Below, piece by piece: positions 1 through 64,000 of a stretch of 64,000 nt of DNA. The stretch comes from Haladaptatus sp. ZSTT2 (GTDB taxonomy: Archaea > Halobacteriota > Halobacteria > Halobacteriales > Halococcaceae): positions 2,170,001 to 2,234,000 of the forward strand of contig NZ_JBAMHQ010000001.1 of assembly GCF_037081775.1 (NCBI RefSeq). Direction: 5' to 3'. The translations under genes were made by a program, and so were the position numbers. The notes beneath the pieces were generated by a model. It was not told the DNA's origin, did no database searches, and worked only from the letters and a program-made list of their open reading frames with translations. How positions within the stretch are numbered: the stretch's first letter is position 1; each line of letters begins with the position of its first letter.

Positions 1-2568
1 GAACACCGCATCTTTCTGTTCGTCAGGAACGCCACGGCCGTTGTCGGCGATGCGAATCGAGGCTTGTTGTGCCTGTTTCTCCGCTGTCACCGTGATATGG
101 AGTCCGTCCATCTCGTTGTGAGCGACGGCGTTCGTGATGATGTTGCCGAACACATCACCGAGCAATTCGTTTGCTTGCACCGTGAGGTCTGCTGGAACGT
201 CCGTTTCGAACTGCACCGCTGGATAGGTGTTCCCGACGCGCTCGATCTCCTTTTGGAGCGTTGTAGAGAGGTTAACCGCTTCGAAGGCTGCGCCTTTGTC
301 GCCGGTGAGCGTATTCAACACTGTCCGAACCCGCTGGACGATGTCGATGACGTCGTCGCTCCAGCCCACAATCGTCTTTGCGAACCGCAACTGCTCTTCG
401 GCGAGCTGCTCTGTGAGGAACTCGCCTCGACTTCGAATCACCATCATCCCGTTTAACACGTCGTGGCGCAGAATCGAGTTGAAAAACTCCATCTGCTCTT
501 TTTGTTGTTGCAGTGCCCGTTCGCGGTCTGCTCGTTCAAGCGCGGCGAGGGTGTTAGCGACGAGGAGTTTCGACAGCGTGATATCCGTCTCATCGAACGC
601 GCCGTAGTCGAGCGAGCCGATGTTCATCACGCCGTACTCGCCGAGTGGCAAGTTGAGCTCACTTCGAACCTTCGTTTCCGGATTGAACCGCTTCGTCGCC
701 TCGCTCACGTCGTCGTAATGAATGACCTCGCCGCTCTCATACGTCTGCCATACGATGCTGTTGCCCGGTGTACACACGGGTAGTTCGTCGAACATCGAGT
801 CGGCCGCCTCGCTCCACGCGACTGGTTCGAGTCGTGGTCGGTCGTCTGTCTTGAGCCAGATACCCGACACTGGCAACCCCAGTGCGTTCTGTGCGGTTTC
901 GACCGCTATCTGACAGATCTCGACAGGGTCCGTCTCCAGCATCATGTCGCGGGTCGATTCGTGCAGCAGTCGGATTCCGCGTTCGCGCTTTTCGCGTTCG
1001 GTCACGTCCATGGCGACGCCGAGGACGCTCGTGACCTCTCCATCTTCGCTGTCCCAGAGCGGCTGATACCAGACCTGGTAGGTCTGTCCCCAGAGGTCGA
1101 GTGTGCAATCGACGAACTCGCCGTTGAGGCTCAGTTCTGCTGCTTCTAGAACCGCTGGTGAGTTGCTGACAGCCTCTTCGAGCTGCAGTCCCACCATCTG
1201 ATTCTGTTCCACCCCAACGTGTTCGAGCGCGCTTCCCACTTGGAGGGTGATTGTTCGCTCTCTATCGAAGGCGAACAGGATGACCGGCATGTTTTCTAAG
1301 ATCGTACTGAGTCGCTGCTCGCGGCTCACGAGCTTTTGCTCTCGGTCGAGTTTTTCGATTGCCGTTTGTGCACTTGACCCGAGAATCTCCGCGAGAAGGC
1401 GGTCGGATGCAGAAATGCCATCCGACTTTTGCGTTCTGATGCTGATCATTCCGTATTCACCGAGTGGTATCATCAACACAGCCCCAAGGGGGATGTTCTC
1501 GTTCTGGCGGTTTTCGAGTGTTTCGTACCGCGGTACGTAAGTCGATGCCCCTCGTTTGAACTGTTCTACCTCAGCAGACCCCGATTCGAGAATGGGGAAC
1601 TCATCCAACCCCTGTTGTTCGATGTAATCACGCGCACTATCGCTCACTGAATACGGGACGAGCCGATCGTTTGTGGCGTCGTACGTCCACACGACCGCGA
1701 GCGGGTAGCCGAGGACGTCGTTTGCGGTCGTGATTATCTGCTCTGCAATCGATTCGATTGACTCTGCCGTCAGGAATGTTTGAGTAACGCTGTGGAGTGC
1801 TTCGAGTTTGGTTTCGTGCTCGACGCGATCTGAGATGTCTCGAACGATGCAGACGAGTCCGCCATCTGACCGCGCCGAGAGCGTTATCTCCTGTGGGAAC
1901 TCACTCCCGTCCTTTCGGAGCCCGACGAGTTCGCCGCGCCACGATCCTTCGGTGGCAAGCTCCGGCATGACCTCCTGTTCGATCCGGGTCACCTCGGTTT
2001 CCGTGTAGCACATATGCCACGTTTCGCCGAGGAACGTCTCGCGGTCGTCGTAGCCGTACACCTTCGCATGTGCCTGATTCATCGTCTCGTACTCGCCGTC
2101 TTCGTTGAGGATGGCGATCCCATCTGTCGCAGCGGCGATGGCTTGTTGGGAGCGCGTTGCTTCACGGAGTTGCTCGTTCCCTCGCCCATCGTACAGTCCA
2201 ATGACCGACCCGACGACGGCTCCGACCGTCGCGGTTCTCGAAACTTCGTGGATGGTCTGACTGATGGTTGCACCCTTGAGCATTTGGAGGCCCATCTCCC
2301 ACATCCCGAGCAGTCCGATGAGAAACATGCCGGCAACACTCCATTTGATGAGTGGCTCCATCCGGGTTGCAGAGAATGGGCGACGACCCACTTTGACACC
2401 GTAGGCGGTAAGTACAACCGCGAGCACGAACGGCACAATTGACTCGATTGCCGCCACAATCGAGGAACTTGAGCTGGCCCAAAAGGTTCCGAGGTTAAAC
2501 AATACGAGGATTGCGCCGAGAACCGCAATCGCCCAGTGACGCCAAAACCCCATTACACCAGCAGTCAT
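1..2568 (-). CDS. Sensor histidine kinase, TM-PAS-GAF-PAS-GAF-HisKA-HATPase (3' end cut by window)
   Basis: Membrane-anchored signal-transducing kinase. The N-terminal ~140 residues are hydrophobic segments, followed by a PAS domain (about 145-265, ending in the typical VRDISDR), a GAF domain (~270-425), a second PAS (~430-545, ending VAMDVTERE), a second GAF (~545-695), the H-box (LRHDVLNGMMVIR, His near residue 702) and the start of the ATPase domain with the N/G1 box ADNGRG at the window edge. Start taken at the ATG at 2568; an in-frame ATG lies at 2552. The last glycine boxes are outside the window. No response regulator is adjacent, as is common for haloarchaeal kinases. The sensed signal cannot be deduced; PAS/GAF could bind a cofactor or small ligand. 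Confidence 0.93.
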   Translation of the reverse strand, partial: MTAGVMGFWRHWAIAVLGAILVLFNLGTFWASSSSSIVAAIESIVPFVLAVVLTAYGVKVGRRPFSATRMEPLIKWSVAGMFLIGLLGMWEMGLQMLKGATISQTIHEVSRTATVGAVVGSVIGLYDGRGNEQLREATRSQQAIAAATDGIAILNEDGEYETMNQAHAKVYGYDDRETFLGETWHMCYTETEVTRIEQEVMPELATEGSWRGELVGLRKDGSEFPQEITLSARSDGGLVCIVRDISDRVEHETKLEALHSVTQTFLTAESIESIAEQIITTANDVLGYPLAVVWTYDATNDRLVPYSVSDSARDYIEQQGLDEFPILESGSAEVEQFKRGASTYVPRYETLENRQNENIPLGAVLMIPLGEYGMISIRTQKSDGISASDRLLAEILGSSAQTAIEKLDREQKLVSREQRLSTILENMPVILFAFDRERTITLQVGSALEHVGVEQNQMVGLQLEEAVSNSPAVLEAAELSLNGEFVDCTLDLWGQTYQVWYQPLWDSEDGEVTSVLGVAMDVTEREKRERGIRLLHESTRDMMLETDPVEICQIAVETAQNALGLPVSGIWLKTDDRPRLEPVAWSEAADSMFDELPVCTPGNSIVWQTYESGEVIHYDDVSEATKRFNPETKVRSELNLPLGEYGVMNIGSLDYGAFDETDITLSKLLVANTLAALERADRERALQQQKEQMEFFNSILRHDVLNGMMVIRSRGEFLTEQLAEEQLRFAKTIVGWSDDVIDIVQRVRTVLNTLTGDKGAAFEAVNLSTTLQKEIERVGNTYPAVQFETDVPADLTVQANELLGDVFGNIITNAVAHNEMDGLHITVTAEKQAQQASIRIADNGRGVPDEQKDAVF

Positions 2569-2784
2569 GTAGGATATTGAGAATGCAAGGTGTAACAATC
2601 TTTCCCTCGATTTCCTTTTGTATTTTTTCGCTCACCTAGAACATTATACCCACCATCCGAGTCATACGCGTCTGGCCGATGACACGCATGCTCAAGTAAA
2701 TCTTCACAATAAATCATCGTTTAGACATTTGTGTGGAGTATGTATTCACCCCCACCAACTATGTGAAAATTGTGTCGCTCTCGT

Positions 2785-2904
2785 TCAATCTGCCGGATGC
2801 CCGGATACGTGCGCACACCCCCACGAGGTGTCGTCTAACACGATTTTTCCGTTACAATCTGGGCAGTGGTACGTTTCGACAATCGGCTGTTGTGAAGTTG
2901 CCAT
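2785..2904 (-). CDS. Putative 39-aa zinc-finger microprotein
   Basis: A very short frame, ATG to TGA, with a CPDC knuckle (Cys14, Cys17) followed 15 residues later by a CAH motif (Cys30, His32) and a further His near the C-terminus. Haloarchaea encode many proteins of under 70 residues with two zinc knuckles, and this fits that class. It sits alone between a kinase gene and a secreted-protein gene, in AT-rich surroundings. The reading is inferred from the pattern of metal ligands; no homologue is recognised and the second knuckle is incomplete (CxH rather than CxxC), so it could also be a decayed gene. Confidence 0.45.
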   Translation of the reverse strand: MATSQQPIVETYHCPDCNGKIVLDDTSWGCAHVSGHPAD

Positions 2905-3199
2905 TACCGAACGCAAGCCAGTCAGTTACTATAGCTCTTGTTGCAATACTGATAGTATTGTAATAGGGAAATATATACACATATTATTGAGGTTACAAGG
3001 CTAAAACCCGCTTTTCAGGGCGGGGAGGATGTCACTATTCGGGTTCGATTGACCTCCGTATCTGACGCGTAACACTCCAACCTGGAGTGGGTGTCTCCGA
3101 CACTCTTGTCTGCGAAGGAAAATCCGGTATTTCAGCAAAAAACGGAGTGCGTGGTTGTCGCGTCGTGAGTGCCGTGTAACCGGTGTTTTCCACCTGTGG
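2905..3199. other. Intergenic, no gene seen
   Basis: AT-rich in its left part (several TATA-like stretches around 2960-2990 that could serve the minus-strand zinc-finger frame) and containing the IS-type hairpin listed separately. No frame with haloarchaeal codon use or acidic composition was found. Confidence 0.5.
3004..3035 (-). repeat. IS200/IS605-type end hairpin, relic
   Basis: On the minus strand this reads GTGACATCCTCCCCGCC followed by CTGAAAAGCGGG. The stem CCCGC/GCGGG (3007-3011 and 3020-3024) encloses an 8-nt loop. This arrangement is typical of the ends of haloarchaeal IS200/IS605/IS1341 elements. No transposase or tnpB frame adjoins it, so it is read as a solitary end left by a lost element. 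Confidence 0.5.
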
Positions 3200-3628
3200 T
3201 TAGAGTATCGACCCACCGGGTTTCGGATAGTTCTGTGCACAGCGGTTGGGATTCTCGATGAAGGTGTGACCGAATCTGATACCAACGATGGCCTCTTTGC
3301 TATTCTTGACTGCGGAACAGTACACGTTCTTCCAGTCTCTGACTGGCGGGTCATTCCGGTTTGACGACTGGTAGATGTACCGGTAGTCGAAATCTTTTCC
3401 CGTCCACACGACGGCCTTCACTTTCTTTCCATCGACCTTTTTCTTATTGACGCAGACTTGGCTGCAACCGTAGAAGTTGTACAACAGTCCCTTCTCTTTT
3501 ACTTCCCCTGCACTTGCGACGCCAGCCAAGCCAGACAGGCCCACCGATGTCACACCGATTGCCCGTATCATTGTTCGTCTGTTGATGTTTCTATCTTTGC
3601 TGATGTCATCGACTTGTTTGTCTGCCAT
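3200..3628 (-). CDS. Exported small protein with RR signal, function unknown
   Basis: 142 residues with an N-terminal NRRTMIRAIG twin-arginine motif, a hydrophobic stretch and an ASA cleavage-like site near residue 40, so the mature protein is about 100 residues and Tat-exported. The mature part is rich in Lys/Asn and Tyr, unusual for this acidic proteome, and has four cysteines (GCSQVC, YCS, RCA) that could form two disulfides. The start at 3628 has GGAG 8 nt upstream; the frame is open 19 codons further to 3685. Size, export signal and basic mature region resemble archaeal bacteriocin precursors or small secreted factors, but no family is recognised. A TATA-like TTTATAG lies about 90 nt upstream. 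Confidence 0.75.
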   Translation of the reverse strand: MADKQVDDISKDRNINRRTMIRAIGVTSVGLSGLAGVASAGEVKEKGLLYNFYGCSQVCVNKKKVDGKKVKAVVWTGKDFDYRYIYQSSNRNDPPVRDWKNVYCSAVKNSKEAIVGIRFGHTFIENPNRCAQNYPKPGGSIL

Positions 3629-4047
3629 TGTTCCAACTCCTTCTGTGTCTACGAGGTGACCTGGCTTTGTTACAATCCTATTCAATAGACAGAAAATCCT
3701 GATTATTTTGGCAATTCTATAAACTTATCATAATGGTAATTATGGATAACTCCGGTGGCGAGTCGGGTGTTTTGTACCAATTTTGTCCGATTTCTTGTAG
3801 CGATTTTATTCTGCATTATCGAATACTGCACTCTCTTAATGTAATCGCGTCATTCAATAGGGGACGCCGTCGGGAACTCCAATCGCATTGAGTAACGTTT
3901 GAGATTCCACATTTCTCAGCGGAGATTGGACGATACAGCGGGATACGACGGAACTGCTTCTCTCGGAGTGTAGAAGTGAGTGACATCGTGTTCGGTGCTG
4001 TGGTCAAACTTCACATACCTGTGTGAGTTGTGGTTGCTACTCCATCC
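3629..4047. other. Intergenic, AT-rich, no gene seen
   Basis: About 420 nt between the start of the exported-protein gene and the end of the CPBP gene. A 63-codon minus-strand frame (3816-4007) has no recognisable content and is not accepted. The segment is clearly more AT-rich than the neighbouring genes. Confidence 0.5.
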
Positions 4048-4938
4048 TCAGTTGTCGGCTACCATCTGTTGTCGGTCACCGATATACGACGATCCCGGTG
4101 GCTCTCCACGAGCGAGGGTTTCTCGCCCGAAGAAGGCGACGATGACGAGCGCGATGAAGACGTACACCAACAAGTGGACGCTCGTGACGATGCCAACCGC
4201 CTGTTCGTTGATGACACCATCGACCAGAATTTGGTCGGCGGCAAGCGGGATGACCATGTCTGCTGTATTCACCATCGCGTGCAAAACCATCGCGATGAGC
4301 ACGCTGCCCGTGTTGTTGTATACCCACGCCAGCAGTATCGAGAGTGCGAGAATACCGCCAAACCATCCGATTCTGTTTACGAGCGGAAAACTCGAGTGTG
4401 GCGTGATGGGCGCGAAGAAGTACGGTAGGTGCCATCCCGCCCAAACGATGCCGACGATGAGGCTCGCCCGAACCGCGCCGTAGCGCTCGTTAAGTCGTGG
4501 CTGGGCAAACCCACGCCAGCCAGGTTCCTCGTTGAGCCCACCACTGAGAACCAGCGCAAAGAGGAAAACTCCGACGAATAACGCCGGTGAGACGAGCGAT
4601 TGGCCGAGATCAACCGGCCCACGGACGGCAACGATTCCGGCCGTGATGAGTACCGCAGCGAGAAGTGGGAGGCCAAACGCGATAGCCCACCACTGCCACC
4701 CAACGTTCCATTTCGTAATTTGTCGGGCCCAGGCTCTGACGTCATCGCCCCTGAGCCACGTCACGACGGCCGCACTAATTGGTGGCCCGAAGCTCCCTAG
4801 ATAGATGAAAATGGCCGCCGTCCAGCTCGGTTCCATGAACAGTGCTGGCGCGGAGATGACCCACGTATAGGCGTACGCGCCGATGAAAAACGCCGCAACC
4901 GGGTGTTCATCGACCCACGGGAGACGAAGTGTTGCCAT
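4048..4938 (-). CDS. CPBP family intramembrane metalloprotease
   Basis: 296-residue polytopic membrane protein with about eight hydrophobic segments. It carries the three hallmark motifs of the CPBP (CAAX protease and bacteriocin-processing, Abi/Rce1) family in order: NEEPGWRGF (EExxxR), WAGWHLPYF (conserved Trp/His) and LHAMVNT (third-motif His/Asn). These residues form the putative zinc glutamyl-protease site inside the membrane. Start chosen at the ATG at 4938, because the upstream extension to 4962 adds only eight non-conserved residues. It stands alone between intergenic DNA and a tnpB relic. Substrates of archaeal CPBP proteins are largely unknown; processing of membrane or secreted peptides is a family-based guess. 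Confidence 0.9.
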   Translation of the reverse strand: MATLRLPWVDEHPVAAFFIGAYAYTWVISAPALFMEPSWTAAIFIYLGSFGPPISAAVVTWLRGDDVRAWARQITKWNVGWQWWAIAFGLPLLAAVLITAGIVAVRGPVDLGQSLVSPALFVGVFLFALVLSGGLNEEPGWRGFAQPRLNERYGAVRASLIVGIVWAGWHLPYFFAPITPHSSFPLVNRIGWFGGILALSILLAWVYNNTGSVLIAMVLHAMVNTADMVIPLAADQILVDGVINEQAVGIVTSVHLLVYVFIALVIVAFFGRETLARGEPPGSSYIGDRQQMVADN

Positions 4939-5057
4939 ACAATAAATCGGTGAGCAATTCAAGTATGTCTTCTTACAATTCTAACATCTTGGGAACTATC
5001 CTCATATATAATTCAGCGAGTTTCTGACTCTACCAGTACACTGAGTAATAAGCCGAG

Positions 5058-5366
5058 ATGTTCGGCATCATGATCAGGCAGGTAAGTCCTGCGTACACGT
5101 CTCGTCGGTGTTCATCGTGTGGATTTACGCACGAGAACATTCGACGGTCGAAACACCAGTTCGTGTGTCAGAAGTGTGAGTACGATCTGAATGCGGATTA
5201 TAACGCGAGCAAGAACATCGCTCGTAAACTGTTGAAGAAACCCACTCGGGGCAGACGTCTTGGGTGGAGGCGCACCCTATCAGTGTACGCTAACGTCAGG
5301 GAGGCTGAACCTGAATGGGGATTTTTACGCCTCCGTCAATTCGACGGTGGAGAGAGAATCTACTGA
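5058..5366 (+). pseudogene. tnpB: 5'-truncated tnpB (IS1341/IS605 OrfB) C-terminal fragment
   Basis: Only the last third of a TnpB RNA-guided nuclease remains. The fragment shows the zinc ribbon CSSCG ... CQKC and the final RuvC motif YDLNADYNASKNIAR with its catalytic Asp, then the usual variable tail. The N-terminal domain and the first two RuvC acidic motifs are absent, so no active nuclease is made. The stop is followed at once by a degenerate element right end (see the hairpin at 5371-5390). A full TnpB of this group is about 420 residues (compare 12663-13928). Confidence 0.85.
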
Positions 5367-5370
5367 CAAA

Positions 5371-5390
5371 CCCACAACTTCAGTCGTGAG
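5371..5390. repeat. Degenerate IS1341-type right end overlapping a gene 3' end
   Basis: The sequence CCCACAACTTCAGTCGTGAG forms the imperfect stem-loop that usually follows tnpB in these elements (normally CCCACGACTTCAGTCGTGGG). It overlaps the last codons and stop of the convergent multicopper oxidase gene. Confidence 0.55.
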
Positions 5391-7059
5391 TAACTGACTC
5401 AACCTTTCGCACGACTTCAAAGGGACGCATCATCTCGTGATCCTCGTGTTCGAGGATGTGGCAGTGCCACGGATACTGGCCGACGAAATCCCCGAATTTC
5501 ACGAGAATTCGAACCGTCTCCCCAGGATTCACTCGAACGACGTCTTTGCCAACCCGTTCGTTCGGGGCAGGTTCGTCCGTTCCGTCAGGCCCGCGTCCGA
5601 GAACATCGAAGTGAACCAGGTGGAGATGGAGCGGGTGGGTGTGCATGGTCTTGTTTTCGACGTTCCAGATCTCGGTCGTCCCAAGGTGTGGTTTGATAGT
5701 GGTTTCGTCGTTGAATCGTCGGTTGTTCAGCAAGTGAAGCGGACGACCAAACTCGTCTTGGGTCATGGTCATCGTCATGTGGCGCGTTTTTCGCGCGGCC
5801 TTCTCGTTTGGTCGCGGAACCGTTGGCAGGTCGAGTGTGGTTGAGTCTGCACTCTCGTCTGCCACCTTGCCGTTTGACTCTGCGACTCGAATCTGCATCA
5901 ACTCGGGAAGGGACGTTCCCGATTCCATGTGGCCATCGTGGTCACCGTGTTCGTCGAGGCCAGTAAACGGGAACGGGGCGTCGTTCCTGAGCGTGATCGT
6001 CTCGCCTGCGTGTGCTGAGAAATCAACGATAACGTCGCCGCGCTCGAAGGGAGCGAGCAACAGCGAGTGCAGGTCACCGTCCGGCCCGATGGGGACGACC
6101 CGGTCGAGGAAGCCGTGATCGGCGGCAAACTGGTGCATCGTCGGGACGTCCGTGCCGTCGTCGTTTTCGAGGTGGAGGTTGTACGTCCGGCCGTTCGAGG
6201 TGTTCACGAACCGGAGGCGATAGCGACGCGGTTCGACCTCCATATACGGCCACACTGCACCGTTGATTACGGCCGTATCGCCAGCGACGTTCGGTTCGAA
6301 CGAGTCCGGATAGGAGAGCGAGCCGTCTTCGTTGAACGTCCGGTCGTGGAGCATGAGCGGAACGTCGTACTCGTCACTTGGCAGGTTGAGGTGCTCTTCT
6401 GCCTGACTGGTGATGAAGTAGAAGCCGACCAAGCCGGCGTAGTTGTTCAACCGACTAATGCCTCGCGTGTGGTCGTGATACGACGTTGTCATCCTCGATT
6501 GCCGATTCGGAAGCTCGTGGACGTGCTTGGCGAATCGAGGCCCGGTACTTCCATCAGGGGAAGTCCACATGTCCGCCTGACCATCGCTCTCCGGTTCGAC
6601 GTTGAGGCCGTGTACGTGCGTTACCGTTCGCACCTCTGGAACGAGGCCGTCGAAGCCGGGATAATCCTCGGGCTTCGTTCCCGCAATTCGCTCGTCTACA
6701 GACAGGAGGTGGGCTTCCGGGAGCGAACTATTGTCGAACCGAATGTTGAGCCGCTCGTTTCGCCGTGCGTTGATAATCGGCCCGGGGTATTGCCCGTCAA
6801 ATCCCCACAGCGTCGTTTTCGGGAGGTCGGGGTGCAGCCGCTCCGAAAATTCCACGATCGGGATCTCGTAGTATTTCGCTCCATTTCGTCGTCCATCGGG
6901 CGTTCGTTCAGTCGGAATCGGTAGCGGTTGGACGTACTTTTCGAGTTCTGGTGACGTGCCTGCGGTGGTAGCTGCGCTCGTTCCAGCGTACAGCGCGGGG
7001 AGTGTCAGGGCGCTCCCAGCCGCCTTCAACACGGTTCGTCGGGTGGGGTCGGAGGGCAT
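5380..7059 (-). CDS. Tat-exported multicopper oxidase (CotA/laccase/bilirubin-oxidase type)
   Basis: 559 residues: TRRTVLKAAG twin-arginine signal, then three cupredoxin domains. Trinuclear-site ligands are visible as HVH (148-150), YHDH (194-197), HTHPLHLH (from 473) and HCHILEHEDHEM (from 532), the last with the type-1 Cys533 and axial Met. This arrangement matches CotA-like two-His-four-repeat oxidases that couple one-electron oxidation of phenolics or metal ions to reduction of O2 to water outside the cell. Single gene, with no copper chaperone next to it. The final codons lie inside a degenerate insertion-element end, so the last few residues may not be native. The physiological substrate (Mn, Cu(I), phenolics) cannot be told from sequence. 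Confidence 0.93.
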   Translation of the reverse strand: MPSDPTRRTVLKAAGSALTLPALYAGTSAATTAGTSPELEKYVQPLPIPTERTPDGRRNGAKYYEIPIVEFSERLHPDLPKTTLWGFDGQYPGPIINARRNERLNIRFDNSSLPEAHLLSVDERIAGTKPEDYPGFDGLVPEVRTVTHVHGLNVEPESDGQADMWTSPDGSTGPRFAKHVHELPNRQSRMTTSYHDHTRGISRLNNYAGLVGFYFITSQAEEHLNLPSDEYDVPLMLHDRTFNEDGSLSYPDSFEPNVAGDTAVINGAVWPYMEVEPRRYRLRFVNTSNGRTYNLHLENDDGTDVPTMHQFAADHGFLDRVVPIGPDGDLHSLLLAPFERGDVIVDFSAHAGETITLRNDAPFPFTGLDEHGDHDGHMESGTSLPELMQIRVAESNGKVADESADSTTLDLPTVPRPNEKAARKTRHMTMTMTQDEFGRPLHLLNNRRFNDETTIKPHLGTTEIWNVENKTMHTHPLHLHLVHFDVLGRGPDGTDEPAPNERVGKDVVRVNPGETVRILVKFGDFVGQYPWHCHILEHEDHEMMRPFEVVRKVESVTHD

Positions 7060-7785
7060 CGTTCAGGGTCGGGCTTCGATTTTTGCCTTATTATTGTTTC
7101 TGGCCCAGGTCTAGAAGTGAACCAGCACACGTTCGACTTCCGGTTCGTCGAAACAGTGGGGCTTCGTAAAACACGAGGTTCGGAACAGAACCTGCAAATC
7201 GACCCCCGCACAAAATGATATTGAATTGTTAAATGGTGGCACGTTGGTCTTGCTAACCCCCGATTTCGCTACCCGACTCTCCAAGTGCAGGCCGAATCAG
7301 AGATGCGTGGAACTCGTGGTTCGACGTAGTTTGCAGGGCAACGTCCGCTGGAAGTGACACATGTGAATCAGCCAACAGTTTCGCCAGCCAAACTGCTTCG
7401 CTGAGGAGAGATGCTGGCAACCCTCCGAATCGAGTGAAATGACCAGAACCCCCATCATACAACGGGATTTCACTCGAACGAGGCACCTCTACTAGAATTA
7501 TCATATATTTTTACCAAATCTTAAACTATAATTTTCCTTACTATTTCGCTTAGGGGTCGAATTATCAGAAAAGCCGCCAGTTGAAGCGTCCATATTTGGT
7601 GAAAAATCCACTCCATAAGTGCTTTGTGGTGTCGGGGGTTGTGTCTGTGTGGTCGGTATCTCACACGGAACCTACTATCAGTAAAGTTGTATTGTGCTGT
7701 TGGCTGATGTTACGGGGCCAATAGCTGTCCATCATCTCCGCAGACTCGCAGTTCGAAAGCAGCGACCCTACGGGCTAAGATAACA
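7060..7785. other. Intergenic, 0.7 kb, little coding signal
   Basis: Lies between two divergent exported-protein genes and must hold both promoters. The only frame worth noting is the 83-codon one listed at 7253-7504. The part near 7500-7560 is AT-rich with TATA-like sequence. Confidence 0.5.
7253..7504 (-). CDS. Doubtful hypothetical protein, 83 aa
   Basis: An open frame with mixed third-position composition, no signal peptide and no recognised motif; a Pro/Gly-rich N-terminal half and a short hydrophobic helix-like stretch (SLLSEAVWLAKLLADSHVSL) can be seen. No clear ribosome-binding site precedes the ATG, but a TATA-like AT-rich tract does. It may be chance or a remnant. Listed only because nothing else explains the interval. 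Confidence 0.2.
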   Translation of the reverse strand: MIILVEVPRSSEIPLYDGGSGHFTRFGGLPASLLSEAVWLAKLLADSHVSLPADVALQTTSNHEFHASLIRPALGESGSEIGG

Positions 7786-9342
7786 ATGCGCGACACGACT
7801 CCCTCGACAGACTCGAACCACAACTCAAACACCTCCTCCACACTCGGACGACGGTCTTTTCTGGGTGCACTTGGGGCAACCGCGGCGGGCGCGTCACTCC
7901 TCACGTCAGGTACAGCGGCTGCATCACACGTCGAAGACCGGTACGACCGCGTCATCGACATCGTCGACGACGCCGGTGCGGACAACTCCGGCGACGAGTC
8001 CATCACGCCGATTTTAGAAAAGTATGCAGCAGACGACACGCTACTCAAGTTCCCACCAGGGCGGTACTTCATGGACTCGCAGTTCCGGTTTACGGGCTTC
8101 GAAAACTTTGGGATGGTTGGCGACGACGCCACGCTCGTCCCCGCAAACTACCACAACTTCGACGGGCCACAGTATCGGCTCTTCAGACTCGGTGTTGACT
8201 ACGACCCTGGCGTCGATCTGCGCGTCCAAGGGTTCGCGGTCGACCTTCGGGCCGACGATACGGGCATCCGCGTCATCGAAGCAGAAGTCACGGATGGACT
8301 GTTTGTCGATGACATCACGGTCGTCGGTCGCCACGACAGTGGAACGTTCGGCCCAGGGCTATTCAATATCCTCTCAGCAGACGGCAAGGGCATGGTCAAG
8401 CGTTTTCGCGCGAACGACGGTGGGGCGTTCTCCGAGAACGCACCGGGTGACATCTGGCGCGGCCCATCTGGGCTGATGACCTCGAAGAGTCACGTAGGAC
8501 AACTTGAGTTCAAGGATTGCGAACTCAACGATTGGCCGGACAACGGTCTTTACACTCCTTCAGAAGGCCGCGTCATCGTAAACGGCGGCCGCTTCGCAAA
8601 CAGTGAGGCTGCGAGCATTCGAATGAGTGGTCACGACTGTCTCATCACCGGTGCAGAAGTCGTCGTTGACCAGCAACACGACGAAAACCAGAACCAGCGG
8701 GGCATCCGCCTCGATGGAGGGTCTGACCTTCGGGTGGACGACACCACGATTCGACTGGAGAAGCCGAACGGCCACGCGCTCACCGTCATGGACGACGTCG
8801 AGAGCGCATGGCTGAGCCGTCTTGACGTGCACGTTGGTGACGAAGTCAATCACGGCATCGTCGTCCAATCCAATGCTGGTTCGACGAAAATCACCCGTTC
8901 CGATATCGAGATTCAGCGTGGCGGCAACGCCATCCAAATCAACGGCTCTGACGCAGGCGCGGTCATCTGCAAGCACCTGGATATCACTGGCGACGCACAG
9001 GGGTACATCTGGCCGACTGCGATTCGCAGTACACGCAACAACTGTGTGTTCCACAACGTCAACTACAATCAGACGGGCGACCGCGGCCGGAAGGCAATGT
9101 GGTTAGACGGCGTTGGCTCGCGCGTCTCTGGCGGACAACAGACGGCCGCTGCCTACCCGTTCGTCGTGAAGGGGTCCGACCTCCTCATTGAGGACCTGAA
9201 CGCCCAGTCGGTAGATGGCTATGAGGCAATCCAACTGAGCGATCAGAGTTCGGATGTGACGATTCGAAACAGCGACATCGAACGCGGTGTCGAAGACAAT
9301 GGCTGTGCGGGCCTTGAGATGTACGGCAACGATACGAGCTAA
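7786..9342 (+). CDS. Tat-exported right-handed beta-helix protein
   Basis: 518 residues. The N-terminus has a Ser/Thr/Asn-rich lead, the twin-arginine motif GRRSFLGALG and an alanine-rich cleavage region near residue 47. The mature protein begins with a pectate-lyase-like opening (residues ~60-100, LLKFPPGRYFM), then repeated short beta-strand units with NG, D and G turns, e.g. VIVNGGRF, KITRSDIEI and VTIRNSDIE, typical of parallel beta-helices (Pbeta-H1/PL-6 superfamily folds). Such proteins bind or cleave polysaccharides at the cell surface. No catalytic triad of a named lyase family could be pointed to, so activity is open. Stands alone. Confidence 0.85.
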   Translation: MRDTTPSTDSNHNSNTSSTLGRRSFLGALGATAAGASLLTSGTAAASHVEDRYDRVIDIVDDAGADNSGDESITPILEKYAADDTLLKFPPGRYFMDSQFRFTGFENFGMVGDDATLVPANYHNFDGPQYRLFRLGVDYDPGVDLRVQGFAVDLRADDTGIRVIEAEVTDGLFVDDITVVGRHDSGTFGPGLFNILSADGKGMVKRFRANDGGAFSENAPGDIWRGPSGLMTSKSHVGQLEFKDCELNDWPDNGLYTPSEGRVIVNGGRFANSEAASIRMSGHDCLITGAEVVVDQQHDENQNQRGIRLDGGSDLRVDDTTIRLEKPNGHALTVMDDVESAWLSRLDVHVGDEVNHGIVVQSNAGSTKITRSDIEIQRGGNAIQINGSDAGAVICKHLDITGDAQGYIWPTAIRSTRNNCVFHNVNYNQTGDRGRKAMWLDGVGSRVSGGQQTAAAYPFVVKGSDLLIEDLNAQSVDGYEAIQLSDQSSDVTIRNSDIERGVEDNGCAGLEMYGNDTS

Positions 9343-9797
9343 CGTCGAAGGCGACAGCCCGAGCTGTGTTTCGCTCTCAGGTGGCTACGCCCTCTCCTGG
9401 CTGTAGCTTCGACGGTGACCGTGTGAGCAGCGCGCGCTCGGCTCTCCACTCACCGCAAAACTCAATTTTCAGCACTTTCCCCGGGGTTCGAACCCGATTG
9501 TGCAACTCCACAGACTGAGACGGCTCTGTTCGCTCACTTCAGCGTTCTCAGGCTTCGGTTATCTCGGTTATACGTCACCATACAACAGACGGAGGACGCT
9601 CCCGGACGCTTGCTTCGAGGCAGGGACATTGTAGTTCCGAGTGCTGGTATGTCTCGCCGGTTCTGACGCCCTGTTGGCCAACGGTACTTTGCCAAGCTAC
9701 TTGGGCGAGCGGAGTCGTTAATCTATATGTGTTTTTTCACAGCTATTGAGTCCCGGTTCGTTCTTCCGGGGCAGGTGACCGTCGGAGAGGGTTGGTC
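9343..9797. other. Intergenic with one dispersed-repeat copy
   Basis: 455 nt without a credible frame. The central part (about 9430-9545) is a copy of the dispersed repeat also seen at 14.4-14.9 kb (listed separately). A TATA-like AATCTATATG at about 9720 lies upstream of the repeat-protein/phosphate-transporter operon. Confidence 0.6.
9430..9545 (-). repeat. Dispersed repeat, copy 1
   Basis: On the minus strand: GCACAATCGGGTTCGAACCC followed by CGG, preceded by CGAACAGAGCCGTCTCAG and followed about 40 nt later by GGTGAGTGGAGAGC. The same order of words is found at 14810-14935 (minus) and in part at 14400-14505 (plus), with roughly two thirds of positions alike by eye. GGGTTCGAACCC can form a small stem resembling a tRNA T-arm, but no tRNA surrounds it. 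Confidence 0.5.
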
Positions 9798-10586
9798 GTG
9801 AACCCGAGCCGCGTCGACTCCATCGTCGACTTGACCTACGGGCTGTTAATCGCGGTTTCGGTCGGGTTGATCGTAGTCGCCGGGACTGCCATCGGGCTAG
9901 CGTTCGGGTTCGGGGTGCTGGTCTCTTATGTCCTCCACGTTGTCTGGAAGATGGCTCGTTTTGACCCGAACTGGATGACGACGGCCGTAAAGGAGACCGT
10001 CGAGAAAACGGTCAACGAGACAGTGGAGAAGACGGTTGACGAGAAGGTGGGAGAGACGGTCGAAAAGACCGTTGGCGAGACCGTAGAGAAAACGGTTGGA
10101 GAAACCGTGGAGAAGACGGTCGACCAGAAAGTCGGAGAGACAGTCGAAAAGACGGTTGGGGAAACCGTCGAGAAGGCAGTCGGTGAGACAGTGGAGAAGA
10201 CGGTTGGCGAGACCGTAGAGAAGACGGTTGACGAGAAGGTCGGCGAGACGGTCGAGAAAACGGTTGCAGAGACGGTGGAGAAGACGGTTGACGAGAAGGT
10301 CGGCGAGACGGTCGAAAAGACGGTTGGGGAAACCGTCGAGAAGGCAGTCGGTGAGACAGTGGAGAAGACGGTTGACGAGAAGGTTGGCGAAACGGTTGAA
10401 AAGACGGTTGGGGAAACCGTCGAGAAGGCAGTCGGTGAGACAGTGGAGAAGACGGTTGGCGAGACTGTCGAGAAAACGGTCGACGAAAAGGTTGGCGAAA
10501 CAGTGGAGAAAACCTTGGAAGAACAACTGGCGGCCAAGAAGGAAAAGGACGAGACAACCGAGGACGACGAGACAGAGGACCGATGA
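9798..10586 (+). CDS. Membrane-anchored tetrad-repeat protein
   Basis: 262 residues. One or two membrane segments occupy residues ~12-50. Residues ~60-235 are built only from four-residue units of the forms VGET, VEKT, VDEK and VEKA, so valine recurs at every fourth position for about 45 units; a charged tail (KKEKDETTEDDETEDR) ends the protein. A strict 4-residue spacing suggests one long charged helix, probably self-associating, on one face of the membrane. The DNA is correspondingly repetitive. GTG at 9798 is preferred, with GGAGAGG 8 nt upstream; a TTG lies two codons earlier. It overlaps the phosphate transporter start by 4 nt (ATGA), so the two are translationally coupled and probably partners. 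Function unknown. Confidence 0.9.
   Translation: MNPSRVDSIVDLTYGLLIAVSVGLIVVAGTAIGLAFGFGVLVSYVLHVVWKMARFDPNWMTTAVKETVEKTVNETVEKTVDEKVGETVEKTVGETVEKTVGETVEKTVDQKVGETVEKTVGETVEKAVGETVEKTVGETVEKTVDEKVGETVEKTVAETVEKTVDEKVGETVEKTVGETVEKAVGETVEKTVDEKVGETVEKTVGETVEKAVGETVEKTVGETVEKTVDEKVGETVEKTLEEQLAAKKEKDETTEDDETEDR
9990..10515 (+). repeat. Tandem 12/24-nt coding repeats
   Basis: The DNA encoding the tetrad region consists of near-identical 12-nt words such as GAGACGGTCGAAAAGACGGT and variants, with larger identical blocks (for example the block from GTCGGAGAGACAGTCG near 10130 recurs near 10300 and 10390). This is slippage- and recombination-prone sequence, so copy number probably differs among strains. 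Confidence 0.9.
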
Positions 10587-11761
10587 TTAGCGTCCTCCTC
10601 GTCTCTGGCGTCCTTGTTTCGATGTTCGTCGCCTACAACATCGGTGGGTCGACCACGGGCCCGGCGTTCGGGCCTGCTGTCGGTGCCGACGCCATCTCGA
10701 AGCCCGCTGCCGCGGGACTGATGGGCGTATTCTTCTTCATCGGTGCGTGGACGCTCGGCCGGAACGTCGTGGCGAAACTCGGCACTGAACTGGTCGTCGA
10801 TACCGGTATCTTCACGCCCGAATCCTCCATCATGGTTCTCTTTTTCATCGGGATTGCACTGTTGGTCGGGAACGTCTTCGGCGTGCCAGCATCGACCTCG
10901 ATGACTGCTGTGGGTGCAATCGCCGGCCTCGGGCTGGCCGGTGGCGTGTTGAATCTCGCCGTGATGGGCCAGATCGTCATCTGGTGGGTCGTCTCCCCCA
11001 TCATCGGGTTTTGGGTCTCGTTGATCATCGGTCGGTACTTCTACGCCCGGCTGAACGGGATGGTCGCGATGGAGCGCAGCACGGGGCCCCTGTTCGACAT
11101 CGACCGATCGGGCCGTATCCCCATCCCACGAGTCCACCGAACGACAAACCGTCGGGAGCTGGGCGGGACGTTCACCGTCGTCGCAATCGGCTGTCTGATG
11201 GCCTTCTCCTCGGGAACGTCGAACATCGCCAACGCCGTCGCACCGCTGGTCGGCAGTGGCGAACTGGCGATGAACCCGGCCATCATCTTCGGTGGTATCG
11301 CCGTCACCATCGGGGCGTTCACCATCGCCCGACGAACCTTAGAGACGATGGGCAGTGACATCACGGAACTCCCCCTTACTGCGGCCATCGTTGTCGCGTC
11401 GGTTTCCTCGACGCTGGTCGTCTTCCTCTCGGCGCTCGGCATCCCCGCGAGCTTCGTCATCATCGCGACGATGTCTATCGTCGGGTTGGGCTGGGGGCGG
11501 GCGACCCGACCGATGACCGCCTCTGAGATAGTCGTCAGCGACGGCGGGCCACCTGTCAGGGTCGACGCGCTGGCAGCCGACGAGGAGGGCGAAACGCTTC
11601 CCCCCATCGGCGCGGAGAACCCCGAGGACATCCCCCGCCCAGGGGCGCTGTTCAACCCGGTGACGACCGCTCGGGTCGTCCTGATGCAGAACGTTGTGCC
11701 GGCCATCGCGACGGTTGGTTCCTATCTCATGTTCCGCTTTGTCCCGATATTCGGCTTCTGA
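10583..11761 (+). CDS. PiT family inorganic phosphate transporter
   Basis: 392-residue polytopic permease of the PiT/PHO4 family. The duplicated signature is visible: an N-terminal YNIGGSTTGPAFGPAVGA and, after a central hydrophilic region, AFSSGTSNIANAVAPLVGSG. The family imports phosphate (often as a metal-phosphate complex) with H+ or Na+. The start ATG overlaps the end of the upstream tetrad-repeat gene (ATGA). In many organisms PiT is coupled to a PhoU-like DUF47 regulator; here the tetrad-repeat protein takes that position instead. A hydrophilic cytoplasmic or external loop (~residues 310-350) precedes the last membrane segment. Confidence 0.93.
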   Translation: MISVLLVSGVLVSMFVAYNIGGSTTGPAFGPAVGADAISKPAAAGLMGVFFFIGAWTLGRNVVAKLGTELVVDTGIFTPESSIMVLFFIGIALLVGNVFGVPASTSMTAVGAIAGLGLAGGVLNLAVMGQIVIWWVVSPIIGFWVSLIIGRYFYARLNGMVAMERSTGPLFDIDRSGRIPIPRVHRTTNRRELGGTFTVVAIGCLMAFSSGTSNIANAVAPLVGSGELAMNPAIIFGGIAVTIGAFTIARRTLETMGSDITELPLTAAIVVASVSSTLVVFLSALGIPASFVIIATMSIVGLGWGRATRPMTASEIVVSDGGPPVRVDALAADEEGETLPPIGAENPEDIPRPGALFNPVTTARVVLMQNVVPAIATVGSYLMFRFVPIFGF

Positions 11762-12006
11762 GCCGCCGGACAGTTCGCCGTCGCCCACGACGTAGCGACG
11801 GTCTGATTCGTCGAAATTTCGTAGGTGGTGCCTTTCTCTATCCGCGAAGTTTCGAGCGTTTCGATGGTAGGGCTGAGTCGGCCGCGGATGGTTTCGACTG
11901 CCGCCTCGCGTGAATCCCAGTCGTAGCGTTGGGGAATATCCGTACCCGCAGTCGCAACTGCTTGCTGGAAGGTGGAAGCACCCCCATCACTCGCCTTCCA
12001 GACCAT
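11722..12006 (-). CDS. Hypothetical protein, 94 aa
   Basis: Soluble protein with haloarchaeal codon use (mostly G/C third positions) and an amphipathic middle section DSREAAVETIRGRLSPTIET. Start at the ATG at 12006; a TTG two codons earlier also reads. Its 3' end overlaps the convergent phosphate transporter by 40 nt, which weakens the last 13 codons. Size recalls small haloarchaeal regulatory domains (about 90 residues), but no family is recognised. Confidence 0.45.
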   Translation of the reverse strand: MVWKASDGGASTFQQAVATAGTDIPQRYDWDSREAAVETIRGRLSPTIETLETSRIEKGTTYEISTNQTVATSWATANCPAAQKPNIGTKRNMR

Positions 12007-12090
12007 CGCCAACTTCGTGCCTTTTTGACGGTTTCAGACCATCCACCTACGCTAAAAACAGTCATTCCAGCAGAACAGTTCACTCTATGA

Positions 12091-12108
12091 TGTGTGTAAA
12101 CCCACACA
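12091..12108. promoter_or_regulatory. Inverted repeat TGTGTG-N6-CACACA
   Basis: TGTGTG TAAACC CACACA is a perfect 6-bp inverted repeat in the space between the 94-aa gene and the exported 122-aa gene. A similar word, GTGTGAGAAACCCACACAG, lies just before the amidase start at 59833. It may be an operator; no regulator is assigned. Confidence 0.3.
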
Positions 12109-12178
12109 CGGCAGGTTCACGAAACCACATACGCTGAATCAGGGCGGTCATCGTACTGACCAGCACGGATTGAATAAA

Positions 12179-12192
12179 ACAATCGGGATTGT
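12179..12192. promoter_or_regulatory. Palindrome ACAATC-GG-GATTGT
   Basis: A perfect 6-bp inverted repeat with a 2-nt spacer, 66 nt upstream of the exported 122-aa protein start. Possible operator or part of a decayed dispersed repeat, which shares the word CACAATCGG. Confidence 0.3.
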
Positions 12193-12257
12193 GGTTCAAC
12201 AATCGCCACCCACTATTACACTCTGAGGAATAGCCGTCGATGCGGATCATATCGACT

Positions 12258-12626
12258 ATGACTACAAAGAAAGCGGCACTCATCGGCATGCTCGTCGTAA
12301 TGAGCGTCCTCATCGCAGGAACGGGCGGCGTTGCTGCCCAGAGTGACGGCGACACGACCGCCTCTGACTCCTCCGTCGTCGAACTCGGCAGTTTCGACAT
12401 GACTATCAGCGATCTCAAAGTCACAATTAGCGACACCCACCTCCGTGGCACTGGCTTACCGGAGGAATCTATCGATGAGGCTCACTACACCCTCGAAGAG
12501 TCCCACATTGAGACTGATGGATTTCTCATCACCGTGAACGACACGACCTACCAAATCTGTGCAATCGACATCGTCTTCGACGAGGTTGGCCTCGAAATTC
12601 AGAACGTCTCTAGTAGCGACGCGTGA
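12258..12626 (+). CDS. Exported small protein, function unknown
   Basis: 122 residues with a Sec-type signal: Lys pair, hydrophobic core LIGMLVVMSVLIAGTGG, then AQS. The mature part is acidic, rich in Thr/Ser/Asp, and reads as alternating short beta strands (SFDMTISDLKVTISD, FLITVNDTTYQIC), which suggests a small beta sandwich. One cysteine is present. The ATG at 12258 is preferred over one six codons upstream because the signal peptide then has normal length. An insertion element begins only a few bases after the stop, so the native terminator has been separated from the gene. Confidence 0.75.
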   Translation: MTTKKAALIGMLVVMSVLIAGTGGVAAQSDGDTTASDSSVVELGSFDMTISDLKVTISDTHLRGTGLPEESIDEAHYTLEESHIETDGFLITVNDTTYQICAIDIVFDEVGLEIQNVSSSDA

Positions 12627-12760
12627 ATTTCCTCGGGGTCAAGCCCCGAGGCTTCCCGTGGGTTAGTCGGACACTCCCACTCGACCATCGGCCTGATAGC
12701 CTCGAACGGTCGGTTGGGACACGGTCGGCTGATTCACACAGCCCGATGCCTGTCGTCGCA
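12595..12760 (-). ncRNA. Predicted omega (reRNA) of the tnpB element
   Basis: Inferred position only. In characterised IS200/IS605 elements the guide RNA overlaps the tnpB 3' end, folds through the right-end hairpin (here 12631-12651) and takes its guide from the flanking DNA, which here would be the complement of the last codons of the 122-aa exported protein gene (guide starting near 12630 and reading toward 12610). The 5' end is not defined. Confidence 0.35.
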
Positions 12761-14030
12761 GTTTCCGAATATTCGGCAACGTCTTGAGAGCAGGCACATT
12801 TCGATTCAACGACTCCAACCCTTTCTTCGCAATATTCACTGCCGCATTCCGGTCAGCATGGTCTTGCCGACCACACGCTTTGCACTTGAACCGCTTCTTC
12901 CGACGATTCGACCGAGCCGTATGCTCACACTCCGTAAAAGAACACATCTGACTGGTGTAAGCCGGGTCAATATCTTCGCTTGGAATCCCCTCGAACGCCG
13001 CCTTGTACGCGACGAACGAACGGAGTTTGTGAAACGGCAATGAGTGCAACCGACGATTCATCCGAGTGCCATAGTTAATCGAGTCTCGCATATGCTTGAG
13101 GTCTTCAAACACAACGAGTGGCGACTTGAATTGCTGAACCCACTCCACAATCTGGCGGGAGACTTGGTGGAGTTGGTCGTGGACGTATCGCTCCTCTTTG
13201 TTCTCGAACACACGGTCGAACGCTGTCTGCCCAACGTTCTGCATCCGCTTTCGCATCGTGAAGTATCGATGCCGCTCGTGTTTGATTTCCGGGTAGTCGA
13301 TGACCACCGAATCCACAAGGTCGTCTTCACGAAGGGCGGCAAGCGCCACACAGTCCTCGTTAATATCCACTCCCACGACGGTTTGAGCGTCGTGTTTGTC
13401 GTGGACGGTCGCTTCGAGGTGAGTGACGTTGACGTGCAGTTCGTGGTTTCCGTTGCGAACTATCGCTTCGGCTGTTCCAACACGCCATTTGTCGCTTTCG
13501 AGGGCTTGTTCGAGAAGTTCGAGGTTGTCAGGCGAACCACGAAGCGTGCCGTTGACTGGGTTGTATGGTTTGGCACTGATTCGGTAGTGTATCCCGTCGT
13601 CTTTGAGCGTAAGGTTGTATCCTTCGGTGAAGTTCATCCTCAACGGGTATGGGCCAGTTTTCTCATAACTGGGCGTGTTGTAGTCGTCTCGGTCGTAGGA
13701 TTGCTGAAGTGCGTCTAACGACTTGGCGACGACTCGTTGCGTGGTGTTCTTCACGAGGTTTGCCTCGTCTTCCAGACGGGGTGAGATGTTGTCCCAGTCC
13801 ATTCCGTTTGTCGCTAACTGGATGGTCTGGTTGTACACCCATCGGGCTTCGTGATACGCTTCGGAGAGAAGTCGCTCGTCATCGGGTTGGAGTTGGAAGA
13901 CGAGTGTCTTCGTAAGCGACTTCTCCATACACTATTCGACGGACTCAAGTGCTGTAAAGGTATAGATTATCGTTGATAGATTGGGCGTTGTCGGCTTCAC
14001 CCCCGAGGTCAAGCCTCGGGGCACTCGCCT
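12629..14030 (-). mobile_element. IS1341-type element (tnpB only)
   Basis: Bounded by matching hairpins: CCTCGGGG-TCAAG-CCCCGAGG at 12631-12651 (right end) and CCCCGAGG-TCAAG-CCTCGGGG at 14001-14021 (left end). It carries tnpB on the minus strand and no tnpA, so it would move only if a Y1 transposase is supplied in trans. By analogy with studied TnpB systems, an omega (right-end) RNA should read out of the tnpB 3' end through the 12631-12651 hairpin into the flank. Exact outer boundaries are approximate. Confidence 0.8.
12663..13928 (-). CDS. tnpB: TnpB RNA-guided nuclease (IS605 OrfB family), full length
   Basis: 421 residues with all expected parts: N-terminal OrfB_IS605 domain (YHEARWVYNQTIQLA), RuvC motif I GVDINEDC, motif II VFEDLKHMR, zinc ribbon CSFTEC...CKACG and motif III DHADRNAAVNIAKKG, so the D-E-D catalytic triad is intact. 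TnpB proteins cut DNA guided by the RNA made from the element's right end and help retain the element at its donor site. No frameshift is visible, unlike the fragment at 5058-5366. The stop lies just before the right-end hairpin. Confidence 0.93.
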   Translation of the reverse strand: MEKSLTKTLVFQLQPDDERLLSEAYHEARWVYNQTIQLATNGMDWDNISPRLEDEANLVKNTTQRVVAKSLDALQQSYDRDDYNTPSYEKTGPYPLRMNFTEGYNLTLKDDGIHYRISAKPYNPVNGTLRGSPDNLELLEQALESDKWRVGTAEAIVRNGNHELHVNVTHLEATVHDKHDAQTVVGVDINEDCVALAALREDDLVDSVVIDYPEIKHERHRYFTMRKRMQNVGQTAFDRVFENKEERYVHDQLHQVSRQIVEWVQQFKSPLVVFEDLKHMRDSINYGTRMNRRLHSLPFHKLRSFVAYKAAFEGIPSEDIDPAYTSQMCSFTECEHTARSNRRKKRFKCKACGRQDHADRNAAVNIAKKGLESLNRNVPALKTLPNIRKLRRQASGCVNQPTVSQPTVRGYQADGRVGVSD

Positions 14031-14399
14031 TGTACTGCCTGTAGAACGAGAGAAACTCCGTGGTTTCGCAAACGCCACCTTAATTTCCACAATCGACTTC
14101 AGTATGCGAGTTTTCATGCTCAGAGAACTTTGGTTTTCCTCAACAACCCCAATCAAAAGCATCCCCTTAGACTGATTTGACCCTTACTTCCACTCGGTTC
14201 GATTTTCACAGTCCTGCTTCACAATCGGATTTTGGACCGATTTCAGGAGCTCTTCTTCGGTTTCTCTCCAAGTGTATTCATGTGATCTGCCGCCATAGAG
14301 CCTCTCAAGCCCGCGATTTGATTTCTCTTCCATCCTCATTCGACCGGCCAATTCTACCCATTCATCGAAATCTTTCTATTTCGCCTTGAGCCGGAGTTT

Positions 14400-14505
14400 T
14401 AGAGCGCCTCCTCTAGTATTCGGGAATTCAGCCATTCATTCCACAATCGGTGTTTTTCCCCGGTAGAGCGCTTGTACGTAAGATGTAGATGTGAGTGTGG
14501 GGGGT
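14400..14505 (+). repeat. Dispersed repeat, copy 2
   Basis: Core TTCCACAATCGG (14439-14450) followed by TGTTTTTCCCCGG, and 40 nt later GATGTGAGTGTGG. The same spaced words appear in copy 3 in the opposite orientation (core, AACCCCGG, then GATGTGAGTGTGG). Confidence 0.55.
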
Positions 14506-14599
14506 TTTGAGGTGGTGGTCGGTTTGTAGTTTGAAGCCTGTGAACAGGTGTGAGAGGCGTTGAGGAGGGCGATATTGTGGGGTGCTTGATATTCGGGTG

Positions 14600-14690
14600 G
14601 GCATTCGATGAACCATGCTTGAGAGTCAATTTCGCCTTCAGAATTTCCACAATCGGTTAACGTCTGGCGGTTTTCGATTTTACTGGTTTT
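14600..14690 (+). repeat. Dispersed repeat, partial copy
   Basis: Core TTTCCACAATCGG (14644-14656) preceded by TTTCGCCTTCAGA. Similarity to the other copies is limited to the core and the sequence before it (compare TTTCGCCTTGAGCCGGAG at about 14379); the downstream block is missing. Confidence 0.4.
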
Positions 14691-14809
14691 CTACGAGCAT
14701 CACAACTCTTCTCGGTGCGCGATTGGAATATTCAATTCCGTCGAATACAGGTGCTGGGAGGTCGCTATTCCTACAATCTTTAATCTGTCTTCTGTACCCG
14801 ATCCCCCTC

Positions 14810-14935
14810 ACGGTCCGCTCCACACTCACATCAATTCCCCATTCTTACGCCTTCTTCCGGGGTTTCAACCCGATTGTGGAAACCGAACGAGTGCCTGAGA
14901 AGTCTTTGTTCGATAGCTCCACCGATTTGAAGCCC
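14810..14935 (-). repeat. Dispersed repeat, copy 3
   Basis: On the minus strand: ATCGAACAAAGACTTCTCAG, then TTTCCACAATCGGGTTGAAA, CCCCGG, and after ~30 nt GATGTGAGTGTGGAGC. It is similar along its length to copy 1 (9430-9545) and, from the core on, to copy 2. Confidence 0.55.
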
Positions 14936-15138
14936 GAACTCCGAGTGTGAAGATTTTGCTGAAATCCTCGGAGATTGAGAGAAGTGGCGTGCAAGATACA
15001 GAGGGTGTATTCAGCAGCTGAACTGATACCAAACTGATGCAGATTCCCATAGAAATACCACGCCAATCGAAACTCCGAAATTTCTCTTGAGGATGCCCGA
15101 CAGCGGTTGTCGCCGCCTTGGTTGCGGAGGGTGGCGCG

Positions 15139-15528
15139 CTATTCCCGTTCTTCGAGGACAATGGCCCGTGCATCGGCGACGAGACCCCGTGCTCCGGTCA
15201 TCGCATTCGCATCCAGCGCCACCGATGCGCCCACCCCGTCGTCCACTACGAAATTCATCTCGATGACGTTCTCGAAGCACTTGATCATGCACGTCAACTC
15301 CCCGTGGTCATCATTGTAGATGTCCCCATACACCGGAGCAAACAACGACTCCATCACCGAGTCTTCCACCGCCTCCTCGACCTCTTCGGCGGAGTAACGG
15401 GCGGCTACGTCCTCGCGCAGATAGACCACCTCGGTGCCGTCGTGGTCGTATTTGATAATGCTTCGCAGGTTCCCCTCCGCCCGTTTGGTGAAGAACTCCT
15501 CGAGACGGGTCGCTATCCTCATCGCCAT
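15139..15528 (-). CDS. Conserved-looking haloarchaeal protein, 129 aa
   Basis: Acidic soluble protein beginning RIATRLEEFFTKRAEGNLRS, with a helical middle part EEVEEAVEDSVMESLFAPVY, a CMIKCFENVIEMNF strand segment and an alanine-rich C-terminus. The composition is typical of an expressed haloarchaeal protein; I recall similar haloarchaeal proteins of this length, but no biochemical function. A TATA-like TTATTATTA at 15551-15559 sits about 25-30 nt upstream of the ATG, consistent with a leaderless transcript. A second ATG lies at 15522. Confidence 0.8.
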   Translation of the reverse strand: MAMRIATRLEEFFTKRAEGNLRSIIKYDHDGTEVVYLREDVAARYSAEEVEEAVEDSVMESLFAPVYGDIYNDDHGELTCMIKCFENVIEMNFVVDDGVGASVALDANAMTGARGLVADARAIVLEERE

Positions 15529-15923
15529 AGGTGGCTGGTAGGGTGGCCCTGTAATAATAATGATGGTATGATAACAATACTGCAGCCAGCAGGACGTATT
15601 TCATTCCACGTCGAGCGACCCCGACCCGAAAAAGCCCACTAGGGAATATCGAGAACACAGTATCTGAGGTAACTGTTCCTGCTATTGCGCACAACCGCTG
15701 AAGTCTACTCAGGTGCTGTCTAAATTGGCGTGCAACAGACAATGTATGTCGTCGGCAACTCGCCATCGAACGATACGGCGAAAACACCGGACGGTGGCGG
15801 AACCAGAACTGTTGTCCTCTCTCGTACGTTCTAGGCTGAGTCGGCGTCGCCCACCCACGTCGGTCGTTCAAGGGTGATACGGATAAAAATGCTACCTAAA
15901 TCGCGATTTTCTCGTTCCGCCGT
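15529..15923. other. Intergenic, promoter side of the 129-aa gene
   Basis: 395 nt. Next to the 129-aa gene it holds the TATA-like tract; further right no frame with credible composition was found on either strand. The right edge is the 3' end of the APC permease. Confidence 0.5.
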
Positions 15924-17318
15924 TCAGTCGTTCAATTCTTGCTGGCGAAGATGCGACCGCGCTTCGCTCCTGCTCGGGAAGCCACCGGCCAGCCCAAGCA
16001 ATACGGCACCGAGGACACACCACGCGAGGATGATTGCCCACTCGTAGACACCAAGTTCAGATGGCGACCCGGGCATGTAGAGGCCGATGAAGAAGACAGT
16101 CAACGCGAGGGCGAGTGCGCCGACGGCGTAGCCGCCGGGGAGCTTGAACGGCCGTTCCATCGCGGGGTCGCGGTAGCGCAGGACGAGGAACGAGATGACG
16201 ACGAGGAACCACGCGGTGACCAGTCCGAGGCCGCCCGCATTGACAATCCATATGAGCATCTGCTCGCCGAACAGCGGTGCGAGCGCGGCGAGCCCGCCGA
16301 CGAGGACGATTGCGGTCGAGGGCGTGTTGTGTTTCGGGTGGAGCGTGGCGAGTGAGTCGGGGAGCATCTCTGAGTCTGCGAGTGCGTAAATCGCGCGGCT
16401 CGCGCCGAGGACGAACCCGTTCCAACTCGTGAGGATGCCAGCGAGTCCGGCCAGCGCCATGATACGGCCGATGGTCTGGCTGTTGAACGCGATTTCCATC
16501 GCCTTGGCTGCGGGGAGGGCGCTGTCTACGAGCACCGCGCCGGAGGCGACGTGTCCGGCCGCCCAGATAACGGCGATGTAGAACGTGGCGGCACAGACGA
16601 CCGAGATGCCGATGAGGCTCCCGAGGAGCTTTGGCGAGATGTTCGCTTCGCCTGCCGCCTGGGGAATCACGTCGAAGCCGACGAACATGAACGGCGTCAT
16701 GATGGCGACAGTGAACACTCCGCCGATGCCCGCGCCGGCAAACGGTGGGTCTGCGGGCGAGGTACCGTTAAAGAGCGCGCCTGCGAGGAGCGTCGCGCCG
16801 GCGAGCGTGATGACGAGCGCGAGGATGGCCTGGAACTGCGCGGCGGGGCGAACGCCACGGTAGTTCAGGTAGGTGATGACGACAGAACCGATGACGCCGG
16901 TGGCGACCCACGAGGCGTAGACGGGATTTCCGGCGACGGTCCACAGCTCGAAGACGTTGAAGCCGGGGACGATGTAGGCGAGTGCGCTCGGGAGCGCGAT
17001 TGCCTCGAAGGCGACGACGCTCACGTAGCCGAAGATGAGCGCCCACGTACACACGAACGAGCCAATCGGCCCGAGCGCCTTGAGGCTGTAGCTGTGTTCG
17101 CCGCCGACAAACGGCATCGCGGAGGCGAGTTCGCCGTAGATGAGTGAGACGACGCTCACCATGAACCCGCCGAGGATGAACGCCGCGATTGCGCCGGATA
17201 CCCCACTCTGGTCGATGAAGTAGCCGGTCTGTACGATCCAACCCCACCCAATCATTGCGCCGAAGGCGAGCACAAAAATGTCGCGCTTCGAAAGGACGCG
17301 GGAGAGTTCCCCTGCCAT
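15924..17318 (-). CDS. APC superfamily amino acid/amine permease
   Basis: 464 residues and about 12 membrane segments. The N-terminal FAFGAMIGWGWIVQTGYF segment, with its unwound glycine-rich first helix, and YSLKALGPIGSFVCTWAL in helix 3 are typical of the APC family (amino acid/polyamine/organocation transporters). The protein would import an amino acid or amine with H+ or Na+. The neighbouring gene is a divergent ornithine cyclodeaminase-family protein, so an amino acid substrate for that enzyme is possible, but this is context only. Start ATG at 17318 begins with the expected short cytoplasmic tail. Confidence 0.92.
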   Translation of the reverse strand: MAGELSRVLSKRDIFVLAFGAMIGWGWIVQTGYFIDQSGVSGAIAAFILGGFMVSVVSLIYGELASAMPFVGGEHSYSLKALGPIGSFVCTWALIFGYVSVVAFEAIALPSALAYIVPGFNVFELWTVAGNPVYASWVATGVIGSVVITYLNYRGVRPAAQFQAILALVITLAGATLLAGALFNGTSPADPPFAGAGIGGVFTVAIMTPFMFVGFDVIPQAAGEANISPKLLGSLIGISVVCAATFYIAVIWAAGHVASGAVLVDSALPAAKAMEIAFNSQTIGRIMALAGLAGILTSWNGFVLGASRAIYALADSEMLPDSLATLHPKHNTPSTAIVLVGGLAALAPLFGEQMLIWIVNAGGLGLVTAWFLVVISFLVLRYRDPAMERPFKLPGGYAVGALALALTVFFIGLYMPGSPSELGVYEWAIILAWCVLGAVLLGLAGGFPSRSEARSHLRQQELND

Positions 17319-17506
17319 GGTACTATGTCTCGAAGATAAGTTGAATCGCCCTATTTATGGGTTTCTATCCGTTTTGAATGTGTGAAAATAAATGAGGATT
17401 ACACTGCCATTTCACGACTGGAGTGCCGTGTATTTCCCCGCTGTGCAGTGAGCGACCTGCGCCGAAGACGGAAAGAACTACACGCCATCTCCGTCATTGA
17501 GTGCTA

Positions 17507-18493
17507 ATGACTCGCATTCTCTCGGATGCAGACGTTCGAGGCCTTCTTGATATTGAAGACGTTCTCTCCGTCGTTGAAGACGCCTTACGCAAACAGGGTC
17601 GTGGCGAGGTCGAACGGCCGGAGCGACCACACTTTCCAGTTGGGCAAAAACTCGATTCAAGCCACCCAGACGAACCGCTCGGGACAGGACTCGTCATGCC
17701 TGCGTACATCCACGGCAGCGAGTATTTCGCCACGAAACTCGTGAGCGTCCACCCCAAGAACAAGCGTCGTGGGCTGCCGACGATACACGCCCAAATCGCG
17801 GTGAACGCAGCAGAAACCGGGCTTCCAGTGGCGTATATGGATGGCTCAGTCATCACGGCCGCGCGGACGAGTTGCATCGGCGGACTGGCCGCACGAGAGC
17901 TCTGTGCAGGACCGATTTCGCTTGCCGTCATCGGTGCGGGAACGCAGTCGCGCTGGCAGATTCGCGCGGTGACAACCGCAGCAGAGGTTGAATCCATTAT
18001 CCTGTACGACCACAACGAATCGATGCTTGCCGAGGCGGTCCGAGAACTCACGACGGAACTCGACGTGCCTATCGAGACGGCCGGATCGCCCGAAGCTGCC
18101 GTCTCGGATGCGACGCTGGTTATCACCGCGACGACGAGTACCGTACCGGTGTTCTCGGGTGCCCACCTCGCACCGGGAACGACTGTCGTCGGAATCGGTG
18201 CGTACACCGCCGAGATGCAGGAACTCGATGCGCAAACAATCGAAGGGGCGAGCACGGTGTTTGCGGACGTCCCAGAAGAGGTGGCCGAGATTGGCGATAT
18301 TCTGGAGAGTGCTCTCGCTGAGGACGACCTCATTCCCTTCTCGGACCTGCTCACTGGCGAGGCGAAGCGAGCGTCGCCCGAGGACGTCATCGTCGTTGAA
18401 AGCGTCGGGTCTGCGGTGATGGATGCGGCGGTGGCTGGGCATATCTATGACCACGCAGTGTCCGAAAGTGTCGGCAGCGAACTGTCGCTGTGA
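17507..18493 (+). CDS. Ornithine cyclodeaminase / mu-crystallin / alanine dehydrogenase family
   Basis: 328 residues with the Rossmann fingerprint AVIGAGTQSRWQIRA (GxGxQ form typical of this family) after an N-terminal substrate domain containing KLVSVHPKNKRRGLPT (substrate Lys/Arg loop) and ending in the DIxxGE-like segment ITATTSTVPVF. Members include ornithine cyclodeaminase (ornithine to proline plus NH3) and the haloarchaeal/archaeal NAD-dependent alanine dehydrogenase; sequence alone does not separate them. Start at the ATG at 17507; a GTG two codons upstream also reads. Divergent from the APC permease with about 190 nt between, which leaves room for a shared control region. Confidence 0.9.
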   Translation: MTRILSDADVRGLLDIEDVLSVVEDALRKQGRGEVERPERPHFPVGQKLDSSHPDEPLGTGLVMPAYIHGSEYFATKLVSVHPKNKRRGLPTIHAQIAVNAAETGLPVAYMDGSVITAARTSCIGGLAARELCAGPISLAVIGAGTQSRWQIRAVTTAAEVESIILYDHNESMLAEAVRELTTELDVPIETAGSPEAAVSDATLVITATTSTVPVFSGAHLAPGTTVVGIGAYTAEMQELDAQTIEGASTVFADVPEEVAEIGDILESALAEDDLIPFSDLLTGEAKRASPEDVIVVESVGSAVMDAAVAGHIYDHAVSESVGSELSL

Positions 18494-18556
18494 TACAGCC
18501 GCCGACGCTCACCTAAAAATTGCACACAATCTCTAAAATCATCTATTTTTTGACCA

Positions 18557-18575
18557 CTGTCCAACTATTGGACAG
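18557..18575. promoter_or_regulatory. Perfect palindrome CTGTCCAA-CTA-TTGGACAG
   Basis: Two 8-bp arms with a 3-nt spacer immediately upstream of a TATA-like TTTATTTTT (about 18587) and 40 nt before the peroxiredoxin ATG. Position just upstream of BRE/TATA is where archaeal activators or repressors bind. Probably an operator controlling the peroxiredoxin gene; the regulator is unknown. Confidence 0.55.
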
Positions 18576-18615
18576 ATAGTAGGGGTTTATTTTTGTGTGA
18601 GTGATTGACCGGTGT

Positions 18616-19182
18616 ATGTCAGAGGACTTCCCATTGCCAGACAACCTCCCAGTACCGGAAGACGATGGTGCGGCCGACCATCTCCGCGGGATGGAACTGC
18701 CTGAGCTGTCACTCCCAGCAACCGACGGCACCACCGTTTCTCTCCACAAGCTTCCGCCGCGAACGGTCATCTATGTCTATCCGCTGACGGGGCGGCCAGA
18801 CACGGACGTGATTCCAGCGGGCTGGGAAGCGGTCCCGGGTGCCCGTGGCTGTACGCCCGAGTCGCTCGGCTTTCGCAGTCAGTACGAGGCGCTCAGAGAG
18901 AGTGGGGTCGGTGAGGTCTACGGACTGTCTACACAGACGAGTGAGTACCAACGCGAGGCCCGTGACCGGCTGGACCTTCCCTTTGAGCTGCTCAGCGATG
19001 CCGAGTGGGAGGTGGCGACGGCACTCGAGTTACCGACGTTCACCATTGAGGGGGCCGACTATCTGAAGCGGTTGACGCTGGTCGTGTCTGACGGGAGAAT
19101 CGAACACGTCTTCTATCCGATTTTCCCTCCAGACGAGCACGCAGGCAACGTTCTGGCGTGGGTGAGCAACGACTCCCAGTAA
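18616..19182 (+). CDS. Peroxiredoxin (AhpC/TSA, BCP/PrxQ-like)
   Basis: 188 residues with a thioredoxin-like fold and the peroxidatic cysteine Cys79 in GARGCTPES, followed by the helix that typically carries the conserved Arg. It would reduce hydrogen or organic peroxides in the cytoplasm. The motif is GCTPE where many family members have TPVCTTE, so it belongs to a divergent redoxin group. The ATG at 18616 is about 25 nt after a TATA-like element, suggesting leaderless mRNA; a GTG at 18601 would place the start too close to it. A perfect palindrome sits upstream of the promoter. Confidence 0.85.
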   Translation: MSEDFPLPDNLPVPEDDGAADHLRGMELPELSLPATDGTTVSLHKLPPRTVIYVYPLTGRPDTDVIPAGWEAVPGARGCTPESLGFRSQYEALRESGVGEVYGLSTQTSEYQREARDRLDLPFELLSDAEWEVATALELPTFTIEGADYLKRLTLVVSDGRIEHVFYPIFPPDEHAGNVLAWVSNDSQ

Positions 19183-19239
19183 CGAGCCAGTCAGACCGTG
19201 GGCTCTAGTTTAATAGTGGCGTGGCATGTCACCACATAC

Positions 19240-19719
19240 ATGAGCGAAAACGGCGTGGTCGTTCGCATCTTCACCGCCCCCGATACGGGAGACGAGATGG
19301 TCGAACACGAGTCGGTAAACGCGGTCGAAGACCGGGGCATCGAGGGTGACCGCTATTTCAAGGGCAAGGGCATCTGGAACGAGTGGGAAGACAATCCGAA
19401 CAACGAGGCGAGCGACATCACCTTCATCGAACTGGAGGCCATCGAAGCCGTCCGCGAGGATTACAACATCGCCCTCGCCCTCGGGGATGCGCGCCGGAAC
19501 GTCGTGACGCGCGACGTGGCGCTCAACCATCTCGTCGGCAAACGGTTTCAGGTTGGTGACGCCGTCTGTGAGGGGCTGAATCTCTGTGAGCCCTGTGGGT
19601 ACATGCAGGGGCTTGTCGGAAAGGGAAAAGTCGCAGATGCACTGAAACATCGCGGCGGCCTCGATGCACGAGTCATCGAGTCTGGACGAATCGAACGTGA
19701 CGACGCGATTATTCTCTAA
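19240..19719 (+). CDS. MOSC domain protein
   Basis: 159 residues matching the MOSC (molybdenum cofactor sulfurase C-terminal) domain: IFTAPDTGDEMV at the start, the GIEGDRY segment, RRNVVTRDVALNHLVGKRF, and the GLNLCEPCGYM motif carrying the conserved cysteine. MOSC proteins bind molybdenum cofactor or transfer sulfur/oxo groups; small stand-alone ones are thought to handle N-hydroxylated substrates or sulfur. Start at 19240 follows a TATA-like GTTTAATAG (~19208) at leaderless spacing; the frame is open upstream to 19198. Could connect with Mo-dependent enzymes elsewhere in the window (formate dehydrogenase), but it is not clustered with them. Confidence 0.9.
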   Translation: MSENGVVVRIFTAPDTGDEMVEHESVNAVEDRGIEGDRYFKGKGIWNEWEDNPNNEASDITFIELEAIEAVREDYNIALALGDARRNVVTRDVALNHLVGKRFQVGDAVCEGLNLCEPCGYMQGLVGKGKVADALKHRGGLDARVIESGRIERDDAIIL

Positions 19720-19734
19720 TTCCACCAGCTACCG

Positions 19735-20043
19735 ATGACTGATTCAACTCATCCACTCGAAGTCGCCCTCGGTGACTCACTGACGCTCCGTGTCCGCACT
19801 GGCCCTGACCACCCAGAGGGCGGCAATCACCTCTGCTACATCGATATTCTCGATGACGACGAACAGATAGCGAGCATCAACTCGCCGTCGAAACCGTGGG
19901 AGAACTTTACGCGTGCGATGGTAAGCCAAATCGTCGCCAAACGGGTCGACGGCTACGAGTCTGCCGAGGCAGTGAGCGACCGCATGTACGAGGCGTTCGA
20001 AGCCCGAAAAGCCGAATTTGACGCGATTTACGGCTGGGACTAA
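19735..20043 (+). CDS. Hypothetical protein, 102 aa
   Basis: Small acidic soluble protein. The N-terminal half reads as beta strands (LRVRTGPDHPEGGNHLCYID) and the C-terminal half as a helix (SAEAVSDRMYEAFEARKAEF). One cysteine. It lies 15 nt after the MOSC gene on the same strand and is probably co-transcribed. No family recognised. Confidence 0.75.
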   Translation: MTDSTHPLEVALGDSLTLRVRTGPDHPEGGNHLCYIDILDDDEQIASINSPSKPWENFTRAMVSQIVAKRVDGYESAEAVSDRMYEAFEARKAEFDAIYGWD

Positions 20044-20122
20044 CCCGAGCCGCCGGTGAATCGCGCTTTTTCGTTGAAGGTGGGACGGGCACTGAGAGAC
20101 AACTTTTGAGACTTCACTCCGG

Positions 20123-20563
20123 TTACGGTGCCTCGCCTCGATACGGACATTCACTGCCCGACCGCCAATGACCACACTCCTCGATGCTCCGGTCTCTACA
20201 CACGGCGCACCGTTCCGGGGGCGCACAGCGGTTGAAAAATTCCACAACCAGTGTCGTTTCGATGCCGACACACACCCAATCGTACGCGACCGGGTCGAAG
20301 GTCAACGTCCCGTGTTCGGCCAATCCGATGAGCGTGATTGCTTCGTAGGCGATGTGTTCGACGTGCGTTATCGTAGAGAGCGGACCGTCTTCGGTGTAGT
20401 CGAATCTCGTGTCGCAACACGTATCGCAGCGGTCTTTCTGAACGAGGTCGCGGGCGACGCCGGTGGCGAGTTCGTCCGCACCCGCGATGATGGCATCTAT
20501 GAGTCGTTCGGTAATCTCGTCTGCAAAGCCACCCTCTGGAACTTCGATGCGCATGGTGCTCAC
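20123..20563 (-). CDS. Cysteine-rich hypothetical protein, 146 aa
   Basis: Acidic protein with two groups of cysteines: CDTCCD around residue 50 and, near the C-terminus, CAPPERCAVC followed by CGHW and CPYRGE, which could hold one or two zinc ions. The middle region is helical and non-polar (HIAYEAITLIGLAEHG). The start is a GTG whose bases overlap the stop of the upstream gene (GTGA), so it is translationally coupled to the duplicated-domain protein at 20560-21423. An ATG three codons in is an alternative. No family recognised. Confidence 0.75.
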   Translation of the reverse strand: MSTMRIEVPEGGFADEITERLIDAIIAGADELATGVARDLVQKDRCDTCCDTRFDYTEDGPLSTITHVEHIAYEAITLIGLAEHGTLTFDPVAYDWVCVGIETTLVVEFFNRCAPPERCAVCRDRSIEECGHWRSGSECPYRGEAP

Positions 20564-21423
20564 CGCCGCGTTCCAAACAGACTCGATTCGGACGGGCTAC
20601 TGTCTTCTTGAACCGCGAGCCACTCGCGTTTGTGCTGACGCCCTCGCTGTTCGACTTCGCCAGCAGGGACGGGTGGTGGGTTGCGTTCGAACGCTGCGCG
20701 CGTCGGCGCGTCCAGCTCTCTCCGGATGATGTCGTATTCCTCGGGGAACTGGGCGCAGAGGAGCCACGGTTTGTAATGGGGGACTGCATTGAACGCGATG
20801 CGAGTTGGCTCGCGCGTCCACGTCTCAATGTACACTAGCTTGTTCACGTACTGTCGATATTCAACATCGTCGAACGAGCCGCGTCGAATCTCTGCGACGA
20901 TGAAGTCTGACTGGAGGTCGTCGTAGTGAAGCTTCGGAAACCGAAACGGCGCAAATGCTGGACGGACGCTGAGTTGCACCCGGTCTGCGGTTCCCTGCCT
21001 AATTTTCGCCTTCTCATCGCACACTCGATTCCACTCCCACCGATGACGAGTCGCCCAGATGCGCCGAGAGAGTGGGTCTTCTTCCCCGTTCCAGTTCCAC
21101 TTACCGAAGTCCTCTTCGTTAAACGCTTCATTGCGCGTCGTGGCTCCAAGTTCGCGTCGAATGGTGTCGAACACGGTCGGGTGTTTCAGCGCAAGTCGCC
21201 AGATGGTGGCGCGGATTCCGTTGGCAGTAGTCGCCCTGAGCGTCGGTGCGATGCCGATTCGTGTGTACCACTCGACGTAGACGAGGTCGTTTACGAACCT
21301 TCGGTGGTCGAGGTCTTCGAACGCACCCCGTCGGATTTCTGCTCGGATGTGCGCAGAGTGCACCTCGTCGTACGGAATCTGTGGGAAGTGGCAGGATTCG
21401 AAGCCTGTGCCAGCAAGAGGCAT
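20560..21423 (-). CDS. Protein with a tandemly duplicated unknown domain, 287 aa
   Basis: Two copies of an ~85-residue domain can be aligned by eye: residues ~12-92 (FPQIPYDEVHSAHIRAEIRR, then FVNDLVYVEWYTR and DTIRREL) and ~165-245 (FPKLHYDDLQSDFIVAEIRR, then YVNKLVYIETWTR and DIIRREL). They are joined by a charged, Trp-rich linker (WNRVCDEKAKIRQ). The regular AEIRRG, VN.LVY.E and IRREL words suggest a mixed alpha/beta fold. No signal or membrane segment. It is the first gene of a two-gene unit with the Cys-rich protein that follows. Function not recognised. Confidence 0.8.
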   Translation of the reverse strand: MPLAGTGFESCHFPQIPYDEVHSAHIRAEIRRGAFEDLDHRRFVNDLVYVEWYTRIGIAPTLRATTANGIRATIWRLALKHPTVFDTIRRELGATTRNEAFNEEDFGKWNWNGEEDPLSRRIWATRHRWEWNRVCDEKAKIRQGTADRVQLSVRPAFAPFRFPKLHYDDLQSDFIVAEIRRGSFDDVEYRQYVNKLVYIETWTREPTRIAFNAVPHYKPWLLCAQFPEEYDIIRRELDAPTRAAFERNPPPVPAGEVEQRGRQHKREWLAVQEDSSPSESSLFGTRR

Positions 21424-21562
21424 GGCTTTGCATACAACTGGAGGTAATATTAGCTTATCGGATTATTACTAGTATGAATATTTGGGTGGTGTAGTGGGCA
21501 GTCTCAAAATCGAGGAGCCGATTTCGACTACGAATGTGAGTAAACCCAGCGCGCATTCGGCG

Positions 21563-22675
21563 TCAACTCCCTTCGATTCGATAGCCCACATCTTCATCAA
21601 GGAATCGTCCGATATCCTCCACTTCCGCGTCTAACGTCGCGTGCCAATCGGCGAGAAACTCGTCGAACGGTACGAAAATCACTTCTGTCTGGCGCTTCGA
21701 GCGGTCAAGTTTCCACGTTGCGATCGCGCGACCATCGTGGATAACGGTGGGTTGAATCATACCTCCACCCGGCCAGATGTTGCTTTCCTTTGCTGGCGAA
21801 ACAGCGAATTCCCGACTTGCGTACCCGAGGAGATAGGTGTCGAAACGGGGGAGCAATCGGAGCGACGATTCCTGAATATCATCCTGATTGGGAACGTCTC
21901 CGGCCAACATCTCGATTCTATCTCCACCGTCGTTGACGACGGTTCGTTCGTCCTCGATTGCCGCCCACGCGGCTCGAACGTCAGCCATCGGCAATTTCGA
22001 CCACGAGGCGAAGTCCGCGAGGGATGCGGGTTGATACGCAGAAAGGTAGCGCCGCGCGAGGGTTCGCAAGCTGGCTTCTCTCTTCGGGAACTCTCGTATC
22101 CCCACCCACTCGCTGAGCAGTCCGTACGCCTCAGCCCCGTCTACCGGTGCGACCTTGCAGACGAGTCCCTGCAATGCCGCACGGAGGATGAGGTGAAACG
22201 GGGCCTGACCACGAGCGTCGAACGCAAACCCGGCTCGCTGGACCGACTCCACAATCTCCGCTCGGGTGAGCGGTCCATGGTCGTCGATTGCGTCGTGAAT
22301 CGTCTCGACTGCGTTCGCGCTTGCATCGTCGTCAAACCCAAGGTCGCTGAGTCGTTTCCGCCCCCGGGCGACGAACACGGGGCCGAACACCGACAGCAAC
22401 CATGGAACGTCTTCGGTGGCGACGAGATGGAGGGTGCCTCGCATGCACCAGGTTCGAACGACGCTCCGGTTCTCGAACAAGGCCGCTTCCACGTCCGCGG
22501 CGGTCACGCCCGAACTCCGTGTTCTAATACCGAGCGTCGCTGCCCCCGCATCCTGCGCTTGGAGGCCACAGACACGGGAGAGTACGTCCGGAACGTCTGT
22601 GGCAGTCCCTGTGTCGAGTAGCTGAGAACGCAGACGAAGCCGTCTCACCTCGTCATCGGAGAACGTCCGTACCAT
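21563..22675 (-). CDS. Winged-helix AlkZ-like (HTH_42) protein
   Basis: 370 residues of the winged helix DNA-binding family that includes AlkZ/YcaQ DNA glycosylases. The N-terminal part has the conserved GLQAQD segment, the family's QxQ-type catalytic motif, with VVRTWCMRGTLHLV following; later WLLS, a winged-helix region (LTRAEIVESV) and the C-terminal FDTYLLGY and WKLDR segments are as expected. AlkZ members excise interstrand crosslinks or other bulky adducts; the cellular lesion for this paralogue is unknown. Single gene with its own promoter. Confidence 0.85.
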   Translation of the reverse strand: MVRTFSDDEVRRLRLRSQLLDTGTATDVPDVLSRVCGLQAQDAGAATLGIRTRSSGVTAADVEAALFENRSVVRTWCMRGTLHLVATEDVPWLLSVFGPVFVARGRKRLSDLGFDDDASANAVETIHDAIDDHGPLTRAEIVESVQRAGFAFDARGQAPFHLILRAALQGLVCKVAPVDGAEAYGLLSEWVGIREFPKREASLRTLARRYLSAYQPASLADFASWSKLPMADVRAAWAAIEDERTVVNDGGDRIEMLAGDVPNQDDIQESSLRLLPRFDTYLLGYASREFAVSPAKESNIWPGGGMIQPTVIHDGRAIATWKLDRSKRQTEVIFVPFDEFLADWHATLDAEVEDIGRFLDEDVGYRIEGS

Positions 22676-22765
22676 ACGAATTTTACGGTGAAGGGCCAGA
22701 AAGCACTATCTCCGAACTGGCTGGTCGAGAACGAAGACGATGGTCTTCACTCTGTCATCCGAACG

Positions 22766-23338
22766 TTACTCCGCCTCTCGTTCCGCGTCTAAATCGTATG
22801 CACCCGGATGGTCGGAAGCCTTCCAGCCCTCTTTTCCGCTCCACGATTCGACGGCGAACCGATACACGGCCGTCCGGTCGATGGACTCCTCGCTCATGAG
22901 TTCGTAATCCTCGCCGGGGATGAGTTGTGGCGCGTATTTGTCCATGAACAGTTCGAGTACGCGGCGCTTTTCGGCTTCCGCAGAGACGAACGAGATGGTT
23001 CCGTAGGCGACCACGCTCGAATACTCGACGGTGAAGTTCACGGGTTCATCTGCGGGGATGAACCGTCCCATCTCGTGGGTCGTAAAAGACGCCCGCGGTT
23101 CGTCGCCCGCCCCCACGAGGTCGTGGGCGCGCCCGCCCTGTGCGCCGTGGAGGTATATCGCGCCCTCCTCGTCGTCGTAGACGAACAGTTGTGTCACGAG
23201 GTGCGGCGTGTCGTCGTCAATCAGCCCGATGACGCCCGATTTTTGGGTGGCGAGGAACGCTGGGATCCACTCCGGGTCGGAGACCGCTTTGCCCTGATAG
23301 CGGATGGTGTCGGTGATGTTCTCGATGTCGTCGCTCAT
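22766..23338 (-). CDS. Pyridoxamine 5'-phosphate oxidase-related FMN-binding protein
   Basis: 190 residues of the split-barrel flavin fold. IPAFLATQKSGVIGLIDDDTPHLV is the first strand pair, IYLHGAQGGRAHDLVGAGDE the loop that usually contacts FMN phosphate, and VVAYGTISFVSAEAEKRRVLELFMDKYAP the core dimer strand and helix. Such proteins bind FMN or F420 and act as small oxidoreductases or nitroimidazole/5-nitro-type reductases. Start taken at ATG 23338; the frame is open nine codons further up. No neighbour suggests a substrate. Confidence 0.85.
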   Translation of the reverse strand: MSDDIENITDTIRYQGKAVSDPEWIPAFLATQKSGVIGLIDDDTPHLVTQLFVYDDEEGAIYLHGAQGGRAHDLVGAGDEPRASFTTHEMGRFIPADEPVNFTVEYSSVVAYGTISFVSAEAEKRRVLELFMDKYAPQLIPGEDYELMSEESIDRTAVYRFAVESWSGKEGWKASDHPGAYDLDAEREAE

Positions 23339-23567
23339 GGCAAAAGGAGCGCGGGGAGAGAACATAGATTCGGAGGTTTCGGTACGTTTCCGTCACTCCA
23401 TGAGTCGGAATGCGAGCACTGTAGCAAGCACGAATCGTCTCTGTCTGTTCACGTGGGTTCTGACAGCGTCTGCGTTGGGTTCAGCGGTCGTGGTGCATGC
23501 AGGGCGCGTATTCAGCACGCGTTGTTGAATCAACCGTTACTTCGCAGGATTGTCGGGTGAGAACGGG

Positions 23568-24956
23568 TCAGACGGCCGGCTCGATGTTCTGGTTGCGGTG
23601 GAACACGTTCTCGGGATCGTATTCGGCCTTGACCTCGGCGAGACGCTGGTAGGTGTCTGCACCGTAGGCTTCACGGACCCGTTGGGTACCGTCGTCGGCG
23701 TCAAGAAAATTCACGTAGACTCCCTCTCGATGGGGTTCGAGCGCGTCGAAAAAGCGACGGGTCCACGCTGTTTCCGACTCGGCGTACTTCTCCTCCTCGT
23801 CGGGACGCCAGACACCGTTGATGTTGAGGTTGTGAGGCGAGTTCCGCCCGGTGTAGGCGGTGGCGTCATCATCGATGTGGCTCACTGCGCCGCCGAGATG
23901 GAATAGCACCGAGTACGAGCGGGGTGATTCCGCCGAGAAAGCGTGGTCCACGAACACGTCAATCAGGTCATCGGACAGCTCCGGCAGATCGGTCGATTTC
24001 CAGTAGTAGTGCCATCCATGGGGGACGGTGCTGTCGAGCCCACCCTGGTGTGCCAAATAGGACTTGGCCGAAACTAGGTCGAGAAGCGGTGTCCCGTACT
24101 CACGCAGTGGTCGGAGGACGCGTTCACCCTCGTCGACTGGCCCGGCGTAGCAGGTGTTGATGGCAACGGCGGGTCGCCAATGAAGCTCCTCAGGGACAGC
24201 TGGGAGAGGAGGAACAGTCCCGAACTTGATGACGGTGCCAAGTTTGTCGGGAGCATCCCGCGCGAAGTCGCGATAGAAGCGTAGCACGTCGGCGGTGTCG
24301 TCCGCTGCCCAGTACACGGGGCCGGCGAGTACAGTTGGACCAACAGGGTGGAGGGCGAACTCAAAGGAAGTCACGATGCCGAAGTTTCCGCCACCGCCTC
24401 GGAGCGCCCAGAACAGATCCGGGTGCTCGTCGTCCGAGGCTCGGATGAATTCGCCAGTGGCGGTCACCACATCGGCCGAGCGCACGTTGTCGGCGGTGAG
24501 GCCGTGCGTGCGCATCATCCAGCCAATTCCACCGCCGAGTGTGAGTCCAGCGACGCCGGTGTGACTGACGATGCCGCCCGTGGTTGCCAAGCCGTGGACC
24601 TGGGTCTCGTGGTCAACATCACCCCACAGGGCACCGCCCTGTACTCGGGCGGTTCGTGCGCCCGGGTCAACCCACACGGCTCGCATCGCTGAGAGGTCGA
24701 TAACGATTCCGTCGTCGCAGACGGCGGTGCCGGCAACATTGTGGCCGCCGCCGCGGACCGCGATTTCGAGGTCGTGGTCCCGTGCGAAGTTCACAGCCGC
24801 GATTACATCCGCGGTGCCTGCACACCTAGCGATGACCGCAGGATGGCGATCGATTGCCCCGTTCCAGACCGCACGGGCCTCGTGGTAGCCCTTGTCTTGG
24901 GGCTGGAGCAGGGTACCACGAAACGTTTTTCGGAAGTCGCTAACTGTTACCATCAC
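23568..24956 (-). CDS. FAD-linked oxidoreductase (BBE / 6-hydroxynicotine oxidase type)
   Basis: 462 residues: FAD-binding_4 domain with the covalent-FAD histidine in AVRGGGHNVAGTAV, then the phosphate-loop TGGIVSHTGVAGLTLGGGIG and ALRGGGGNFGIVTSFEF, and a C-terminal berberine-bridge (BBE) tail AEYDPENVFHRNQNI that closes the active site. These enzymes oxidise alcohols, amines or sugars with O2, giving H2O2, or with other acceptors. A cysteine for a second covalent link to FAD is not evident at the usual place. Probably cytoplasmic; no signal peptide. Substrate unknown. Confidence 0.92.
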   Translation of the reverse strand: MMVTVSDFRKTFRGTLLQPQDKGYHEARAVWNGAIDRHPAVIARCAGTADVIAAVNFARDHDLEIAVRGGGHNVAGTAVCDDGIVIDLSAMRAVWVDPGARTARVQGGALWGDVDHETQVHGLATTGGIVSHTGVAGLTLGGGIGWMMRTHGLTADNVRSADVVTATGEFIRASDDEHPDLFWALRGGGGNFGIVTSFEFALHPVGPTVLAGPVYWAADDTADVLRFYRDFARDAPDKLGTVIKFGTVPPLPAVPEELHWRPAVAINTCYAGPVDEGERVLRPLREYGTPLLDLVSAKSYLAHQGGLDSTVPHGWHYYWKSTDLPELSDDLIDVFVDHAFSAESPRSYSVLFHLGGAVSHIDDDATAYTGRNSPHNLNINGVWRPDEEEKYAESETAWTRRFFDALEPHREGVYVNFLDADDGTQRVREAYGADTYQRLAEVKAEYDPENVFHRNQNIEPAV

Positions 24957-25184
24957 GTAGGTCTTCTACCACACGAACTGCGTTAGCCGTTCCCATGGGA
25001 CAATGGGTGATGAAAACCCATTCTACGTCTTACACGCCGAATCTGACAGTTGTTGGGTGAGTTAGTGCGGTCGAACAGCATATTGGGTGCGTATCGTTCC
25101 CGGTGCGGTAGGACCAGGTCAGGGGGGCGTCTGAGCAAAGAAGCCGTCCGCTATTAGATAGCTATGCAATTCTAGTACATGGCA

Positions 25185-25215
25185 TATTTATACCCTCCCG
25201 AAACCTACATAATTG
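25185..25215 (+). promoter_or_regulatory. TATA element with shared CCCTCCCG motif
   Basis: CATATTTATACCCTCCCGAA ends about 24 nt upstream of the ATG of the next gene. A closely similar string, TTTTTAACCCTCCCGGAAAC, occurs at 26729-26748 with no gene directly after it. The TATA-like part is a typical archaeal promoter; the CCCTCCCG part may be an operator or start-site motif. Confidence 0.4.
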
Positions 25216-25227
25216 ATGGTGATATAA

Positions 25228-25527
25228 ATGGCGTTCTTAGTTGCAACGGCTACCGTGGCGGACTTCGAGGCGTGGAAATCCTCGTTCGACAGTAACGATT
25301 CCTTCCGCACTGAACACGGACAGCTGGGCTATCAGACCTTCCAGAGTGTGGACGATCCGAACGAGGTCGTCGTCCTGTTCGACTGGGATGACGCAGAAGA
25401 TCCTCGTGCGTTCTTTGGGTCCGAAGAGATGCGTGAGCGGTTGGCGGCTGCAGGCGTGAAGGGGATGCCAGAACTGTCGGTCGTAAAGATGGTCGATCAG
25501 AAATCGGTTATCGAACCGTCTGCATAA
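25228..25527 (+). CDS. ABM/dimeric alpha-beta barrel protein, 99 aa
   Basis: A small protein with the pattern of antibiotic-biosynthesis-monooxygenase-like dimeric ferredoxin folds: strand VATATVADFEAWKSSFD, then GYQTFQSVDDPNEVVVLFDW, a helix (EEMRERLAAAGV) and a final strand. Many haloarchaea have such stand-alone 95-100-residue proteins annotated as cyclase or monooxygenase-like. Active-site residues cannot be identified. The ATG has GGTGAT 6-10 nt upstream. Confidence 0.75.
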   Translation: MAFLVATATVADFEAWKSSFDSNDSFRTEHGQLGYQTFQSVDDPNEVVVLFDWDDAEDPRAFFGSEEMRERLAAAGVKGMPELSVVKMVDQKSVIEPSA

Positions 25528-25642
25528 CCTGCACTCCTGCTGTTGACCCCACTTTCTAACGTTCCACTACATCGGTACGTAGCCTGAGCTTTCAGTCAAT
25601 TGGACACAGAGATTTATCCAGTTCACAAGTGTTGTTCATCCA

Positions 25643-25846
25643 ATGAGTCAACTGTCGGTCGATGACGCGAAGGAGGAAGCCGACCAAACTCTCGCCCTCG
25701 CCGTCGCACTCGGCATGTCCCTCGGCGCAGGACTCGGCGTTGTGTTCGGGGTTGTCTTCAACAATATCGCGCTGGGTATTGCAATCGGAACTTCAATTGG
25801 CCTTACGATTGGCCTCGTTATTGGTGGACAATTCGAAAAAGGCTGA
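25643..25846 (+). CDS. Small glycine-zipper membrane protein, 67 aa
   Basis: After a short acidic head (SVDDAKEEADQT), two hydrophobic helices with regularly spaced glycines follow (LGMSLGAGLGVVFGVVF and LGIAIGTSIGLTIGLVIGG), ending in a charged tail. The G-x3-G spacing suggests tight helix packing or oligomer formation in the membrane. Function unknown; single gene, convergent with the isochorismatase-family gene. Confidence 0.75.
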   Translation: MSQLSVDDAKEEADQTLALAVALGMSLGAGLGVVFGVVFNNIALGIAIGTSIGLTIGLVIGGQFEKG

Positions 25847-25863
25847 AAGTCGACTGTTCGGGG

Positions 25864-26502
25864 TTAATCGTCAGCTGGAGCCATCTCTCTTTGCGCGAGT
25901 CGAGGAACTATCTCCTCGGTCGTGGTGGTTTCGTGTGCGATGAAGCCGTAGTTCGTGTAGGCGGCATCGAGCGCGGCTTTGCCAGCAGCGGCGGTTGCAT
26001 CAGTAACGACGACGACCTCGAATCCAGCTTCAACGGCGTCGCGAAGATGTGATTCGACGCACAGATTCGCGCTCATTCCTGCGAGTACAATCGTGCTAAT
26101 GTCGCGTTGGCGGAGTTGCGTGTTGATGTCGTTGCTCCAGAACCCACTGAGCTGCTTGTGTGGCGCGCACACGAAGGTGTTGTCGTCGGGTTCGAGTTCG
26201 GGAATAAAGTCGCTCCCTGAGCCAGCGCGGTCGAACATCCGGGTCTCGAACATCATCCCATCGATAGTGTTCAGGTGTTGCCAGCTTTCGTACTCGTCTT
26301 GCTCGTAGTAGTGTGGCGAATAGAACACCTTGATACCACCTTCACGGGCAGCGTCTCTCAGTTGAACCAGATTTTCGACGACATTGTTCTCCTCGACTGT
26401 TTCACCGACGTGATCCCAGACGACGCTTTCAGGCTTGAGGAAATCAACTTGTGGGTCGGTAATCAGCAGTACGGTTCGTTCTGGTACGAGTGTGATGGAC
26501 AT
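25864..26502 (-). CDS. Isochorismatase-family cysteine hydrolase
   Basis: 212 residues with the three family catalytic positions in order: Asp in LLITDPQVDFL, Lys in CAPHKQLSGFW, and the nucleophilic Cys in AGMSANLCVESHLRDA, followed by the usual EVVVVTDATAA strand. Members hydrolyse isochorismate, nicotinamide, N-carbamoyl compounds or peptide-like amides; the loop after Lys (SGFWSND) is not that of nicotinamidase. The specific substrate is not clear. The conserved cis-peptide region before Cys is intact, so it is likely active. Confidence 0.88.
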   Translation of the reverse strand: MSITLVPERTVLLITDPQVDFLKPESVVWDHVGETVEENNVVENLVQLRDAAREGGIKVFYSPHYYEQDEYESWQHLNTIDGMMFETRMFDRAGSGSDFIPELEPDDNTFVCAPHKQLSGFWSNDINTQLRQRDISTIVLAGMSANLCVESHLRDAVEAGFEVVVVTDATAAAGKAALDAAYTNYGFIAHETTTTEEIVPRLAQREMAPADD

Positions 26503-27028
26503 AGCTCATCATTAATAATGATGTTAGCCGATTGGATATAGATAGCGGTGTCCTTGAGGTTACCCCAAATACCACCACACATGCCACCACAGGAGAGTTC
26601 AGTGGTGGCTGTCTTTCGGGTTTATCGTCCTGCTTCACGCGACCACTCGATGCAGCAGTCTGTAGACGGTTGAATCGCTCCGTTTTCAGCCCGTTATGGT
26701 TGAATTCGAGAATGTGGCCAGAACCACTTTTTAACCCTCCCGGAAACTCACACTAAGACGAGCCATCCGTGGGAGGGCAGTGGTGGCGAACGCCTGCAGA
26801 AAAATGCTCAGCCAACTATGTTTCGAAGGAATCCAGGACACGACACAGCGTTGTTCGACCGAGCAGTCCTCGCAGAAGGGCACGCTGTGAGAGGTGAGAG
26901 AAGGTCAGTTTGCCATCCGGGTTCGAGTACGTACTCACCCAACTCGGTGGGAACGTTCATAGAACGCAACTCCTTACATGCTCTCTCAAAAATCGCGCCC
27001 AAGTGCAATGGGCAGCGTGGAGGCAACC
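26503..27028. other. Intergenic, 0.5 kb, possible untranslated transcript
   Basis: No convincing frame on either strand. From 26729 there is a TATA-like TTTTTAACC, followed by an inverted repeat CCCTCCC (about 26736-26742) / GGGAGGG (about 26771-26777). The 280 nt between this promoter-like site and the hydrolase start at 27029 have several G/C-rich pieces and could be a long leader or a non-coding RNA. This is suggestive only. Confidence 0.35.
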
Positions 27029-28186
27029 ATGACGAATGACCTGACACGGCGGCAACTGCTTTTGTTGGGTACGGCTGGGAGCGTTGGAGGTGCTGCGTGG
27101 TATGTGATTGGTCATACGATTCCTGAGCATGTAGCCTATGATTCGGAGCCATCTACGCCGGTCACCCCGAATGAATCGGCTATTCCAGAACGCTCTACGT
27201 ATGACGATATTGACGTGCGTGGAGCGGTGTACATCCCCTCGCGAGCTTTCAACCTCTATCAGATGTGGCAGCAGTACGACCCGGCCGTCGTCGAACGAGA
27301 CCTTTCGTATGCGAGGCAGGTAAACCTGAACGCAGTTCGGACGTGGCTGTGTTACGAAGCGTGGCTGGAAGACCCGGAGGCCCACGAAGCTGCTCTCGAC
27401 CACTTCCTCCAGGCTGCAGACGACCGCGGCATTTCGGTTCTCATCGGCCTGTTCGATGCCATCGGAATCGAACCGACGCCAAGTCGACTTACGGATACCG
27501 ACCCGAAGACCGCGATTGGGCTCAGCTCGCCATCGAGCATCGTGTTGTTCAATCGGGAGAAGTGGGACGAGCCGAGAGGGTTCGTCGATTGGTTCATGGA
27601 ACGGTATCGCGATGATGATCGACTGCTCGGCATCGAAGTCATGAACGAACCGGGGTGGGAATCCTCGAAGTATGAGTTCGCAGCGGAGATGTTCGAACGG
27701 GTCGCCGCAAAACGAGGGAGCGTTCCGCTAACTGTCGGGGCGACGAGTCTGGTAAATAACGCAGACTACATCGACTGGGGGAGCGACATCCTCCAATTTC
27801 ACTATAATTTCGCCTCGAATCCAGGGATGTTTCGGACGATGTTAGAGCGCGTGTCGTACATGCACGATGCGGTGGAATCCCCCATCTGGCTCACCGAGTG
27901 GCAGCGTGCACGCGCGTCGCCAAAGAAGCCGAGCGAACAGACTCCGAAGTATGCGAGTCTGGCGCCGCTCATCCACGAGTTTGGCTATGGGAACTTCTTC
28001 TGGTCGTTGATGGTAAAGCCAGCGTGGGTCGAACCACAGCGGAGTTACGGCGTTGTCAACGGCCTGTTTCACGAGGATGGGGCGGTCTGGAGTATGGAAG
28101 ACGCTCACTCGATACAGGCGATGTCGGGTACGGCAGATTTCGAGGGCGAAGAGCGCAAGCGCGTTCCTGAGTGGGGGCAGGTGTAG
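27029..28186 (+). CDS. Glycoside hydrolase family 5-like (cellulase/mannanase-type) protein
   Basis: 385 residues with a TRRQLLLLGTAGSVGG signal/anchor containing a twin-Arg, then a (beta/alpha)8 hydrolase. Catalytic glutamates are visible at the expected strand ends: acid/base Glu in IEVMNEPGW (strand 4) and nucleophile Glu in IWLTEWQRAR (strand 7). NLNAVRTWLCYEAW is the strand-2 arginine region. It probably cleaves a beta-linked glycan or glycolipid outside the cell. The ATG at 27029 has GGAGG 5 nt upstream, which decides against the longer frame. A beta-helix gene starts 3 nt after the stop, so the two form an operon. Confidence 0.88.
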   Translation: MTNDLTRRQLLLLGTAGSVGGAAWYVIGHTIPEHVAYDSEPSTPVTPNESAIPERSTYDDIDVRGAVYIPSRAFNLYQMWQQYDPAVVERDLSYARQVNLNAVRTWLCYEAWLEDPEAHEAALDHFLQAADDRGISVLIGLFDAIGIEPTPSRLTDTDPKTAIGLSSPSSIVLFNREKWDEPRGFVDWFMERYRDDDRLLGIEVMNEPGWESSKYEFAAEMFERVAAKRGSVPLTVGATSLVNNADYIDWGSDILQFHYNFASNPGMFRTMLERVSYMHDAVESPIWLTEWQRARASPKKPSEQTPKYASLAPLIHEFGYGNFFWSLMVKPAWVEPQRSYGVVNGLFHEDGAVWSMEDAHSIQAMSGTADFEGEERKRVPEWGQV

Positions 28187-28189
28187 TCG

Positions 28190-28672
28190 ATGTCCGTGAC
28201 ACGAATCGATGGACGGACGACGATTTCTGAACCAGGAACGTACGAGTTGGCGACGGATATCGAACACGGGGGCGGGACACACCTCTCTGAAGCGTGTATT
28301 CGAATCGAATCCGATGACGTCGTTTTCGACGGCGCAGGGTACACGATCGATGGCTTTGGCGTGAGCGATACCTCCGGTATCTTCGTCACCGGATGTAGTA
28401 ACGTGGTGATTCGAAACGTCACGCTCACCGAGTGGGATTACGGCATTTGGTTAGAGCACGTGACAAAGGGACGGGTTCTGAACTCACGCTTTGACAGAAA
28501 TGGATACGGCCTATCGTTCGAAGAGACGAATCGAGTTTCTGTGACGGAGAACACCTTCACTGGAAACATCATCGGTATCGCCTTCGACTCGATGAGTAAC
28601 GACTTCCTTCGGGACAACGTGTTCGAGTCGAACGTTGGCAGAGACGTCTATCGAGACGAACGTCGTGACTGA
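28190..28672 (+). CDS. NosD-like right-handed beta-helix protein, 160 aa
   Basis: Short parallel beta-helix of the NosD/CASH type: TTISEPGTYELATDIEH opens the fold, then repeated NxxNVxIxN-like turns (GCSNVVIRNVTLTEW, VLNSRFDRNGYGLSF, VSVTENTFTGNIIGI). The opening normally follows a signal peptide in haloarchaeal relatives, but here no signal precedes it, so the protein is either cytoplasmic or translated from a truncated gene. It begins 3 nt after the GH5-like gene and probably acts with it on a carbohydrate. Confidence 0.85.
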   Translation: MSVTRIDGRTTISEPGTYELATDIEHGGGTHLSEACIRIESDDVVFDGAGYTIDGFGVSDTSGIFVTGCSNVVIRNVTLTEWDYGIWLEHVTKGRVLNSRFDRNGYGLSFEETNRVSVTENTFTGNIIGIAFDSMSNDFLRDNVFESNVGRDVYRDERRD

Positions 28673-28814
28673 CGTCTTCCTTACTTACGATTAACGTTTG
28701 CGGGCGAACTCCCGGCGAACGTTGATTCAGCGAGAACGGTGTGCTCGAGGAGCGCACCTCACGGGATGAAGACTAAGGTGAGCGTCCGCTTTCGTACACA
28801 ACACACCTGTCTCC

Positions 28815-29789
28815 ATGACTTCCACGCCAGACATCGTCGTTCTCCGCGAGGGAACAGAAGGGCTCTCGATGGAACCGTACGCAGCGGAACTCAGAAAACG
28901 CCTCCCCAACCGAACCGTCGCGCTCGCACGAACACCCACAGAGGAACGCGAACTGGTCTCTCACGCCCGTATCGTCACGGGCATCACTCTCGATGAATCG
29001 CTCCTCTCGCGGGCGTCGAAACTCGAACTGTTCGCCTGTACGTTCGCGGGGACTGACCACGTTCCGGTTGACGAACTCGCCGCCCGCGGGGTTGCCGTCA
29101 CCAATGCGGGCGGCATTCACGCGCCGGGCATCGCAGAGCAAGCACTCGGCAACATGCTGGTGTTCACCCGGCGACTGCACGAAGGCTGGCGACGCAAGCA
29201 ACGCGCCGAGTGGCGACACTTCCAGTCGGGCGAACTCACCGGCTGTACGGTCACGATTATCGGCCTCGGTTCGATTGGACAGGCGCTCGTCCAGCGTCTC
29301 CAGGGCTTCGAGGTGGACACCATCGGCATCCGCTACACGCCCGAGAGGGGTGGTCCGACCGACGAGGTGTGTGGTTTCGACGAAGCTGCCATCCACGACG
29401 CGCTCTCGCGGAGTGATTTCGTCGTCGTCGCCTGCCCGCTCACCGACGAGACGCGCGGCCTTATCGGGGAAGCTGAACTGGCCACGATGCCACCGCACGC
29501 CGTGCTCATCAACACCGCCCGCGGGCCGATTGTCGATACTGGCGCGCTCGTCTCTGCCCTCAGAGCGAACGCGATCAGCGGCGCTGCCCTCGACGTGACT
29601 GACCCCGAACCGCTCCCCGAAGCACATCCGCTGTGGACGCTCGAAAACTGCCTCATCACGCCGCATACGGGTGGCCACACGCCAAAACACTGGGAACGAC
29701 TCGCGGATATTGTGGCTGAAAACGTCGGCCGCCTCGATGCGGGTGAGGAGTTGAAAAATCAAATCGTCGCTCCATCGAAGCCCCAATAG
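28815..29789 (+). CDS. D-2-hydroxyacid dehydrogenase
   Basis: 324 residues of the D-isomer-specific 2-hydroxyacid dehydrogenase family. The NAD(P) fingerprint is TIIGLGSIGQALVQRLQGF, the catalytic Arg is in INTARGPIVDTGAL, the Glu in DVTDPEPLPEAHPLW and the His in ITPHTGGHT. The typical N-terminal catalytic lobe (AGTDHVPVDELAARGVAVTNAGG) is present. It would interconvert a 2-oxoacid and its D-2-hydroxyacid (glyoxylate/hydroxypyruvate type or D-lactate type are not distinguished). Single gene. Confidence 0.93.
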   Translation: MTSTPDIVVLREGTEGLSMEPYAAELRKRLPNRTVALARTPTEERELVSHARIVTGITLDESLLSRASKLELFACTFAGTDHVPVDELAARGVAVTNAGGIHAPGIAEQALGNMLVFTRRLHEGWRRKQRAEWRHFQSGELTGCTVTIIGLGSIGQALVQRLQGFEVDTIGIRYTPERGGPTDEVCGFDEAAIHDALSRSDFVVVACPLTDETRGLIGEAELATMPPHAVLINTARGPIVDTGALVSALRANAISGAALDVTDPEPLPEAHPLWTLENCLITPHTGGHTPKHWERLADIVAENVGRLDAGEELKNQIVAPSKPQ

Positions 29790-29958
29790 GGTCGGTGGAA
29801 TCGGAGAGAATTTTCATAATTTTGAATGATTATTCATATGTGCAGAACACGTAGAAGCGCGGTTTTCACTCTGCCTAAGCCGTTTTGAACGGTCTGAACG
29901 ATACGGAGGATGCAGAACGATATTTCGGATTTTTGTAGTATTCGACGTAGCTTCGCGT

Positions 29959-31164
29959 ATGGTACAATTCGAACGCATCGCCACCGTCCTCATCGGGGGT
30001 GTGTTGGTCGTGGGGCTTGCCCTGCTCGCGCTCCCGGGGCGGCTCGCCGGGCTTCCGATTCCGTACGAACACCTGCTCGAAGTCGTCCTCTGGGGTACGA
30101 CGGGGCTGTTTTTCGCCTCCGCAGTGCTCTGGGTCGCCTTGAGCTACGTCCTCGGCGCGGGGTATGAATCTCCGGCATCCGAGTACGGCGGCGACGACAT
30201 TCAAGTGCGCATCCTGACCATCGATGCTGCGGAAGTCGTGCAATCGACGGTCGATTCGCTGCCCGACGAACTCACGGACAGACACGTCATCGCCGAAGAA
30301 CCCATCGAGATAGACGGCGCGGAGGTACACGTCGTCCCCGACGAGTTCGAGTGTACGGCCGTCCAGAAGGGTCGTGCCATCGAGTGGGCACGCCGGACGC
30401 TTCCGTGCGACCGCGAGTTCGTTCTCTACCTCGACGAGGACAGCATCGTCGAGCACTTCGACGGCCTCCCGGACGCAGATGTCGTGCAACTGCGCGAGCG
30501 GCCGCGTCGAACCGGTTCCGTGCTCTCGTATCTCGCAGACGTGTATCGGATGGGCGTCCAAATTGAACAGCGCGCGTTTGCCCGTCTTCAAATCCCGCTG
30601 TTCGCATGGGGTGGCGGTATCGCGGTGCGAACCGAACTCGAGAACGAGGTCACGTGGGACCGCGAGACGCTCGTCGAGGACACGGCCTTCGTCTGGGCGG
30701 CGGCCCAACAGTTCGACATCGACTTCGCGCTTTCCACGAGCACGTGTTCGAACGAAGCCCCACCGTCGCTCGGTGAAATCCTCCAGCAACGACGGCGCTG
30801 GGCGGCGGGCAATATCGAAGCGACCGCGCTCCTGCCGCGGCCGTACCGTGCCTTGACGCGCATCCGTAACTTCGCGTGGGCGCTTTCGCCGATTGTCACC
30901 GTCGTCGCGTTGCCCCTCGCGCTGGTCGGCGTGAGCGTGGTCTACGCTGGGCTGTTCCTGCTTGCGTCGATGTCACTCGCCGTCTTCACCGCGTTCTGGT
31001 TCGTCCGTGGCCTCCTCTACTACGGTGTGTCCGAGTTCAAGTGGGTGTTCGCGCTCCCGCTCGTGCCGCTCATCAGCGTCGTCCACTCGATGGGGACGGT
31101 TGTCGGGATTCTCCACCCACCGTCGTCGTTCCGCGTGACGGAGAAGGTTGGAACCGGAAAGTAA
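29959..31164 (+). CDS. Membrane glycosyltransferase, GT2 type
   Basis: 401 residues: two N-terminal membrane segments, a cytoplasmic GT-A domain and three or four C-terminal membrane helices. Catalytic elements match processive-like family 2 enzymes: LYLDEDSIV (metal-binding D-x-D), WGGGIAVRTEL, VEDTAFVW (ED base region) and QQRRRW (the QxxRW motif). It would transfer sugar from a nucleotide donor to a lipid or polysaccharide on the inner face with possible extrusion. The UDP-binding front strand is unusual (RILTIDAAEVVQST in place of the common VSVIIPAYNE). No other cell-envelope genes adjoin it. Confidence 0.88.
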   Translation: MVQFERIATVLIGGVLVVGLALLALPGRLAGLPIPYEHLLEVVLWGTTGLFFASAVLWVALSYVLGAGYESPASEYGGDDIQVRILTIDAAEVVQSTVDSLPDELTDRHVIAEEPIEIDGAEVHVVPDEFECTAVQKGRAIEWARRTLPCDREFVLYLDEDSIVEHFDGLPDADVVQLRERPRRTGSVLSYLADVYRMGVQIEQRAFARLQIPLFAWGGGIAVRTELENEVTWDRETLVEDTAFVWAAAQQFDIDFALSTSTCSNEAPPSLGEILQQRRRWAAGNIEATALLPRPYRALTRIRNFAWALSPIVTVVALPLALVGVSVVYAGLFLLASMSLAVFTAFWFVRGLLYYGVSEFKWVFALPLVPLISVVHSMGTVVGILHPPSSFRVTEKVGTGK

Positions 31165-31249
31165 CGGCCCGGTCTCGTTGCTCGCGTTCAGTGAGCTCTG
31201 TGTGGATTTCATCAGGTTGAACCAGCTGAAAAAGTGCGTTCATTGGTTG

Positions 31250-31456
31250 TCACGCCTCAGCCTCGACGAGGAGGCTGTCGTCCTCGATACGCGGTTGGGT
31301 GACCGGTTCCGGGACGGTAAGCGACTGTCGATACGTGCGCAGTTCAAATGCGTCGTGCGCTCCGCTCATCGTCTTGATGATTGCCCACGGCATGAGTACC
31401 ACGAGTCCGAAAACCGTCACCCAGACGACGAACAGGAGCAGGAGTTCAAGTGCCAT
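31250..31456 (-). CDS. Small membrane protein, 68 aa
   Basis: One long N-terminal hydrophobic helix (ELLLLFVVWVTVFGLVVLMPWAI) followed by a charged soluble tail ending in acidic residues (EDDSLLVEAEA). Codon use is normal for the organism. It follows the 49-residue membrane-protein gene on the same strand with 30 nt between, so the two are probably co-transcribed, divergently from the ArsR-like regulator. No known family. Confidence 0.7.
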   Translation of the reverse strand: MALELLLLFVVWVTVFGLVVLMPWAIIKTMSGAHDAFELRTYRQSLTVPEPVTQPRIEDDSLLVEAEA

Positions 31457-31486
31457 CGTTCGTGTCGTTCTCCTGCACTGTCGTTC

Positions 31487-31636
31487 TCAGATCACGTGGA
31501 ACGTTTCCATCGCAGCGGCCGACCCCATGCTCAGCACGAACAGCGCTGCGAGGAGCAGCAAGAACGTGATGAGACGCGGACTAACCAGCGAGCTTTGGAG
31601 TGATGCAATCGAGCGGGTGTGGGTTACTTGTTTCAT
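31487..31636 (-). CDS. Very small membrane protein, 49 aa
   Basis: ATG to TGA frame: a Ser/Thr/Arg head (MKQVTHTRSIASLQSSL), one transmembrane helix (ITFLLLLAALFVLSMGSAAAM) and a short tail METFHVI. It is the upstream member of a pair of small membrane-protein genes and is read divergently from the regulator gene starting at 31815. Assigned from hydrophobicity, reading frame and pairing only. Confidence 0.55.
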   Translation of the reverse strand: MKQVTHTRSIASLQSSLVSPRLITFLLLLAALFVLSMGSAAAMETFHVI

Positions 31637-31814
31637 TGTTTTCCCCAGTAAACACCACGTTCGTGGCGACGATATATGTTAGCTGAAAAACATTTCTATC
31701 GGCCAATTGATTGAAAATTTGTTTCCTAAGAAAGGCAGACTGTTCAGCCGCTACGCCACCGTCCCGCATCCCGCCAGATACGACTTTGCTGTTGCCCGTC
31801 GTCCTAGTACGGAG

Positions 31815-32777
31815 ATGACTGCATTGGGGGAGGAAAACCAGCGCAACCGGCACGACCCAGCTGAGGCGTTTAAAGCTATCGGGAACGAGACACGGCTTGC
31901 AATCCTGTGGGAACTGGCAACGGTCAACGAGCGTCCGATTTCGTTCACCGAGCTCAGAAAGCGCGTCGGAATGCGCGACGGCTCGCAGTTTAACTACCAC
32001 CTGAACAAACTCGTTCCGGGGTTCGTCGAACGCACCGATGAGGGATTTCACCTCAGCCACGCCGGGGACAACGTGATTCAAGCGATCGTCGCCGGGAATT
32101 TCATCGTCCATCCAACAGTTTCGGCCTTCGCGGTGGAGGGCGAATGTGTCACCTGCAACGGTATCCTCCACGCCCGCTTCGACCACGACCAAGTGGTCAT
32201 CACCTGCGCCGACTGTAACCAGTATCACTACATGGCCGTTTTCCCACCCGGAGGGCAAGTCGGACGGACACCCGAGGAAGTCGTCGAGGCGAGTGACCGC
32301 AAACTGCGGGCTGACTACCTGGTCTTCATGGCCGGTATCTGCCCGCGATGTGCCAGCCGGACCGACCAGACTGTTCTCGGGCGCTCTGACGCCGTCGCAA
32401 GTTCCGACCTGTGCATCAAACTCGAAGCGCACTTCGACGACTTTCCCGGCCCCGGCGTCGTCTACGAGTGCGAGCAGTGCGACGCGCTGGCCTTCCTGAC
32501 CATGGGTGAGACGCTGCTGTTCGAACCCACCGTCATCGAGTTTTTCCGTGACCAGGGCCACACGCTGGCCGAGATACCGCTCTGGACACTGCCGTGGTGT
32601 ATCCCGGCCACGAGTCACGAGTACACAACCGTCCTCACCGACGACCCACTCACGGTTCGCGTCGGGATTCCACTCAATGACGAGGTGTTGTGGGTCACCC
32701 TCGACGACACGCTATCTGTGGTGACTGCAGCCCGCACAAAACGGGCTGATTCAGCAACGAAGAGCGACGCTGAGTGA
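31815..32777 (+). CDS. ArsR-like winged-helix regulator with zinc-knuckle C-terminal domain
   Basis: 320 residues. Residues ~12-85 form an ArsR-type winged helix (AFKAIGNETRLAILWELA ... SFTELRKRVGMRDGSQFNYHLNKL), a common haloarchaeal DNA-binding module. A long C-terminal domain follows with three cysteine pairs: CVTCN, CADCN, CPRCA and CEQC, which may bind zinc and a ligand. Start at 31815 (ATG with GGAG upstream region) rather than the longer frame. It is divergent from two small membrane-protein genes, which are the likeliest targets. Confidence 0.85.
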   Translation: MTALGEENQRNRHDPAEAFKAIGNETRLAILWELATVNERPISFTELRKRVGMRDGSQFNYHLNKLVPGFVERTDEGFHLSHAGDNVIQAIVAGNFIVHPTVSAFAVEGECVTCNGILHARFDHDQVVITCADCNQYHYMAVFPPGGQVGRTPEEVVEASDRKLRADYLVFMAGICPRCASRTDQTVLGRSDAVASSDLCIKLEAHFDDFPGPGVVYECEQCDALAFLTMGETLLFEPTVIEFFRDQGHTLAEIPLWTLPWCIPATSHEYTTVLTDDPLTVRVGIPLNDEVLWVTLDDTLSVVTAARTKRADSATKSDAE

Positions 32778-32819
32778 TAACTCGCGTCTGAACCCGATGG
32801 ATTCCTCCACTGTCATCCG

Positions 32820-33998
32820 TTAGGAGGCTCTGGGGAGGTCGATAACGAACTCCGCGCCATGTGGCTGACTATCGACGACGTGGACGGTACCGCCGTAGGC
32901 CGTGACCATCGAGTCGACGAAAAAGAGGCCAAAGCCATTCTCGCTTTTGTTCGCGTGGCTGGACTCACCCCGTCTGAAGATGGTCTCTTTTTCCCCATCT
33001 GGAATCCCTTTCCCGGTGTCGGTGATGCGAACGGTGGCGCTTTTCGGGCCGACGGTAACCGCCGTCGTTACGGTGAGGTCTGTTGGGTCGTTGTGTTCGA
33101 CCGCGTTCGTGAGGATGTTGCCGAACACTTCACTCAACAGGTCGTCCGCCTCGACTGTCACATCGGGTGGTATCGACGCGTCGAACGTAACGGTCGGATA
33201 GGTCGTACTCACCCGTTCTAGCTCGGCTTCGAGCATCGCAGAGAGATTTACGGTGTGGCGTTCGTACTCTGCCCCTTCGGTGAGCGTTTCGAGGATGCGC
33301 CGGACGCGCTGGATGACTTGGACGATGTCGTCGCTCCACCGGAGGATGGTCTCTGCGTGACTCAGCCTCAGTTCGTCTGCTTCGGTCTCGGTGAGGAGTT
33401 CCGCTCGCCCTCTGATGACGGTCATCCCGTTTAGCACGTCGTGGCGGAGAATCGAGTTGAAAAATTCGAGTTGGTCTGACTGCTGTTCGAGTTCGGCTGC
33501 GCGAATCGTCGCCCGCTGGGCGGTGAGTTCGCGGTCGATAGCCCGGGCTTCGATGATGCCGATGAACAGCCCACTTGCCGCGCCCGTAGCGATGGCAAAC
33601 CGAAGCCAGCCGACCAACAGCGACGTCTGTTGGTCTGCGGGCAGAAACTCGATGAAAAGCACGACGATGATGACGACGTTGATGGCGAGAAAGAGGAACA
33701 GACAGCCGAGACACCACTTCGCAATTCGCGTGTACCGCTGCCTGCTGAGGTCGCTTCGTCGCAGCCAGTATCCACCAAGCACGATGCCCACGGTGAGCGG
33801 AAATGTACTGACGAGGTTTGCGAGTAAGCCGGGTGACAACACCAGACTGAAGGAGGCTGGATCGACCACCCACTCCCAGAAATGCGAGAAAAACAATACG
33901 ACACCGAGTCCGATGATTCCCTGCGGTATATCGTTGGCATCCGGCCACTGTACCCGTCTCACCGTCGTCATTGTCTGAACATACCCTCGCGCTTTCAT
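32820..33998 (-). CDS. Membrane sensor histidine kinase
   Basis: 392 residues: four to five membrane helices over ~20-150 (FFSHFWEWVVDPASFSL, TFPLTVGIVLGGYW, CLFLFLAINVVIIVVLF and others), a short coiled linker, H-box ILRHDVLNGMTVIRGRAEL, N-box NILTNAVEHNDPTDL, G1 TDTGKGIPDGEKETIF and G2 NGFGLFFVDSMV. The ATG at 33998 is chosen; one at 33971 is also possible. The protein resembles the kinase at the left edge and that at 40292-41419 in its H-box. No response regulator is adjacent, and the ligand is not known; the sensor may be the membrane region itself. Confidence 0.9.
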   Translation of the reverse strand: MKARGYVQTMTTVRRVQWPDANDIPQGIIGLGVVLFFSHFWEWVVDPASFSLVLSPGLLANLVSTFPLTVGIVLGGYWLRRSDLSRQRYTRIAKWCLGCLFLFLAINVVIIVVLFIEFLPADQQTSLLVGWLRFAIATGAASGLFIGIIEARAIDRELTAQRATIRAAELEQQSDQLEFFNSILRHDVLNGMTVIRGRAELLTETEADELRLSHAETILRWSDDIVQVIQRVRRILETLTEGAEYERHTVNLSAMLEAELERVSTTYPTVTFDASIPPDVTVEADDLLSEVFGNILTNAVEHNDPTDLTVTTAVTVGPKSATVRITDTGKGIPDGEKETIFRRGESSHANKSENGFGLFFVDSMVTAYGGTVHVVDSQPHGAEFVIDLPRAS

Positions 33999-34102
33999 GA
34001 GATGTATCTTCCGACAATACTGACTTTCCAAAAATACGATGTTACATCGACAGCGCTCGCGTGCGCGGGTCTTTTTCTCGCCACGGGCCGTACCGCCAGC
34101 CA

Positions 34103-34831
34103 ATGGACATCGTCGAAGCACTCGCCGCGGACGCCGGACTCACCTGTGTCGTCGGTGCGGGCGGGAAGAAAACGACGCTCTATACGCTTGCAAACCGGCT
34201 TTCGCGCGCCATCGTTACGGCCACCGTTCGCATCCCAATTTTCGACCCCGAGGTTGGCGAGGTTTTGGTCACCGACGACCCAGTCGCCGCACTCGAAACG
34301 GCACACGACTGGCCGCTCGGCCTCGTCGCCGCACGCGAACGCGAAGACCGGTATCAGGGCTACGACCCGACCGTCGTAGACCAGCTTGCCACCGCAGCAG
34401 ACGTACCCGTACTCGTCAAAGCAGACGGCGCGCGCACCCGCCTGCTCAAAGCGCCGAACGACCGCGAACCACAACTGCCGAAAACCGCGGACACGGTCGT
34501 GCCAATCGCCAGCGCGCGCGTCGTCGGCAAGCCACTCACAGAGACACACGTCCACCGCCCCGAGCGCGTCGCGGGCGTGACGGGCACCGCACTCGGTGAG
34601 GAACTCAGTGTTGAAGCCGTTGCGACCGTCCTCGCAAGCGACCACGGCGGGATGAAAGCCATCCCCGAGGGCGCGACGGTCATTCCACTCATCAATATGG
34701 TGGATGACGCAGCCCTCGAAACCGTCGGCCGCGAGATTGCAGCCGAGGTGCTCGCGCGCACCTCCGTTCCACGCGTCGTGCTCGCTCAGATGACCAGCGA
34801 CTCGCCGCTCGTCGCCACCGTCGAACGCTGA
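34103..34831 (+). CDS. yqeC: YqeC-like protein (selenium/molybdenum hydroxylase accessory)
   Basis: 242 residues with a P-loop-like start CVVGAGGKKTTLYTLANRL and the family segments VLVKADGARTRLLKAPNDREP, PIASARVVGKPL, EAVATVLASDHGGMKAIPEGATVIPLIN and AVVLARTS-like ending. This family (TIGR03172/YqeC) is genetically linked in bacteria to selenium-dependent molybdenum hydroxylases. Start at the ATG at 34103; the frame extends 14 codons upstream without conserved content. It is convergent with mobA (10 nt between stops), placing it beside a molybdenum-cofactor and formate dehydrogenase operon. Confidence 0.85.
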   Translation: MDIVEALAADAGLTCVVGAGGKKTTLYTLANRLSRAIVTATVRIPIFDPEVGEVLVTDDPVAALETAHDWPLGLVAAREREDRYQGYDPTVVDQLATAADVPVLVKADGARTRLLKAPNDREPQLPKTADTVVPIASARVVGKPLTETHVHRPERVAGVTGTALGEELSVEAVATVLASDHGGMKAIPEGATVIPLINMVDDAALETVGREIAAEVLARTSVPRVVLAQMTSDSPLVATVER

Positions 34832-34840
34832 GACACTCAT

Positions 34841-35452
34841 CTACAAGCGTTCGGCGGCGGCCTCGAACTCCTCGCGGGTGTTGCAGTTTTCGAAACTTTC
34901 CGTCGAACCGTGAGCGTGAATCCTCTCGTCATCGACGATGACGTAATCGAGTTCGAACAGCGGCGCGATAATCTTGTGTTCTCCCGCCGCGAGCGCGGCC
35001 TCACAGGCGTCTGCCATCGGTTGTGCGCGGTACACCGCGTGTGTCGTCTGATACCAGCCGTCGTCCAGTTTGGGAACCGCGGCGTCGTGACCCGCCGCAC
35101 GCTCGAACAGATACGAGACGAGGCCCGCATCCACGAACGGCATGTCGCAGGCGACGACGATGGCGTACTCGGCTGCGACCCCCCGCAAGCCGGTTTTGAT
35201 GCCAGCCATCGGCCCCTCATCTGGCTCCTCGTCTTCTGCGAACGTCACGGGGTGCGGATAGCCTGCCATCGCCTCGCGCATGGCCGCGGTCTGGTCACTG
35301 CGGCAGTTCACGACGAGTTCAGAAATTTCATCGACCAACCGGTCTGCGACCCGTCGAATCATGGGCACACCTGCGAGGGGGGCGACGGCTTTGTCCGCCT
35401 CGCCAAAGCGCGTTGAGCGCCCACCCGCGAGGATGACGGCGGCGCGCGCCAC
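34841..35452 (-). CDS. mobA: MobA-like molybdenum cofactor guanylyltransferase
   Basis: 203 residues with the nucleotidyltransferase front AAVILAGGRSTRFGEADKAVAPL, the GPMAGIKTGLR loop and VACDMPFVDAGLVSYLF metal-binding Asp region. MobA attaches GMP to molybdopterin to give the guanine dinucleotide form used by enzymes of the DMSO reductase superfamily. A GTG start lies 3 nt after the formate dehydrogenase stop, so mobA is the third gene of the operon and supplies cofactor for its product. Function is firm; exact start is set by the spacing. Confidence 0.92.
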   Translation of the reverse strand: MARAAVILAGGRSTRFGEADKAVAPLAGVPMIRRVADRLVDEISELVVNCRSDQTAAMREAMAGYPHPVTFAEDEEPDEGPMAGIKTGLRGVAAEYAIVVACDMPFVDAGLVSYLFERAAGHDAAVPKLDDGWYQTTHAVYRAQPMADACEAALAAGEHKIIAPLFELDYVIVDDERIHAHGSTESFENCNTREEFEAAAERL

Positions 35453-35455
35453 GGG

Positions 35456-38400
35456 TTAGTCCTCCACTGGGTCGGCCGGGCTGACGCGCACGCTCGCCAC
35501 CTTGTACTCGGGAATACCGCTCACCTCGTCGAACGCCTCGTTGGTGAGGCGGTTTACCGCCCCTGCCGCGAAGTGCATCGGGATGAACACGACGCCTTTG
35601 CCCGGGCGGTCGGTGACGACGGCTTTCACGGTAATCTCGCCACGCTTCGATTCGACAGTCACGTAGTCGCCGTCTGCAATGCCGAGCGCCGCTGCGGTTT
35701 CGGGGTGAATCTCCACAAAACTCTCACCGACGTGGGACATGATGCCTTCGACGCGCCGGGTGAGCGTTCCCGTGTGGAAGTGATAGAGGACGCGCCCCGT
35801 CGTCATCGTGAGCGGGTACTCCTCGCCGGGCAACTCGCCGGGTTGCCCCATGTCGGCGGGGACGAATCGTGCCTTGTCGTCCTCGAAGTTGAAGCCGTCC
35901 TCGTAGAGGAACGGCGTGCCCGGATGAGATTTGTCCCAGCACGGCCACTGGAGGCCGCCTTCGGTGGCGAGGCGGTCGTGGTCGATGCCGCCGTAGATGG
36001 GTGTCACGTCTGCAATTTCGTCCATGATGTCCGCGGGATGGTCGTACTTCCAGTCGAAGCCCATGCGGTTTGCGAGCGCTTGCAGAATCTCGTAGTCCTG
36101 TCTCGCCTCGCCGGGTGGGTTCATCGCCTTGCCGACGAGCTGGACGCGGCGTTCGGTGTTCGTGAAGGTGCCGTCTTTTTCGGGGAACGCGGCCGCAGGC
36201 AGAATCACGTCTGCGTACTGGGTCGTCTCGGTCGGGAAGATGTCTTGGACGACGAGGAAGTCGAGGTCAGCGAGGGCTTTCTCGGCGTGGCTGATGTCCG
36301 GCTCTGAAAGCGCCGGATTCTCGCCCATGATGTACATCCCGCGGACGTTTCCCTCGTGGACTTCGTCGAACGCTTCCGGGACTTTCAGGCCCACCTCGTT
36401 CGGCGGGCGGACGCCCCACGCCTCCTCGAATTTGTCGAGCACCGATTCGTCGGTCACGTCCTGATATCCTGGCAGGGAGTTCGGGAGCGTGCCCATGTCG
36501 CCGCCCCCGCCTTGGACGTTGTTGTGGCCGCGGAACGGCGAGAGCCCGGCTTTCTCCTTGCCGACCTGGCCGAGCGTGAGCGCGAGATTGGCGAGCGCGA
36601 GCACGTTCTGGGTGCCGTGGGAGTGTTGGGTCATGCCCATCGCCCAGCCGAAGACGACGTTTTCTGCAGCCGCGAGCGTCTCTGCGGCCTGTTCGAGTTC
36701 GGCAGCCGGAACGTCCGTGAGCCGCTCGACTTCCTCGGGGGTGAACGGTTCGACCTTTTCAACTAACTCGTCAAAGTGCTTCGTATGCTCCTCGATGAAC
36801 GCCTCGTCGTGGAGGTCGTGGTCGATGATGTAGCGCGTGAGGCCGCTAATCCACGCCACGTCGTAGCCGGGTTTCACGCGCGTGAACTGGGTGGCGTGTT
36901 CGCCGATGCCGACTTTGCGCGGGTCGAACACGACCAAGTCCGCGCCCGCGTCTACGCTCTGTTTGATGCGCGTCGCAAGCACCGGGTGGCTCTCGGTGGT
37001 GTTCGACCCGGTGATGAGGTAGGCGTCGGTCTTCCCGATGTCCTCGTTGATGCGGTTGGTCATCGCGCCAAAGCCCACCGTCTGTTTGAGCGCGGCGACC
37101 GTCGAGGAGTGACACAATCGGGCGCAGTTGTCGATATTCTTGGTTCCGAGCACTTGCCGGGCGAACTTCTGCATCAGGTAGTCCTCTTCGTTGGTACACT
37201 TCGAGGAGGCAAAGCAGACGAGCGAATCGGGGCCGGACTCGTCTCGAATCTCGGTGAAGCCCTCGACCACTCGGTCTAACGCTTCGTCCCACGACGCTTC
37301 GTGGAACGCGCCGTCCGCACCGCGAATCAGCGGCTTCGTCAGGCGGTCGTCTGCGTCCACGAACTCGTAGCCGAATTTCCCCTTCACGCAGGTCGAAAAG
37401 TCGTTTACGGGGGCCACGTCGGCGTCGGTTGGCTGAACCCCGAGGAAGTCGTCGTGTTTGGTGTACACATCGAATCTGCATCCCACAGAGCAGTAGCCAC
37501 ACGTCGTCTCGGTCTTCTCGACGCTCCGCAGGCGCACGTCGCTCACGGCGTTCGCCACCGAGAACAGATAGCCTTCGGGGAGGGTTCGGGCCGCGAGGTC
37601 TTCTGCGGTGTGTTCGACCGTTTTCATCGCCTTCTCGCCCAGCCCATCAGCCGTCTTTCGGGCACGCTGTTTCGCCCGCGCCATCATCCGCGCGACGCCG
37701 GATTTTTCGGCGACTTCCGTCTCGCTCATCCCGCCGATGCCGCGATTCGGGGCGTCGTTTTGCACCGCCGTCTCCGCCTTCTCGTGTTCGATGACGTTCC
37801 CAATCGAGTTGCGCTGGTTGAAGCCGGGAATCGGCAGCGTCGCCAGATTGGCCATCCCCTTCGCCGTGAGCGACCCCGTTGGACACACCGTCTCGCAGTG
37901 ACCACACGAGACACACTCAGAGTCGGCCATCGCCTCCGCACCGTTCTGGAAGGCAATCCGGGTATCCGAGCCCGACCCTTCGATGCGGAGGATACCCTCC
38001 ATCTGTACGTCGTTGCAGGCGTCGACGCACCGGGTACACAGGATGCACTTGTTGCGGTCGACCTGGATGAACGGATGCGAATCGTCGAGCGGTTCGTACT
38101 CGTCGCGGTCGTCGAACACGCCGTAGCGCGGGTGCATCACGTCGTTTTCGATGCTCACATCCTGGAGTTCACACCGGCCGTTCTGGTTGCACGTCGTACA
38201 TCGGAGGTTGTGATTCGAGAGCACGAGGTCGAGATTCACGTCGCGGGCTTCGGTCGCCCCAGATGTGTCCGTCGTGACCGACAGCCCGTCTTCTGCCGGG
38301 AAACTGCACGCCGGAACCAGTCCGTGTGCGTCGGTTTCGACCATGCAGGTGCGACACTCGCTTCGCGGGCCAATGCCGTCTGCGGCGTCGGTTCGACACG

Positions 38401-38668
38401 ACTCGCCCGCCTCGTGGCGGTCGTAGTAACAGAGCGCGGGGACGTTGGCGGCCGTCTCCACGCTTCCGAGTGCGTCGATAATGGTCGAATCGGGAGGGAG
38501 CGCGACGGGGGTTCCATCGACAGTGATGGTCGTCAGCTCCTCGCCCGTCGTGCCCACCTCGGGGTCGCTGGCCGTCCCCGGACTGAACGTCTCGGTGAGG
38601 GGGGTGCTCGTTCGGGGGTCGTTAATGCGCGGAACGCCAGGGAGTGGGTCTTGCTTGTCGGTACTCAT
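35456..38668 (-). CDS. fdhA: Molybdopterin formate dehydrogenase alpha subunit (NuoG-type N-terminus)
   Basis: 1070 residues. N-terminal [2Fe-2S] and iron-sulfur domains like NuoG (SECRTCMVE; HNLRCTTCNQNGRCELQ), two ferredoxin-like clusters CILCTRCVDAC and CVSCGHCETVCPTG, an ~85-residue linker, then the Mo/W-bisPGD catalytic domain with CGYCSVGCRF for its own [4Fe-4S]. The active-site ligand position reads NCARLCHSS, i.e. cysteine and not selenocysteine. The C-terminal MGD-binding domain (TGRVLYHFHTGTLTRR) is complete. It oxidises formate and passes electrons through the iron-sulfur chain to the adjacent NuoF-like subunit. Starts 1 nt after that gene's stop, with GAGGTG upstream. Confidence 0.95.
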   Translation of the reverse strand: MSTDKQDPLPGVPRINDPRTSTPLTETFSPGTASDPEVGTTGEELTTITVDGTPVALPPDSTIIDALGSVETAANVPALCYYDRHEAGESCRTDAADGIGPRSECRTCMVETDAHGLVPACSFPAEDGLSVTTDTSGATEARDVNLDLVLSNHNLRCTTCNQNGRCELQDVSIENDVMHPRYGVFDDRDEYEPLDDSHPFIQVDRNKCILCTRCVDACNDVQMEGILRIEGSGSDTRIAFQNGAEAMADSECVSCGHCETVCPTGSLTAKGMANLATLPIPGFNQRNSIGNVIEHEKAETAVQNDAPNRGIGGMSETEVAEKSGVARMMARAKQRARKTADGLGEKAMKTVEHTAEDLAARTLPEGYLFSVANAVSDVRLRSVEKTETTCGYCSVGCRFDVYTKHDDFLGVQPTDADVAPVNDFSTCVKGKFGYEFVDADDRLTKPLIRGADGAFHEASWDEALDRVVEGFTEIRDESGPDSLVCFASSKCTNEEDYLMQKFARQVLGTKNIDNCARLCHSSTVAALKQTVGFGAMTNRINEDIGKTDAYLITGSNTTESHPVLATRIKQSVDAGADLVVFDPRKVGIGEHATQFTRVKPGYDVAWISGLTRYIIDHDLHDEAFIEEHTKHFDELVEKVEPFTPEEVERLTDVPAAELEQAAETLAAAENVVFGWAMGMTQHSHGTQNVLALANLALTLGQVGKEKAGLSPFRGHNNVQGGGGDMGTLPNSLPGYQDVTDESVLDKFEEAWGVRPPNEVGLKVPEAFDEVHEGNVRGMYIMGENPALSEPDISHAEKALADLDFLVVQDIFPTETTQYADVILPAAAFPEKDGTFTNTERRVQLVGKAMNPPGEARQDYEILQALANRMGFDWKYDHPADIMDEIADVTPIYGGIDHDRLATEGGLQWPCWDKSHPGTPFLYEDGFNFEDDKARFVPADMGQPGELPGEEYPLTMTTGRVLYHFHTGTLTRRVEGIMSHVGESFVEIHPETAAALGIADGDYVTVESKRGEITVKAVVTDRPGKGVVFIPMHFAAGAVNRLTNEAFDEVSGIPEYKVASVRVSPADPVED

Positions 38669-38669
38669 C

Positions 38670-40217
38670 TCACACCTCCTCGCACACGCCGGTCGGACAG
38701 CGCCCGGCGGCGTGTTCGATAAAGTCGTTCTCGAAGGCGGCCATCGCCGTCGTCACCGGCCGCGAGGCCATCTGGCCGAAGTCGCACGTACTCGTCTCGC
38801 GCATGACGCGAGCCAATTCACGGATTTTTCCGTCGTCATAGTCGCCATCGTAGACGCTCCTGAGCAGGGTCACCAACTGCGTCGACCCCTCACGACACGG
38901 CACGCACCGCCCGCAGTTTTCCTCTGCAGCGAAGCGCGAGCGCGTCCCTGCGAGCGCGACCGGGCAGGTGTGCGTGCCGAACAGTTCGACGGCTCCATCG
39001 GTGCCTAGATTCGCGTCCAAAAGTGCGGGTGCATTCGCAGCAACGTCGAGCGTTCGCGTGAGGCCACCGAACTGCCCGCCAACGCAGGCGAGTTTGAGCG
39101 ACTCGGAGAAGGAGACTGCATCCTGAACCGCAGAGAGCGAATCGTCGGAAGCGAGTTCGACGGTTGCGCTCGCTTCGCCACCCGTCACGGTCACGAGGCG
39201 TGTGCCGGGGTCTGCGCTGTCTGCGTCAAAGTGGTCGGGTGACAGTATTGCCTCGCGCACCTGTGCGAGCGTACGCGGCGTGTGAATGACGGTGGGACGG
39301 CCGTACAACCCGTACGCGGCGGGCGATGGCGGCCGGAGTCGCGCTTCGAGGCGGTCGTTGCCCTCCATGGCTTCGAGCGCCATTGTCATCTCACCGGCGA
39401 TGAAGCGGTCGGGGCCAGAGACGACTTCGGGTGTCGTTGGCAGGTCGAACGCGGCTTCGAGGGCGGCGACCGCATCTCGCACCCGGCGTTGGGAGAGTTC
39501 GTCCGTTTCGTTTAGGTAGAACACCACATCTGCAGCTTCGTCTTCGCCCACCACCTGCGCGACAGCGAGCGCGGCGTCGATGATGTCGATGGGCGCACCA
39601 CAGAGCAGGGTTCGGTCGGTCTGGTTTCGCGGGTCGCTCTCGTTTGCATTCACGACCACGACCGGGTCGCCCGCGGTTTCTCGGGCGGTGTCCCACGCCT
39701 CGATGATGGATTGGTCGGTGCGGCCGTCGCCGCGTCCACGCCCGAGCAGGCCAAGCGTTCGAAGTCGCGTGGTTGCCTTCTCACTTACCTCCTGCGCGTG
39801 TCTGAACGCAAAGGCGTCGTAATCTGCGGGTGCATCCGGGACGACCCAGCCACAGCGGCCGAGGGTGCGTCGCACCCCGACCGAGAGCGGTCCTGACTCG
39901 GGGACGGGGAACGTCCACTGTGTCTCCTCGTGGGGCACGGAGAAATCTGCGTGGTCGTCTGCGAGCGTCCCGTCTTCGAATGCGGAAATCGCGTCAGAAA
40001 GCGTGTCGTCGTCCGGTTGTATGTAGAACTCGGTCGCGCCATCGCGGGTGAGCGCGACGAGCGGTTCGATGCCGGACAGGCCGGTCGAACTCACGGCAAC
40101 GACTGGTGTGTCTGTCGCCGTCTGCGCGGCCACGGCCCTGAGCCGGTCGCTAGCCTCGCCGTCGCCACAGACCCGAAGTATCGAGGAGCGCCCCACCACA
40201 CCCTGTGTGTCTGCCAT
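38670..40217 (-). CDS. NuoF-like (FMN/NADH-binding type) subunit of the formate dehydrogenase
   Basis: 515 residues with a C-terminal [4Fe-4S] signature ENCGRCVPCREGSTQLVTLL ... TSTCDFGQ as in NuoF/HoxF and a middle SLBB-like part. The flavin loop that should read GRGGAGFPTG is altered to GRGRGDGRTDQ, while the second motif VNANESDPRNQTDR still resembles the NuoF CNADESEPGTFKDR. A NuoE-like thioredoxin fold is absent as a separate gene. First gene of the operon with fdhA and mobA. It likely carries electrons from formate to NAD(P) or another acceptor. Start at MADTQ, 40217; frame is open 17 codons further up. Confidence 0.85.
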   Translation of the reverse strand: MADTQGVVGRSSILRVCGDGEASDRLRAVAAQTATDTPVVAVSSTGLSGIEPLVALTRDGATEFYIQPDDDTLSDAISAFEDGTLADDHADFSVPHEETQWTFPVPESGPLSVGVRRTLGRCGWVVPDAPADYDAFAFRHAQEVSEKATTRLRTLGLLGRGRGDGRTDQSIIEAWDTARETAGDPVVVVNANESDPRNQTDRTLLCGAPIDIIDAALAVAQVVGEDEAADVVFYLNETDELSQRRVRDAVAALEAAFDLPTTPEVVSGPDRFIAGEMTMALEAMEGNDRLEARLRPPSPAAYGLYGRPTVIHTPRTLAQVREAILSPDHFDADSADPGTRLVTVTGGEASATVELASDDSLSAVQDAVSFSESLKLACVGGQFGGLTRTLDVAANAPALLDANLGTDGAVELFGTHTCPVALAGTRSRFAAEENCGRCVPCREGSTQLVTLLRSVYDGDYDDGKIRELARVMRETSTCDFGQMASRPVTTAMAAFENDFIEHAAGRCPTGVCEEV

Positions 40218-40250
40218 TACTAGCGATGCGGATGCAACAGAGGAAAGGCT

Positions 40251-40269
40251 TGTGGCACGGCGTACCACA
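40251..40269. promoter_or_regulatory. Inverted repeat at the fdh operon promoter
   Basis: TGTGGCAC-GGC-GTACCACA: 8-bp arms with one G-T mismatch. It lies about 20-40 nt downstream of a TATA-like TAAAATA (minus strand, 40288-40296) and 34 nt before the operon start codon, so it covers the expected transcription start and leader. Could be an operator or a leader hairpin. Confidence 0.45.
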
Positions 40270-40291
40270 GCGACTCGCTTGCAGGCGTATT

Positions 40292-41419
40292 TTACTGTCT
40301 AATCGAGAGCGCGTCGGAGGCGCTGACCGCCGAGAGCGTGACGGTAAACACCGTTCCTTCGTCGCCCGTCGAGGAGAGCGAGATGGTTCCGTCGTACTTC
40401 TCTACGAGAGTTTTCACGAGGTAGAGGCCGAGGCCGTGGTCTGTGTGTTCTTGCTGTTCGAACAGGGTGTCCATGACGTACGAAGGGAGGCCGGGGCCGT
40501 TGTCTTCGACGCGAACCGACACGGTATCGTCGGCTTTCGTCACGGTGAGCGAGACGTGCGGTGCGTCGCTGTCGTTGTGGACGATGCCGTTTCTGACGAG
40601 GTTCATGAATATCGACCCGACCAGCGCGTCTGCGTGGACGTAGGCGTGCTCCGGTATCGTGAGGTCGATTGTCGCAGCCGGGTACGCTTCGTTGAGCGCT
40701 GCTATTTCGACCGTAAGAATTTCCGTGAGGTCGACTGCTTCGAGTTCGTATTCGTCGGTCGGTAGCTGGGCGAGGACCCGCACGTTCTGGATGAGTTCGG
40801 TGACGAGGTCGCTCTGGCGGCGAATTCGTTCGAGGCGGTCGCGGGCGGTTTCGTCGGGATTCGATTCGAGGAGAACACCTGCCATCGCTTGAATCACCAT
40901 CACCGAGTTCAGGATGTCGTGGCGCAACAGGTCGTTTAGGTGTTCGAGACGGACGCGTTCTGCCTCTGCGAACTCGGCTGAGAGTTCTGCCCGGGCGCTT
41001 GCCTCTGCTTGCTGTATCGCACGGGCTTCGTTCGTGCCGATGATGAAGCCCGCGTTCGCCCCGATACCCACAGCCACTGGCAGCATGAAACTCGCTTTCT
41101 CACTCAGTAGAGGAACCTCAGTTGCAAAGAGGACGAGCAAAGCCAAGGCTCCCACAGAGAGCATGCTGCCAAACACCCACCCTGCAATCCGACGACGTAC
41201 TGTTTCCCGAAACGATTGCTGCGAGAGCCAGCCCACGCCCAGGAGCAGCGACGTTGGGAACAACGCGAGCAGACACAACTCCACGATGTGGTGGAGGTCG
41301 AACAGGTGTCGGATTTCGTCTACAACTATTAAATGTAGAATAAAAAAGGTGAAGAGCACCACTCCGAGACCGGCGATGCTAGCCGTCGAAGCAGCGAAAG
41401 GAACCGTGCGAGTTGACAC
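40292..41419 (-). CDS. Membrane sensor histidine kinase
   Basis: 375 residues: five to six membrane helices to about residue 130, then H-box DLLRHDILNSVMVIQAMAG, N-box NLVRNGIVHNDSDAPHV, G1 VEDNGPGLPSYVMDTLF and G2 DHGLGLYLVKTLVEKYDG. The N-box has GIVHN where NAVEHN is usual. It ends 74 nt before the formate dehydrogenase operon on the same strand; the operon has its own TATA element between them. It may control that operon, but no response regulator lies nearby. The sensor domain is only membrane helices. Confidence 0.9.
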   Translation of the reverse strand: MSTRTVPFAASTASIAGLGVVLFTFFILHLIVVDEIRHLFDLHHIVELCLLALFPTSLLLGVGWLSQQSFRETVRRRIAGWVFGSMLSVGALALLVLFATEVPLLSEKASFMLPVAVGIGANAGFIIGTNEARAIQQAEASARAELSAEFAEAERVRLEHLNDLLRHDILNSVMVIQAMAGVLLESNPDETARDRLERIRRQSDLVTELIQNVRVLAQLPTDEYELEAVDLTEILTVEIAALNEAYPAATIDLTIPEHAYVHADALVGSIFMNLVRNGIVHNDSDAPHVSLTVTKADDTVSVRVEDNGPGLPSYVMDTLFEQQEHTDHGLGLYLVKTLVEKYDGTISLSSTGDEGTVFTVTLSAVSASDALSIRQ

Positions 41420-41677
41420 GTCTTACCCCATTGTCTCATGCAGCGTGCTTAATTATTGTGCTAGAGACACTCATATTACTCTTCTGACGTACGTGCGTTG
41501 TCGTGGCTCATTGATTTTCCAATCAAGTCTGTGCCAGCTCCAAGCTGCTGTCGTCACGTACAAGACAAACATACTTGTCTTAGATACATTTTTATTGGTT
41601 TGTGTAGAGGTCACAACAACTGTGTTTCAGCGCATGCTCCCCAACCTACCGCAGCATTCGTCAAGTCGGAGGCAGCG

Positions 41678-42316
41678 ATGAGCGTCTCGTTCGACCTGTT
41701 CGGGACGCTCGTTGAGGCTGAGTATCCGGAGAATCCGGCCGCCGCCGTCGGCGCGGAACTGGCCGCGAGAAACGTCGCCGTTCCCGACGATTGGGAGGAC
41801 GCCTACCACGAGGTACACATCGACGCTCCCGACGGCGCGGAAGTGCCGCTTCCGGCCCACGTCAACGCCGCACTCCGCAGCCGTGACGTGGATTTCAGAA
41901 CCGGTGGCGACGGCCACGGCAACGTGGTTCGCCGGGCGCTCGTCGCCGCGTTCGACCCCGACGTGACCACCCGCGAGGGAGCCGTCGAAGCCGTCAAAGC
42001 CGCCGCAGACCGCGGCCCGGTCGCCATCCTCTCGAACTGCAGCGTCCCCGACCTCGCAAACCGGACGCTCATTCGCTCTGACCTCTACCCACCGATGTTC
42101 GACTGTATCATGACGAGCCTCGGCTGTGGCTGGCGCAAACCCGACGCCCGCGCGTTCGAGTCGGTGGCCCGTATGCTCGACACACCCATCGAGGACCTGA
42201 TTCACGTCGGTGACGACCCCGAAACCGACGGCGGCGCGACAGCTGCAGGCGCAACCGCCGTCCTGCTAGACGACGTCCCTCTCACGGAGTTTCCCGACTG
42301 GTTGGAGGCCCACTGA
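41678..42316 (+). CDS. HAD-superfamily hydrolase, first gene of the cobalamin operon
   Basis: 212 residues with the HAD motifs: nucleophile Asp in SFDLFGTLVE, ILSNCSVPDL (motif II), Lys in GWRKPDARAFE (motif III) and VGDDPETDGGAT (motif IV). GGAGG precedes the ATG. The TGA overlaps the next ATG by one base (TGATG). It heads a nine-gene operon for the late steps of B12. A phosphatase for alpha-ribazole-5-phosphate is otherwise missing there, so this is a good candidate for that role or for another phosphoester in the pathway. The family is broad, so this is an inference. Confidence 0.85.
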   Translation: MSVSFDLFGTLVEAEYPENPAAAVGAELAARNVAVPDDWEDAYHEVHIDAPDGAEVPLPAHVNAALRSRDVDFRTGGDGHGNVVRRALVAAFDPDVTTREGAVEAVKAAADRGPVAILSNCSVPDLANRTLIRSDLYPPMFDCIMTSLGCGWRKPDARAFESVARMLDTPIEDLIHVGDDPETDGGATAAGATAVLLDDVPLTEFPDWLEAH

Positions 42317-43212
42317 TGGGACTGTCGGCCATTCTCGCCGTGGGACTCGCGTTCGTGCTCGATGCGCGCTTTGCGGAGCCACCAGCACGCGTTCACCCCG
42401 TGGCGATGTTCGGCCGACTCATCGCGCCGCTCGACCGCGATTGGCGCACGCCAACACTCGTCGGCGCGGCGATTGCACTCTTTTTTCCACTCGCGGCGGC
42501 GCTCGTCGCCGCAAGCACGATTTTCGTCATTTCCACGCCCCTGCTCGCCGCGCTCGTTGCCGGACTCTGGCTGTTTTCGACCACGAGTCGGTCGATGCTC
42601 GTCTCGCTCGCCCGTGACGTGCTCGCGGCCATCGACGCGGATGATCCGACCGCACGCAGCCATATCCGCGGTCTCGTCGGTCGAGAAACCACCAATCTCT
42701 CGCCGGGCGAACTCCGCAGCGGCGCGGTCGAGAGCGCGGCCGAAAATCTCGCAGACGGGCTCGTCGCACCCCTGCTCGCGTTCGCCCTCGGCGTGCAGGT
42801 CTCGCTCGCCGCCGGCGTCGCTGGTGCGGTGTGGGTGAAAGCTGTGAACACGCTCGATTCGATGCTCGGCTATCCAGACAAACCCCACGGCACCGCGAGC
42901 GCCCGCCTCGACGACGCGGTGATGTGGCTTCCCGCCCGCGCAAGCGCCGCCTTGCTTGCGCTTGCCGCCCGGAATCTGCGCGCGCTCTCCGTGGCACGAA
43001 GGTGGGCACACGCACCGCCGTCGCCCAATTCTGGCTGGCCGATGGCGACGCTCGCCGCGGCGACGAACGCCCAACTGCGAAAACCCGACACCTACACGCT
43101 GAATCCCGAGGCGTCGCTGCCGAGTTCTGAGAGGGCAACCCGCGGCGTCCGCATCGTGAACGTCGCGTGCGTCCTCGCCTTTTTCCTCGCCGGGGTGATT
43201 GCGTGGTTCTGA
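42316..43212 (+). CDS. cbiB: Adenosylcobinamide-phosphate synthase CbiB
   Basis: 298-residue membrane protein of the CbiB/CobD family (about six hydrophobic helices). Diagnostic segments: LDARFAEPPARVHPVAMFGRL at the N-terminus, SHIRGLVGRETTNLSPGELR, ESAAENLADGLVAPLLAF and VKAVNTLDSMLGYPDKPHG. It attaches the aminopropanol (phosphate) arm to adenosylcobyric acid at the membrane. Overlaps the next gene by 10 nt. Confidence 0.95.
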   Translation: MGLSAILAVGLAFVLDARFAEPPARVHPVAMFGRLIAPLDRDWRTPTLVGAAIALFFPLAAALVAASTIFVISTPLLAALVAGLWLFSTTSRSMLVSLARDVLAAIDADDPTARSHIRGLVGRETTNLSPGELRSGAVESAAENLADGLVAPLLAFALGVQVSLAAGVAGAVWVKAVNTLDSMLGYPDKPHGTASARLDDAVMWLPARASAALLALAARNLRALSVARRWAHAPPSPNSGWPMATLAAATNAQLRKPDTYTLNPEASLPSSERATRGVRIVNVACVLAFFLAGVIAWF

Positions 43213-43946
43213 CGGCCCTCAAGGGCGCGCTCGGCTTCCTCTCACAGGTTCCCGTCGGACAGACCGGAACGGCGTGGGAGGCCTTTTTGCGAACTCCGGC
43301 CGCGTTCCCGCTCGCGGGGTACGTCATCGGTGGGCTCCTCGCGGTTCCTTTGCTCCTCCCACTTCCACCAGCGACGGCGGCCATCGTGTTCGTCTGCTGG
43401 CTGCTCGTCGTCACCGGCATCAACCACGCAGACGGCGTGGCAGACCTCGGTGACGCGCTCGCGGTCCACGGCGGCCCCGAACGCAGACGCGAAGTCATGC
43501 GCGATACGACCGTCGGGGTCGGAGCCGTTCTCGCCGTCTGTGTCGTGTTTCTCGGCGTCGCAACCGCAGGATTCTCGCTCGCAAGCCTTCCACTCGCGGC
43601 GCTCTCTGTGGTCGTCGCCGCCGAGGTCAGCGCAAAACTCGGGATGGTGCTGGTCGCGTGCTTCGGGACGGCCGCCCACGAGGGACTCGGCTCCGCGCTC
43701 ACCGAACCGCTTGGCCCGCTCTCGTTCGCCCTCCCGCTGCTCGTCTCGCTTCCCGTCGTGGCGCTTTCGTGGCCCACACCTGCCGCGTCCGTCGCGCTCG
43801 TCGCCGGACTCGCAACCGCACTCGTCGTGTTCTGGTGGGCGAACCGCACGCTCGGCGGCGTGAGCGGCGACGTACTCGGCGCAACCAACGAACTCGCGCG
43901 CGCCGTCGCGCTCCACGCGGGGGTGGTCGCATGGATGCGCTGGTGA
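43203..43946 (+). CDS. cobS: Adenosylcobinamide-GDP ribazoletransferase CobS
   Basis: 247-residue polytopic membrane protein. The start GTG at 43203 lies inside the end of cbiB. The family motif GINHADGVADLGDAL contains the conserved Asp/His residues, with VGQTGTAWEAFLRTPAAFPLAGYVIGG at the N-terminus. It joins the alpha-ribazole (phosphate) to adenosylcobinamide-GDP to complete the nucleotide loop. The alternative CTG/GTT starts are non-standard; GTG is best. Confidence 0.95.
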   Translation: MVLTALKGALGFLSQVPVGQTGTAWEAFLRTPAAFPLAGYVIGGLLAVPLLLPLPPATAAIVFVCWLLVVTGINHADGVADLGDALAVHGGPERRREVMRDTTVGVGAVLAVCVVFLGVATAGFSLASLPLAALSVVVAAEVSAKLGMVLVACFGTAAHEGLGSALTEPLGPLSFALPLLVSLPVVALSWPTPAASVALVAGLATALVVFWWANRTLGGVSGDVLGATNELARAVALHAGVVAWMRW

Positions 43947-44485
43947 TGTGCGGTGGCCGCGGCACCCGCCTCAACGCCGACGTGGAAAAACCGCTCTACG
44001 AAATCGCGGGCGAGCCGATGGTCGATGCCGTCATCACTGCGCTCGAAGAGAGCCGTGTCGAGCGCACCGTCGCTGTCGTCTCACCGCACACTCCCGAAAC
44101 CGCCCGCCACCTCGACTCGCTCCCGCACATCGAGACGCCCGGCGAGGGCTACGTTGAAGACCTTGGGTACGCCCTCTCGCGCGTCTTGAAACCCGTCCTG
44201 ACCGTCGCCGCAGACCTGCCGTTGCTCACGGGTGAGGTTCTCAACGCCGTCCTCGACGCCTACGACGGCGACTCGCTCACCGTCTGTGTCCCCGCCGCGC
44301 TCAAATACCGACTCGGTGTGAGCGCCGACCTGACCTTCGACCACGAGGGGCAAGCCGTCGCGCCAACGGGCGTGAACATCGTCGCCCCATCCACTTCTGA
44401 AACCATGTATCTTGCAGCTGACCCACGACTGGCAGTGAACGTGAATCGACCAACAGACGCCCAGATTTCGGAGGCGTGGCGATGA
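43931..44485 (+). CDS. cobY: GTP:adenosylcobinamide-phosphate guanylyltransferase CobY
   Basis: 184 residues. [25 protein letters not shown] is the nucleotidyltransferase loop of the archaeal CobY enzyme, which replaces bacterial Cob[19 protein letters not shown] carries the metal-binding Asp region and [12 protein letters not shown] the conserved C-terminal strand. It makes adenosylcobinamide-GDP. It overlaps cobS by 16 nt and cobT by 4 nt (ATGA). Its similarity to MobA (35 kb) is structural only. Confidence 0.95.
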
Positions 44486-45480
44486 GGTTCGTCCTCGCCT
44501 GCGCCGCGACCGAAACCGCCCAAATCGAGGGTATCAGTGCCGCGGGCGCGACCCGGACGCTGATGGCGCACACGCCCCCCGCAGACGCCGAACTCATCGA
44601 GTACGGCGAACCGACACTTGCGCCAGTCGTGCCCGTGAGCCCTGATGGCTGTCCTACCCCCGCAATCGTCACGCGCGCGGTACGCGAATGCACGGACTTT
44701 CCACTGCTGGTCGTGGACGCGGGACTCGCCGCACAGACGGGCGCACCAACCGTCGACCTCGGCGACCGACCGGGCGGCGACATTCGAAATCGAGACCCCG
44801 TCCCGAACGCTGTAGCCATCTACGACCGCGGCGTCGAACTCGGCGAATCGCTCCCCGACGACCACCTCGTCATCGGGGAGACCATTCCGGGCGGGACGAC
44901 GACGGCGCTCGGCGTGCTCACCGCACTCGGCGAACCCCACGCCACCTCGTCGTCGCTCCCCGAGAATCCCCAATCGCTGAAAGAACGCGTCGTGGAGGAG
45001 GGCCTCACTGCGAGCAACCTTGCGCCCGGCGACTGCGCAGAATACCCACTCGAAGCAGTGCGGCAGATGGGCGACCCGATGCTCGCGGCGGTGTCCGGCA
45101 TCGCCGTCGGCGCGCTGTCTCGGGGTGCTCGCGTCACGCTCGCCGGGGGCACCCAACAGATTGCGGCCGCCGCGCTCGTTCGACACCAGGGCATCGAAGC
45201 CCCGCTCGAACTCGCCACCACGTCGTTCGTCGCGAACGACCCGTCGTCCGATGTTCAAGGCGCTGCAGCCGACCTCGGCCTCACCTTCACCGTCACCGAT
45301 CCCGGATTCGATGACCAAGAACACGTCGCCACGGAGCACTACTGCGCGGGCGTTGCAAAGGAGGGCGCGGGCATGGGCGGGGCGCTCGCCGTCGCCGTAG
45401 AACGCGACGTTTCGATGGCAGCCATTCGAGAACAACTCGTCGAGTGCTACGACCGGTTGGTGGGAGCGAATGGAGCCTGA
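44482..45480 (+). CDS. cobT: CobT homologue (nicotinate-nucleotide:base phosphoribosyltransferase, archaeal type)
   Basis: 332 residues. The segments [72 protein letters not shown] and [21 protein letters not shown] match the archaeal CobT-like family (TIGR00303-type), which activates the lower ligand base to its alpha-ribotide. The ATG overlaps the cobY stop. It supplies the nucleotide for CobS. Confidence 0.92.
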
Positions 45481-46480
45481 GGCGATTCGCGCGACGGGTC
45501 GGGTTCCCCACGGCAGCAGCGACGACCCAACCGTCCTTGATTTCAGCGCGAACACGAACCCACTCGTGCCACGGGGCGTCCGCGAGGTGTACGAAACCGC
45601 CTTCGAGCAGGCGCGAACCTACCCGCAGGAACCGCCCGCGGCTTACCGGGAGGCGGCGGCAGAATACGTCGGTTGTGACTCAACCCAAACCATCCCGACG
45701 CCGGGCGGCCTCGCCGCGATTCGCCTCGCCATCGAGTGCACCGTCTCACCCGGCGACTCCGTGCTCATCCCGTATCCGAGCTTTGGCGAGTACGCCCGGG
45801 AAGTACAGCTACAGGGCGCACAGCCCGAGTTCGTGCCACATGACGAACTGCTCGAAACCGACCCGGAGGGACATGCGCTCGCCATCGTGTGCAACCCGAA
45901 CAATCCGACGGGAGACGCGTACAACCCAGACTCGCTCCGCGAATTTGCCCGCGCCTGCCACGAAGCTAGCACGCCACTACTCGTAGACGAGGCGTTTCTC
46001 GGGTTCACCGACCACCCCTCGCTCGCGGGCGAACCGGGCGTCATCGTGGCGCGCTCGCTCACCAAACTGTTCGGCCTGCCGGGCATCCGCGCTGGTTTTG
46101 CGGTGGCTGATGGCGACCTGCGAGACGCCCTACTCACCGCGCGTCGGTCGTGGAACATGGGCACGCCCGCGCTCGCCGTCGGCGCGTTCTGTATGCGCGA
46201 AACCGCATTCATCGCAGCGACCAGAACTCGCGTGGCGAACGAACGCGAGCGCATGACGGCGGCGCTCGCAGAACAGTTCGAGGTGCATCACTCGGACGCA
46301 CCGTACCTCTTGCTCGACGTTGGCGACAGGGACGTGGCGAACCTTCTCGATCACGCGCTGTCCCACGGCATTGCCATCCGCGACGCGACGACGTTCCGCG
46401 GTCTCGACTCGCACATCCGGGTTGCAGTTCGCTTGCCCGACGAGAACGACGAACTGCTGGCGGTGCTCTGTGATGTTTGA
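45470..46480 (+). CDS. cobD: L-threonine-O-3-phosphate decarboxylase CobD (PLP enzyme)
   Basis: 336 residues of the HisC-like aminotransferase fold. The PLP lysine is in [15 protein letters not shown], with [18 protein letters not shown] and the N-terminal [13 protein letters not shown] as expected for CobD. It decarboxylates L-threonine phosphate to (R)-1-amino-2-propanol phosphate, the linker used by CbiB. A HisC paralogue is the alternative, but the operon context settles it. Overlaps cobT by 11 nt. Confidence 0.92.
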
Positions 46481-47183
46481 GCCAACCGTTTGCGAGGAGG
46501 TACTTTGCGTCTCTCAGCCCGGTGGCCGCTGGCTTTCGACCGGGTGGAACGGCGGATTCGAAGACGCCGACGCCGCGTTCAACGTGAGCGTTCCGGAGGG
46601 GTGGGAACACACCGACCTCAGCGCGTACGCCAGAGAGCGCAGAGCGCAGGCACGCTTCACAGATTCGGGGCCGACGCTGTTCACGGGCGTCGATATGGAA
46701 CACCTTCGCGGCGCGCGTCTGGACGGCGTTGTCGCCTTCGCCACCGCGGGTGTCTCGAACCCGGCGGCGCTTCCGATGGAACCGTCGGGCGAGCCATCGT
46801 CGCCTGTCGAAGGGCCGGAGGCGGGAACCGTGAACGTGATTCTCTGTACCGACCGCGCGCTCGCGGACGACGCGCTGGCGACGCTCCTCGGCGTGGCTGT
46901 CGAGGCAAAAACCGCGACCTTGCTCGCGAAAACTGGGTTCACCGGTACGACGACTGACGCGGTTATCGTCGGCGCTGACCCCGCAGGCGAGGACGCCACG
47001 TTCACCGGAAGTGCAACGCCCGTCGGAACCGCCGCACGGGCCTGCGTGCGCGAAGCGGTGAGTGCCTCGCTCGCCGCCCGCTATGCGGGGAATCCCGACA
47101 AGCCGATGCCAACGAGCGTTGCAGACGCCAAATACGGCGTCACCACAACAGACCGCGCAACCATTTTTAACCCATACCGATGA
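46473..47183 (+). CDS. cbiZ: Adenosylcobinamide amidohydrolase CbiZ
   Basis: 236 residues. The family segments [70 protein letters not shown] and [10 protein letters not shown] are visible. CbiZ removes the aminopropanol arm from adenosylcobinamide so archaea can salvage cobinamide through adenosylcobyric acid. Overlaps cobD by 8 nt. A salvage and a synthesis branch are thus in one operon, as in other archaea. Confidence 0.94.
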
Positions 47184-47881
47184 CCGATTCAAACTCAGAC
47201 GAAACACGACGCGACGCACAGCTCAAAAACACGCCCGGAAAGGGCCGCACGCCGACCGCTCGCGCCATCGAACCGAACTCTCCAGAGGAGTTCGGGCTGG
47301 TGTCTGTGTGGTGGGGCAACGGGAAAGGAAAAACGACCGCCGCACTCGGCATGGGCTTTCGCGCCGCGGGCCACGGCTATCGCGTCCACTTCCTTCAGTT
47401 CATGAAAGGCGGTGCCTCAAGCGTCGAAGACGTGCGCGGCGAGTACAACGCCATCGACGCATTCCCCGGATTCACCTACGAAACCTCGGGGAGTTACGGC
47501 TGGCACGGCTTTTTAGACGAAAGCGACGACGACGAACACGAAGCCCGCGCCAAAGCCGGCCTCGACCGGGCACGCGAGTTGCTCTGGGGGGCGTCGGGCG
47601 TCTCGCTCGACGAACCACTTGCACTCGACGGCGAACCCGAGGAGGGCGTCCACATGCTCATCTTAGACGAGATTCTCTACGCCGCAAATCGCGGGCTGGT
47701 CGAACCCGAAGACGTGGTCGCACTCATCGAGAACAAACCGCCGAATCTCGAACTCGTGTTGACCGGCGGGCACGAACCACCCGAGTACGTCTTCGAGGGC
47801 GCAGACCTCGTGACCGAGGTGAAAAAGCACAAACACCCATTCGACGCTGGCCAACGCGCACGCCGAGGGACGGAGTATTGA
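47180..47881 (+). CDS. cobA: Cob(I)alamin adenosyltransferase, CobA/BtuR/CobO type
   Basis: 233 residues with Walker [32 protein letters not shown], the [15 protein letters not shown] segment and [23 protein letters not shown] (the TGR/TGG-x-AP-like motif). It transfers the adenosyl group of ATP to reduced corrinoids. A Ser/Thr/Asn-rich charged lead of ~35 residues precedes the domain. ATGA overlap with cbiZ. Confidence 0.95.
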
Positions 47882-49374
47882 CGCGCACGATTCTGGTCGC
47901 GGGCACCGCGAGCCACGTCGGGAAGAGCACGGTCGCCGCAGGCCTGTGTCACGCCCTCGCTGACGCGGGTGTGTCGGTCGCCCCGTTCAAAGCCCAGAAC
48001 ATGAGCAACAACGCGCGGGTGGCCCTGTCGCCCGACGGTGACTGGGGCGAAATCGGCGTCTCGCAGTTCGTCCAAGCGCGGGCGGCGCGGGTTCCAGCGA
48101 CGACGGACATGAATCCCGTCCTGCTCAAACCGCGCGGTGACGGTCAGTCCCAACTCGTGATTCAGGGCAAAGCGGTCGGCAACTTTGAGGCCGGAGCGTA
48201 CTACGAAGACGGATGGGAACAGGCGAAGTCCGCGGCCGAAGAATCCTTCGAGCGACTCGCCGCCGAGTACGACGTCATCGTCGCAGAGGGAGCGGGGAGC
48301 ATCGCGGAAATCAACCTCGCAGACCGCGACCTCGCCAACCGCGAAACCGCGCGGTTCGCGGACGCTGACATCCTCCTTTTGGGGGATATCGAACGCGGTG
48401 GCGTGTTTGCCAGCCTCTACGGGACACTCGAACTGATGCCAGCGGAACTCAGAGAACGTGTGATTGGAACCGTCATCACCAAGTTCCGCGGCGACCCGAG
48501 CCTGCTTGATTCCGGCCTTGCGGATCTGGAAGCGAGAACCGGCGTCCCGTGTCTCGGCGTGCTTCCCTACGACGACCCCGGCTTGCCCGAAGAAGACAGC
48601 GTTTCGTTACCTACTGAAACGGAACTCGCGGTGTGGGGCACTGACGACGGCATTTTCGAACCGGACGCAATCACGATTGCCGTGCCTCGGCTACCCCACA
48701 TCTCGAACTTCACCGACCTCGAACCGCTCGCCGCAGAACCGGGCGTGCGCGTCGCGTTCGTCCCCCTCGATGACTCACTCGACACGGCTGACGCCGTCGT
48801 GTTGCCGGGCACGAAGAACACGGTCGATGACCTGCTCGCGCTCCGTGACGCCGGATTCGGCGAACGCATCTGCGCCTTTGATGGGCCGGTCGTGGGCATC
48901 TGTGGCGGCTTTCAACTGCTCGGCGACCGTCTCACGAACGTCGAAGTCGAGAGCACGCGCGAACGCGGCGCGATTCAGGGCTTCGGCCTGCTTCCAGTTA
49001 CGACCGAGTTCCTCCCCGAAAAGCGCGTGACGCGGACGACCTGTGAGGTGGACGACCATGGTCTGCTTGCTGGTCTCTCTGGAACTGTCACCGGCTACGA
49101 AATCCACATGGGTCGGACGAGCGCGGCAGGGTCAGTTGCTCGGCCGCTCGGCCCCGAAAGCGCGGCGACCGGGAGCATACTCGGCACGTACCTACACGGC
49201 CTGTTCGAGAACGAGTCGCTTCGTCGGTCATTTGTGGAAGGCATATTTTCGGCTGCTGGCAAGCAGGTTCCCAATGCGCTTGGAACGACTGACGACCCTG
49301 CAGACCGGGCGGCGCGATTGGTCATGGAAAATCTCGATTCAGATGTTATTGCGGGATGTTTCGATAGTCAATAG
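47878..49374 (+). CDS. cobQ: Cobyric acid synthase CobQ/CbiP
   Basis: 498 residues. [26 protein letters not shown] is the dethiobiotin-synthetase-like nucleotide loop, followed by [25 protein letters not shown] and [13 protein letters not shown]. The C-terminal glutaminase-like domain has the Cys in [12 protein letters not shown] and His in [13 protein letters not shown]. It amidates four peripheral carboxylates with glutamine as donor. A TTG at 47878 overlaps the cobA stop (TTGA), giving the expected length; the frame is open further upstream to 47062 only because of strand overlap. Last gene of the operon. Confidence 0.95.
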
Positions 49375-49425
49375 CGACTGACCCGAGACCACAACGCAAT
49401 TACCTGCCCAGACGGAGACCGGAAC

Positions 49426-49833
49426 ATGCTCAACGACTACAACCCCCTCTACATCGGCGACCAGCCGGAAGAAAAGGCCGTCTGTGGCACCCACGGCCAG
49501 ATGGAAGAGCGCCTCGCAGCCATCGATTTCGAGGAAGAAATCTTCGCTACGGCCGACGGTTACGAGATTCACCAGTGTCCGACCTGCAGCGTGAAAATCG
49601 TCGAGTCGCAGGGTCGCTACGGCATCTCTGAGGAGGACGCGATGTTCGCCATGCTCAGTCACATTATCGCAGAGCAGTGGGACGACGGCCTCAGCCAGCA
49701 CTTCGAGAGCCTCGGGCCGGGTCACATCACGGCACGCGGTGATGTGTACACCATCCACCTCGAAAACTTCGATGAGGTGGAGGTGCCAGCCCACATCCGC
49801 GAGGACGTGAACGTGTGGGTGCAGAAAGCGTAG
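49426..49833 (+). CDS. Hypothetical protein with CxxC pair, 135 aa
   Basis: Acidic soluble protein 51 nt after cobQ on the same strand. Features: an N-terminal KAVCGTHGQMEERLAAID, a HQCPTCSVKIVE strand with a Cys-x2-Cys pair, and a C-terminal IHLENFDEVEVPAHIREDVN segment. One zinc or redox pair is plausible. No known family; association with cobalamin genes is positional only. Confidence 0.8.
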   Translation: MLNDYNPLYIGDQPEEKAVCGTHGQMEERLAAIDFEEEIFATADGYEIHQCPTCSVKIVESQGRYGISEEDAMFAMLSHIIAEQWDDGLSQHFESLGPGHITARGDVYTIHLENFDEVEVPAHIREDVNVWVQKA

Positions 49834-49894
49834 GTCGGCGAACCTGTTGGCGAAATGGGAAAAACCTAAACTCTGCCCGTGGCCTACGTTTCGT

Positions 49895-50812
49895 GTGAAC
49901 CGGCAGCACGTTGCGCTCGCCGCCATCGCCCTCCTCTCGGTACTCGCCCTCTCCGTCGCGGCTGCGAATCTCGACGCCACCGCAGCGTCGTCGCCGGGTG
50001 CTGGCGTCGGGGGAAGCGATATCGGCGTCGGCCCTGACGAGGAGTTCTCCTTTGGCGGCCCCACCCCACCCGAACCAGTCGAAGAAGCGGCCTCGCCGTT
50101 CTATCGCCTCCTCTCAAAGCTCCTTGGAATCCTCATCGTCGTCGGCGCGCTCGTCGGCATCGTCGTCCTCTACAAAGACTACGGCGTCAAAGGTCCCGTC
50201 CTCGTATTCGGCGTCGGCATCTTCCTCGCCGTGTTCATGTACTACCTGCTCCGTGCGGGCGGGTTTTCGTTCGAAAGCGGGTCCGGTGGGTTTGGCTCCG
50301 GTGACCGCATTACCTTGCCCGGAGGCGGCACGCTCGGTGAGGTGACGAACTCGGTGGTTTCCCCCCAACCCGCCGTGTCGACGCCAGTCGCCATCCTCCT
50401 CGGTCTCGTCCTCGTGCTCGGTATTTTCGCGTACACGAAGTCCGTACGGGGCGACGACGAGGAAGCGACGGTTCCCGGCGCGCCATCAGCCGAAGTCGCA
50501 GAACTCGGCGCGGTCGCCGGTCGCGCTGCTCGCCGTATCGAACAGCTCGGCGGCGAACCCGAAAACGAGGTGTACCGCGCGTGGAAGGCGATGACCGACC
50601 ACCTCGACCTGCCGAATCCACAGTCGAGTACGCCCACAGAGTTCGCGGATGCGGCCGTCGCGGCGGGGATGGAACGTGAGGATGTGGCCGAACTCACGCG
50701 GCTGTTCGAGGACGTGCGCTACGGCGGGCAGTCGGCCACCGAAGAACACGAACGTCGCGCGGTGAGCGCGCTCAAACGCATCGAACGCACCTACGGAGCG
50801 GATGCGACATGA
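49895..50812 (+). CDS. DUF4129 domain membrane protein
   Basis: 305 residues: signal/anchor (ALAAIALLSVLALSVAAAN), a Gly/Pro/Glu-rich segment, two central and one later membrane helix, and a C-terminal DUF4129 domain (NEVYRAWKAMTDHLDL ... TPTEFADAAVAAGM ... LTRLFEDVRYGG). This family occurs in transglutaminase/DUF58/MoxR clusters of archaea and bacteria. GTG start at 49895. The ATGA overlap with the next gene fits one operon. Role unproven. Confidence 0.88.
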   Translation: MNRQHVALAAIALLSVLALSVAAANLDATAASSPGAGVGGSDIGVGPDEEFSFGGPTPPEPVEEAASPFYRLLSKLLGILIVVGALVGIVVLYKDYGVKGPVLVFGVGIFLAVFMYYLLRAGGFSFESGSGGFGSGDRITLPGGGTLGEVTNSVVSPQPAVSTPVAILLGLVLVLGIFAYTKSVRGDDEEATVPGAPSAEVAELGAVAGRAARRIEQLGGEPENEVYRAWKAMTDHLDLPNPQSSTPTEFADAAVAAGMEREDVAELTRLFEDVRYGGQSATEEHERRAVSALKRIERTYGADAT

Positions 50813-51384
50813 ACGGAAGTCGCACGCTGTTCTCCCTTCTCGGCGCGGGTGCGGTTCTCGGCGGTATCGCCGTCGCGTTCGTTCCCGGCCTTCTCGACGG
50901 CGTCAGCCAAACCCAACTCCTCGTCACCATCCTCGGCGTCGTGGCGCTCGTCCAGGCCGTGAGTGCGGCCACAGACCGCCTCAATTCGACCGACGAGGCA
51001 GCCACGACACACCCGGTCGAGTACCGCGACCCCGTCACGATTCCCGGTGCCGAGTTCGACGAAGGGTTCGGGGTCCTCGGGGCGATGGGGCGCATGCGCG
51101 GTGCCCGCCGTCGAGATGCGGTCAGAGACCGGCTCGAACGGGCGACCATCGACGTACTCACGCGCTACGGCGGCCTCTCGGAAGCGGAGGCCAACGCCCA
51201 ACTCCGCGAGGGGACGTGGACGGACGACGTTCACGCCGCGGCGTTTTTCGCCGCGGAGGTAGACGACGCTGGCTTCTTCGGTGGCTTTCTCAGAACCTCG
51301 CTCATGAGCGAGTCGCTTTTTCAACAGCGCGCCCGACACGTAATCGACGCGCTCAACCGACGGCTCATCACGGAGGAGCGCTGA
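50809..51384 (+). CDS. DUF7269-like membrane protein
   Basis: 191 residues: two N-terminal membrane helices (LFSLLGAGAVLGGIAVAFVPG and LLVTILGVVALVQAVSA) and a soluble acidic/Arg-rich domain (GRMRGARRRDAVRDRLERATIDVL ... LSEAEANAQLREGTW) ending in SESLFQQRARHVIDAL. Similar genes accompany DUF4129 and DUF58 genes in haloarchaea. It overlaps the previous stop and directly abuts the DUF58 gene start. Confidence 0.85.
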   Translation: MNGSRTLFSLLGAGAVLGGIAVAFVPGLLDGVSQTQLLVTILGVVALVQAVSAATDRLNSTDEAATTHPVEYRDPVTIPGAEFDEGFGVLGAMGRMRGARRRDAVRDRLERATIDVLTRYGGLSEAEANAQLREGTWTDDVHAAAFFAAEVDDAGFFGGFLRTSLMSESLFQQRARHVIDALNRRLITEER

Positions 51385-52704
51385 ATGCGCGAGCACCTGC
51401 GCCCCGACCCGGACGCCCTCCCAGCCCTCGGGACGAACATCGACCGACAGACTGGCCGGTGGACGGGCATCAGCGTCGTCGCCTTCATCGCGGGCGCGCT
51501 CGGCGTTCTCACGAATCGGCCCGCGGTGTTGCTCGCGGGCGTCCTCGGCGTTGGCTTCGCCGCCTACGCCCAGCTTCGAACCCCACCTGTGGTCTCGTTG
51601 CAGGTGTCACGAACCGTCTCGACGGAAACGCCAGACCCCGGCGAGGAAGTCGAGGTTACGACGACCGTGATGAACGACGGCGATGGCAGGCTCACCGACC
51701 TCAGACTCACCGACGGCGTTCCGCCGGGTGTGGACGTGGTCGGTGGCTCACCGCGGTGTGCGACCGCGCTCAAGCCGGGCGAATCTGTGACCCTTTCATA
51801 CACCATCGAAGCGGTGCGCGGCGGTCACCAGTTCCAGCCACTGCTCGCCCTCGCGCGGAACCTGCCCGGGACGGTCGAGCGAGCGGTTCAAATCGAGTGC
51901 GACTCGTCCATCGCCTGCGTCGCGCCGTTGCCCCCCGTCGGCACGTTTCCACTTCGCACCCAGACCTCACAGTACGCCGGGCAGGTCGAAACCGACACGG
52001 GCGGGTCGGGTATCGAATTTTTCGCCACTCGAGAGTACCGTCCCGGCGACCCACTCGGACGCATCGACTGGAATCGCAAAGCCCGGACGGGGCGACTCTC
52101 GACGCTCGAATTCCGTGAAGAGCGCGCCGCAACCGTCGTGTTGCTCATCGATGCTCGCGACGCCGCATACGTCGCCCCCGACGAGGACTCGGAACCGGCG
52201 GTCGTGCGCAGCGTCGATGCCGCGGCCCACGCCTTCGTGTCCTTGCTCGCACAGGGCGACCAAGTGGGCGTGGCAACGCTCTCACCGACACCGCTCTGGC
52301 TTGGCCCGCGCTCTGACAGCGAACACCGCGCCCGGGTGAGAGAAGCGCTTTCGACCCACGAATCGCTCGCAGCGACACCACCGACCGGCCCGTTCTACCC
52401 GTCAGTCCGAGTCAACCAGATTCGAAAACAACTGCCGAGCCACGCCCAGCTCGTCCTTATCTCCCCGATGTGCGACGACTACATCGCGTCGCTCGCCCGC
52501 CGCTTCGACGCCTACGGCCACCTCGTGACCGTTCTCAGCCCCGACCCGACGGCGACGGCCACGCCGGGCCAGCGACTCGCCCGCATCGAGCGCCAGACGC
52601 GGCTGTCGAATCTGCGCGCAGTTGGGATTCGCGTCATCGATTGGCCCGCTGCTGAATCGCTCCCCGAGACGCTCGCAAAGGCCACGCGGAGGCTCGCCCA
52701 ATGA
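51385..52704 (+). CDS. DUF58 domain protein
   Basis: 439 residues: a short N-terminal membrane section (~30-60), a beta domain (VEVTTTVMNDGDGRLTDLRL) and the DUF58 core EYRPGDPLGRIDWNRKARTG followed by VVLLIDARDAAYVAPDED, a VWA-like site. DUF58 proteins are partners of MoxR ATPases and probably act as chaperone-like or metal-loading factors for membrane or secreted proteins. The start abuts the previous stop with no gap. Confidence 0.92.
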   Translation: MREHLRPDPDALPALGTNIDRQTGRWTGISVVAFIAGALGVLTNRPAVLLAGVLGVGFAAYAQLRTPPVVSLQVSRTVSTETPDPGEEVEVTTTVMNDGDGRLTDLRLTDGVPPGVDVVGGSPRCATALKPGESVTLSYTIEAVRGGHQFQPLLALARNLPGTVERAVQIECDSSIACVAPLPPVGTFPLRTQTSQYAGQVETDTGGSGIEFFATREYRPGDPLGRIDWNRKARTGRLSTLEFREERAATVVLLIDARDAAYVAPDEDSEPAVVRSVDAAAHAFVSLLAQGDQVGVATLSPTPLWLGPRSDSEHRARVREALSTHESLAATPPTGPFYPSVRVNQIRKQLPSHAQLVLISPMCDDYIASLARRFDAYGHLVTVLSPDPTATATPGQRLARIERQTRLSNLRAVGIRVIDWPAAESLPETLAKATRRLAQ

Positions 52705-53198
52705 CCGATATCGACCGAACGCCCCCCGATTTTGGCCGGGCGCTCACGATGGGCGTTGCGCTGGTTGCCGTGTTCGTCGCCGCCTACGCAGGCCCGTCTA
52801 CGGTGTTGCTCGCACTCGCGGGCGTTCTCAGCATCGCCATTGGCATCCTCCGCGGGCGGCGCGTCGCAGTAACACTCGGCGCAGGCGTGCTGTTCGTTGC
52901 GCTCCTCCTCGCCGGGGTGTCAGGGCTTTCTATCCCGCTCACGCTGTTCGGCATCGGCGCGACTGTGCTCGCATGGGATGTCGGTGAGAACGCAATCGGT
53001 CTCGGGGAGCAACTGGGGAGAAACGCACCGACGAAACGCGCGCAACTCGTTCACGCAGGCGGCAGCGTCGCCGTCGTCGCACTCGTTGGGGTGCTTGGCT
53101 ACGTCGTCTATCTCATGGCGATGACGACCAACTCGCTCACCGCGCTCGTGCTCTTGCTCATCGGCGCGCTGGTGCTCACGTCCGTGCTTCGCGGGTAG
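52701..53198 (+). CDS. DUF7519-like membrane protein
   Basis: 165 residues, mostly hydrophobic: four or five membrane segments (ALTMGVALVAVFVAAYAGPS, VLLALAGVLSIAIGIL, VLFVALLLAGVSGLSIPL and others). The ATG overlaps the DUF58 stop by 4 nt. It completes the four-gene set of this region and is likely a membrane partner of the DUF58 protein. Confidence 0.85.
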   Translation: MTDIDRTPPDFGRALTMGVALVAVFVAAYAGPSTVLLALAGVLSIAIGILRGRRVAVTLGAGVLFVALLLAGVSGLSIPLTLFGIGATVLAWDVGENAIGLGEQLGRNAPTKRAQLVHAGGSVAVVALVGVLGYVVYLMAMTTNSLTALVLLLIGALVLTSVLRG

Positions 53199-53210
53199 GT
53201 CTGCTGTCGG

Positions 53211-54161
53211 TCAGTCGATGGTTGGGACCGGGACCTCGTCGAGCACGTCGTTGATCACGGTCGCTTTCGTGATGTCGCTGATTTTCGCATCGGGCGTGAG
53301 GACGACGCGGTGGGCGAGCACCGCGGGAGCGATTCGTTTCACATCATCAGGGGTTACGTACTCGCGGCCGACGATGACCGCGCGGGCGCGGGCGGCCTCG
53401 AACAACCGCTGGGTTCCGCGCGGCGACACGCCGATTCTGACCCGCGGGTCGGCGCGCGTCTCGCGTGAGATGGCGACCATGTACCGCAGCACGTCGTCTT
53501 CGACGTGAATACTTTCAGGGGCCTGCTGGAGCGCACGCACGCGCTCGGTCGTGAGGACGCGCTCGACCGAGGGACTCTGGACGCGACGGGCCGCCCGACG
53601 CTTGAGCAGGTCGAACTCGCCGTCTTCGTTCGGGTAGCCAATCGCCGTCTTGACGGCAAAGCGGTCTACCTGCGCCTCGGGGAGCGCGAACGTTCCCTCC
53701 TGCTCGACGGGGTTCTGCGTCGCCATCACGAAAAACGGATCGGGGAGTTTGTGGGTGTCGCCATCGACCGTCACTTGCTTTTCCTCCATCGCTTCGAGGA
53801 GGGCGGCTTGGGTCTTCGGCGGCGCTCTGTTTATCTCGTCTGCGAGGACGACGTTCGCGAAGATGGGGCCTTCGGTGAACTCGAAGGTGCGGTCGCCTTC
53901 GTTGAAGACGTGGGTGCCGGTCACGTCGGAGGGAAGCAGGTCAGGGGTGAACTGGATGCGCGAAAACGAGAGGCCGAGTGCTTTCGCAAAGCTCCGGGCG
54001 GTGAGCGTCTTGCCCGTCCCGGGCACGTCTTCGATGAGGACGTGGCCCTGTCCGACGAGACCCATGAGGACGCTTTCGAGAAAGTTGCGCTCTGCGATGA
54101 CGGCGGTGCTCACACCGTCTAAGACGGCCGCACACTCCGCGCTCGCCTCCGTGACATTCAT
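53211..54161 (-). CDS. MoxR family AAA+ ATPase
   Basis: 316 residues. Walker A is EDVPGTGKTLTARSFAKAL, Walker B VVLADEINRAPPKTQAALLEAMEE, sensor 1 FFVMATQNPVEQEGT and the C-terminal lid GVSPRGTQRLFEAARARA are all intact. It is convergent with the DUF58 operon (12 nt between stops). MoxR ATPases typically act with VWA/DUF58 partners. Start at 54161 (MNVTE); the long frame extends 58 codons upstream into the tRNA gene and is not believed. Confidence 0.92.
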   Translation of the reverse strand: MNVTEASAECAAVLDGVSTAVIAERNFLESVLMGLVGQGHVLIEDVPGTGKTLTARSFAKALGLSFSRIQFTPDLLPSDVTGTHVFNEGDRTFEFTEGPIFANVVLADEINRAPPKTQAALLEAMEEKQVTVDGDTHKLPDPFFVMATQNPVEQEGTFALPEAQVDRFAVKTAIGYPNEDGEFDLLKRRAARRVQSPSVERVLTTERVRALQQAPESIHVEDDVLRYMVAISRETRADPRVRIGVSPRGTQRLFEAARARAVIVGREYVTPDDVKRIAPAVLAHRVVLTPDAKISDITKATVINDVLDEVPVPTID

Positions 54162-54266
54162 GCACATATCGCGGTTCGGTGGGCGTTTATGTCTACCGAA
54201 TTTCATGCTTTTGGGCCAGCAAAAATCGAAACGGATAAACGCAACACGCTGGAAGTCTCTGATGGA

Positions 54267-54350
54267 GCCGAGATAGCCTAGCCCGGCCAAGGCGGTTGCC
54301 TCGAAAGCAACTGTCCCTCGGACTCGTGAGTTCAAATCTCACTCTCGGCG
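54267..54350 (+). tRNA. tRNA-Ser (anticodon CGA)
   Basis: 84 nt, acceptor stem GCCGAGA/TCTCGGC with discriminator G, anticodon stem GTTGC/GCAAC around loop CTCGAAA (anticodon CGA, codon UCG), a long variable arm and T-arm GTGAG-TTCAAAT-CTCAC. The class II variable arm confirms serine. No intron is seen and no CCA is encoded. The upstream frame of the divergent MoxR gene crosses it only if an unlikely long start is used. Confidence 0.95.
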
Positions 54351-54398
54351 TCTTTCAACTTTCCAAAACCCGCGAGCGACGCGTGTGTCGCGACTGTC

Positions 54399-55145
54399 TC
54401 ATTCCATCGACGCCGGGAAGGTCGGGAGAAACGACAACTGCGAGGTCAGCAGATACAGTGATTTTCGGCTCGCACCAATCGAATACTGGCGGGCGCTCTT
54501 GTGAATCGGTGTCCGCTTCCCGTGAAACGTGGTGTCACCGTCACGAATCGCGTCGATGAGCAGGTCGCCGGTCAGCGTCTCCTTGGTGAAGGACACGTCG
54601 GCTTCGTCGACGTGGATTTTCGTGTACGCACGGCCGATGTTCGGGAGGTAGTGGGCGTCGCTCGCGCCGATTTTGGGGTAGTCGTGGCGCGTTGCGAACT
54701 TGTCTGCGCGGCGATTTCGATACCCGGTGAACAGCATGGAGTTGTACACCTCGATGCCGTCGCAGTCGGTGAGATTGCGCTTGCGGACGCCGTGGCGGGT
54801 GCGCTGGAACGGATGGGGCGCGATTGCGATGCCGCCGAGATCGCGGACGCGGGACACGGTGTCTGCGAAGGTCTCGCCTCGGGGTGGACGTTGGTCGACG
54901 CCGAGTGCGAGCAGGTGACCGGCCTTGGTCGAAACTTCGACGCCGGGGATACCGATGAGGCCGTAGTCGGGGGCTAATTCGGCGGCTTTCCGGGACTCCT
55001 CGATGGTGTCGTGGTCGGTGATGACCACGCCGTCCAGTCCGATGTCGCTCGCGTGGTCGAGAATTAACTCGACAGGCTCCCGGCCGTCGTACGACCCCTC
55101 GGAGTGGACGTGGGGGTCGATACGAACGGAGATTGTGCCGGCCAT
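54399..55145 (-). CDS. PHP domain metal-dependent hydrolase
   Basis: 248 residues. DPHVHSEGSYDG is the first metal motif; VVITDHDTIEES, IPGVEVSTKAGHLLALG, IAPHPFQRTRHG and GASDAHYLPNIGRAYTKI follow in the expected order for PHP phosphoesterases. It probably hydrolyses a phosphoester (nucleotide or histidinol-phosphate-like), but the substrate is not known. Single gene. Confidence 0.9.
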   Translation of the reverse strand: MAGTISVRIDPHVHSEGSYDGREPVELILDHASDIGLDGVVITDHDTIEESRKAAELAPDYGLIGIPGVEVSTKAGHLLALGVDQRPPRGETFADTVSRVRDLGGIAIAPHPFQRTRHGVRKRNLTDCDGIEVYNSMLFTGYRNRRADKFATRHDYPKIGASDAHYLPNIGRAYTKIHVDEADVSFTKETLTGDLLIDAIRDGDTTFHGKRTPIHKSARQYSIGASRKSLYLLTSQLSFLPTFPASME

Positions 55146-55298
55146 TTTTCTCGTGTCAGAGGCAACTGCAAAGAGCGTGTTAAGCGTTCTGCCCGACTGA
55201 CTGATTCCAGATTGGAGTTTTCTTCAACACCGTTCGCAATGGCGATATTCGCTTGCCAGAGAAGCCAGCTTTTTCGTCACCCACCCAAAGTATCTGGT

Positions 55299-56231
55299 GT
55301 GAGCCGAAAGCAGACCGCTGCGTTGTTCGCCCTTCTTGGCCTGCTCTGGGGTGGGTCGTTCGTGGCCATCGAGATTGGGCTCGACTTCTTCCCGCCCATC
55401 CTCTTTGCCGCGCTTCGCTACTACCTCGCTGGAGCGCTCATGCTCGGCTACGCGGCGCTCACGACCGACCGCTGGCTGCCACGCCGTCGGACGGAGTGGC
55501 TGATTGTGGGCATCTCGGGGACGTTTCTCATCGCGGGCCACCACGCCTTTTTGTACCTTGGCCAGCGCCACGTTCCGGGAGCGATTGCAGCGGTCATCAT
55601 CAGCCTCAGCCCGGTGTTGACGACGGCGTTTGCGAGCGTGTTGCTCCCCGACGAACGCCTCCGTCCGCTCGGGCTGGTGGGGCTTGCCTGCGGACTGCTC
55701 GGCGTCGCTATCATCGCCAATCCCGACCCACAGAACCTCTTTACGGCGAACGTCCTCGGCATCGCAACGGTGTTCGTGGCGTCGGTGAGTTTCGCCCTCG
55801 GTGCAGTGCTCACGCGCCCGATTCGGACGGACTTTCCCGTCCAATCGGTGCAGTCGTGGGCGATGGTGTTCGGGGCGGCACTGCTCCACGTTGTCTCGCT
55901 TGCGCGCGGGGAGTCGTTCGTGGCCATCGCGTGGACGCAGACGGCGTTCCTCTCGCTTGCCTACCTCGCGGTCGGTTCTGGAGCGGTTGCCTTTTTCATC
56001 TACTTCGACCTGTTAGACCGCCTTGGCCCGATTCAAATCAACCTGATTGGCTACCTCGAACCCGTGTGGGCGACGCTGCTCAGCTTCGTCCTGTTCGGGA
56101 CGCTCATCGGCGCGCGAAGCGTGCTCGGTTTTCTCGCCATCTTCTGTGGGTTCGCACTCGTCAAACGAGCGGCGTTGCTCGATGGCGTCGGCGCGGTCGT
56201 CTCGCGGCTGCGAACCCACGCGGATTCTTGA
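55299..56231 (+). CDS. EamA family (DMT superfamily) transporter
   Basis: 310 residues with ten hydrophobic segments in two EamA halves. ALFALLGLLWGGSFVAIEIGL and ALRYYLAGALMLGYA open the first; GIATVFVASVSFALGAVLTRP opens the second and YLEPVWATLLSFVLFGTLIG closes it. Likely exporter of metabolites or amino acids. The GTG at 55299 starts the first helix at normal distance; an ATG 20 codons upstream is possible. Confidence 0.88.
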   Translation: MSRKQTAALFALLGLLWGGSFVAIEIGLDFFPPILFAALRYYLAGALMLGYAALTTDRWLPRRRTEWLIVGISGTFLIAGHHAFLYLGQRHVPGAIAAVIISLSPVLTTAFASVLLPDERLRPLGLVGLACGLLGVAIIANPDPQNLFTANVLGIATVFVASVSFALGAVLTRPIRTDFPVQSVQSWAMVFGAALLHVVSLARGESFVAIAWTQTAFLSLAYLAVGSGAVAFFIYFDLLDRLGPIQINLIGYLEPVWATLLSFVLFGTLIGARSVLGFLAIFCGFALVKRAALLDGVGAVVSRLRTHADS

Positions 56232-56317
56232 TGCAAAAACGCCTGACAGTCCCCGTTTTCTGGAAGTTGGTCAATGGCTATCGCCTCGCCTATCGTCTGT
56301 ACGACTGGTGGAAAGCC

Positions 56318-56755
56318 ATGGCTGATACACAAACCATTGAGCAGAACAAAGACGTTGCCCGAAAATCGCTGGAGGCGCTCTGGGGGCAGGATTACGACAC
56401 AATTGACGAGCTTTGTGCACCTGAGTACGTCGGCCACGATGTGACCGTTGACGGTGACATCATGGGTCCGGAAGGCGTAAAAGAGTACTTCAGAGCCATT
56501 CACGCCGGACTGTCTGAGACGTCGTACACCATCGACGACATCATCGCAGAGGGCGACCGCGTCGTCACCCGCGGGACGAGTCAGGGAACGCACACGGGCG
56601 AATTAAACGGCATCCCGGCGACGAACAAGCGTGTTACCGTCACCGACGCAGTCGAATTCCGTATCGAAAACGGGAAAGTCGTCGAAACGTGGGCGATTCC
56701 AGACGGCCTCTCGCTGATGCAACAGGTCGGCATGCTCCCCGAACAGGGCAGCTAA
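56318..56755 (+). CDS. SnoaL-like (ester cyclase/NTF2-like) protein
   Basis: 145 residues with a SnoaL-type polyketide cyclase fold: NKDVARKSLEALWGQDYDTIDELCAPEYVGHDV, then GVKEYFRAIHAGLSETSYTIDDIIAEGDRVVTRGTSQGTH and VEFRIENGKVVETWAIPDG. Such NTF2-like proteins act as small cyclases, hydrolases or binding proteins. ATG at 56318, 87 nt after the EamA stop. No partner gene. Confidence 0.85.
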   Translation: MADTQTIEQNKDVARKSLEALWGQDYDTIDELCAPEYVGHDVTVDGDIMGPEGVKEYFRAIHAGLSETSYTIDDIIAEGDRVVTRGTSQGTHTGELNGIPATNKRVTVTDAVEFRIENGKVVETWAIPDGLSLMQQVGMLPEQGS

Positions 56756-56770
56756 TTACCGCTTTTTGTA

Positions 56771-56980
56771 CTACCCGGGGCGCTGGGCGTCATCGACGTC
56801 CTTCCCGATGAAGCCGCTTTTGAACCCGACCCAGGCGAGGACGCTCATGAACAGAATGGGTGGGAGAATCATGAACCCCCAGAGCGGGTCGAGCCCCCAA
56901 AAGAGCAGTAAGACGATGTCTGCGATGCCCAACAAGAGGAAGGGTAACACCGCGACCACGGCCTCAGTCGTCCGTTCCAT
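56771..56980 (-). CDS. Small membrane protein, 69 aa
   Basis: Two hydrophobic helices (VVAVLPFLLLGIADIVLLLFWGL and FMILPPILFMSVLAWVGF) with short charged ends (MERTTEA, GKDVDDAQRPG). Composition and codon use support a true gene. Convergent with the SnoaL-like gene. Function unknown. Confidence 0.75.
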   Translation of the reverse strand: MERTTEAVVAVLPFLLLGIADIVLLLFWGLDPLWGFMILPPILFMSVLAWVGFKSGFIGKDVDDAQRPG

Positions 56981-57132
56981 ATCCTGCCTTCTATCTACGA
57001 ACGCAAAAGTCGCGCGTTTGCACTGGCTCGCCTCGATTTATTAACTCGGACTGAAGAAAATAGTGAATTTTATTAAATCCTGCCCCACAAATGGCAGCTT
57101 GATTAATAACCCGTGACCACGAAAAACAGCCA

Positions 57133-59475
57133 ATGATTGCGGACTCGCCTGCGGCTTCTGGCCATGGACGCGGCCATGGCGGGAACAACCGGCAACAACT
57201 CTCCCTTTCTGTTCCCGAGATGGACTGTGCGTCGTGCGCCGGGAAGATTAGCAACGCCCTCGACGACGTGACGGGCGTCGTGGAGTACGACCTCCACCCG
57301 ACGACCGGAAAGGCAGAGGTCGTCTACGATGCAGAACAGACCACGAGCGACGCCGTTCTCGCGGCGTTCGACCGTGCGGGCTACGAGGTGACGAATTTAG
57401 CCGAAGCCACCCAGTCTGCGAACGACGACACCACCTCGGTCTGGCACTCGACCCGCGCGAAACAGACGGCCGTGAGCGGCGTCCTCCTCGCGGCTGCCCT
57501 CCTCTTTGAGTTCCTCCTCGCGGGCGTGAACGTCACGGTTGCAACCGTCCTCACTCGGCCCTTCGTCGTCTCCGACGTGCTGTTTCTCGCGGCCATCGTC
57601 GTCGGTGGACAGGTCATCGTCCGCAACGGCTACTACTCGGCGCGGAATCTGAATCTCGACATCGACTTCCTGATGAGCGTCGCCATCCTCGCCGCGACGG
57701 GCGTCACGCTCGCCATTCCGTCGGTGGATTTGTTCGTCGAAGCCGGGTCGCTCGCCGTCCTGTTCAACGTCGCTGAGCTGCTCGAACGACGCTCCATCGA
57801 GCGCGCTCGCACCTCGCTCGCAGAGTTGTTCTCGCTCGCCCCCGAGACGGCCACCGTCAAACACGACGGCCACACCCACGAACGGTCGGTCGATGACCTC
57901 GAAATTGGCGACCTCGTCGTCGTCGAGCCGGGAGAGAAGATTCCGACCGACGGCACGGTTGTAGAGGGCGAAAGTGCGGTCAACCAAGCGCCAATCACCG
58001 GCGAAAGCGTCCCCGTCGATAAGGCACCGGGCGACGAGGTGTACGCCGGGACGCTCAACGAGGCAGGCTATCTCGAAGTCGAAGTGACGGCCACCGCCGC
58101 CGACAACACCCTCTCGCGCATCATCGACCTCGTCGAAAGCGCACAGGAAAAACAGACCAAACGCGAGCAGTTCGTCGAGCGCTTTGCGGGCTACTACACG
58201 CCGGTCGTGGTGACCGCAGCCATCCTCACGGCGGCCGTGCCGCCGCTTCTGTTCGCCGCGCCGTGGGTTGAGTGGTTCGTCCGCGGGATTGCCTTGCTCG
58301 TCATCGCGTGTCCGTGTGCGTTCGTCATCTCGACGCCCGTGACGGTCGTGTCGGGCGTGACGAGCGCCGCCAAAAACGGCGTGCTCATCAAAGGCGGCAG
58401 TCACCTCGAAGCGATGGGTGAGGTCGAAACCGTCGCCTTCGACAAGACGGGGACGCTCACGACGGGCAAACTGTCGGTCACCGACGTGATTCCGCTCAAC
58501 GGTAATTCAGAAAGCGACGTGCTCGAATGCGCACAGGGCGTCGAATCGCGCAGCGAACACCCCATCGCCTCGGCCATTACCGCCCACGCGGACGCAGAGT
58601 ACACCGCGGACATAGACGAGTTCGAGAGCCTGACCGGGAAGGGCGTGCGGGCAGACCTCGGCGGCGAAACCCACTACGCTGGAAAGCCCGCGCTGTTCGA
58701 GGACTTGGGCTTTGATTTGGCGCACGTCCACTTCACGACGAGCGCGGGTGGACTTCCCACAGAGACGAAGACGCTCTGTGAGCGCGACGACTGTCTCGAC
58801 CTCGTTTCCGACACCATTCCGCGCCTCCAAGCACAGGGGAAGACCGTCATCCTCGTCGGCACCGAAGACGACATCGAGGGACTCATCGCCGTAGCCGATA
58901 CCGTCCGACCCGAGGCCAAAGCCGTCGTCTCGGCGCTCAAAGAACGCGGGGTCCACACGGTGATGCTCACCGGCGACAACGAAGGAACGGCCCGGGCTGT
59001 CGCAGAACAGGTCGGCGTAGACGACTACCGCGCGAGCCTCCTACCCGAGGAAAAAGTCGATGCCGTCGAAGGACTGCTCGCCGAATACGACTCGGTTGCC
59101 ATGGTCGGTGATGGCATCAACGACGCGCCCGCACTCGCCACCGCGACGGTTGGCATCGCAATGGGTGCGGCAGGCTCCGCGACGGCCATCGAAACCGCAG
59201 ACATCGCGCTCATGGCCGACGACCTCTCGCGGTTGCCCTACCTCTACGACCTCGCCCACGAGGCAAACGGCGTCATCCGCCAGAACATCTGGGGAAGCCT
59301 CGCCGTCAAAGCGATACTCGCCGTTGGCATCCCCCTCGGGTTCGTCTCCGTCGTCGTCGCGGTGCTCGCCGGTGACGTGGGCATGACGACGGTGGTCACC
59401 GGTAACGCGATGCGACTCTCGAGAATCGAACCGGATGACGACGTGTTTGTCGATGCGTTTGGCGACAGCGTTTGA
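57133..59475 (+). CDS. zntA: P1B-type heavy-metal ATPase, Zn/Cd exporter
   Basis: 780 residues. A His/Gly head (GHGRGHGGN), an HMA domain with C32/C35 (EMDCASCAGK), then membrane helices, actuator ITGESVPVDK, CPC motif C393-P-C395 (VIACPCAFVIS), phosphorylation DKTGT (D437), HP motif (SRSEHPIASAI) and hinge GDGINDAPAL. The last helix has GDVGMTTVVTGNAMRLSRI; an Asp in this position is the mark of the Zn/Cd/Pb (P1B-2) group, in contrast to copper pumps. It exports Zn2+ or Cd2+. A GG-rich N-terminus with an extra inserted segment (YAGKPALFEDLGFD ... CERDDC) in the N-domain is noted. Near the ZnuABC-type importer. Confidence 0.93.
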   Translation: MIADSPAASGHGRGHGGNNRQQLSLSVPEMDCASCAGKISNALDDVTGVVEYDLHPTTGKAEVVYDAEQTTSDAVLAAFDRAGYEVTNLAEATQSANDDTTSVWHSTRAKQTAVSGVLLAAALLFEFLLAGVNVTVATVLTRPFVVSDVLFLAAIVVGGQVIVRNGYYSARNLNLDIDFLMSVAILAATGVTLAIPSVDLFVEAGSLAVLFNVAELLERRSIERARTSLAELFSLAPETATVKHDGHTHERSVDDLEIGDLVVVEPGEKIPTDGTVVEGESAVNQAPITGESVPVDKAPGDEVYAGTLNEAGYLEVEVTATAADNTLSRIIDLVESAQEKQTKREQFVERFAGYYTPVVVTAAILTAAVPPLLFAAPWVEWFVRGIALLVIACPCAFVISTPVTVVSGVTSAAKNGVLIKGGSHLEAMGEVETVAFDKTGTLTTGKLSVTDVIPLNGNSESDVLECAQGVESRSEHPIASAITAHADAEYTADIDEFESLTGKGVRADLGGETHYAGKPALFEDLGFDLAHVHFTTSAGGLPTETKTLCERDDCLDLVSDTIPRLQAQGKTVILVGTEDDIEGLIAVADTVRPEAKAVVSALKERGVHTVMLTGDNEGTARAVAEQVGVDDYRASLLPEEKVDAVEGLLAEYDSVAMVGDGINDAPALATATVGIAMGAAGSATAIETADIALMADDLSRLPYLYDLAHEANGVIRQNIWGSLAVKAILAVGIPLGFVSVVVAVLAGDVGMTTVVTGNAMRLSRIEPDDDVFVDAFGDSV

Positions 59476-59489
59476 GAACGTCGGTTGCG

Positions 59490-59717
59490 CTACTTTAGCT
59501 GCTTCTCGTCGGTGAGTGCGTGTACGAACAATGTCCGGACGGCGTAGAGTACCGCCACGCCCACGACGACCGCGGCGACGGTGAGCACGACGTTGCCCGC
59601 GTTGAACACGAGTTTGAGCGCGACAAGCGACCCGACCCACACGAACAGCGCTGCCCAGAGCAGGAGGAATTTCCCGGTATGGCCGTATGGTTGTATGTTT
59701 GGCCAGTCTCGCCACAT
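59490..59717 (-). CDS. Small membrane protein, 75 aa
   Basis: Two hydrophobic helices (FLLLWAALFVWVGSLVALKLV and VVLTVAAVVVGVAVLYAVRTLFV) between short polar ends (MWRDWPNIQPYGHTGK and HALTDEKQLK). Convergent with the zinc ATPase, 14 nt from its stop. A partner function with the ATPase is possible but nothing else supports it. Confidence 0.75.
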   Translation of the reverse strand: MWRDWPNIQPYGHTGKFLLLWAALFVWVGSLVALKLVFNAGNVVLTVAAVVVGVAVLYAVRTLFVHALTDEKQLK

Positions 59718-59805
59718 TCGTGACCCGTCTACGCCGTGTGCGAAGTCAGTTCGCCTTTCAGGAGCAAGCCCGAATCACCCCTCGCTGCCGTCAAACCTAC
59801 ACTTT

Positions 59806-59827
59806 TCACACCGTGTGAGAAACCCAC
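59806..59827. promoter_or_regulatory. Palindrome TCACAC-C-GTGTGA before the amidase start
   Basis: TCACACCGTGTGA (59806-59818) is a perfect 6-bp inverted repeat, followed by GAAACCCACACAG just before the ATG at 59833. It covers the place where a leaderless or short-leader transcript would begin. Resembles the repeat at 12091-12108. Confidence 0.4.
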
Positions 59828-59832
59828 ACAGC

Positions 59833-61275
59833 ATGACTGACCTGTGTTTCGAATCTGCGGCGTCGCTGACTCGGCAAATACGCGCTGGCGACCTTTCGCC
59901 GGTCGAGGTGGTAGACGCCTATCTCGCCCGTATCGAGGAGCGAAACGAGCGCACGAACGCCTACGTTCACCTCGTCGAAGCCGACGCCCGCGAGGCAGCC
60001 CGTGAAGCCGAAGACGCCCTCGCACGCGGCGACGACCCGGGCGCGCTCTGTGGGCTTCCCATTGCCGTCAAAGACCTGTTCGAGACGGTGGGAATCCAGA
60101 CGACCTTCGGGTCGAAGCCGCTCGCTGCGTACGTCCCTGACGAGGATGCACTCGAAGTCGCCCGGGTAAAAGCCGCGGGCGGTATCGTTCTCGGCAAGAC
60201 GAACACCTCCGAATTCGGGCACGTCGCCATCACCGACAACGAACTGTTTGGCACCTCGGGGACGCCCTACGCGCCCGAGTACACCTCAGGCGGCTCGTCG
60301 GGCGGGAGCGCCGCCGCCGTTGCAGACGGAATGGCTCCGCTCGCGCTCGGTTCTGATGCGGGTGGCTCGATTCGTATTCCGGCGTCGTGCTGTGGCATTT
60401 TCGGCCTCAAACCCTCGTTCGGGCGCGTGCCCCATCGCAGTCGGCCGGACGGCTTCATCGACGCGTGGCCGTTCGTTCACTCCGGACCGCTCACGCGCAC
60501 CGTCGAGGACGCGGCGTTGGCGATGGACGTGCTCGCTGGTCCCGAAGCACACGACCCCTTCTCGATTCCAGCACCTGAGGGAAGCTATCGTTCCGCGCTC
60601 GACCAACCCGTCTCCGACCTCACAGTCGCCTACTCGCCGGATATGGAGGCGTTCACCGTCGCAGACAACGTGCGTGCGATTGCTGACGAGACGGCTGAAA
60701 AATTCGAAGAAACGGGGATGACGGTCGAACGAGCAGACCCGGCGTTCTCAGAGTTCTGGGACGAGGTCGAAAACGCCGCGCGCACCCTGTTTCAGGCGCG
60801 GGTTTCGTGGACGGTCGAACATTCGGAGGAAGCCTTTGGCGTTGACCTCGCCGAACACGGAGACGACCTGAGTCCGGCGTTCGGCGCGATGGCACACCTC
60901 GGGAAGAAGCACTCGATGCTGGCGCTCAGCGAGGCGAACGCCGTCCGGACGAAGGTAGTCGATGCCCTTGCAGACCTCTTTGCCGAGTATGATATCCTCC
61001 TCACGCCAACGATGGGCACGCCGCCGTTCGAGCGCGGTATCTACGGCCCCGAAGAAATTGACGGCGAGGAAATCGACCCATACACGGGCTGGTATCTCAC
61101 GCTCCCGTTCAATCTGACGGGCCACCCCGCGGCGTCGGTTCCGGCGGGAGTCGTAGACGGCCGGCCGGTCGGGATGCAAGTCGTTGGCCGTCGTCACGCA
61201 GATGACGTGGTGCTCGCGGCGTGTCGAGCGTTCGAAAAAATCGCGTCGTGGCACGCTCACCGTCCGCCGAACTAA
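59833..61275 (+). CDS. Amidase signature family hydrolase
   Basis: 480 residues. The Ser-cisSer-Lys triad segments are present: Lys in [11 protein letters not shown], the glycine/serine-rich [17 protein letters not shown] and [16 protein letters not shown] with the nucleophilic Ser. The rest ([39 protein letters not shown]) is standard. It hydrolyses an amide; the family also contains GatA, but no gatB/gatC is nearby, so a stand-alone amidase is likely. Start at the ATG at 59833. Confidence 0.9.
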
Positions 61276-61389
61276 CTGAAAACCAAACTACATTTTCTAG
61301 TCGACTCAGCCCATAGCTGTCGCTACAGGATACTATCGCAGTTCCTCTCCACTCGCTTGTGATGTTAGAAAATGGTTACTAATTATAAA

Positions 61390-61403
61390 TTAGACTCGTC
61401 TAA
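61390..61403. promoter_or_regulatory. Inverted repeat TTAGAC-TC-GTCTAA upstream of the zinc importer
   Basis: A perfect 6-bp inverted repeat with further TTAGA/TCTAA words at about 61364, 61411 and 61438-61446, around a TATA-like TATTAAAT (61424-61431) 28 nt before the ATG at 61459. The pattern is like operators of DtxR/MntR-type metalloregulators. It fits metal-dependent repression of the importer. Confidence 0.55.
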
Positions 61404-61458
61404 ACTTCTGGTTAGAACAATAGTATTAAATATGGGCTCTAATCTAACTCCGATAACA

Positions 61459-62526
61459 ATGACTGATTCGCAACGACGGGCGACTGGACTGCTAACGCGC
61501 CGACAGGCACTCGCTTCCGGGGCGGGACTACTGACAGCAGGACTCGCTGGCTGTACCGGTGGCGGGGCGACTGCTGGTGGTGGCGCTGAGAACACCGGCG
61601 ACAACCCGGTCGTCGCAGCATCGTTCTTCAGCTTTTTCGACTTCGCGCGGAAAATCGCCGAAGACACGCCAGTACAGGTGAATAATCTGGTTCCGACCGG
61701 CCTACACGGCCACGGTTGGGAGCCGAACGCGAGCGTTACGAAGGACATCATCGAGGCAGACGCGTTTCTCCACGTTGGCGAGAGCTTCCAACCGTGGGCT
61801 GACCGCGCGATTCAGACGCTCAAAGACGACAACGTCGATACGGCGCTCATCAACGCCCGCGAAGGCGTCGAACTCGTCGACCTCGCCGCGAGCTTAGACC
61901 CGGAAGAAGAGGGTGTTGGCGACGGCCGCGGGCAAGACCCGCACTTCTGGCTCGATCCACAGCGAGCGAAAACGTCGGTCGATAACATCCGCGCCGGTCT
62001 CATCGAGAACTTCCCCGACCACGAAGACACCTTCGCTGAGAACGCAGCAACGTACAAAACCGATGTGTTAGACCGCATCGACGCCGACTACCAAGCCGTC
62101 TTCGACGCCGCAGAGCGCAAGGTGGTCCAACTCGCGGCGCACAACGCGTTCCAGTACATCGGCGTGCGCTACGGCGTCGAGATGCGCCCGCTCGTCGTGA
62201 ACCTCGCGGCGAGTGGCGACGTGAAACCGAGCGACATCACGGAAGCGAAGGACGTTATCGACGAACACGACATCAAGTACATCGGCGCAGGCGTCTTCGA
62301 GACGCGAAAGCCCGCAAAGCAACTGCTCGCAGAGACACCAGTCGAAGCGTACTACCCAGTCACGCCGTATGCGGGCGTCCGCGAGGACTGGGTTGCAGAG
62401 AACTGGGGCTACGAGGAAATCGCCTACAACATCAACATGCCCACCTTCGAGGTCGTTCTCGGGAACAAAACGCCTGAAGAGGTCGGTCTCGACGGGTGGG
62501 ACAGCGAGTGGAGAAACTTCGAATGA
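61459..62526 (+). CDS. znuA: Metal (Zn/Mn) ABC transporter substrate-binding lipoprotein
   Basis: 355 residues with a lipobox AGLAGC (Cys32) after TRRQALASGAGLL (a Tat-type signal), then the ZnuA/TroA fold. Metal ligands: His in PTGLHGHGWEPNA, His in DPHFWLDPQRA, His in LAAHNAFQYIG and a Glu/Asp in AGVFETR. A short acidic loop (EEEGVGDGRG) sits where ZnuA has its His-rich loop, so Mn is possible too. Start at 61459, after the TATA element. First of three genes znuA-znuC-znuB. Confidence 0.92.
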   Translation: MTDSQRRATGLLTRRQALASGAGLLTAGLAGCTGGGATAGGGAENTGDNPVVAASFFSFFDFARKIAEDTPVQVNNLVPTGLHGHGWEPNASVTKDIIEADAFLHVGESFQPWADRAIQTLKDDNVDTALINAREGVELVDLAASLDPEEEGVGDGRGQDPHFWLDPQRAKTSVDNIRAGLIENFPDHEDTFAENAATYKTDVLDRIDADYQAVFDAAERKVVQLAAHNAFQYIGVRYGVEMRPLVVNLAASGDVKPSDITEAKDVIDEHDIKYIGAGVFETRKPAKQLLAETPVEAYYPVTPYAGVREDWVAENWGYEEIAYNINMPTFEVVLGNKTPEEVGLDGWDSEWRNFE

Positions 62527-63266
62527 GCGCGCCGAGCCCCGTCATCGACCTCTCTGCTGTGTCGTTTGGCTACACCGCAACGCCGGTGGTCGAAGATATC
62601 TCGCTCCAAATCGAGGCAGGCGAGTACGTCGCCGTCGTCGGACCGAACGGTTCGGGGAAATCGACGCTGATGAAACTCATGCTCGGATTGCTCCAGCCCG
62701 ACGAGGGCACCGCGCAGCTGTTCGGCGAACCGTCGCAGGCATTCGACGACGGCGCGCGAATCGGCTACGTCGCCCAGCACGCGAGTGCCTCGAAGGAGAT
62801 GCCAATCACGGTGCGCGAAGTCGTGAAGATGGGCCGGTTCCCCCACGTCGGGGTCGGTCGTCTCTCGCAGGAAGACTGGGCGATTGTTGACCGGGCGCTC
62901 GACACCGTCGGGATGACCGCGTTCGCAAATCGCCGGGTAACCCAGCTTTCGGGCGGACAGCGCCAGCGGGCATTCATCGCGCGTGCCCTCGCTGGGGAAG
63001 CCGACCTGCTCGTCTTAGACGAACCGACCGTCGGGGTTGACGCAGAGTCGGTCGAGGCGTTTTACGACCTCCTCTCTGCGCTGAACGAACAGGGAATCAC
63101 CATCTTGCTCATCGAACACGACCTCGGCGCAGTGACCGAACACGCTGCGCGCGTCGTCTGCCTCAATCGGGGCATCTACTTCGACGGTCCGACCGACGAG
63201 TTCATAGAGAGCAACGCCCTCGGGCGGGCGTTCGGCACTGCCACCGCCATCGGAGGGGTTCAATGA
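62523..63266 (+). CDS. znuC: Metal ABC transporter ATPase (ZnuC type)
   Basis: 247 residues: Walker A AVVGPNGSGKSTLMKLML, Q-loop IGYVAQHASA, signature TQLSGGQRQRAFIARAL, Walker B LLVLDEPTVGVD and switch His LLIEHDLG. It powers metal import. It overlaps the substrate-binding protein gene by 4 nt (ATGA). Confidence 0.95.
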   Translation: MSAPSPVIDLSAVSFGYTATPVVEDISLQIEAGEYVAVVGPNGSGKSTLMKLMLGLLQPDEGTAQLFGEPSQAFDDGARIGYVAQHASASKEMPITVREVVKMGRFPHVGVGRLSQEDWAIVDRALDTVGMTAFANRRVTQLSGGQRQRAFIARALAGEADLLVLDEPTVGVDAESVEAFYDLLSALNEQGITILLIEHDLGAVTEHAARVVCLNRGIYFDGPTDEFIESNALGRAFGTATAIGGVQ

Positions 63267-64000
63267 TTCCCTTCGAGGTACTCCTGCAGGCAAGCCCGCT
63301 TGACCCCGTGCTGACGCCGCTCTACGTGTTGCTCGACCTCTGGTACTGGCTGCTCACAGGCCTCTACCACCTGACGGGCCTCGAACTCATTAGTCCCGAG
63401 TACAAGTTCATGCACCGGGCCATCCTCGTCGGCCTCTGTATCGGCGTGATGGCCCCGCTCATTGGGACGTTCCTCGTCCATCGCCAACTCGCGTTGATTG
63501 GCGACGCGCTTGCTCACACCGCCTTCGCGGGCGTTGCGATTGGGCTGTTCTTGAACGCCGTGCTCAACCTCGGCGTCTCGCCGTATCTCACGGCCGTCGT
63601 CGTCGCCATCCTCGCCGCGTTGCTCATCGAACTCATCTCCGAGGCGACTGACGCCTACAACGACGTGTCGATGGCAATCGTTCTCTCGACCGGGTTCGCC
63701 CTCGGGTCGGTGCTCATCAGCATCAACGCGGGCGGTCTCGCCGTTGGCGTCAATCAGTTCCTGTTTGGCAACCTCGCAACCGTCTCGGCCGAGAACGCCG
63801 CCATCTTGCTCGTGTTGTTCGTCATCATCGTCGGCACGGTTGCGCTGTTTCGAAACCAATTGCTGTACGTCACCTTCGACGAGACTGCCGCGGCTGTCTC
63901 CGGCCTGTCGGTCACGTGGTTCAACCGCGTGATGGTCATGCTCACCGCGATGGTCGTCGTCGGCGCGATGCAGATTATGGGCGTCATTCTTGTCGCTGCG
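63263..64000 (+). CDS. znuB: Metal ABC transporter permease (ZnuB type), 3' end outside the window
   Basis: The 246 codons present form a membrane protein with LVGLCIGVMAPLIGTFLVHRQLALIGDALAHTAFAGVAIGLF (family motif of manganese/zinc permeases), AIVLSTGFALGSVLISI and AMVVVGAMQIMGVILVAA. About seven helices are seen. The ATG overlaps znuC by 4 nt (ATGA). The end of the gene is beyond the window. Confidence 0.93.
   Translation, partial: MIPFEVLLQASPLDPVLTPLYVLLDLWYWLLTGLYHLTGLELISPEYKFMHRAILVGLCIGVMAPLIGTFLVHRQLALIGDALAHTAFAGVAIGLFLNAVLNLGVSPYLTAVVVAILAALLIELISEATDAYNDVSMAIVLSTGFALGSVLISINAGGLAVGVNQFLFGNLATVSAENAAILLVLFVIIVGTVALFRNQLLYVTFDETAAAVSGLSVTWFNRVMVMLTAMVVVGAMQIMGVILVAA

Follow-up and report, generated by a model that had tools for sequence, protein, structure and literature searches.

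A PiT-superfamily transporter travels with a membrane protein made of a two-helix hairpin and a tetrad-repeat tail across haloarchaea, suggesting that this partner is probably an accessory subunit of the transporter. The pair was found in a window of 64,000 nucleotides (the whole stretch of DNA that was analysed). The partner is an undescribed small membrane protein whose predicted helix probably follows a pattern foreign to standard coiled coils, and the transporter belongs to a clade that lacks the aspartates of the family motif.

Organization of the gene pair

The partner gene (9798..10586) encodes 262 aa from a GTG start, with an alternative TTG at 9792, and has homologues in other genomes. 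The transporter gene (10583..11761) encodes 392 aa and is CysP-like, with matches to Pfam PF01384 (PHO4), NF053884 and 6l85. Both genes lie on the + strand, and the partner stop overlaps the transporter start in the sequence ATGA (10583..10586), which makes translational coupling likely. A sequence-only reading of the locus had given these coordinates and the overlap correctly, and the N-terminal transmembrane helices that it proposed were recovered at residues 3-28 and 30-54 of the partner. These helices form a membrane hairpin (9798..9983, residues 1-62; MNPSRVDS...WKMARFDPNWMT), the two ends of which are probably cytoplasmic, as judged from the charges of R5, K51 and R54. The hairpin is followed by 44 consecutive V-x-x-x units predicted to be helical (9987..10514, residues 64-239) and by an acidic C-terminal tail, LEEQLAAKKEKDETTEDDETEDR (10515..10583), with a net charge of -7.

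An antisense open frame of 403 aa (9926-11137, - strand) covers the repeat and the transporter start and is most likely a side effect of the GTN/GAR/ACN codon pattern. Upstream of the gene pair lies a gene for an apparent Tat-signal right-handed beta-helix protein (7786-9342, + strand; Pfam Beta_helix), and the gene at 5380-7059 (- strand) encodes a multicopper oxidase that also seems to carry a Tat signal. A stand-alone TnpB-like gene with a Cas12f1-like TNB domain (E 8e-20) lies approximately 0.9 kb downstream of the transporter (12663-13928, - strand).

The hairpin domain and its family

A search with the hairpin domain returned 80 named loci, and the aligned domain of the relatives showed 68-95% identity. 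Of the 391 genomes covered by the search of the class Halobacteria, 274 carry the domain; in the phylum sample, every match fell inside the same order and none beyond it. The hairpin was modeled by AlphaFold2 with a pLDDT of ~80. In the plasmid records with annotation that were found, the partner gene is either unannotated or listed as "hypothetical protein". A profile built from the short forms of the partner gave no significant match in the PDB, and the partner did not match PhoU_div/DUF47 (PF01865). Matches of the tail to DUF445, DUF2884, RelB and other Pfam or NCBIfam models were rejected, being sub-threshold and due to the periodicity of the repeats only. Apparent fusions of partner and transporter in G209, G228, G264, G108 and G287 were likewise rejected, since each is an open frame that reads through beyond a normal, stand-alone gene.

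Linkage of the partner to one transporter clade

In the same-family transporter search, all seven members at >=62% identity (window included) had the partner adjacent, two in the ATGA arrangement and five divergently, and no partner was found beside the paralogues below 62% identity among the copies examined in the taxonomic family. Most of the 80 hairpin loci have an adjacent PiT-superfamily gene, and most same-strand relatives have either the ATGA overlap or a transporter ATG that overlaps the partner stop by one base. The two genes lay within 2.5 kb of each other in 83 of the 101 genomes in which both could be placed (median 701 bp; overlapping or divergent) and were unlinked in 18. The sequence-only reading had coupled the repeat protein to the transporter and had named its absence beside PiT genes elsewhere as the observation that would speak against this; the recurrence of the pair upholds the coupling.

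Linkage also followed the transporter phylogeny. In a tree of 113 transporters, the linked ones (69/69) all fell into one clade of 74 with a support of 100, while none of the 39 outside it was linked. Loci collected by way of the partner over-represent linkage; the sample that started from the transporter is free of this bias and agrees with them. A ten-residue motif, TGPAFGPAVG, marks the partner-linked clade. Across the 391 genomes, 245 contained both the hairpin and this motif, 29 the hairpin only, 15 the motif only and 102 neither. This co-occurrence held within genera (Mantel-Haenszel z 7.4 over 16 genera, the strata being assembled by hand from the class-wide hairpin and motif searches). 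The transporters of the window and of G005 clustered with those of Haloferacaceae instead of the rest of their own family, in which most relatives of the window pair are of the divergent type. Therefore, the pair was apparently transferred as a unit, and on this phylogenetic ground the two genes seem to move together.

No transporter was found within 6 kb of the unlinked hairpin members in Natrinema, Halorubrum, Halohasta and others; loci of this kind are L069, L072, L074, L075, L098, L102, L105, L106, L110 and L113. Most genomes with an unlinked partner in the class survey keep the transporter motif elsewhere. Because 18 of 101 genomes were unlinked and 29 carried the hairpin without the exact motif, some members may do something else, and a second role for the unlinked members is possible.

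Identity and substrate of the transporter

The transporter matched PF01384 with 136.9 bits (cut-off 33.7) over residues 20-318, which places it in the PiT/PHO4 family. Its best NCBIfam model was that of CysP (NF053884), at 155.7 bits against a cut-off of 400. The motif GANDVANA, the aspartate of which is present in both halves of Na+/phosphate-type PiT proteins, is replaced in the first half by NIGGSTTGPAFGPAVG (10637..10684), which contains NIGGSTTGPA, and in the second half by FSSGTSNIANA (11204..11236), in which N replaces the aspartate. Hence, the transporter has the CysP pattern, in which the aspartates of both halves are replaced, and the motifs are aspartate-less throughout the clade. 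A comparative study (PMC5840216) reads the loss of aspartate, seen in Bacillus subtilis CysP, as a sign that sulfate and not phosphate is transported.

The neighborhoods of the relatives were also surveyed. At 15 loci, mostly in Natrialbaceae, the cluster includes a gene matching CitMHS, Na_sulph_symp and TrkA_C (DASS-type; Pfam was run on one representative), and a universal stress protein gene occurs at 14 loci. In L073, L086, L094 and their relatives (Natrialbaceae), two or three CysP-like transporters and up to two tetrad partners lie side by side, along with genes for a universal stress protein and the CitMHS/Na_sulph_symp/TrkA_C symporter.

Since the aspartates are absent, CysP is the closest model and symporter genes are neighbors, sulfate or another oxyanion is more likely than phosphate as the substrate, as far as the motifs and gene neighborhoods indicate. 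The earlier assignment as a phosphate transporter is thus unsupported, with the CysP match itself being below its cut-off. The same reading placed the partner where PhoU/DUF47 regulators often sit. This stands only trivially, as the genome has no match to PF01865 at all (6 of 14 control genomes have one), indicating that PhoU/DUF47 is not involved here.

Sequence pattern of the tetrad tail

The 44 strict units of the window tail, previously counted as about 45, comprise VEKT (16), VGET (16), VDEK (5), VEKA (3) and four others that occur once each, and threonine occupies the fourth position in 35 of them. The spectrum of the tail peaks at 4.00 residues, and all spacings (45/45) equal four. As the sequence-only reading held, this is neither a heptad (3-4; 3.5) nor a hendecad (3-4-4; 3.67). 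The valines are encoded by GTC (18), GTT (15), GTG (8) and GTA (3); all four codons are used while the residue stays constant, indicating that valine was kept while the DNA drifted. When the genome was scanned for eight GTN codons at 12-nt spacing, 37 of 46 overlapping hits fell at this locus, and the other nine fell at three places resembling the antisense of Thr-rich or His-rich genes. This DNA scan revealed no comparable coding-strand tetrad array elsewhere in the genome. A literature search on tetrad repeats and on haloarchaeal sulfate PiT transporters gave nothing relevant.

Among 82 tails, successive V/I/L/M residues were exactly four apart in 89% of cases, compared with 11% after shuffling. 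The period was exactly 4.00 in 35 of these tails (the window and 34 of the other 81), and nearly all others had periods of 3.82-3.98 through occasional 3-residue steps; in several clades with inserted 3-residue steps (4-4-4-3 spacing), it was 3.82-3.9. Tail length ranged from about 5 to about 57 units among relatives, so that the expected variation in repeat number between strains was indeed present. Opposite-charge i/i+4 pairs numbered 37 in the window tail against 21.7 expected, a value that none of 1000 unit shuffles reached, and like-charge i/i+4 pairs were depleted.

Structure of the tail

The enrichment of i/i+4 opposite charges suggests that the tail is probably alpha-helical, an argument that is independent of structure prediction. 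In both AlphaFold2 models, the tail was predicted as long helices with low confidence (mean pLDDT 58 and 65; pTM 0.24 and 0.22). By simple geometry, a core repeating every 4.0 residues would have a supercoil pitch near 60 angstroms. According to PMC4786415, coiled coils are estimated to reach a periodicity of roughly 3.9 at most, with 4.0 outside the accessible range and YadA (3.8) as the most extreme case. The relatives span 3.82-3.98, and the window tail, at 4.00, lies past the accessible range; therefore, the stalk may be something other than a coiled coil. From the spacing pattern, the tail would be either a new extreme of the right-handed coil or a lone or loosely associated helix around which the valines spiral. 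It is doubtful, though conceivable, that helices of the pure-tetrad tails assemble into a homo-oligomeric stalk of defined make-up. Its core period of 4.0 would exceed that of every coiled coil described so far, and it would serve as an assembly or regulatory stalk of aspartate-less PiT transporters across haloarchaea.

In single alpha-helix domains nearly every residue is charged, and a strict hydrophobic seam (V/T) is absent. We tentatively allow that the tail is such a monomeric helix, a spacer, brush or antenna stabilized by i/i+4 salt bridges, in which the valine stripe forms no defined core and the protein is still a transporter partner. The window tail has an i/i+4 network of opposite charges, with like charges depleted, and a period beyond the published range, and tail length varies widely among relatives, all of which is consistent with this possibility. 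However, the valine at every fourth residue, invariant in 44 of 44 units despite codon variation, is a seam that single alpha-helix domains do not have, and the 3-residue steps that bring several clades to 3.82-3.9 are typical of right-handed coiled coils. That the tail is instead low-complexity filler, a neutral product of slippage of a 12-nt unit, is scarcely credible. The tail DNA does consist of tandem repeats (84-bp period, 79% match), L034, L041 and L050 have 32, 31 and 22 units although their operons are near-identical (with nearly identical transporters), and 12-nt steps alone would preserve the phase. Slippage can explain such changes in length; however, it does not account for the retention of valine across synonymous drift or for tetrads that are conserved class-wide with differing fillers (VTEE VSDK, VSDT VSKE, VEKT VGET).

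Proposed role of the partner

At the level of sequence, four features are established: the hairpin domain, the tetrad tail, the genomic and evolutionary coupling and the aspartate-less motifs. We infer an effect of the partner on transport. We give about even weight to a model in which the partner serves a CysP-like oxyanion transporter of the PiT superfamily as its dedicated accessory subunit, with the hairpin docked and a self-associating cytoplasmic stalk that clusters or tunes transporters. The two-helix hairpin would dock on the transporter in the membrane, and the charged cytoplasmic alpha-helix, up to ~260 angstroms long here if fully extended, would bear a stripe of valine and threonine that recurs every four residues. 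The stripe would probably drive parallel, right-handed self-association into a stalk. Such a stalk may cluster or scaffold the transporters, and the cytoplasm, through salt, ionic strength or another protein, may tune them via the stalk.

Two other explanations of the locus were considered. The genes may merely be co-transcribed or co-transferred, with the repeat protein acting as an independent membrane-anchored cytoplasmic rod in the envelope, in membrane organization or as a cytoskeletal element. The copies in Natrinema, Halorubrum and Halohasta without a nearby transporter and the genomes with the hairpin but not the motif fit such a rod, whereas adjacency that persists in two orientations and is exclusive to one transporter clade, together with the tendency of the two genes to occur or be missing together in many genera, makes it improbable. 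Alternatively, the transporter would be a Na+/phosphate PiT with an unusual regulator in place of PhoU/DUF47. The PHO4 match, the phosphate transporter 6l85 as the only solved sequence relative and the position of the partner upstream of the transporter in a genome that has no PhoU_div gene are compatible with this explanation; however, it is very unlikely given the clade-wide loss of both aspartates, the sulfate-type neighbor genes and the lack of any match between the partner and the PhoU_div family.

Under the accessory-subunit model, a large, conserved transporter partner that the annotated plasmid records list just as a hypothetical protein would gain a role, and the substrate of the haloarchaeal PiT/CysP-like transporter becomes directly testable. 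The natural series of tails, with periods between 3.82 and 4.00 residues per turn, offers a test of the limit of helix supercoiling, and it also probes whether very high intracellular salt allows patterns unseen elsewhere.

Comparison with known systems

The sulfate permease CysP of Bacillus subtilis (TCDB 2.A.20.4.1) resembles the window transporter in family, in the replacement of the aspartates in both halves and as the best NCBIfam match, but the score falls short of the model cut-off; the literature passages on CysP that were consulted mention no partner protein. Genes of the DUF47/PhoU_div type beside pit genes share with the partner the position directly upstream of a PiT gene and a possible regulatory role; however, the partner is a membrane hairpin with a tetrad helix and does not match their family model.

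Right-handed coiled coils (hendecad, pentadecad, YadA 19/5; PMC4786415) are similar in having a long helix, a V/T-rich seam and a period above 3.63, and the relatives with 4-4-4-3 spacing come close to them, whereas the window tail and 34 of 81 others peak beyond both the limit and YadA. The middle region of CdrL (PF24252) is matched by the partner repeats at 34.5 against a Pfam cut-off of 27. The cut-off was passed by the repeats only, and the match of the partner is probably driven by periodicity; the whole-genome search reported only the real CdrL locus. Unlike the partner, CdrL appears to be a soluble, DNA-binding, zinc-ribbon protein encoded beside an FtsZ-like gene, with approximately six tetrads and no hairpin. 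The CdrL of this genome (L167; G000:C1:2139558-2139701, - strand) lies next to an FtsZ-like frame and includes a few consecutive V/I/L tetrads, VAERVDALISERLDTLIDARL. The use of tetrad helices may be more widespread among haloarchaea.

ProP is an osmosensory transporter with a C-terminal coiled coil of the heptad type, which is part of the transporter itself. The likeness is that a secondary transporter is tuned by a coil in the cytoplasm; in ProP the coil is heptad and lies within the transporter, whereas here a separate subunit would carry it.
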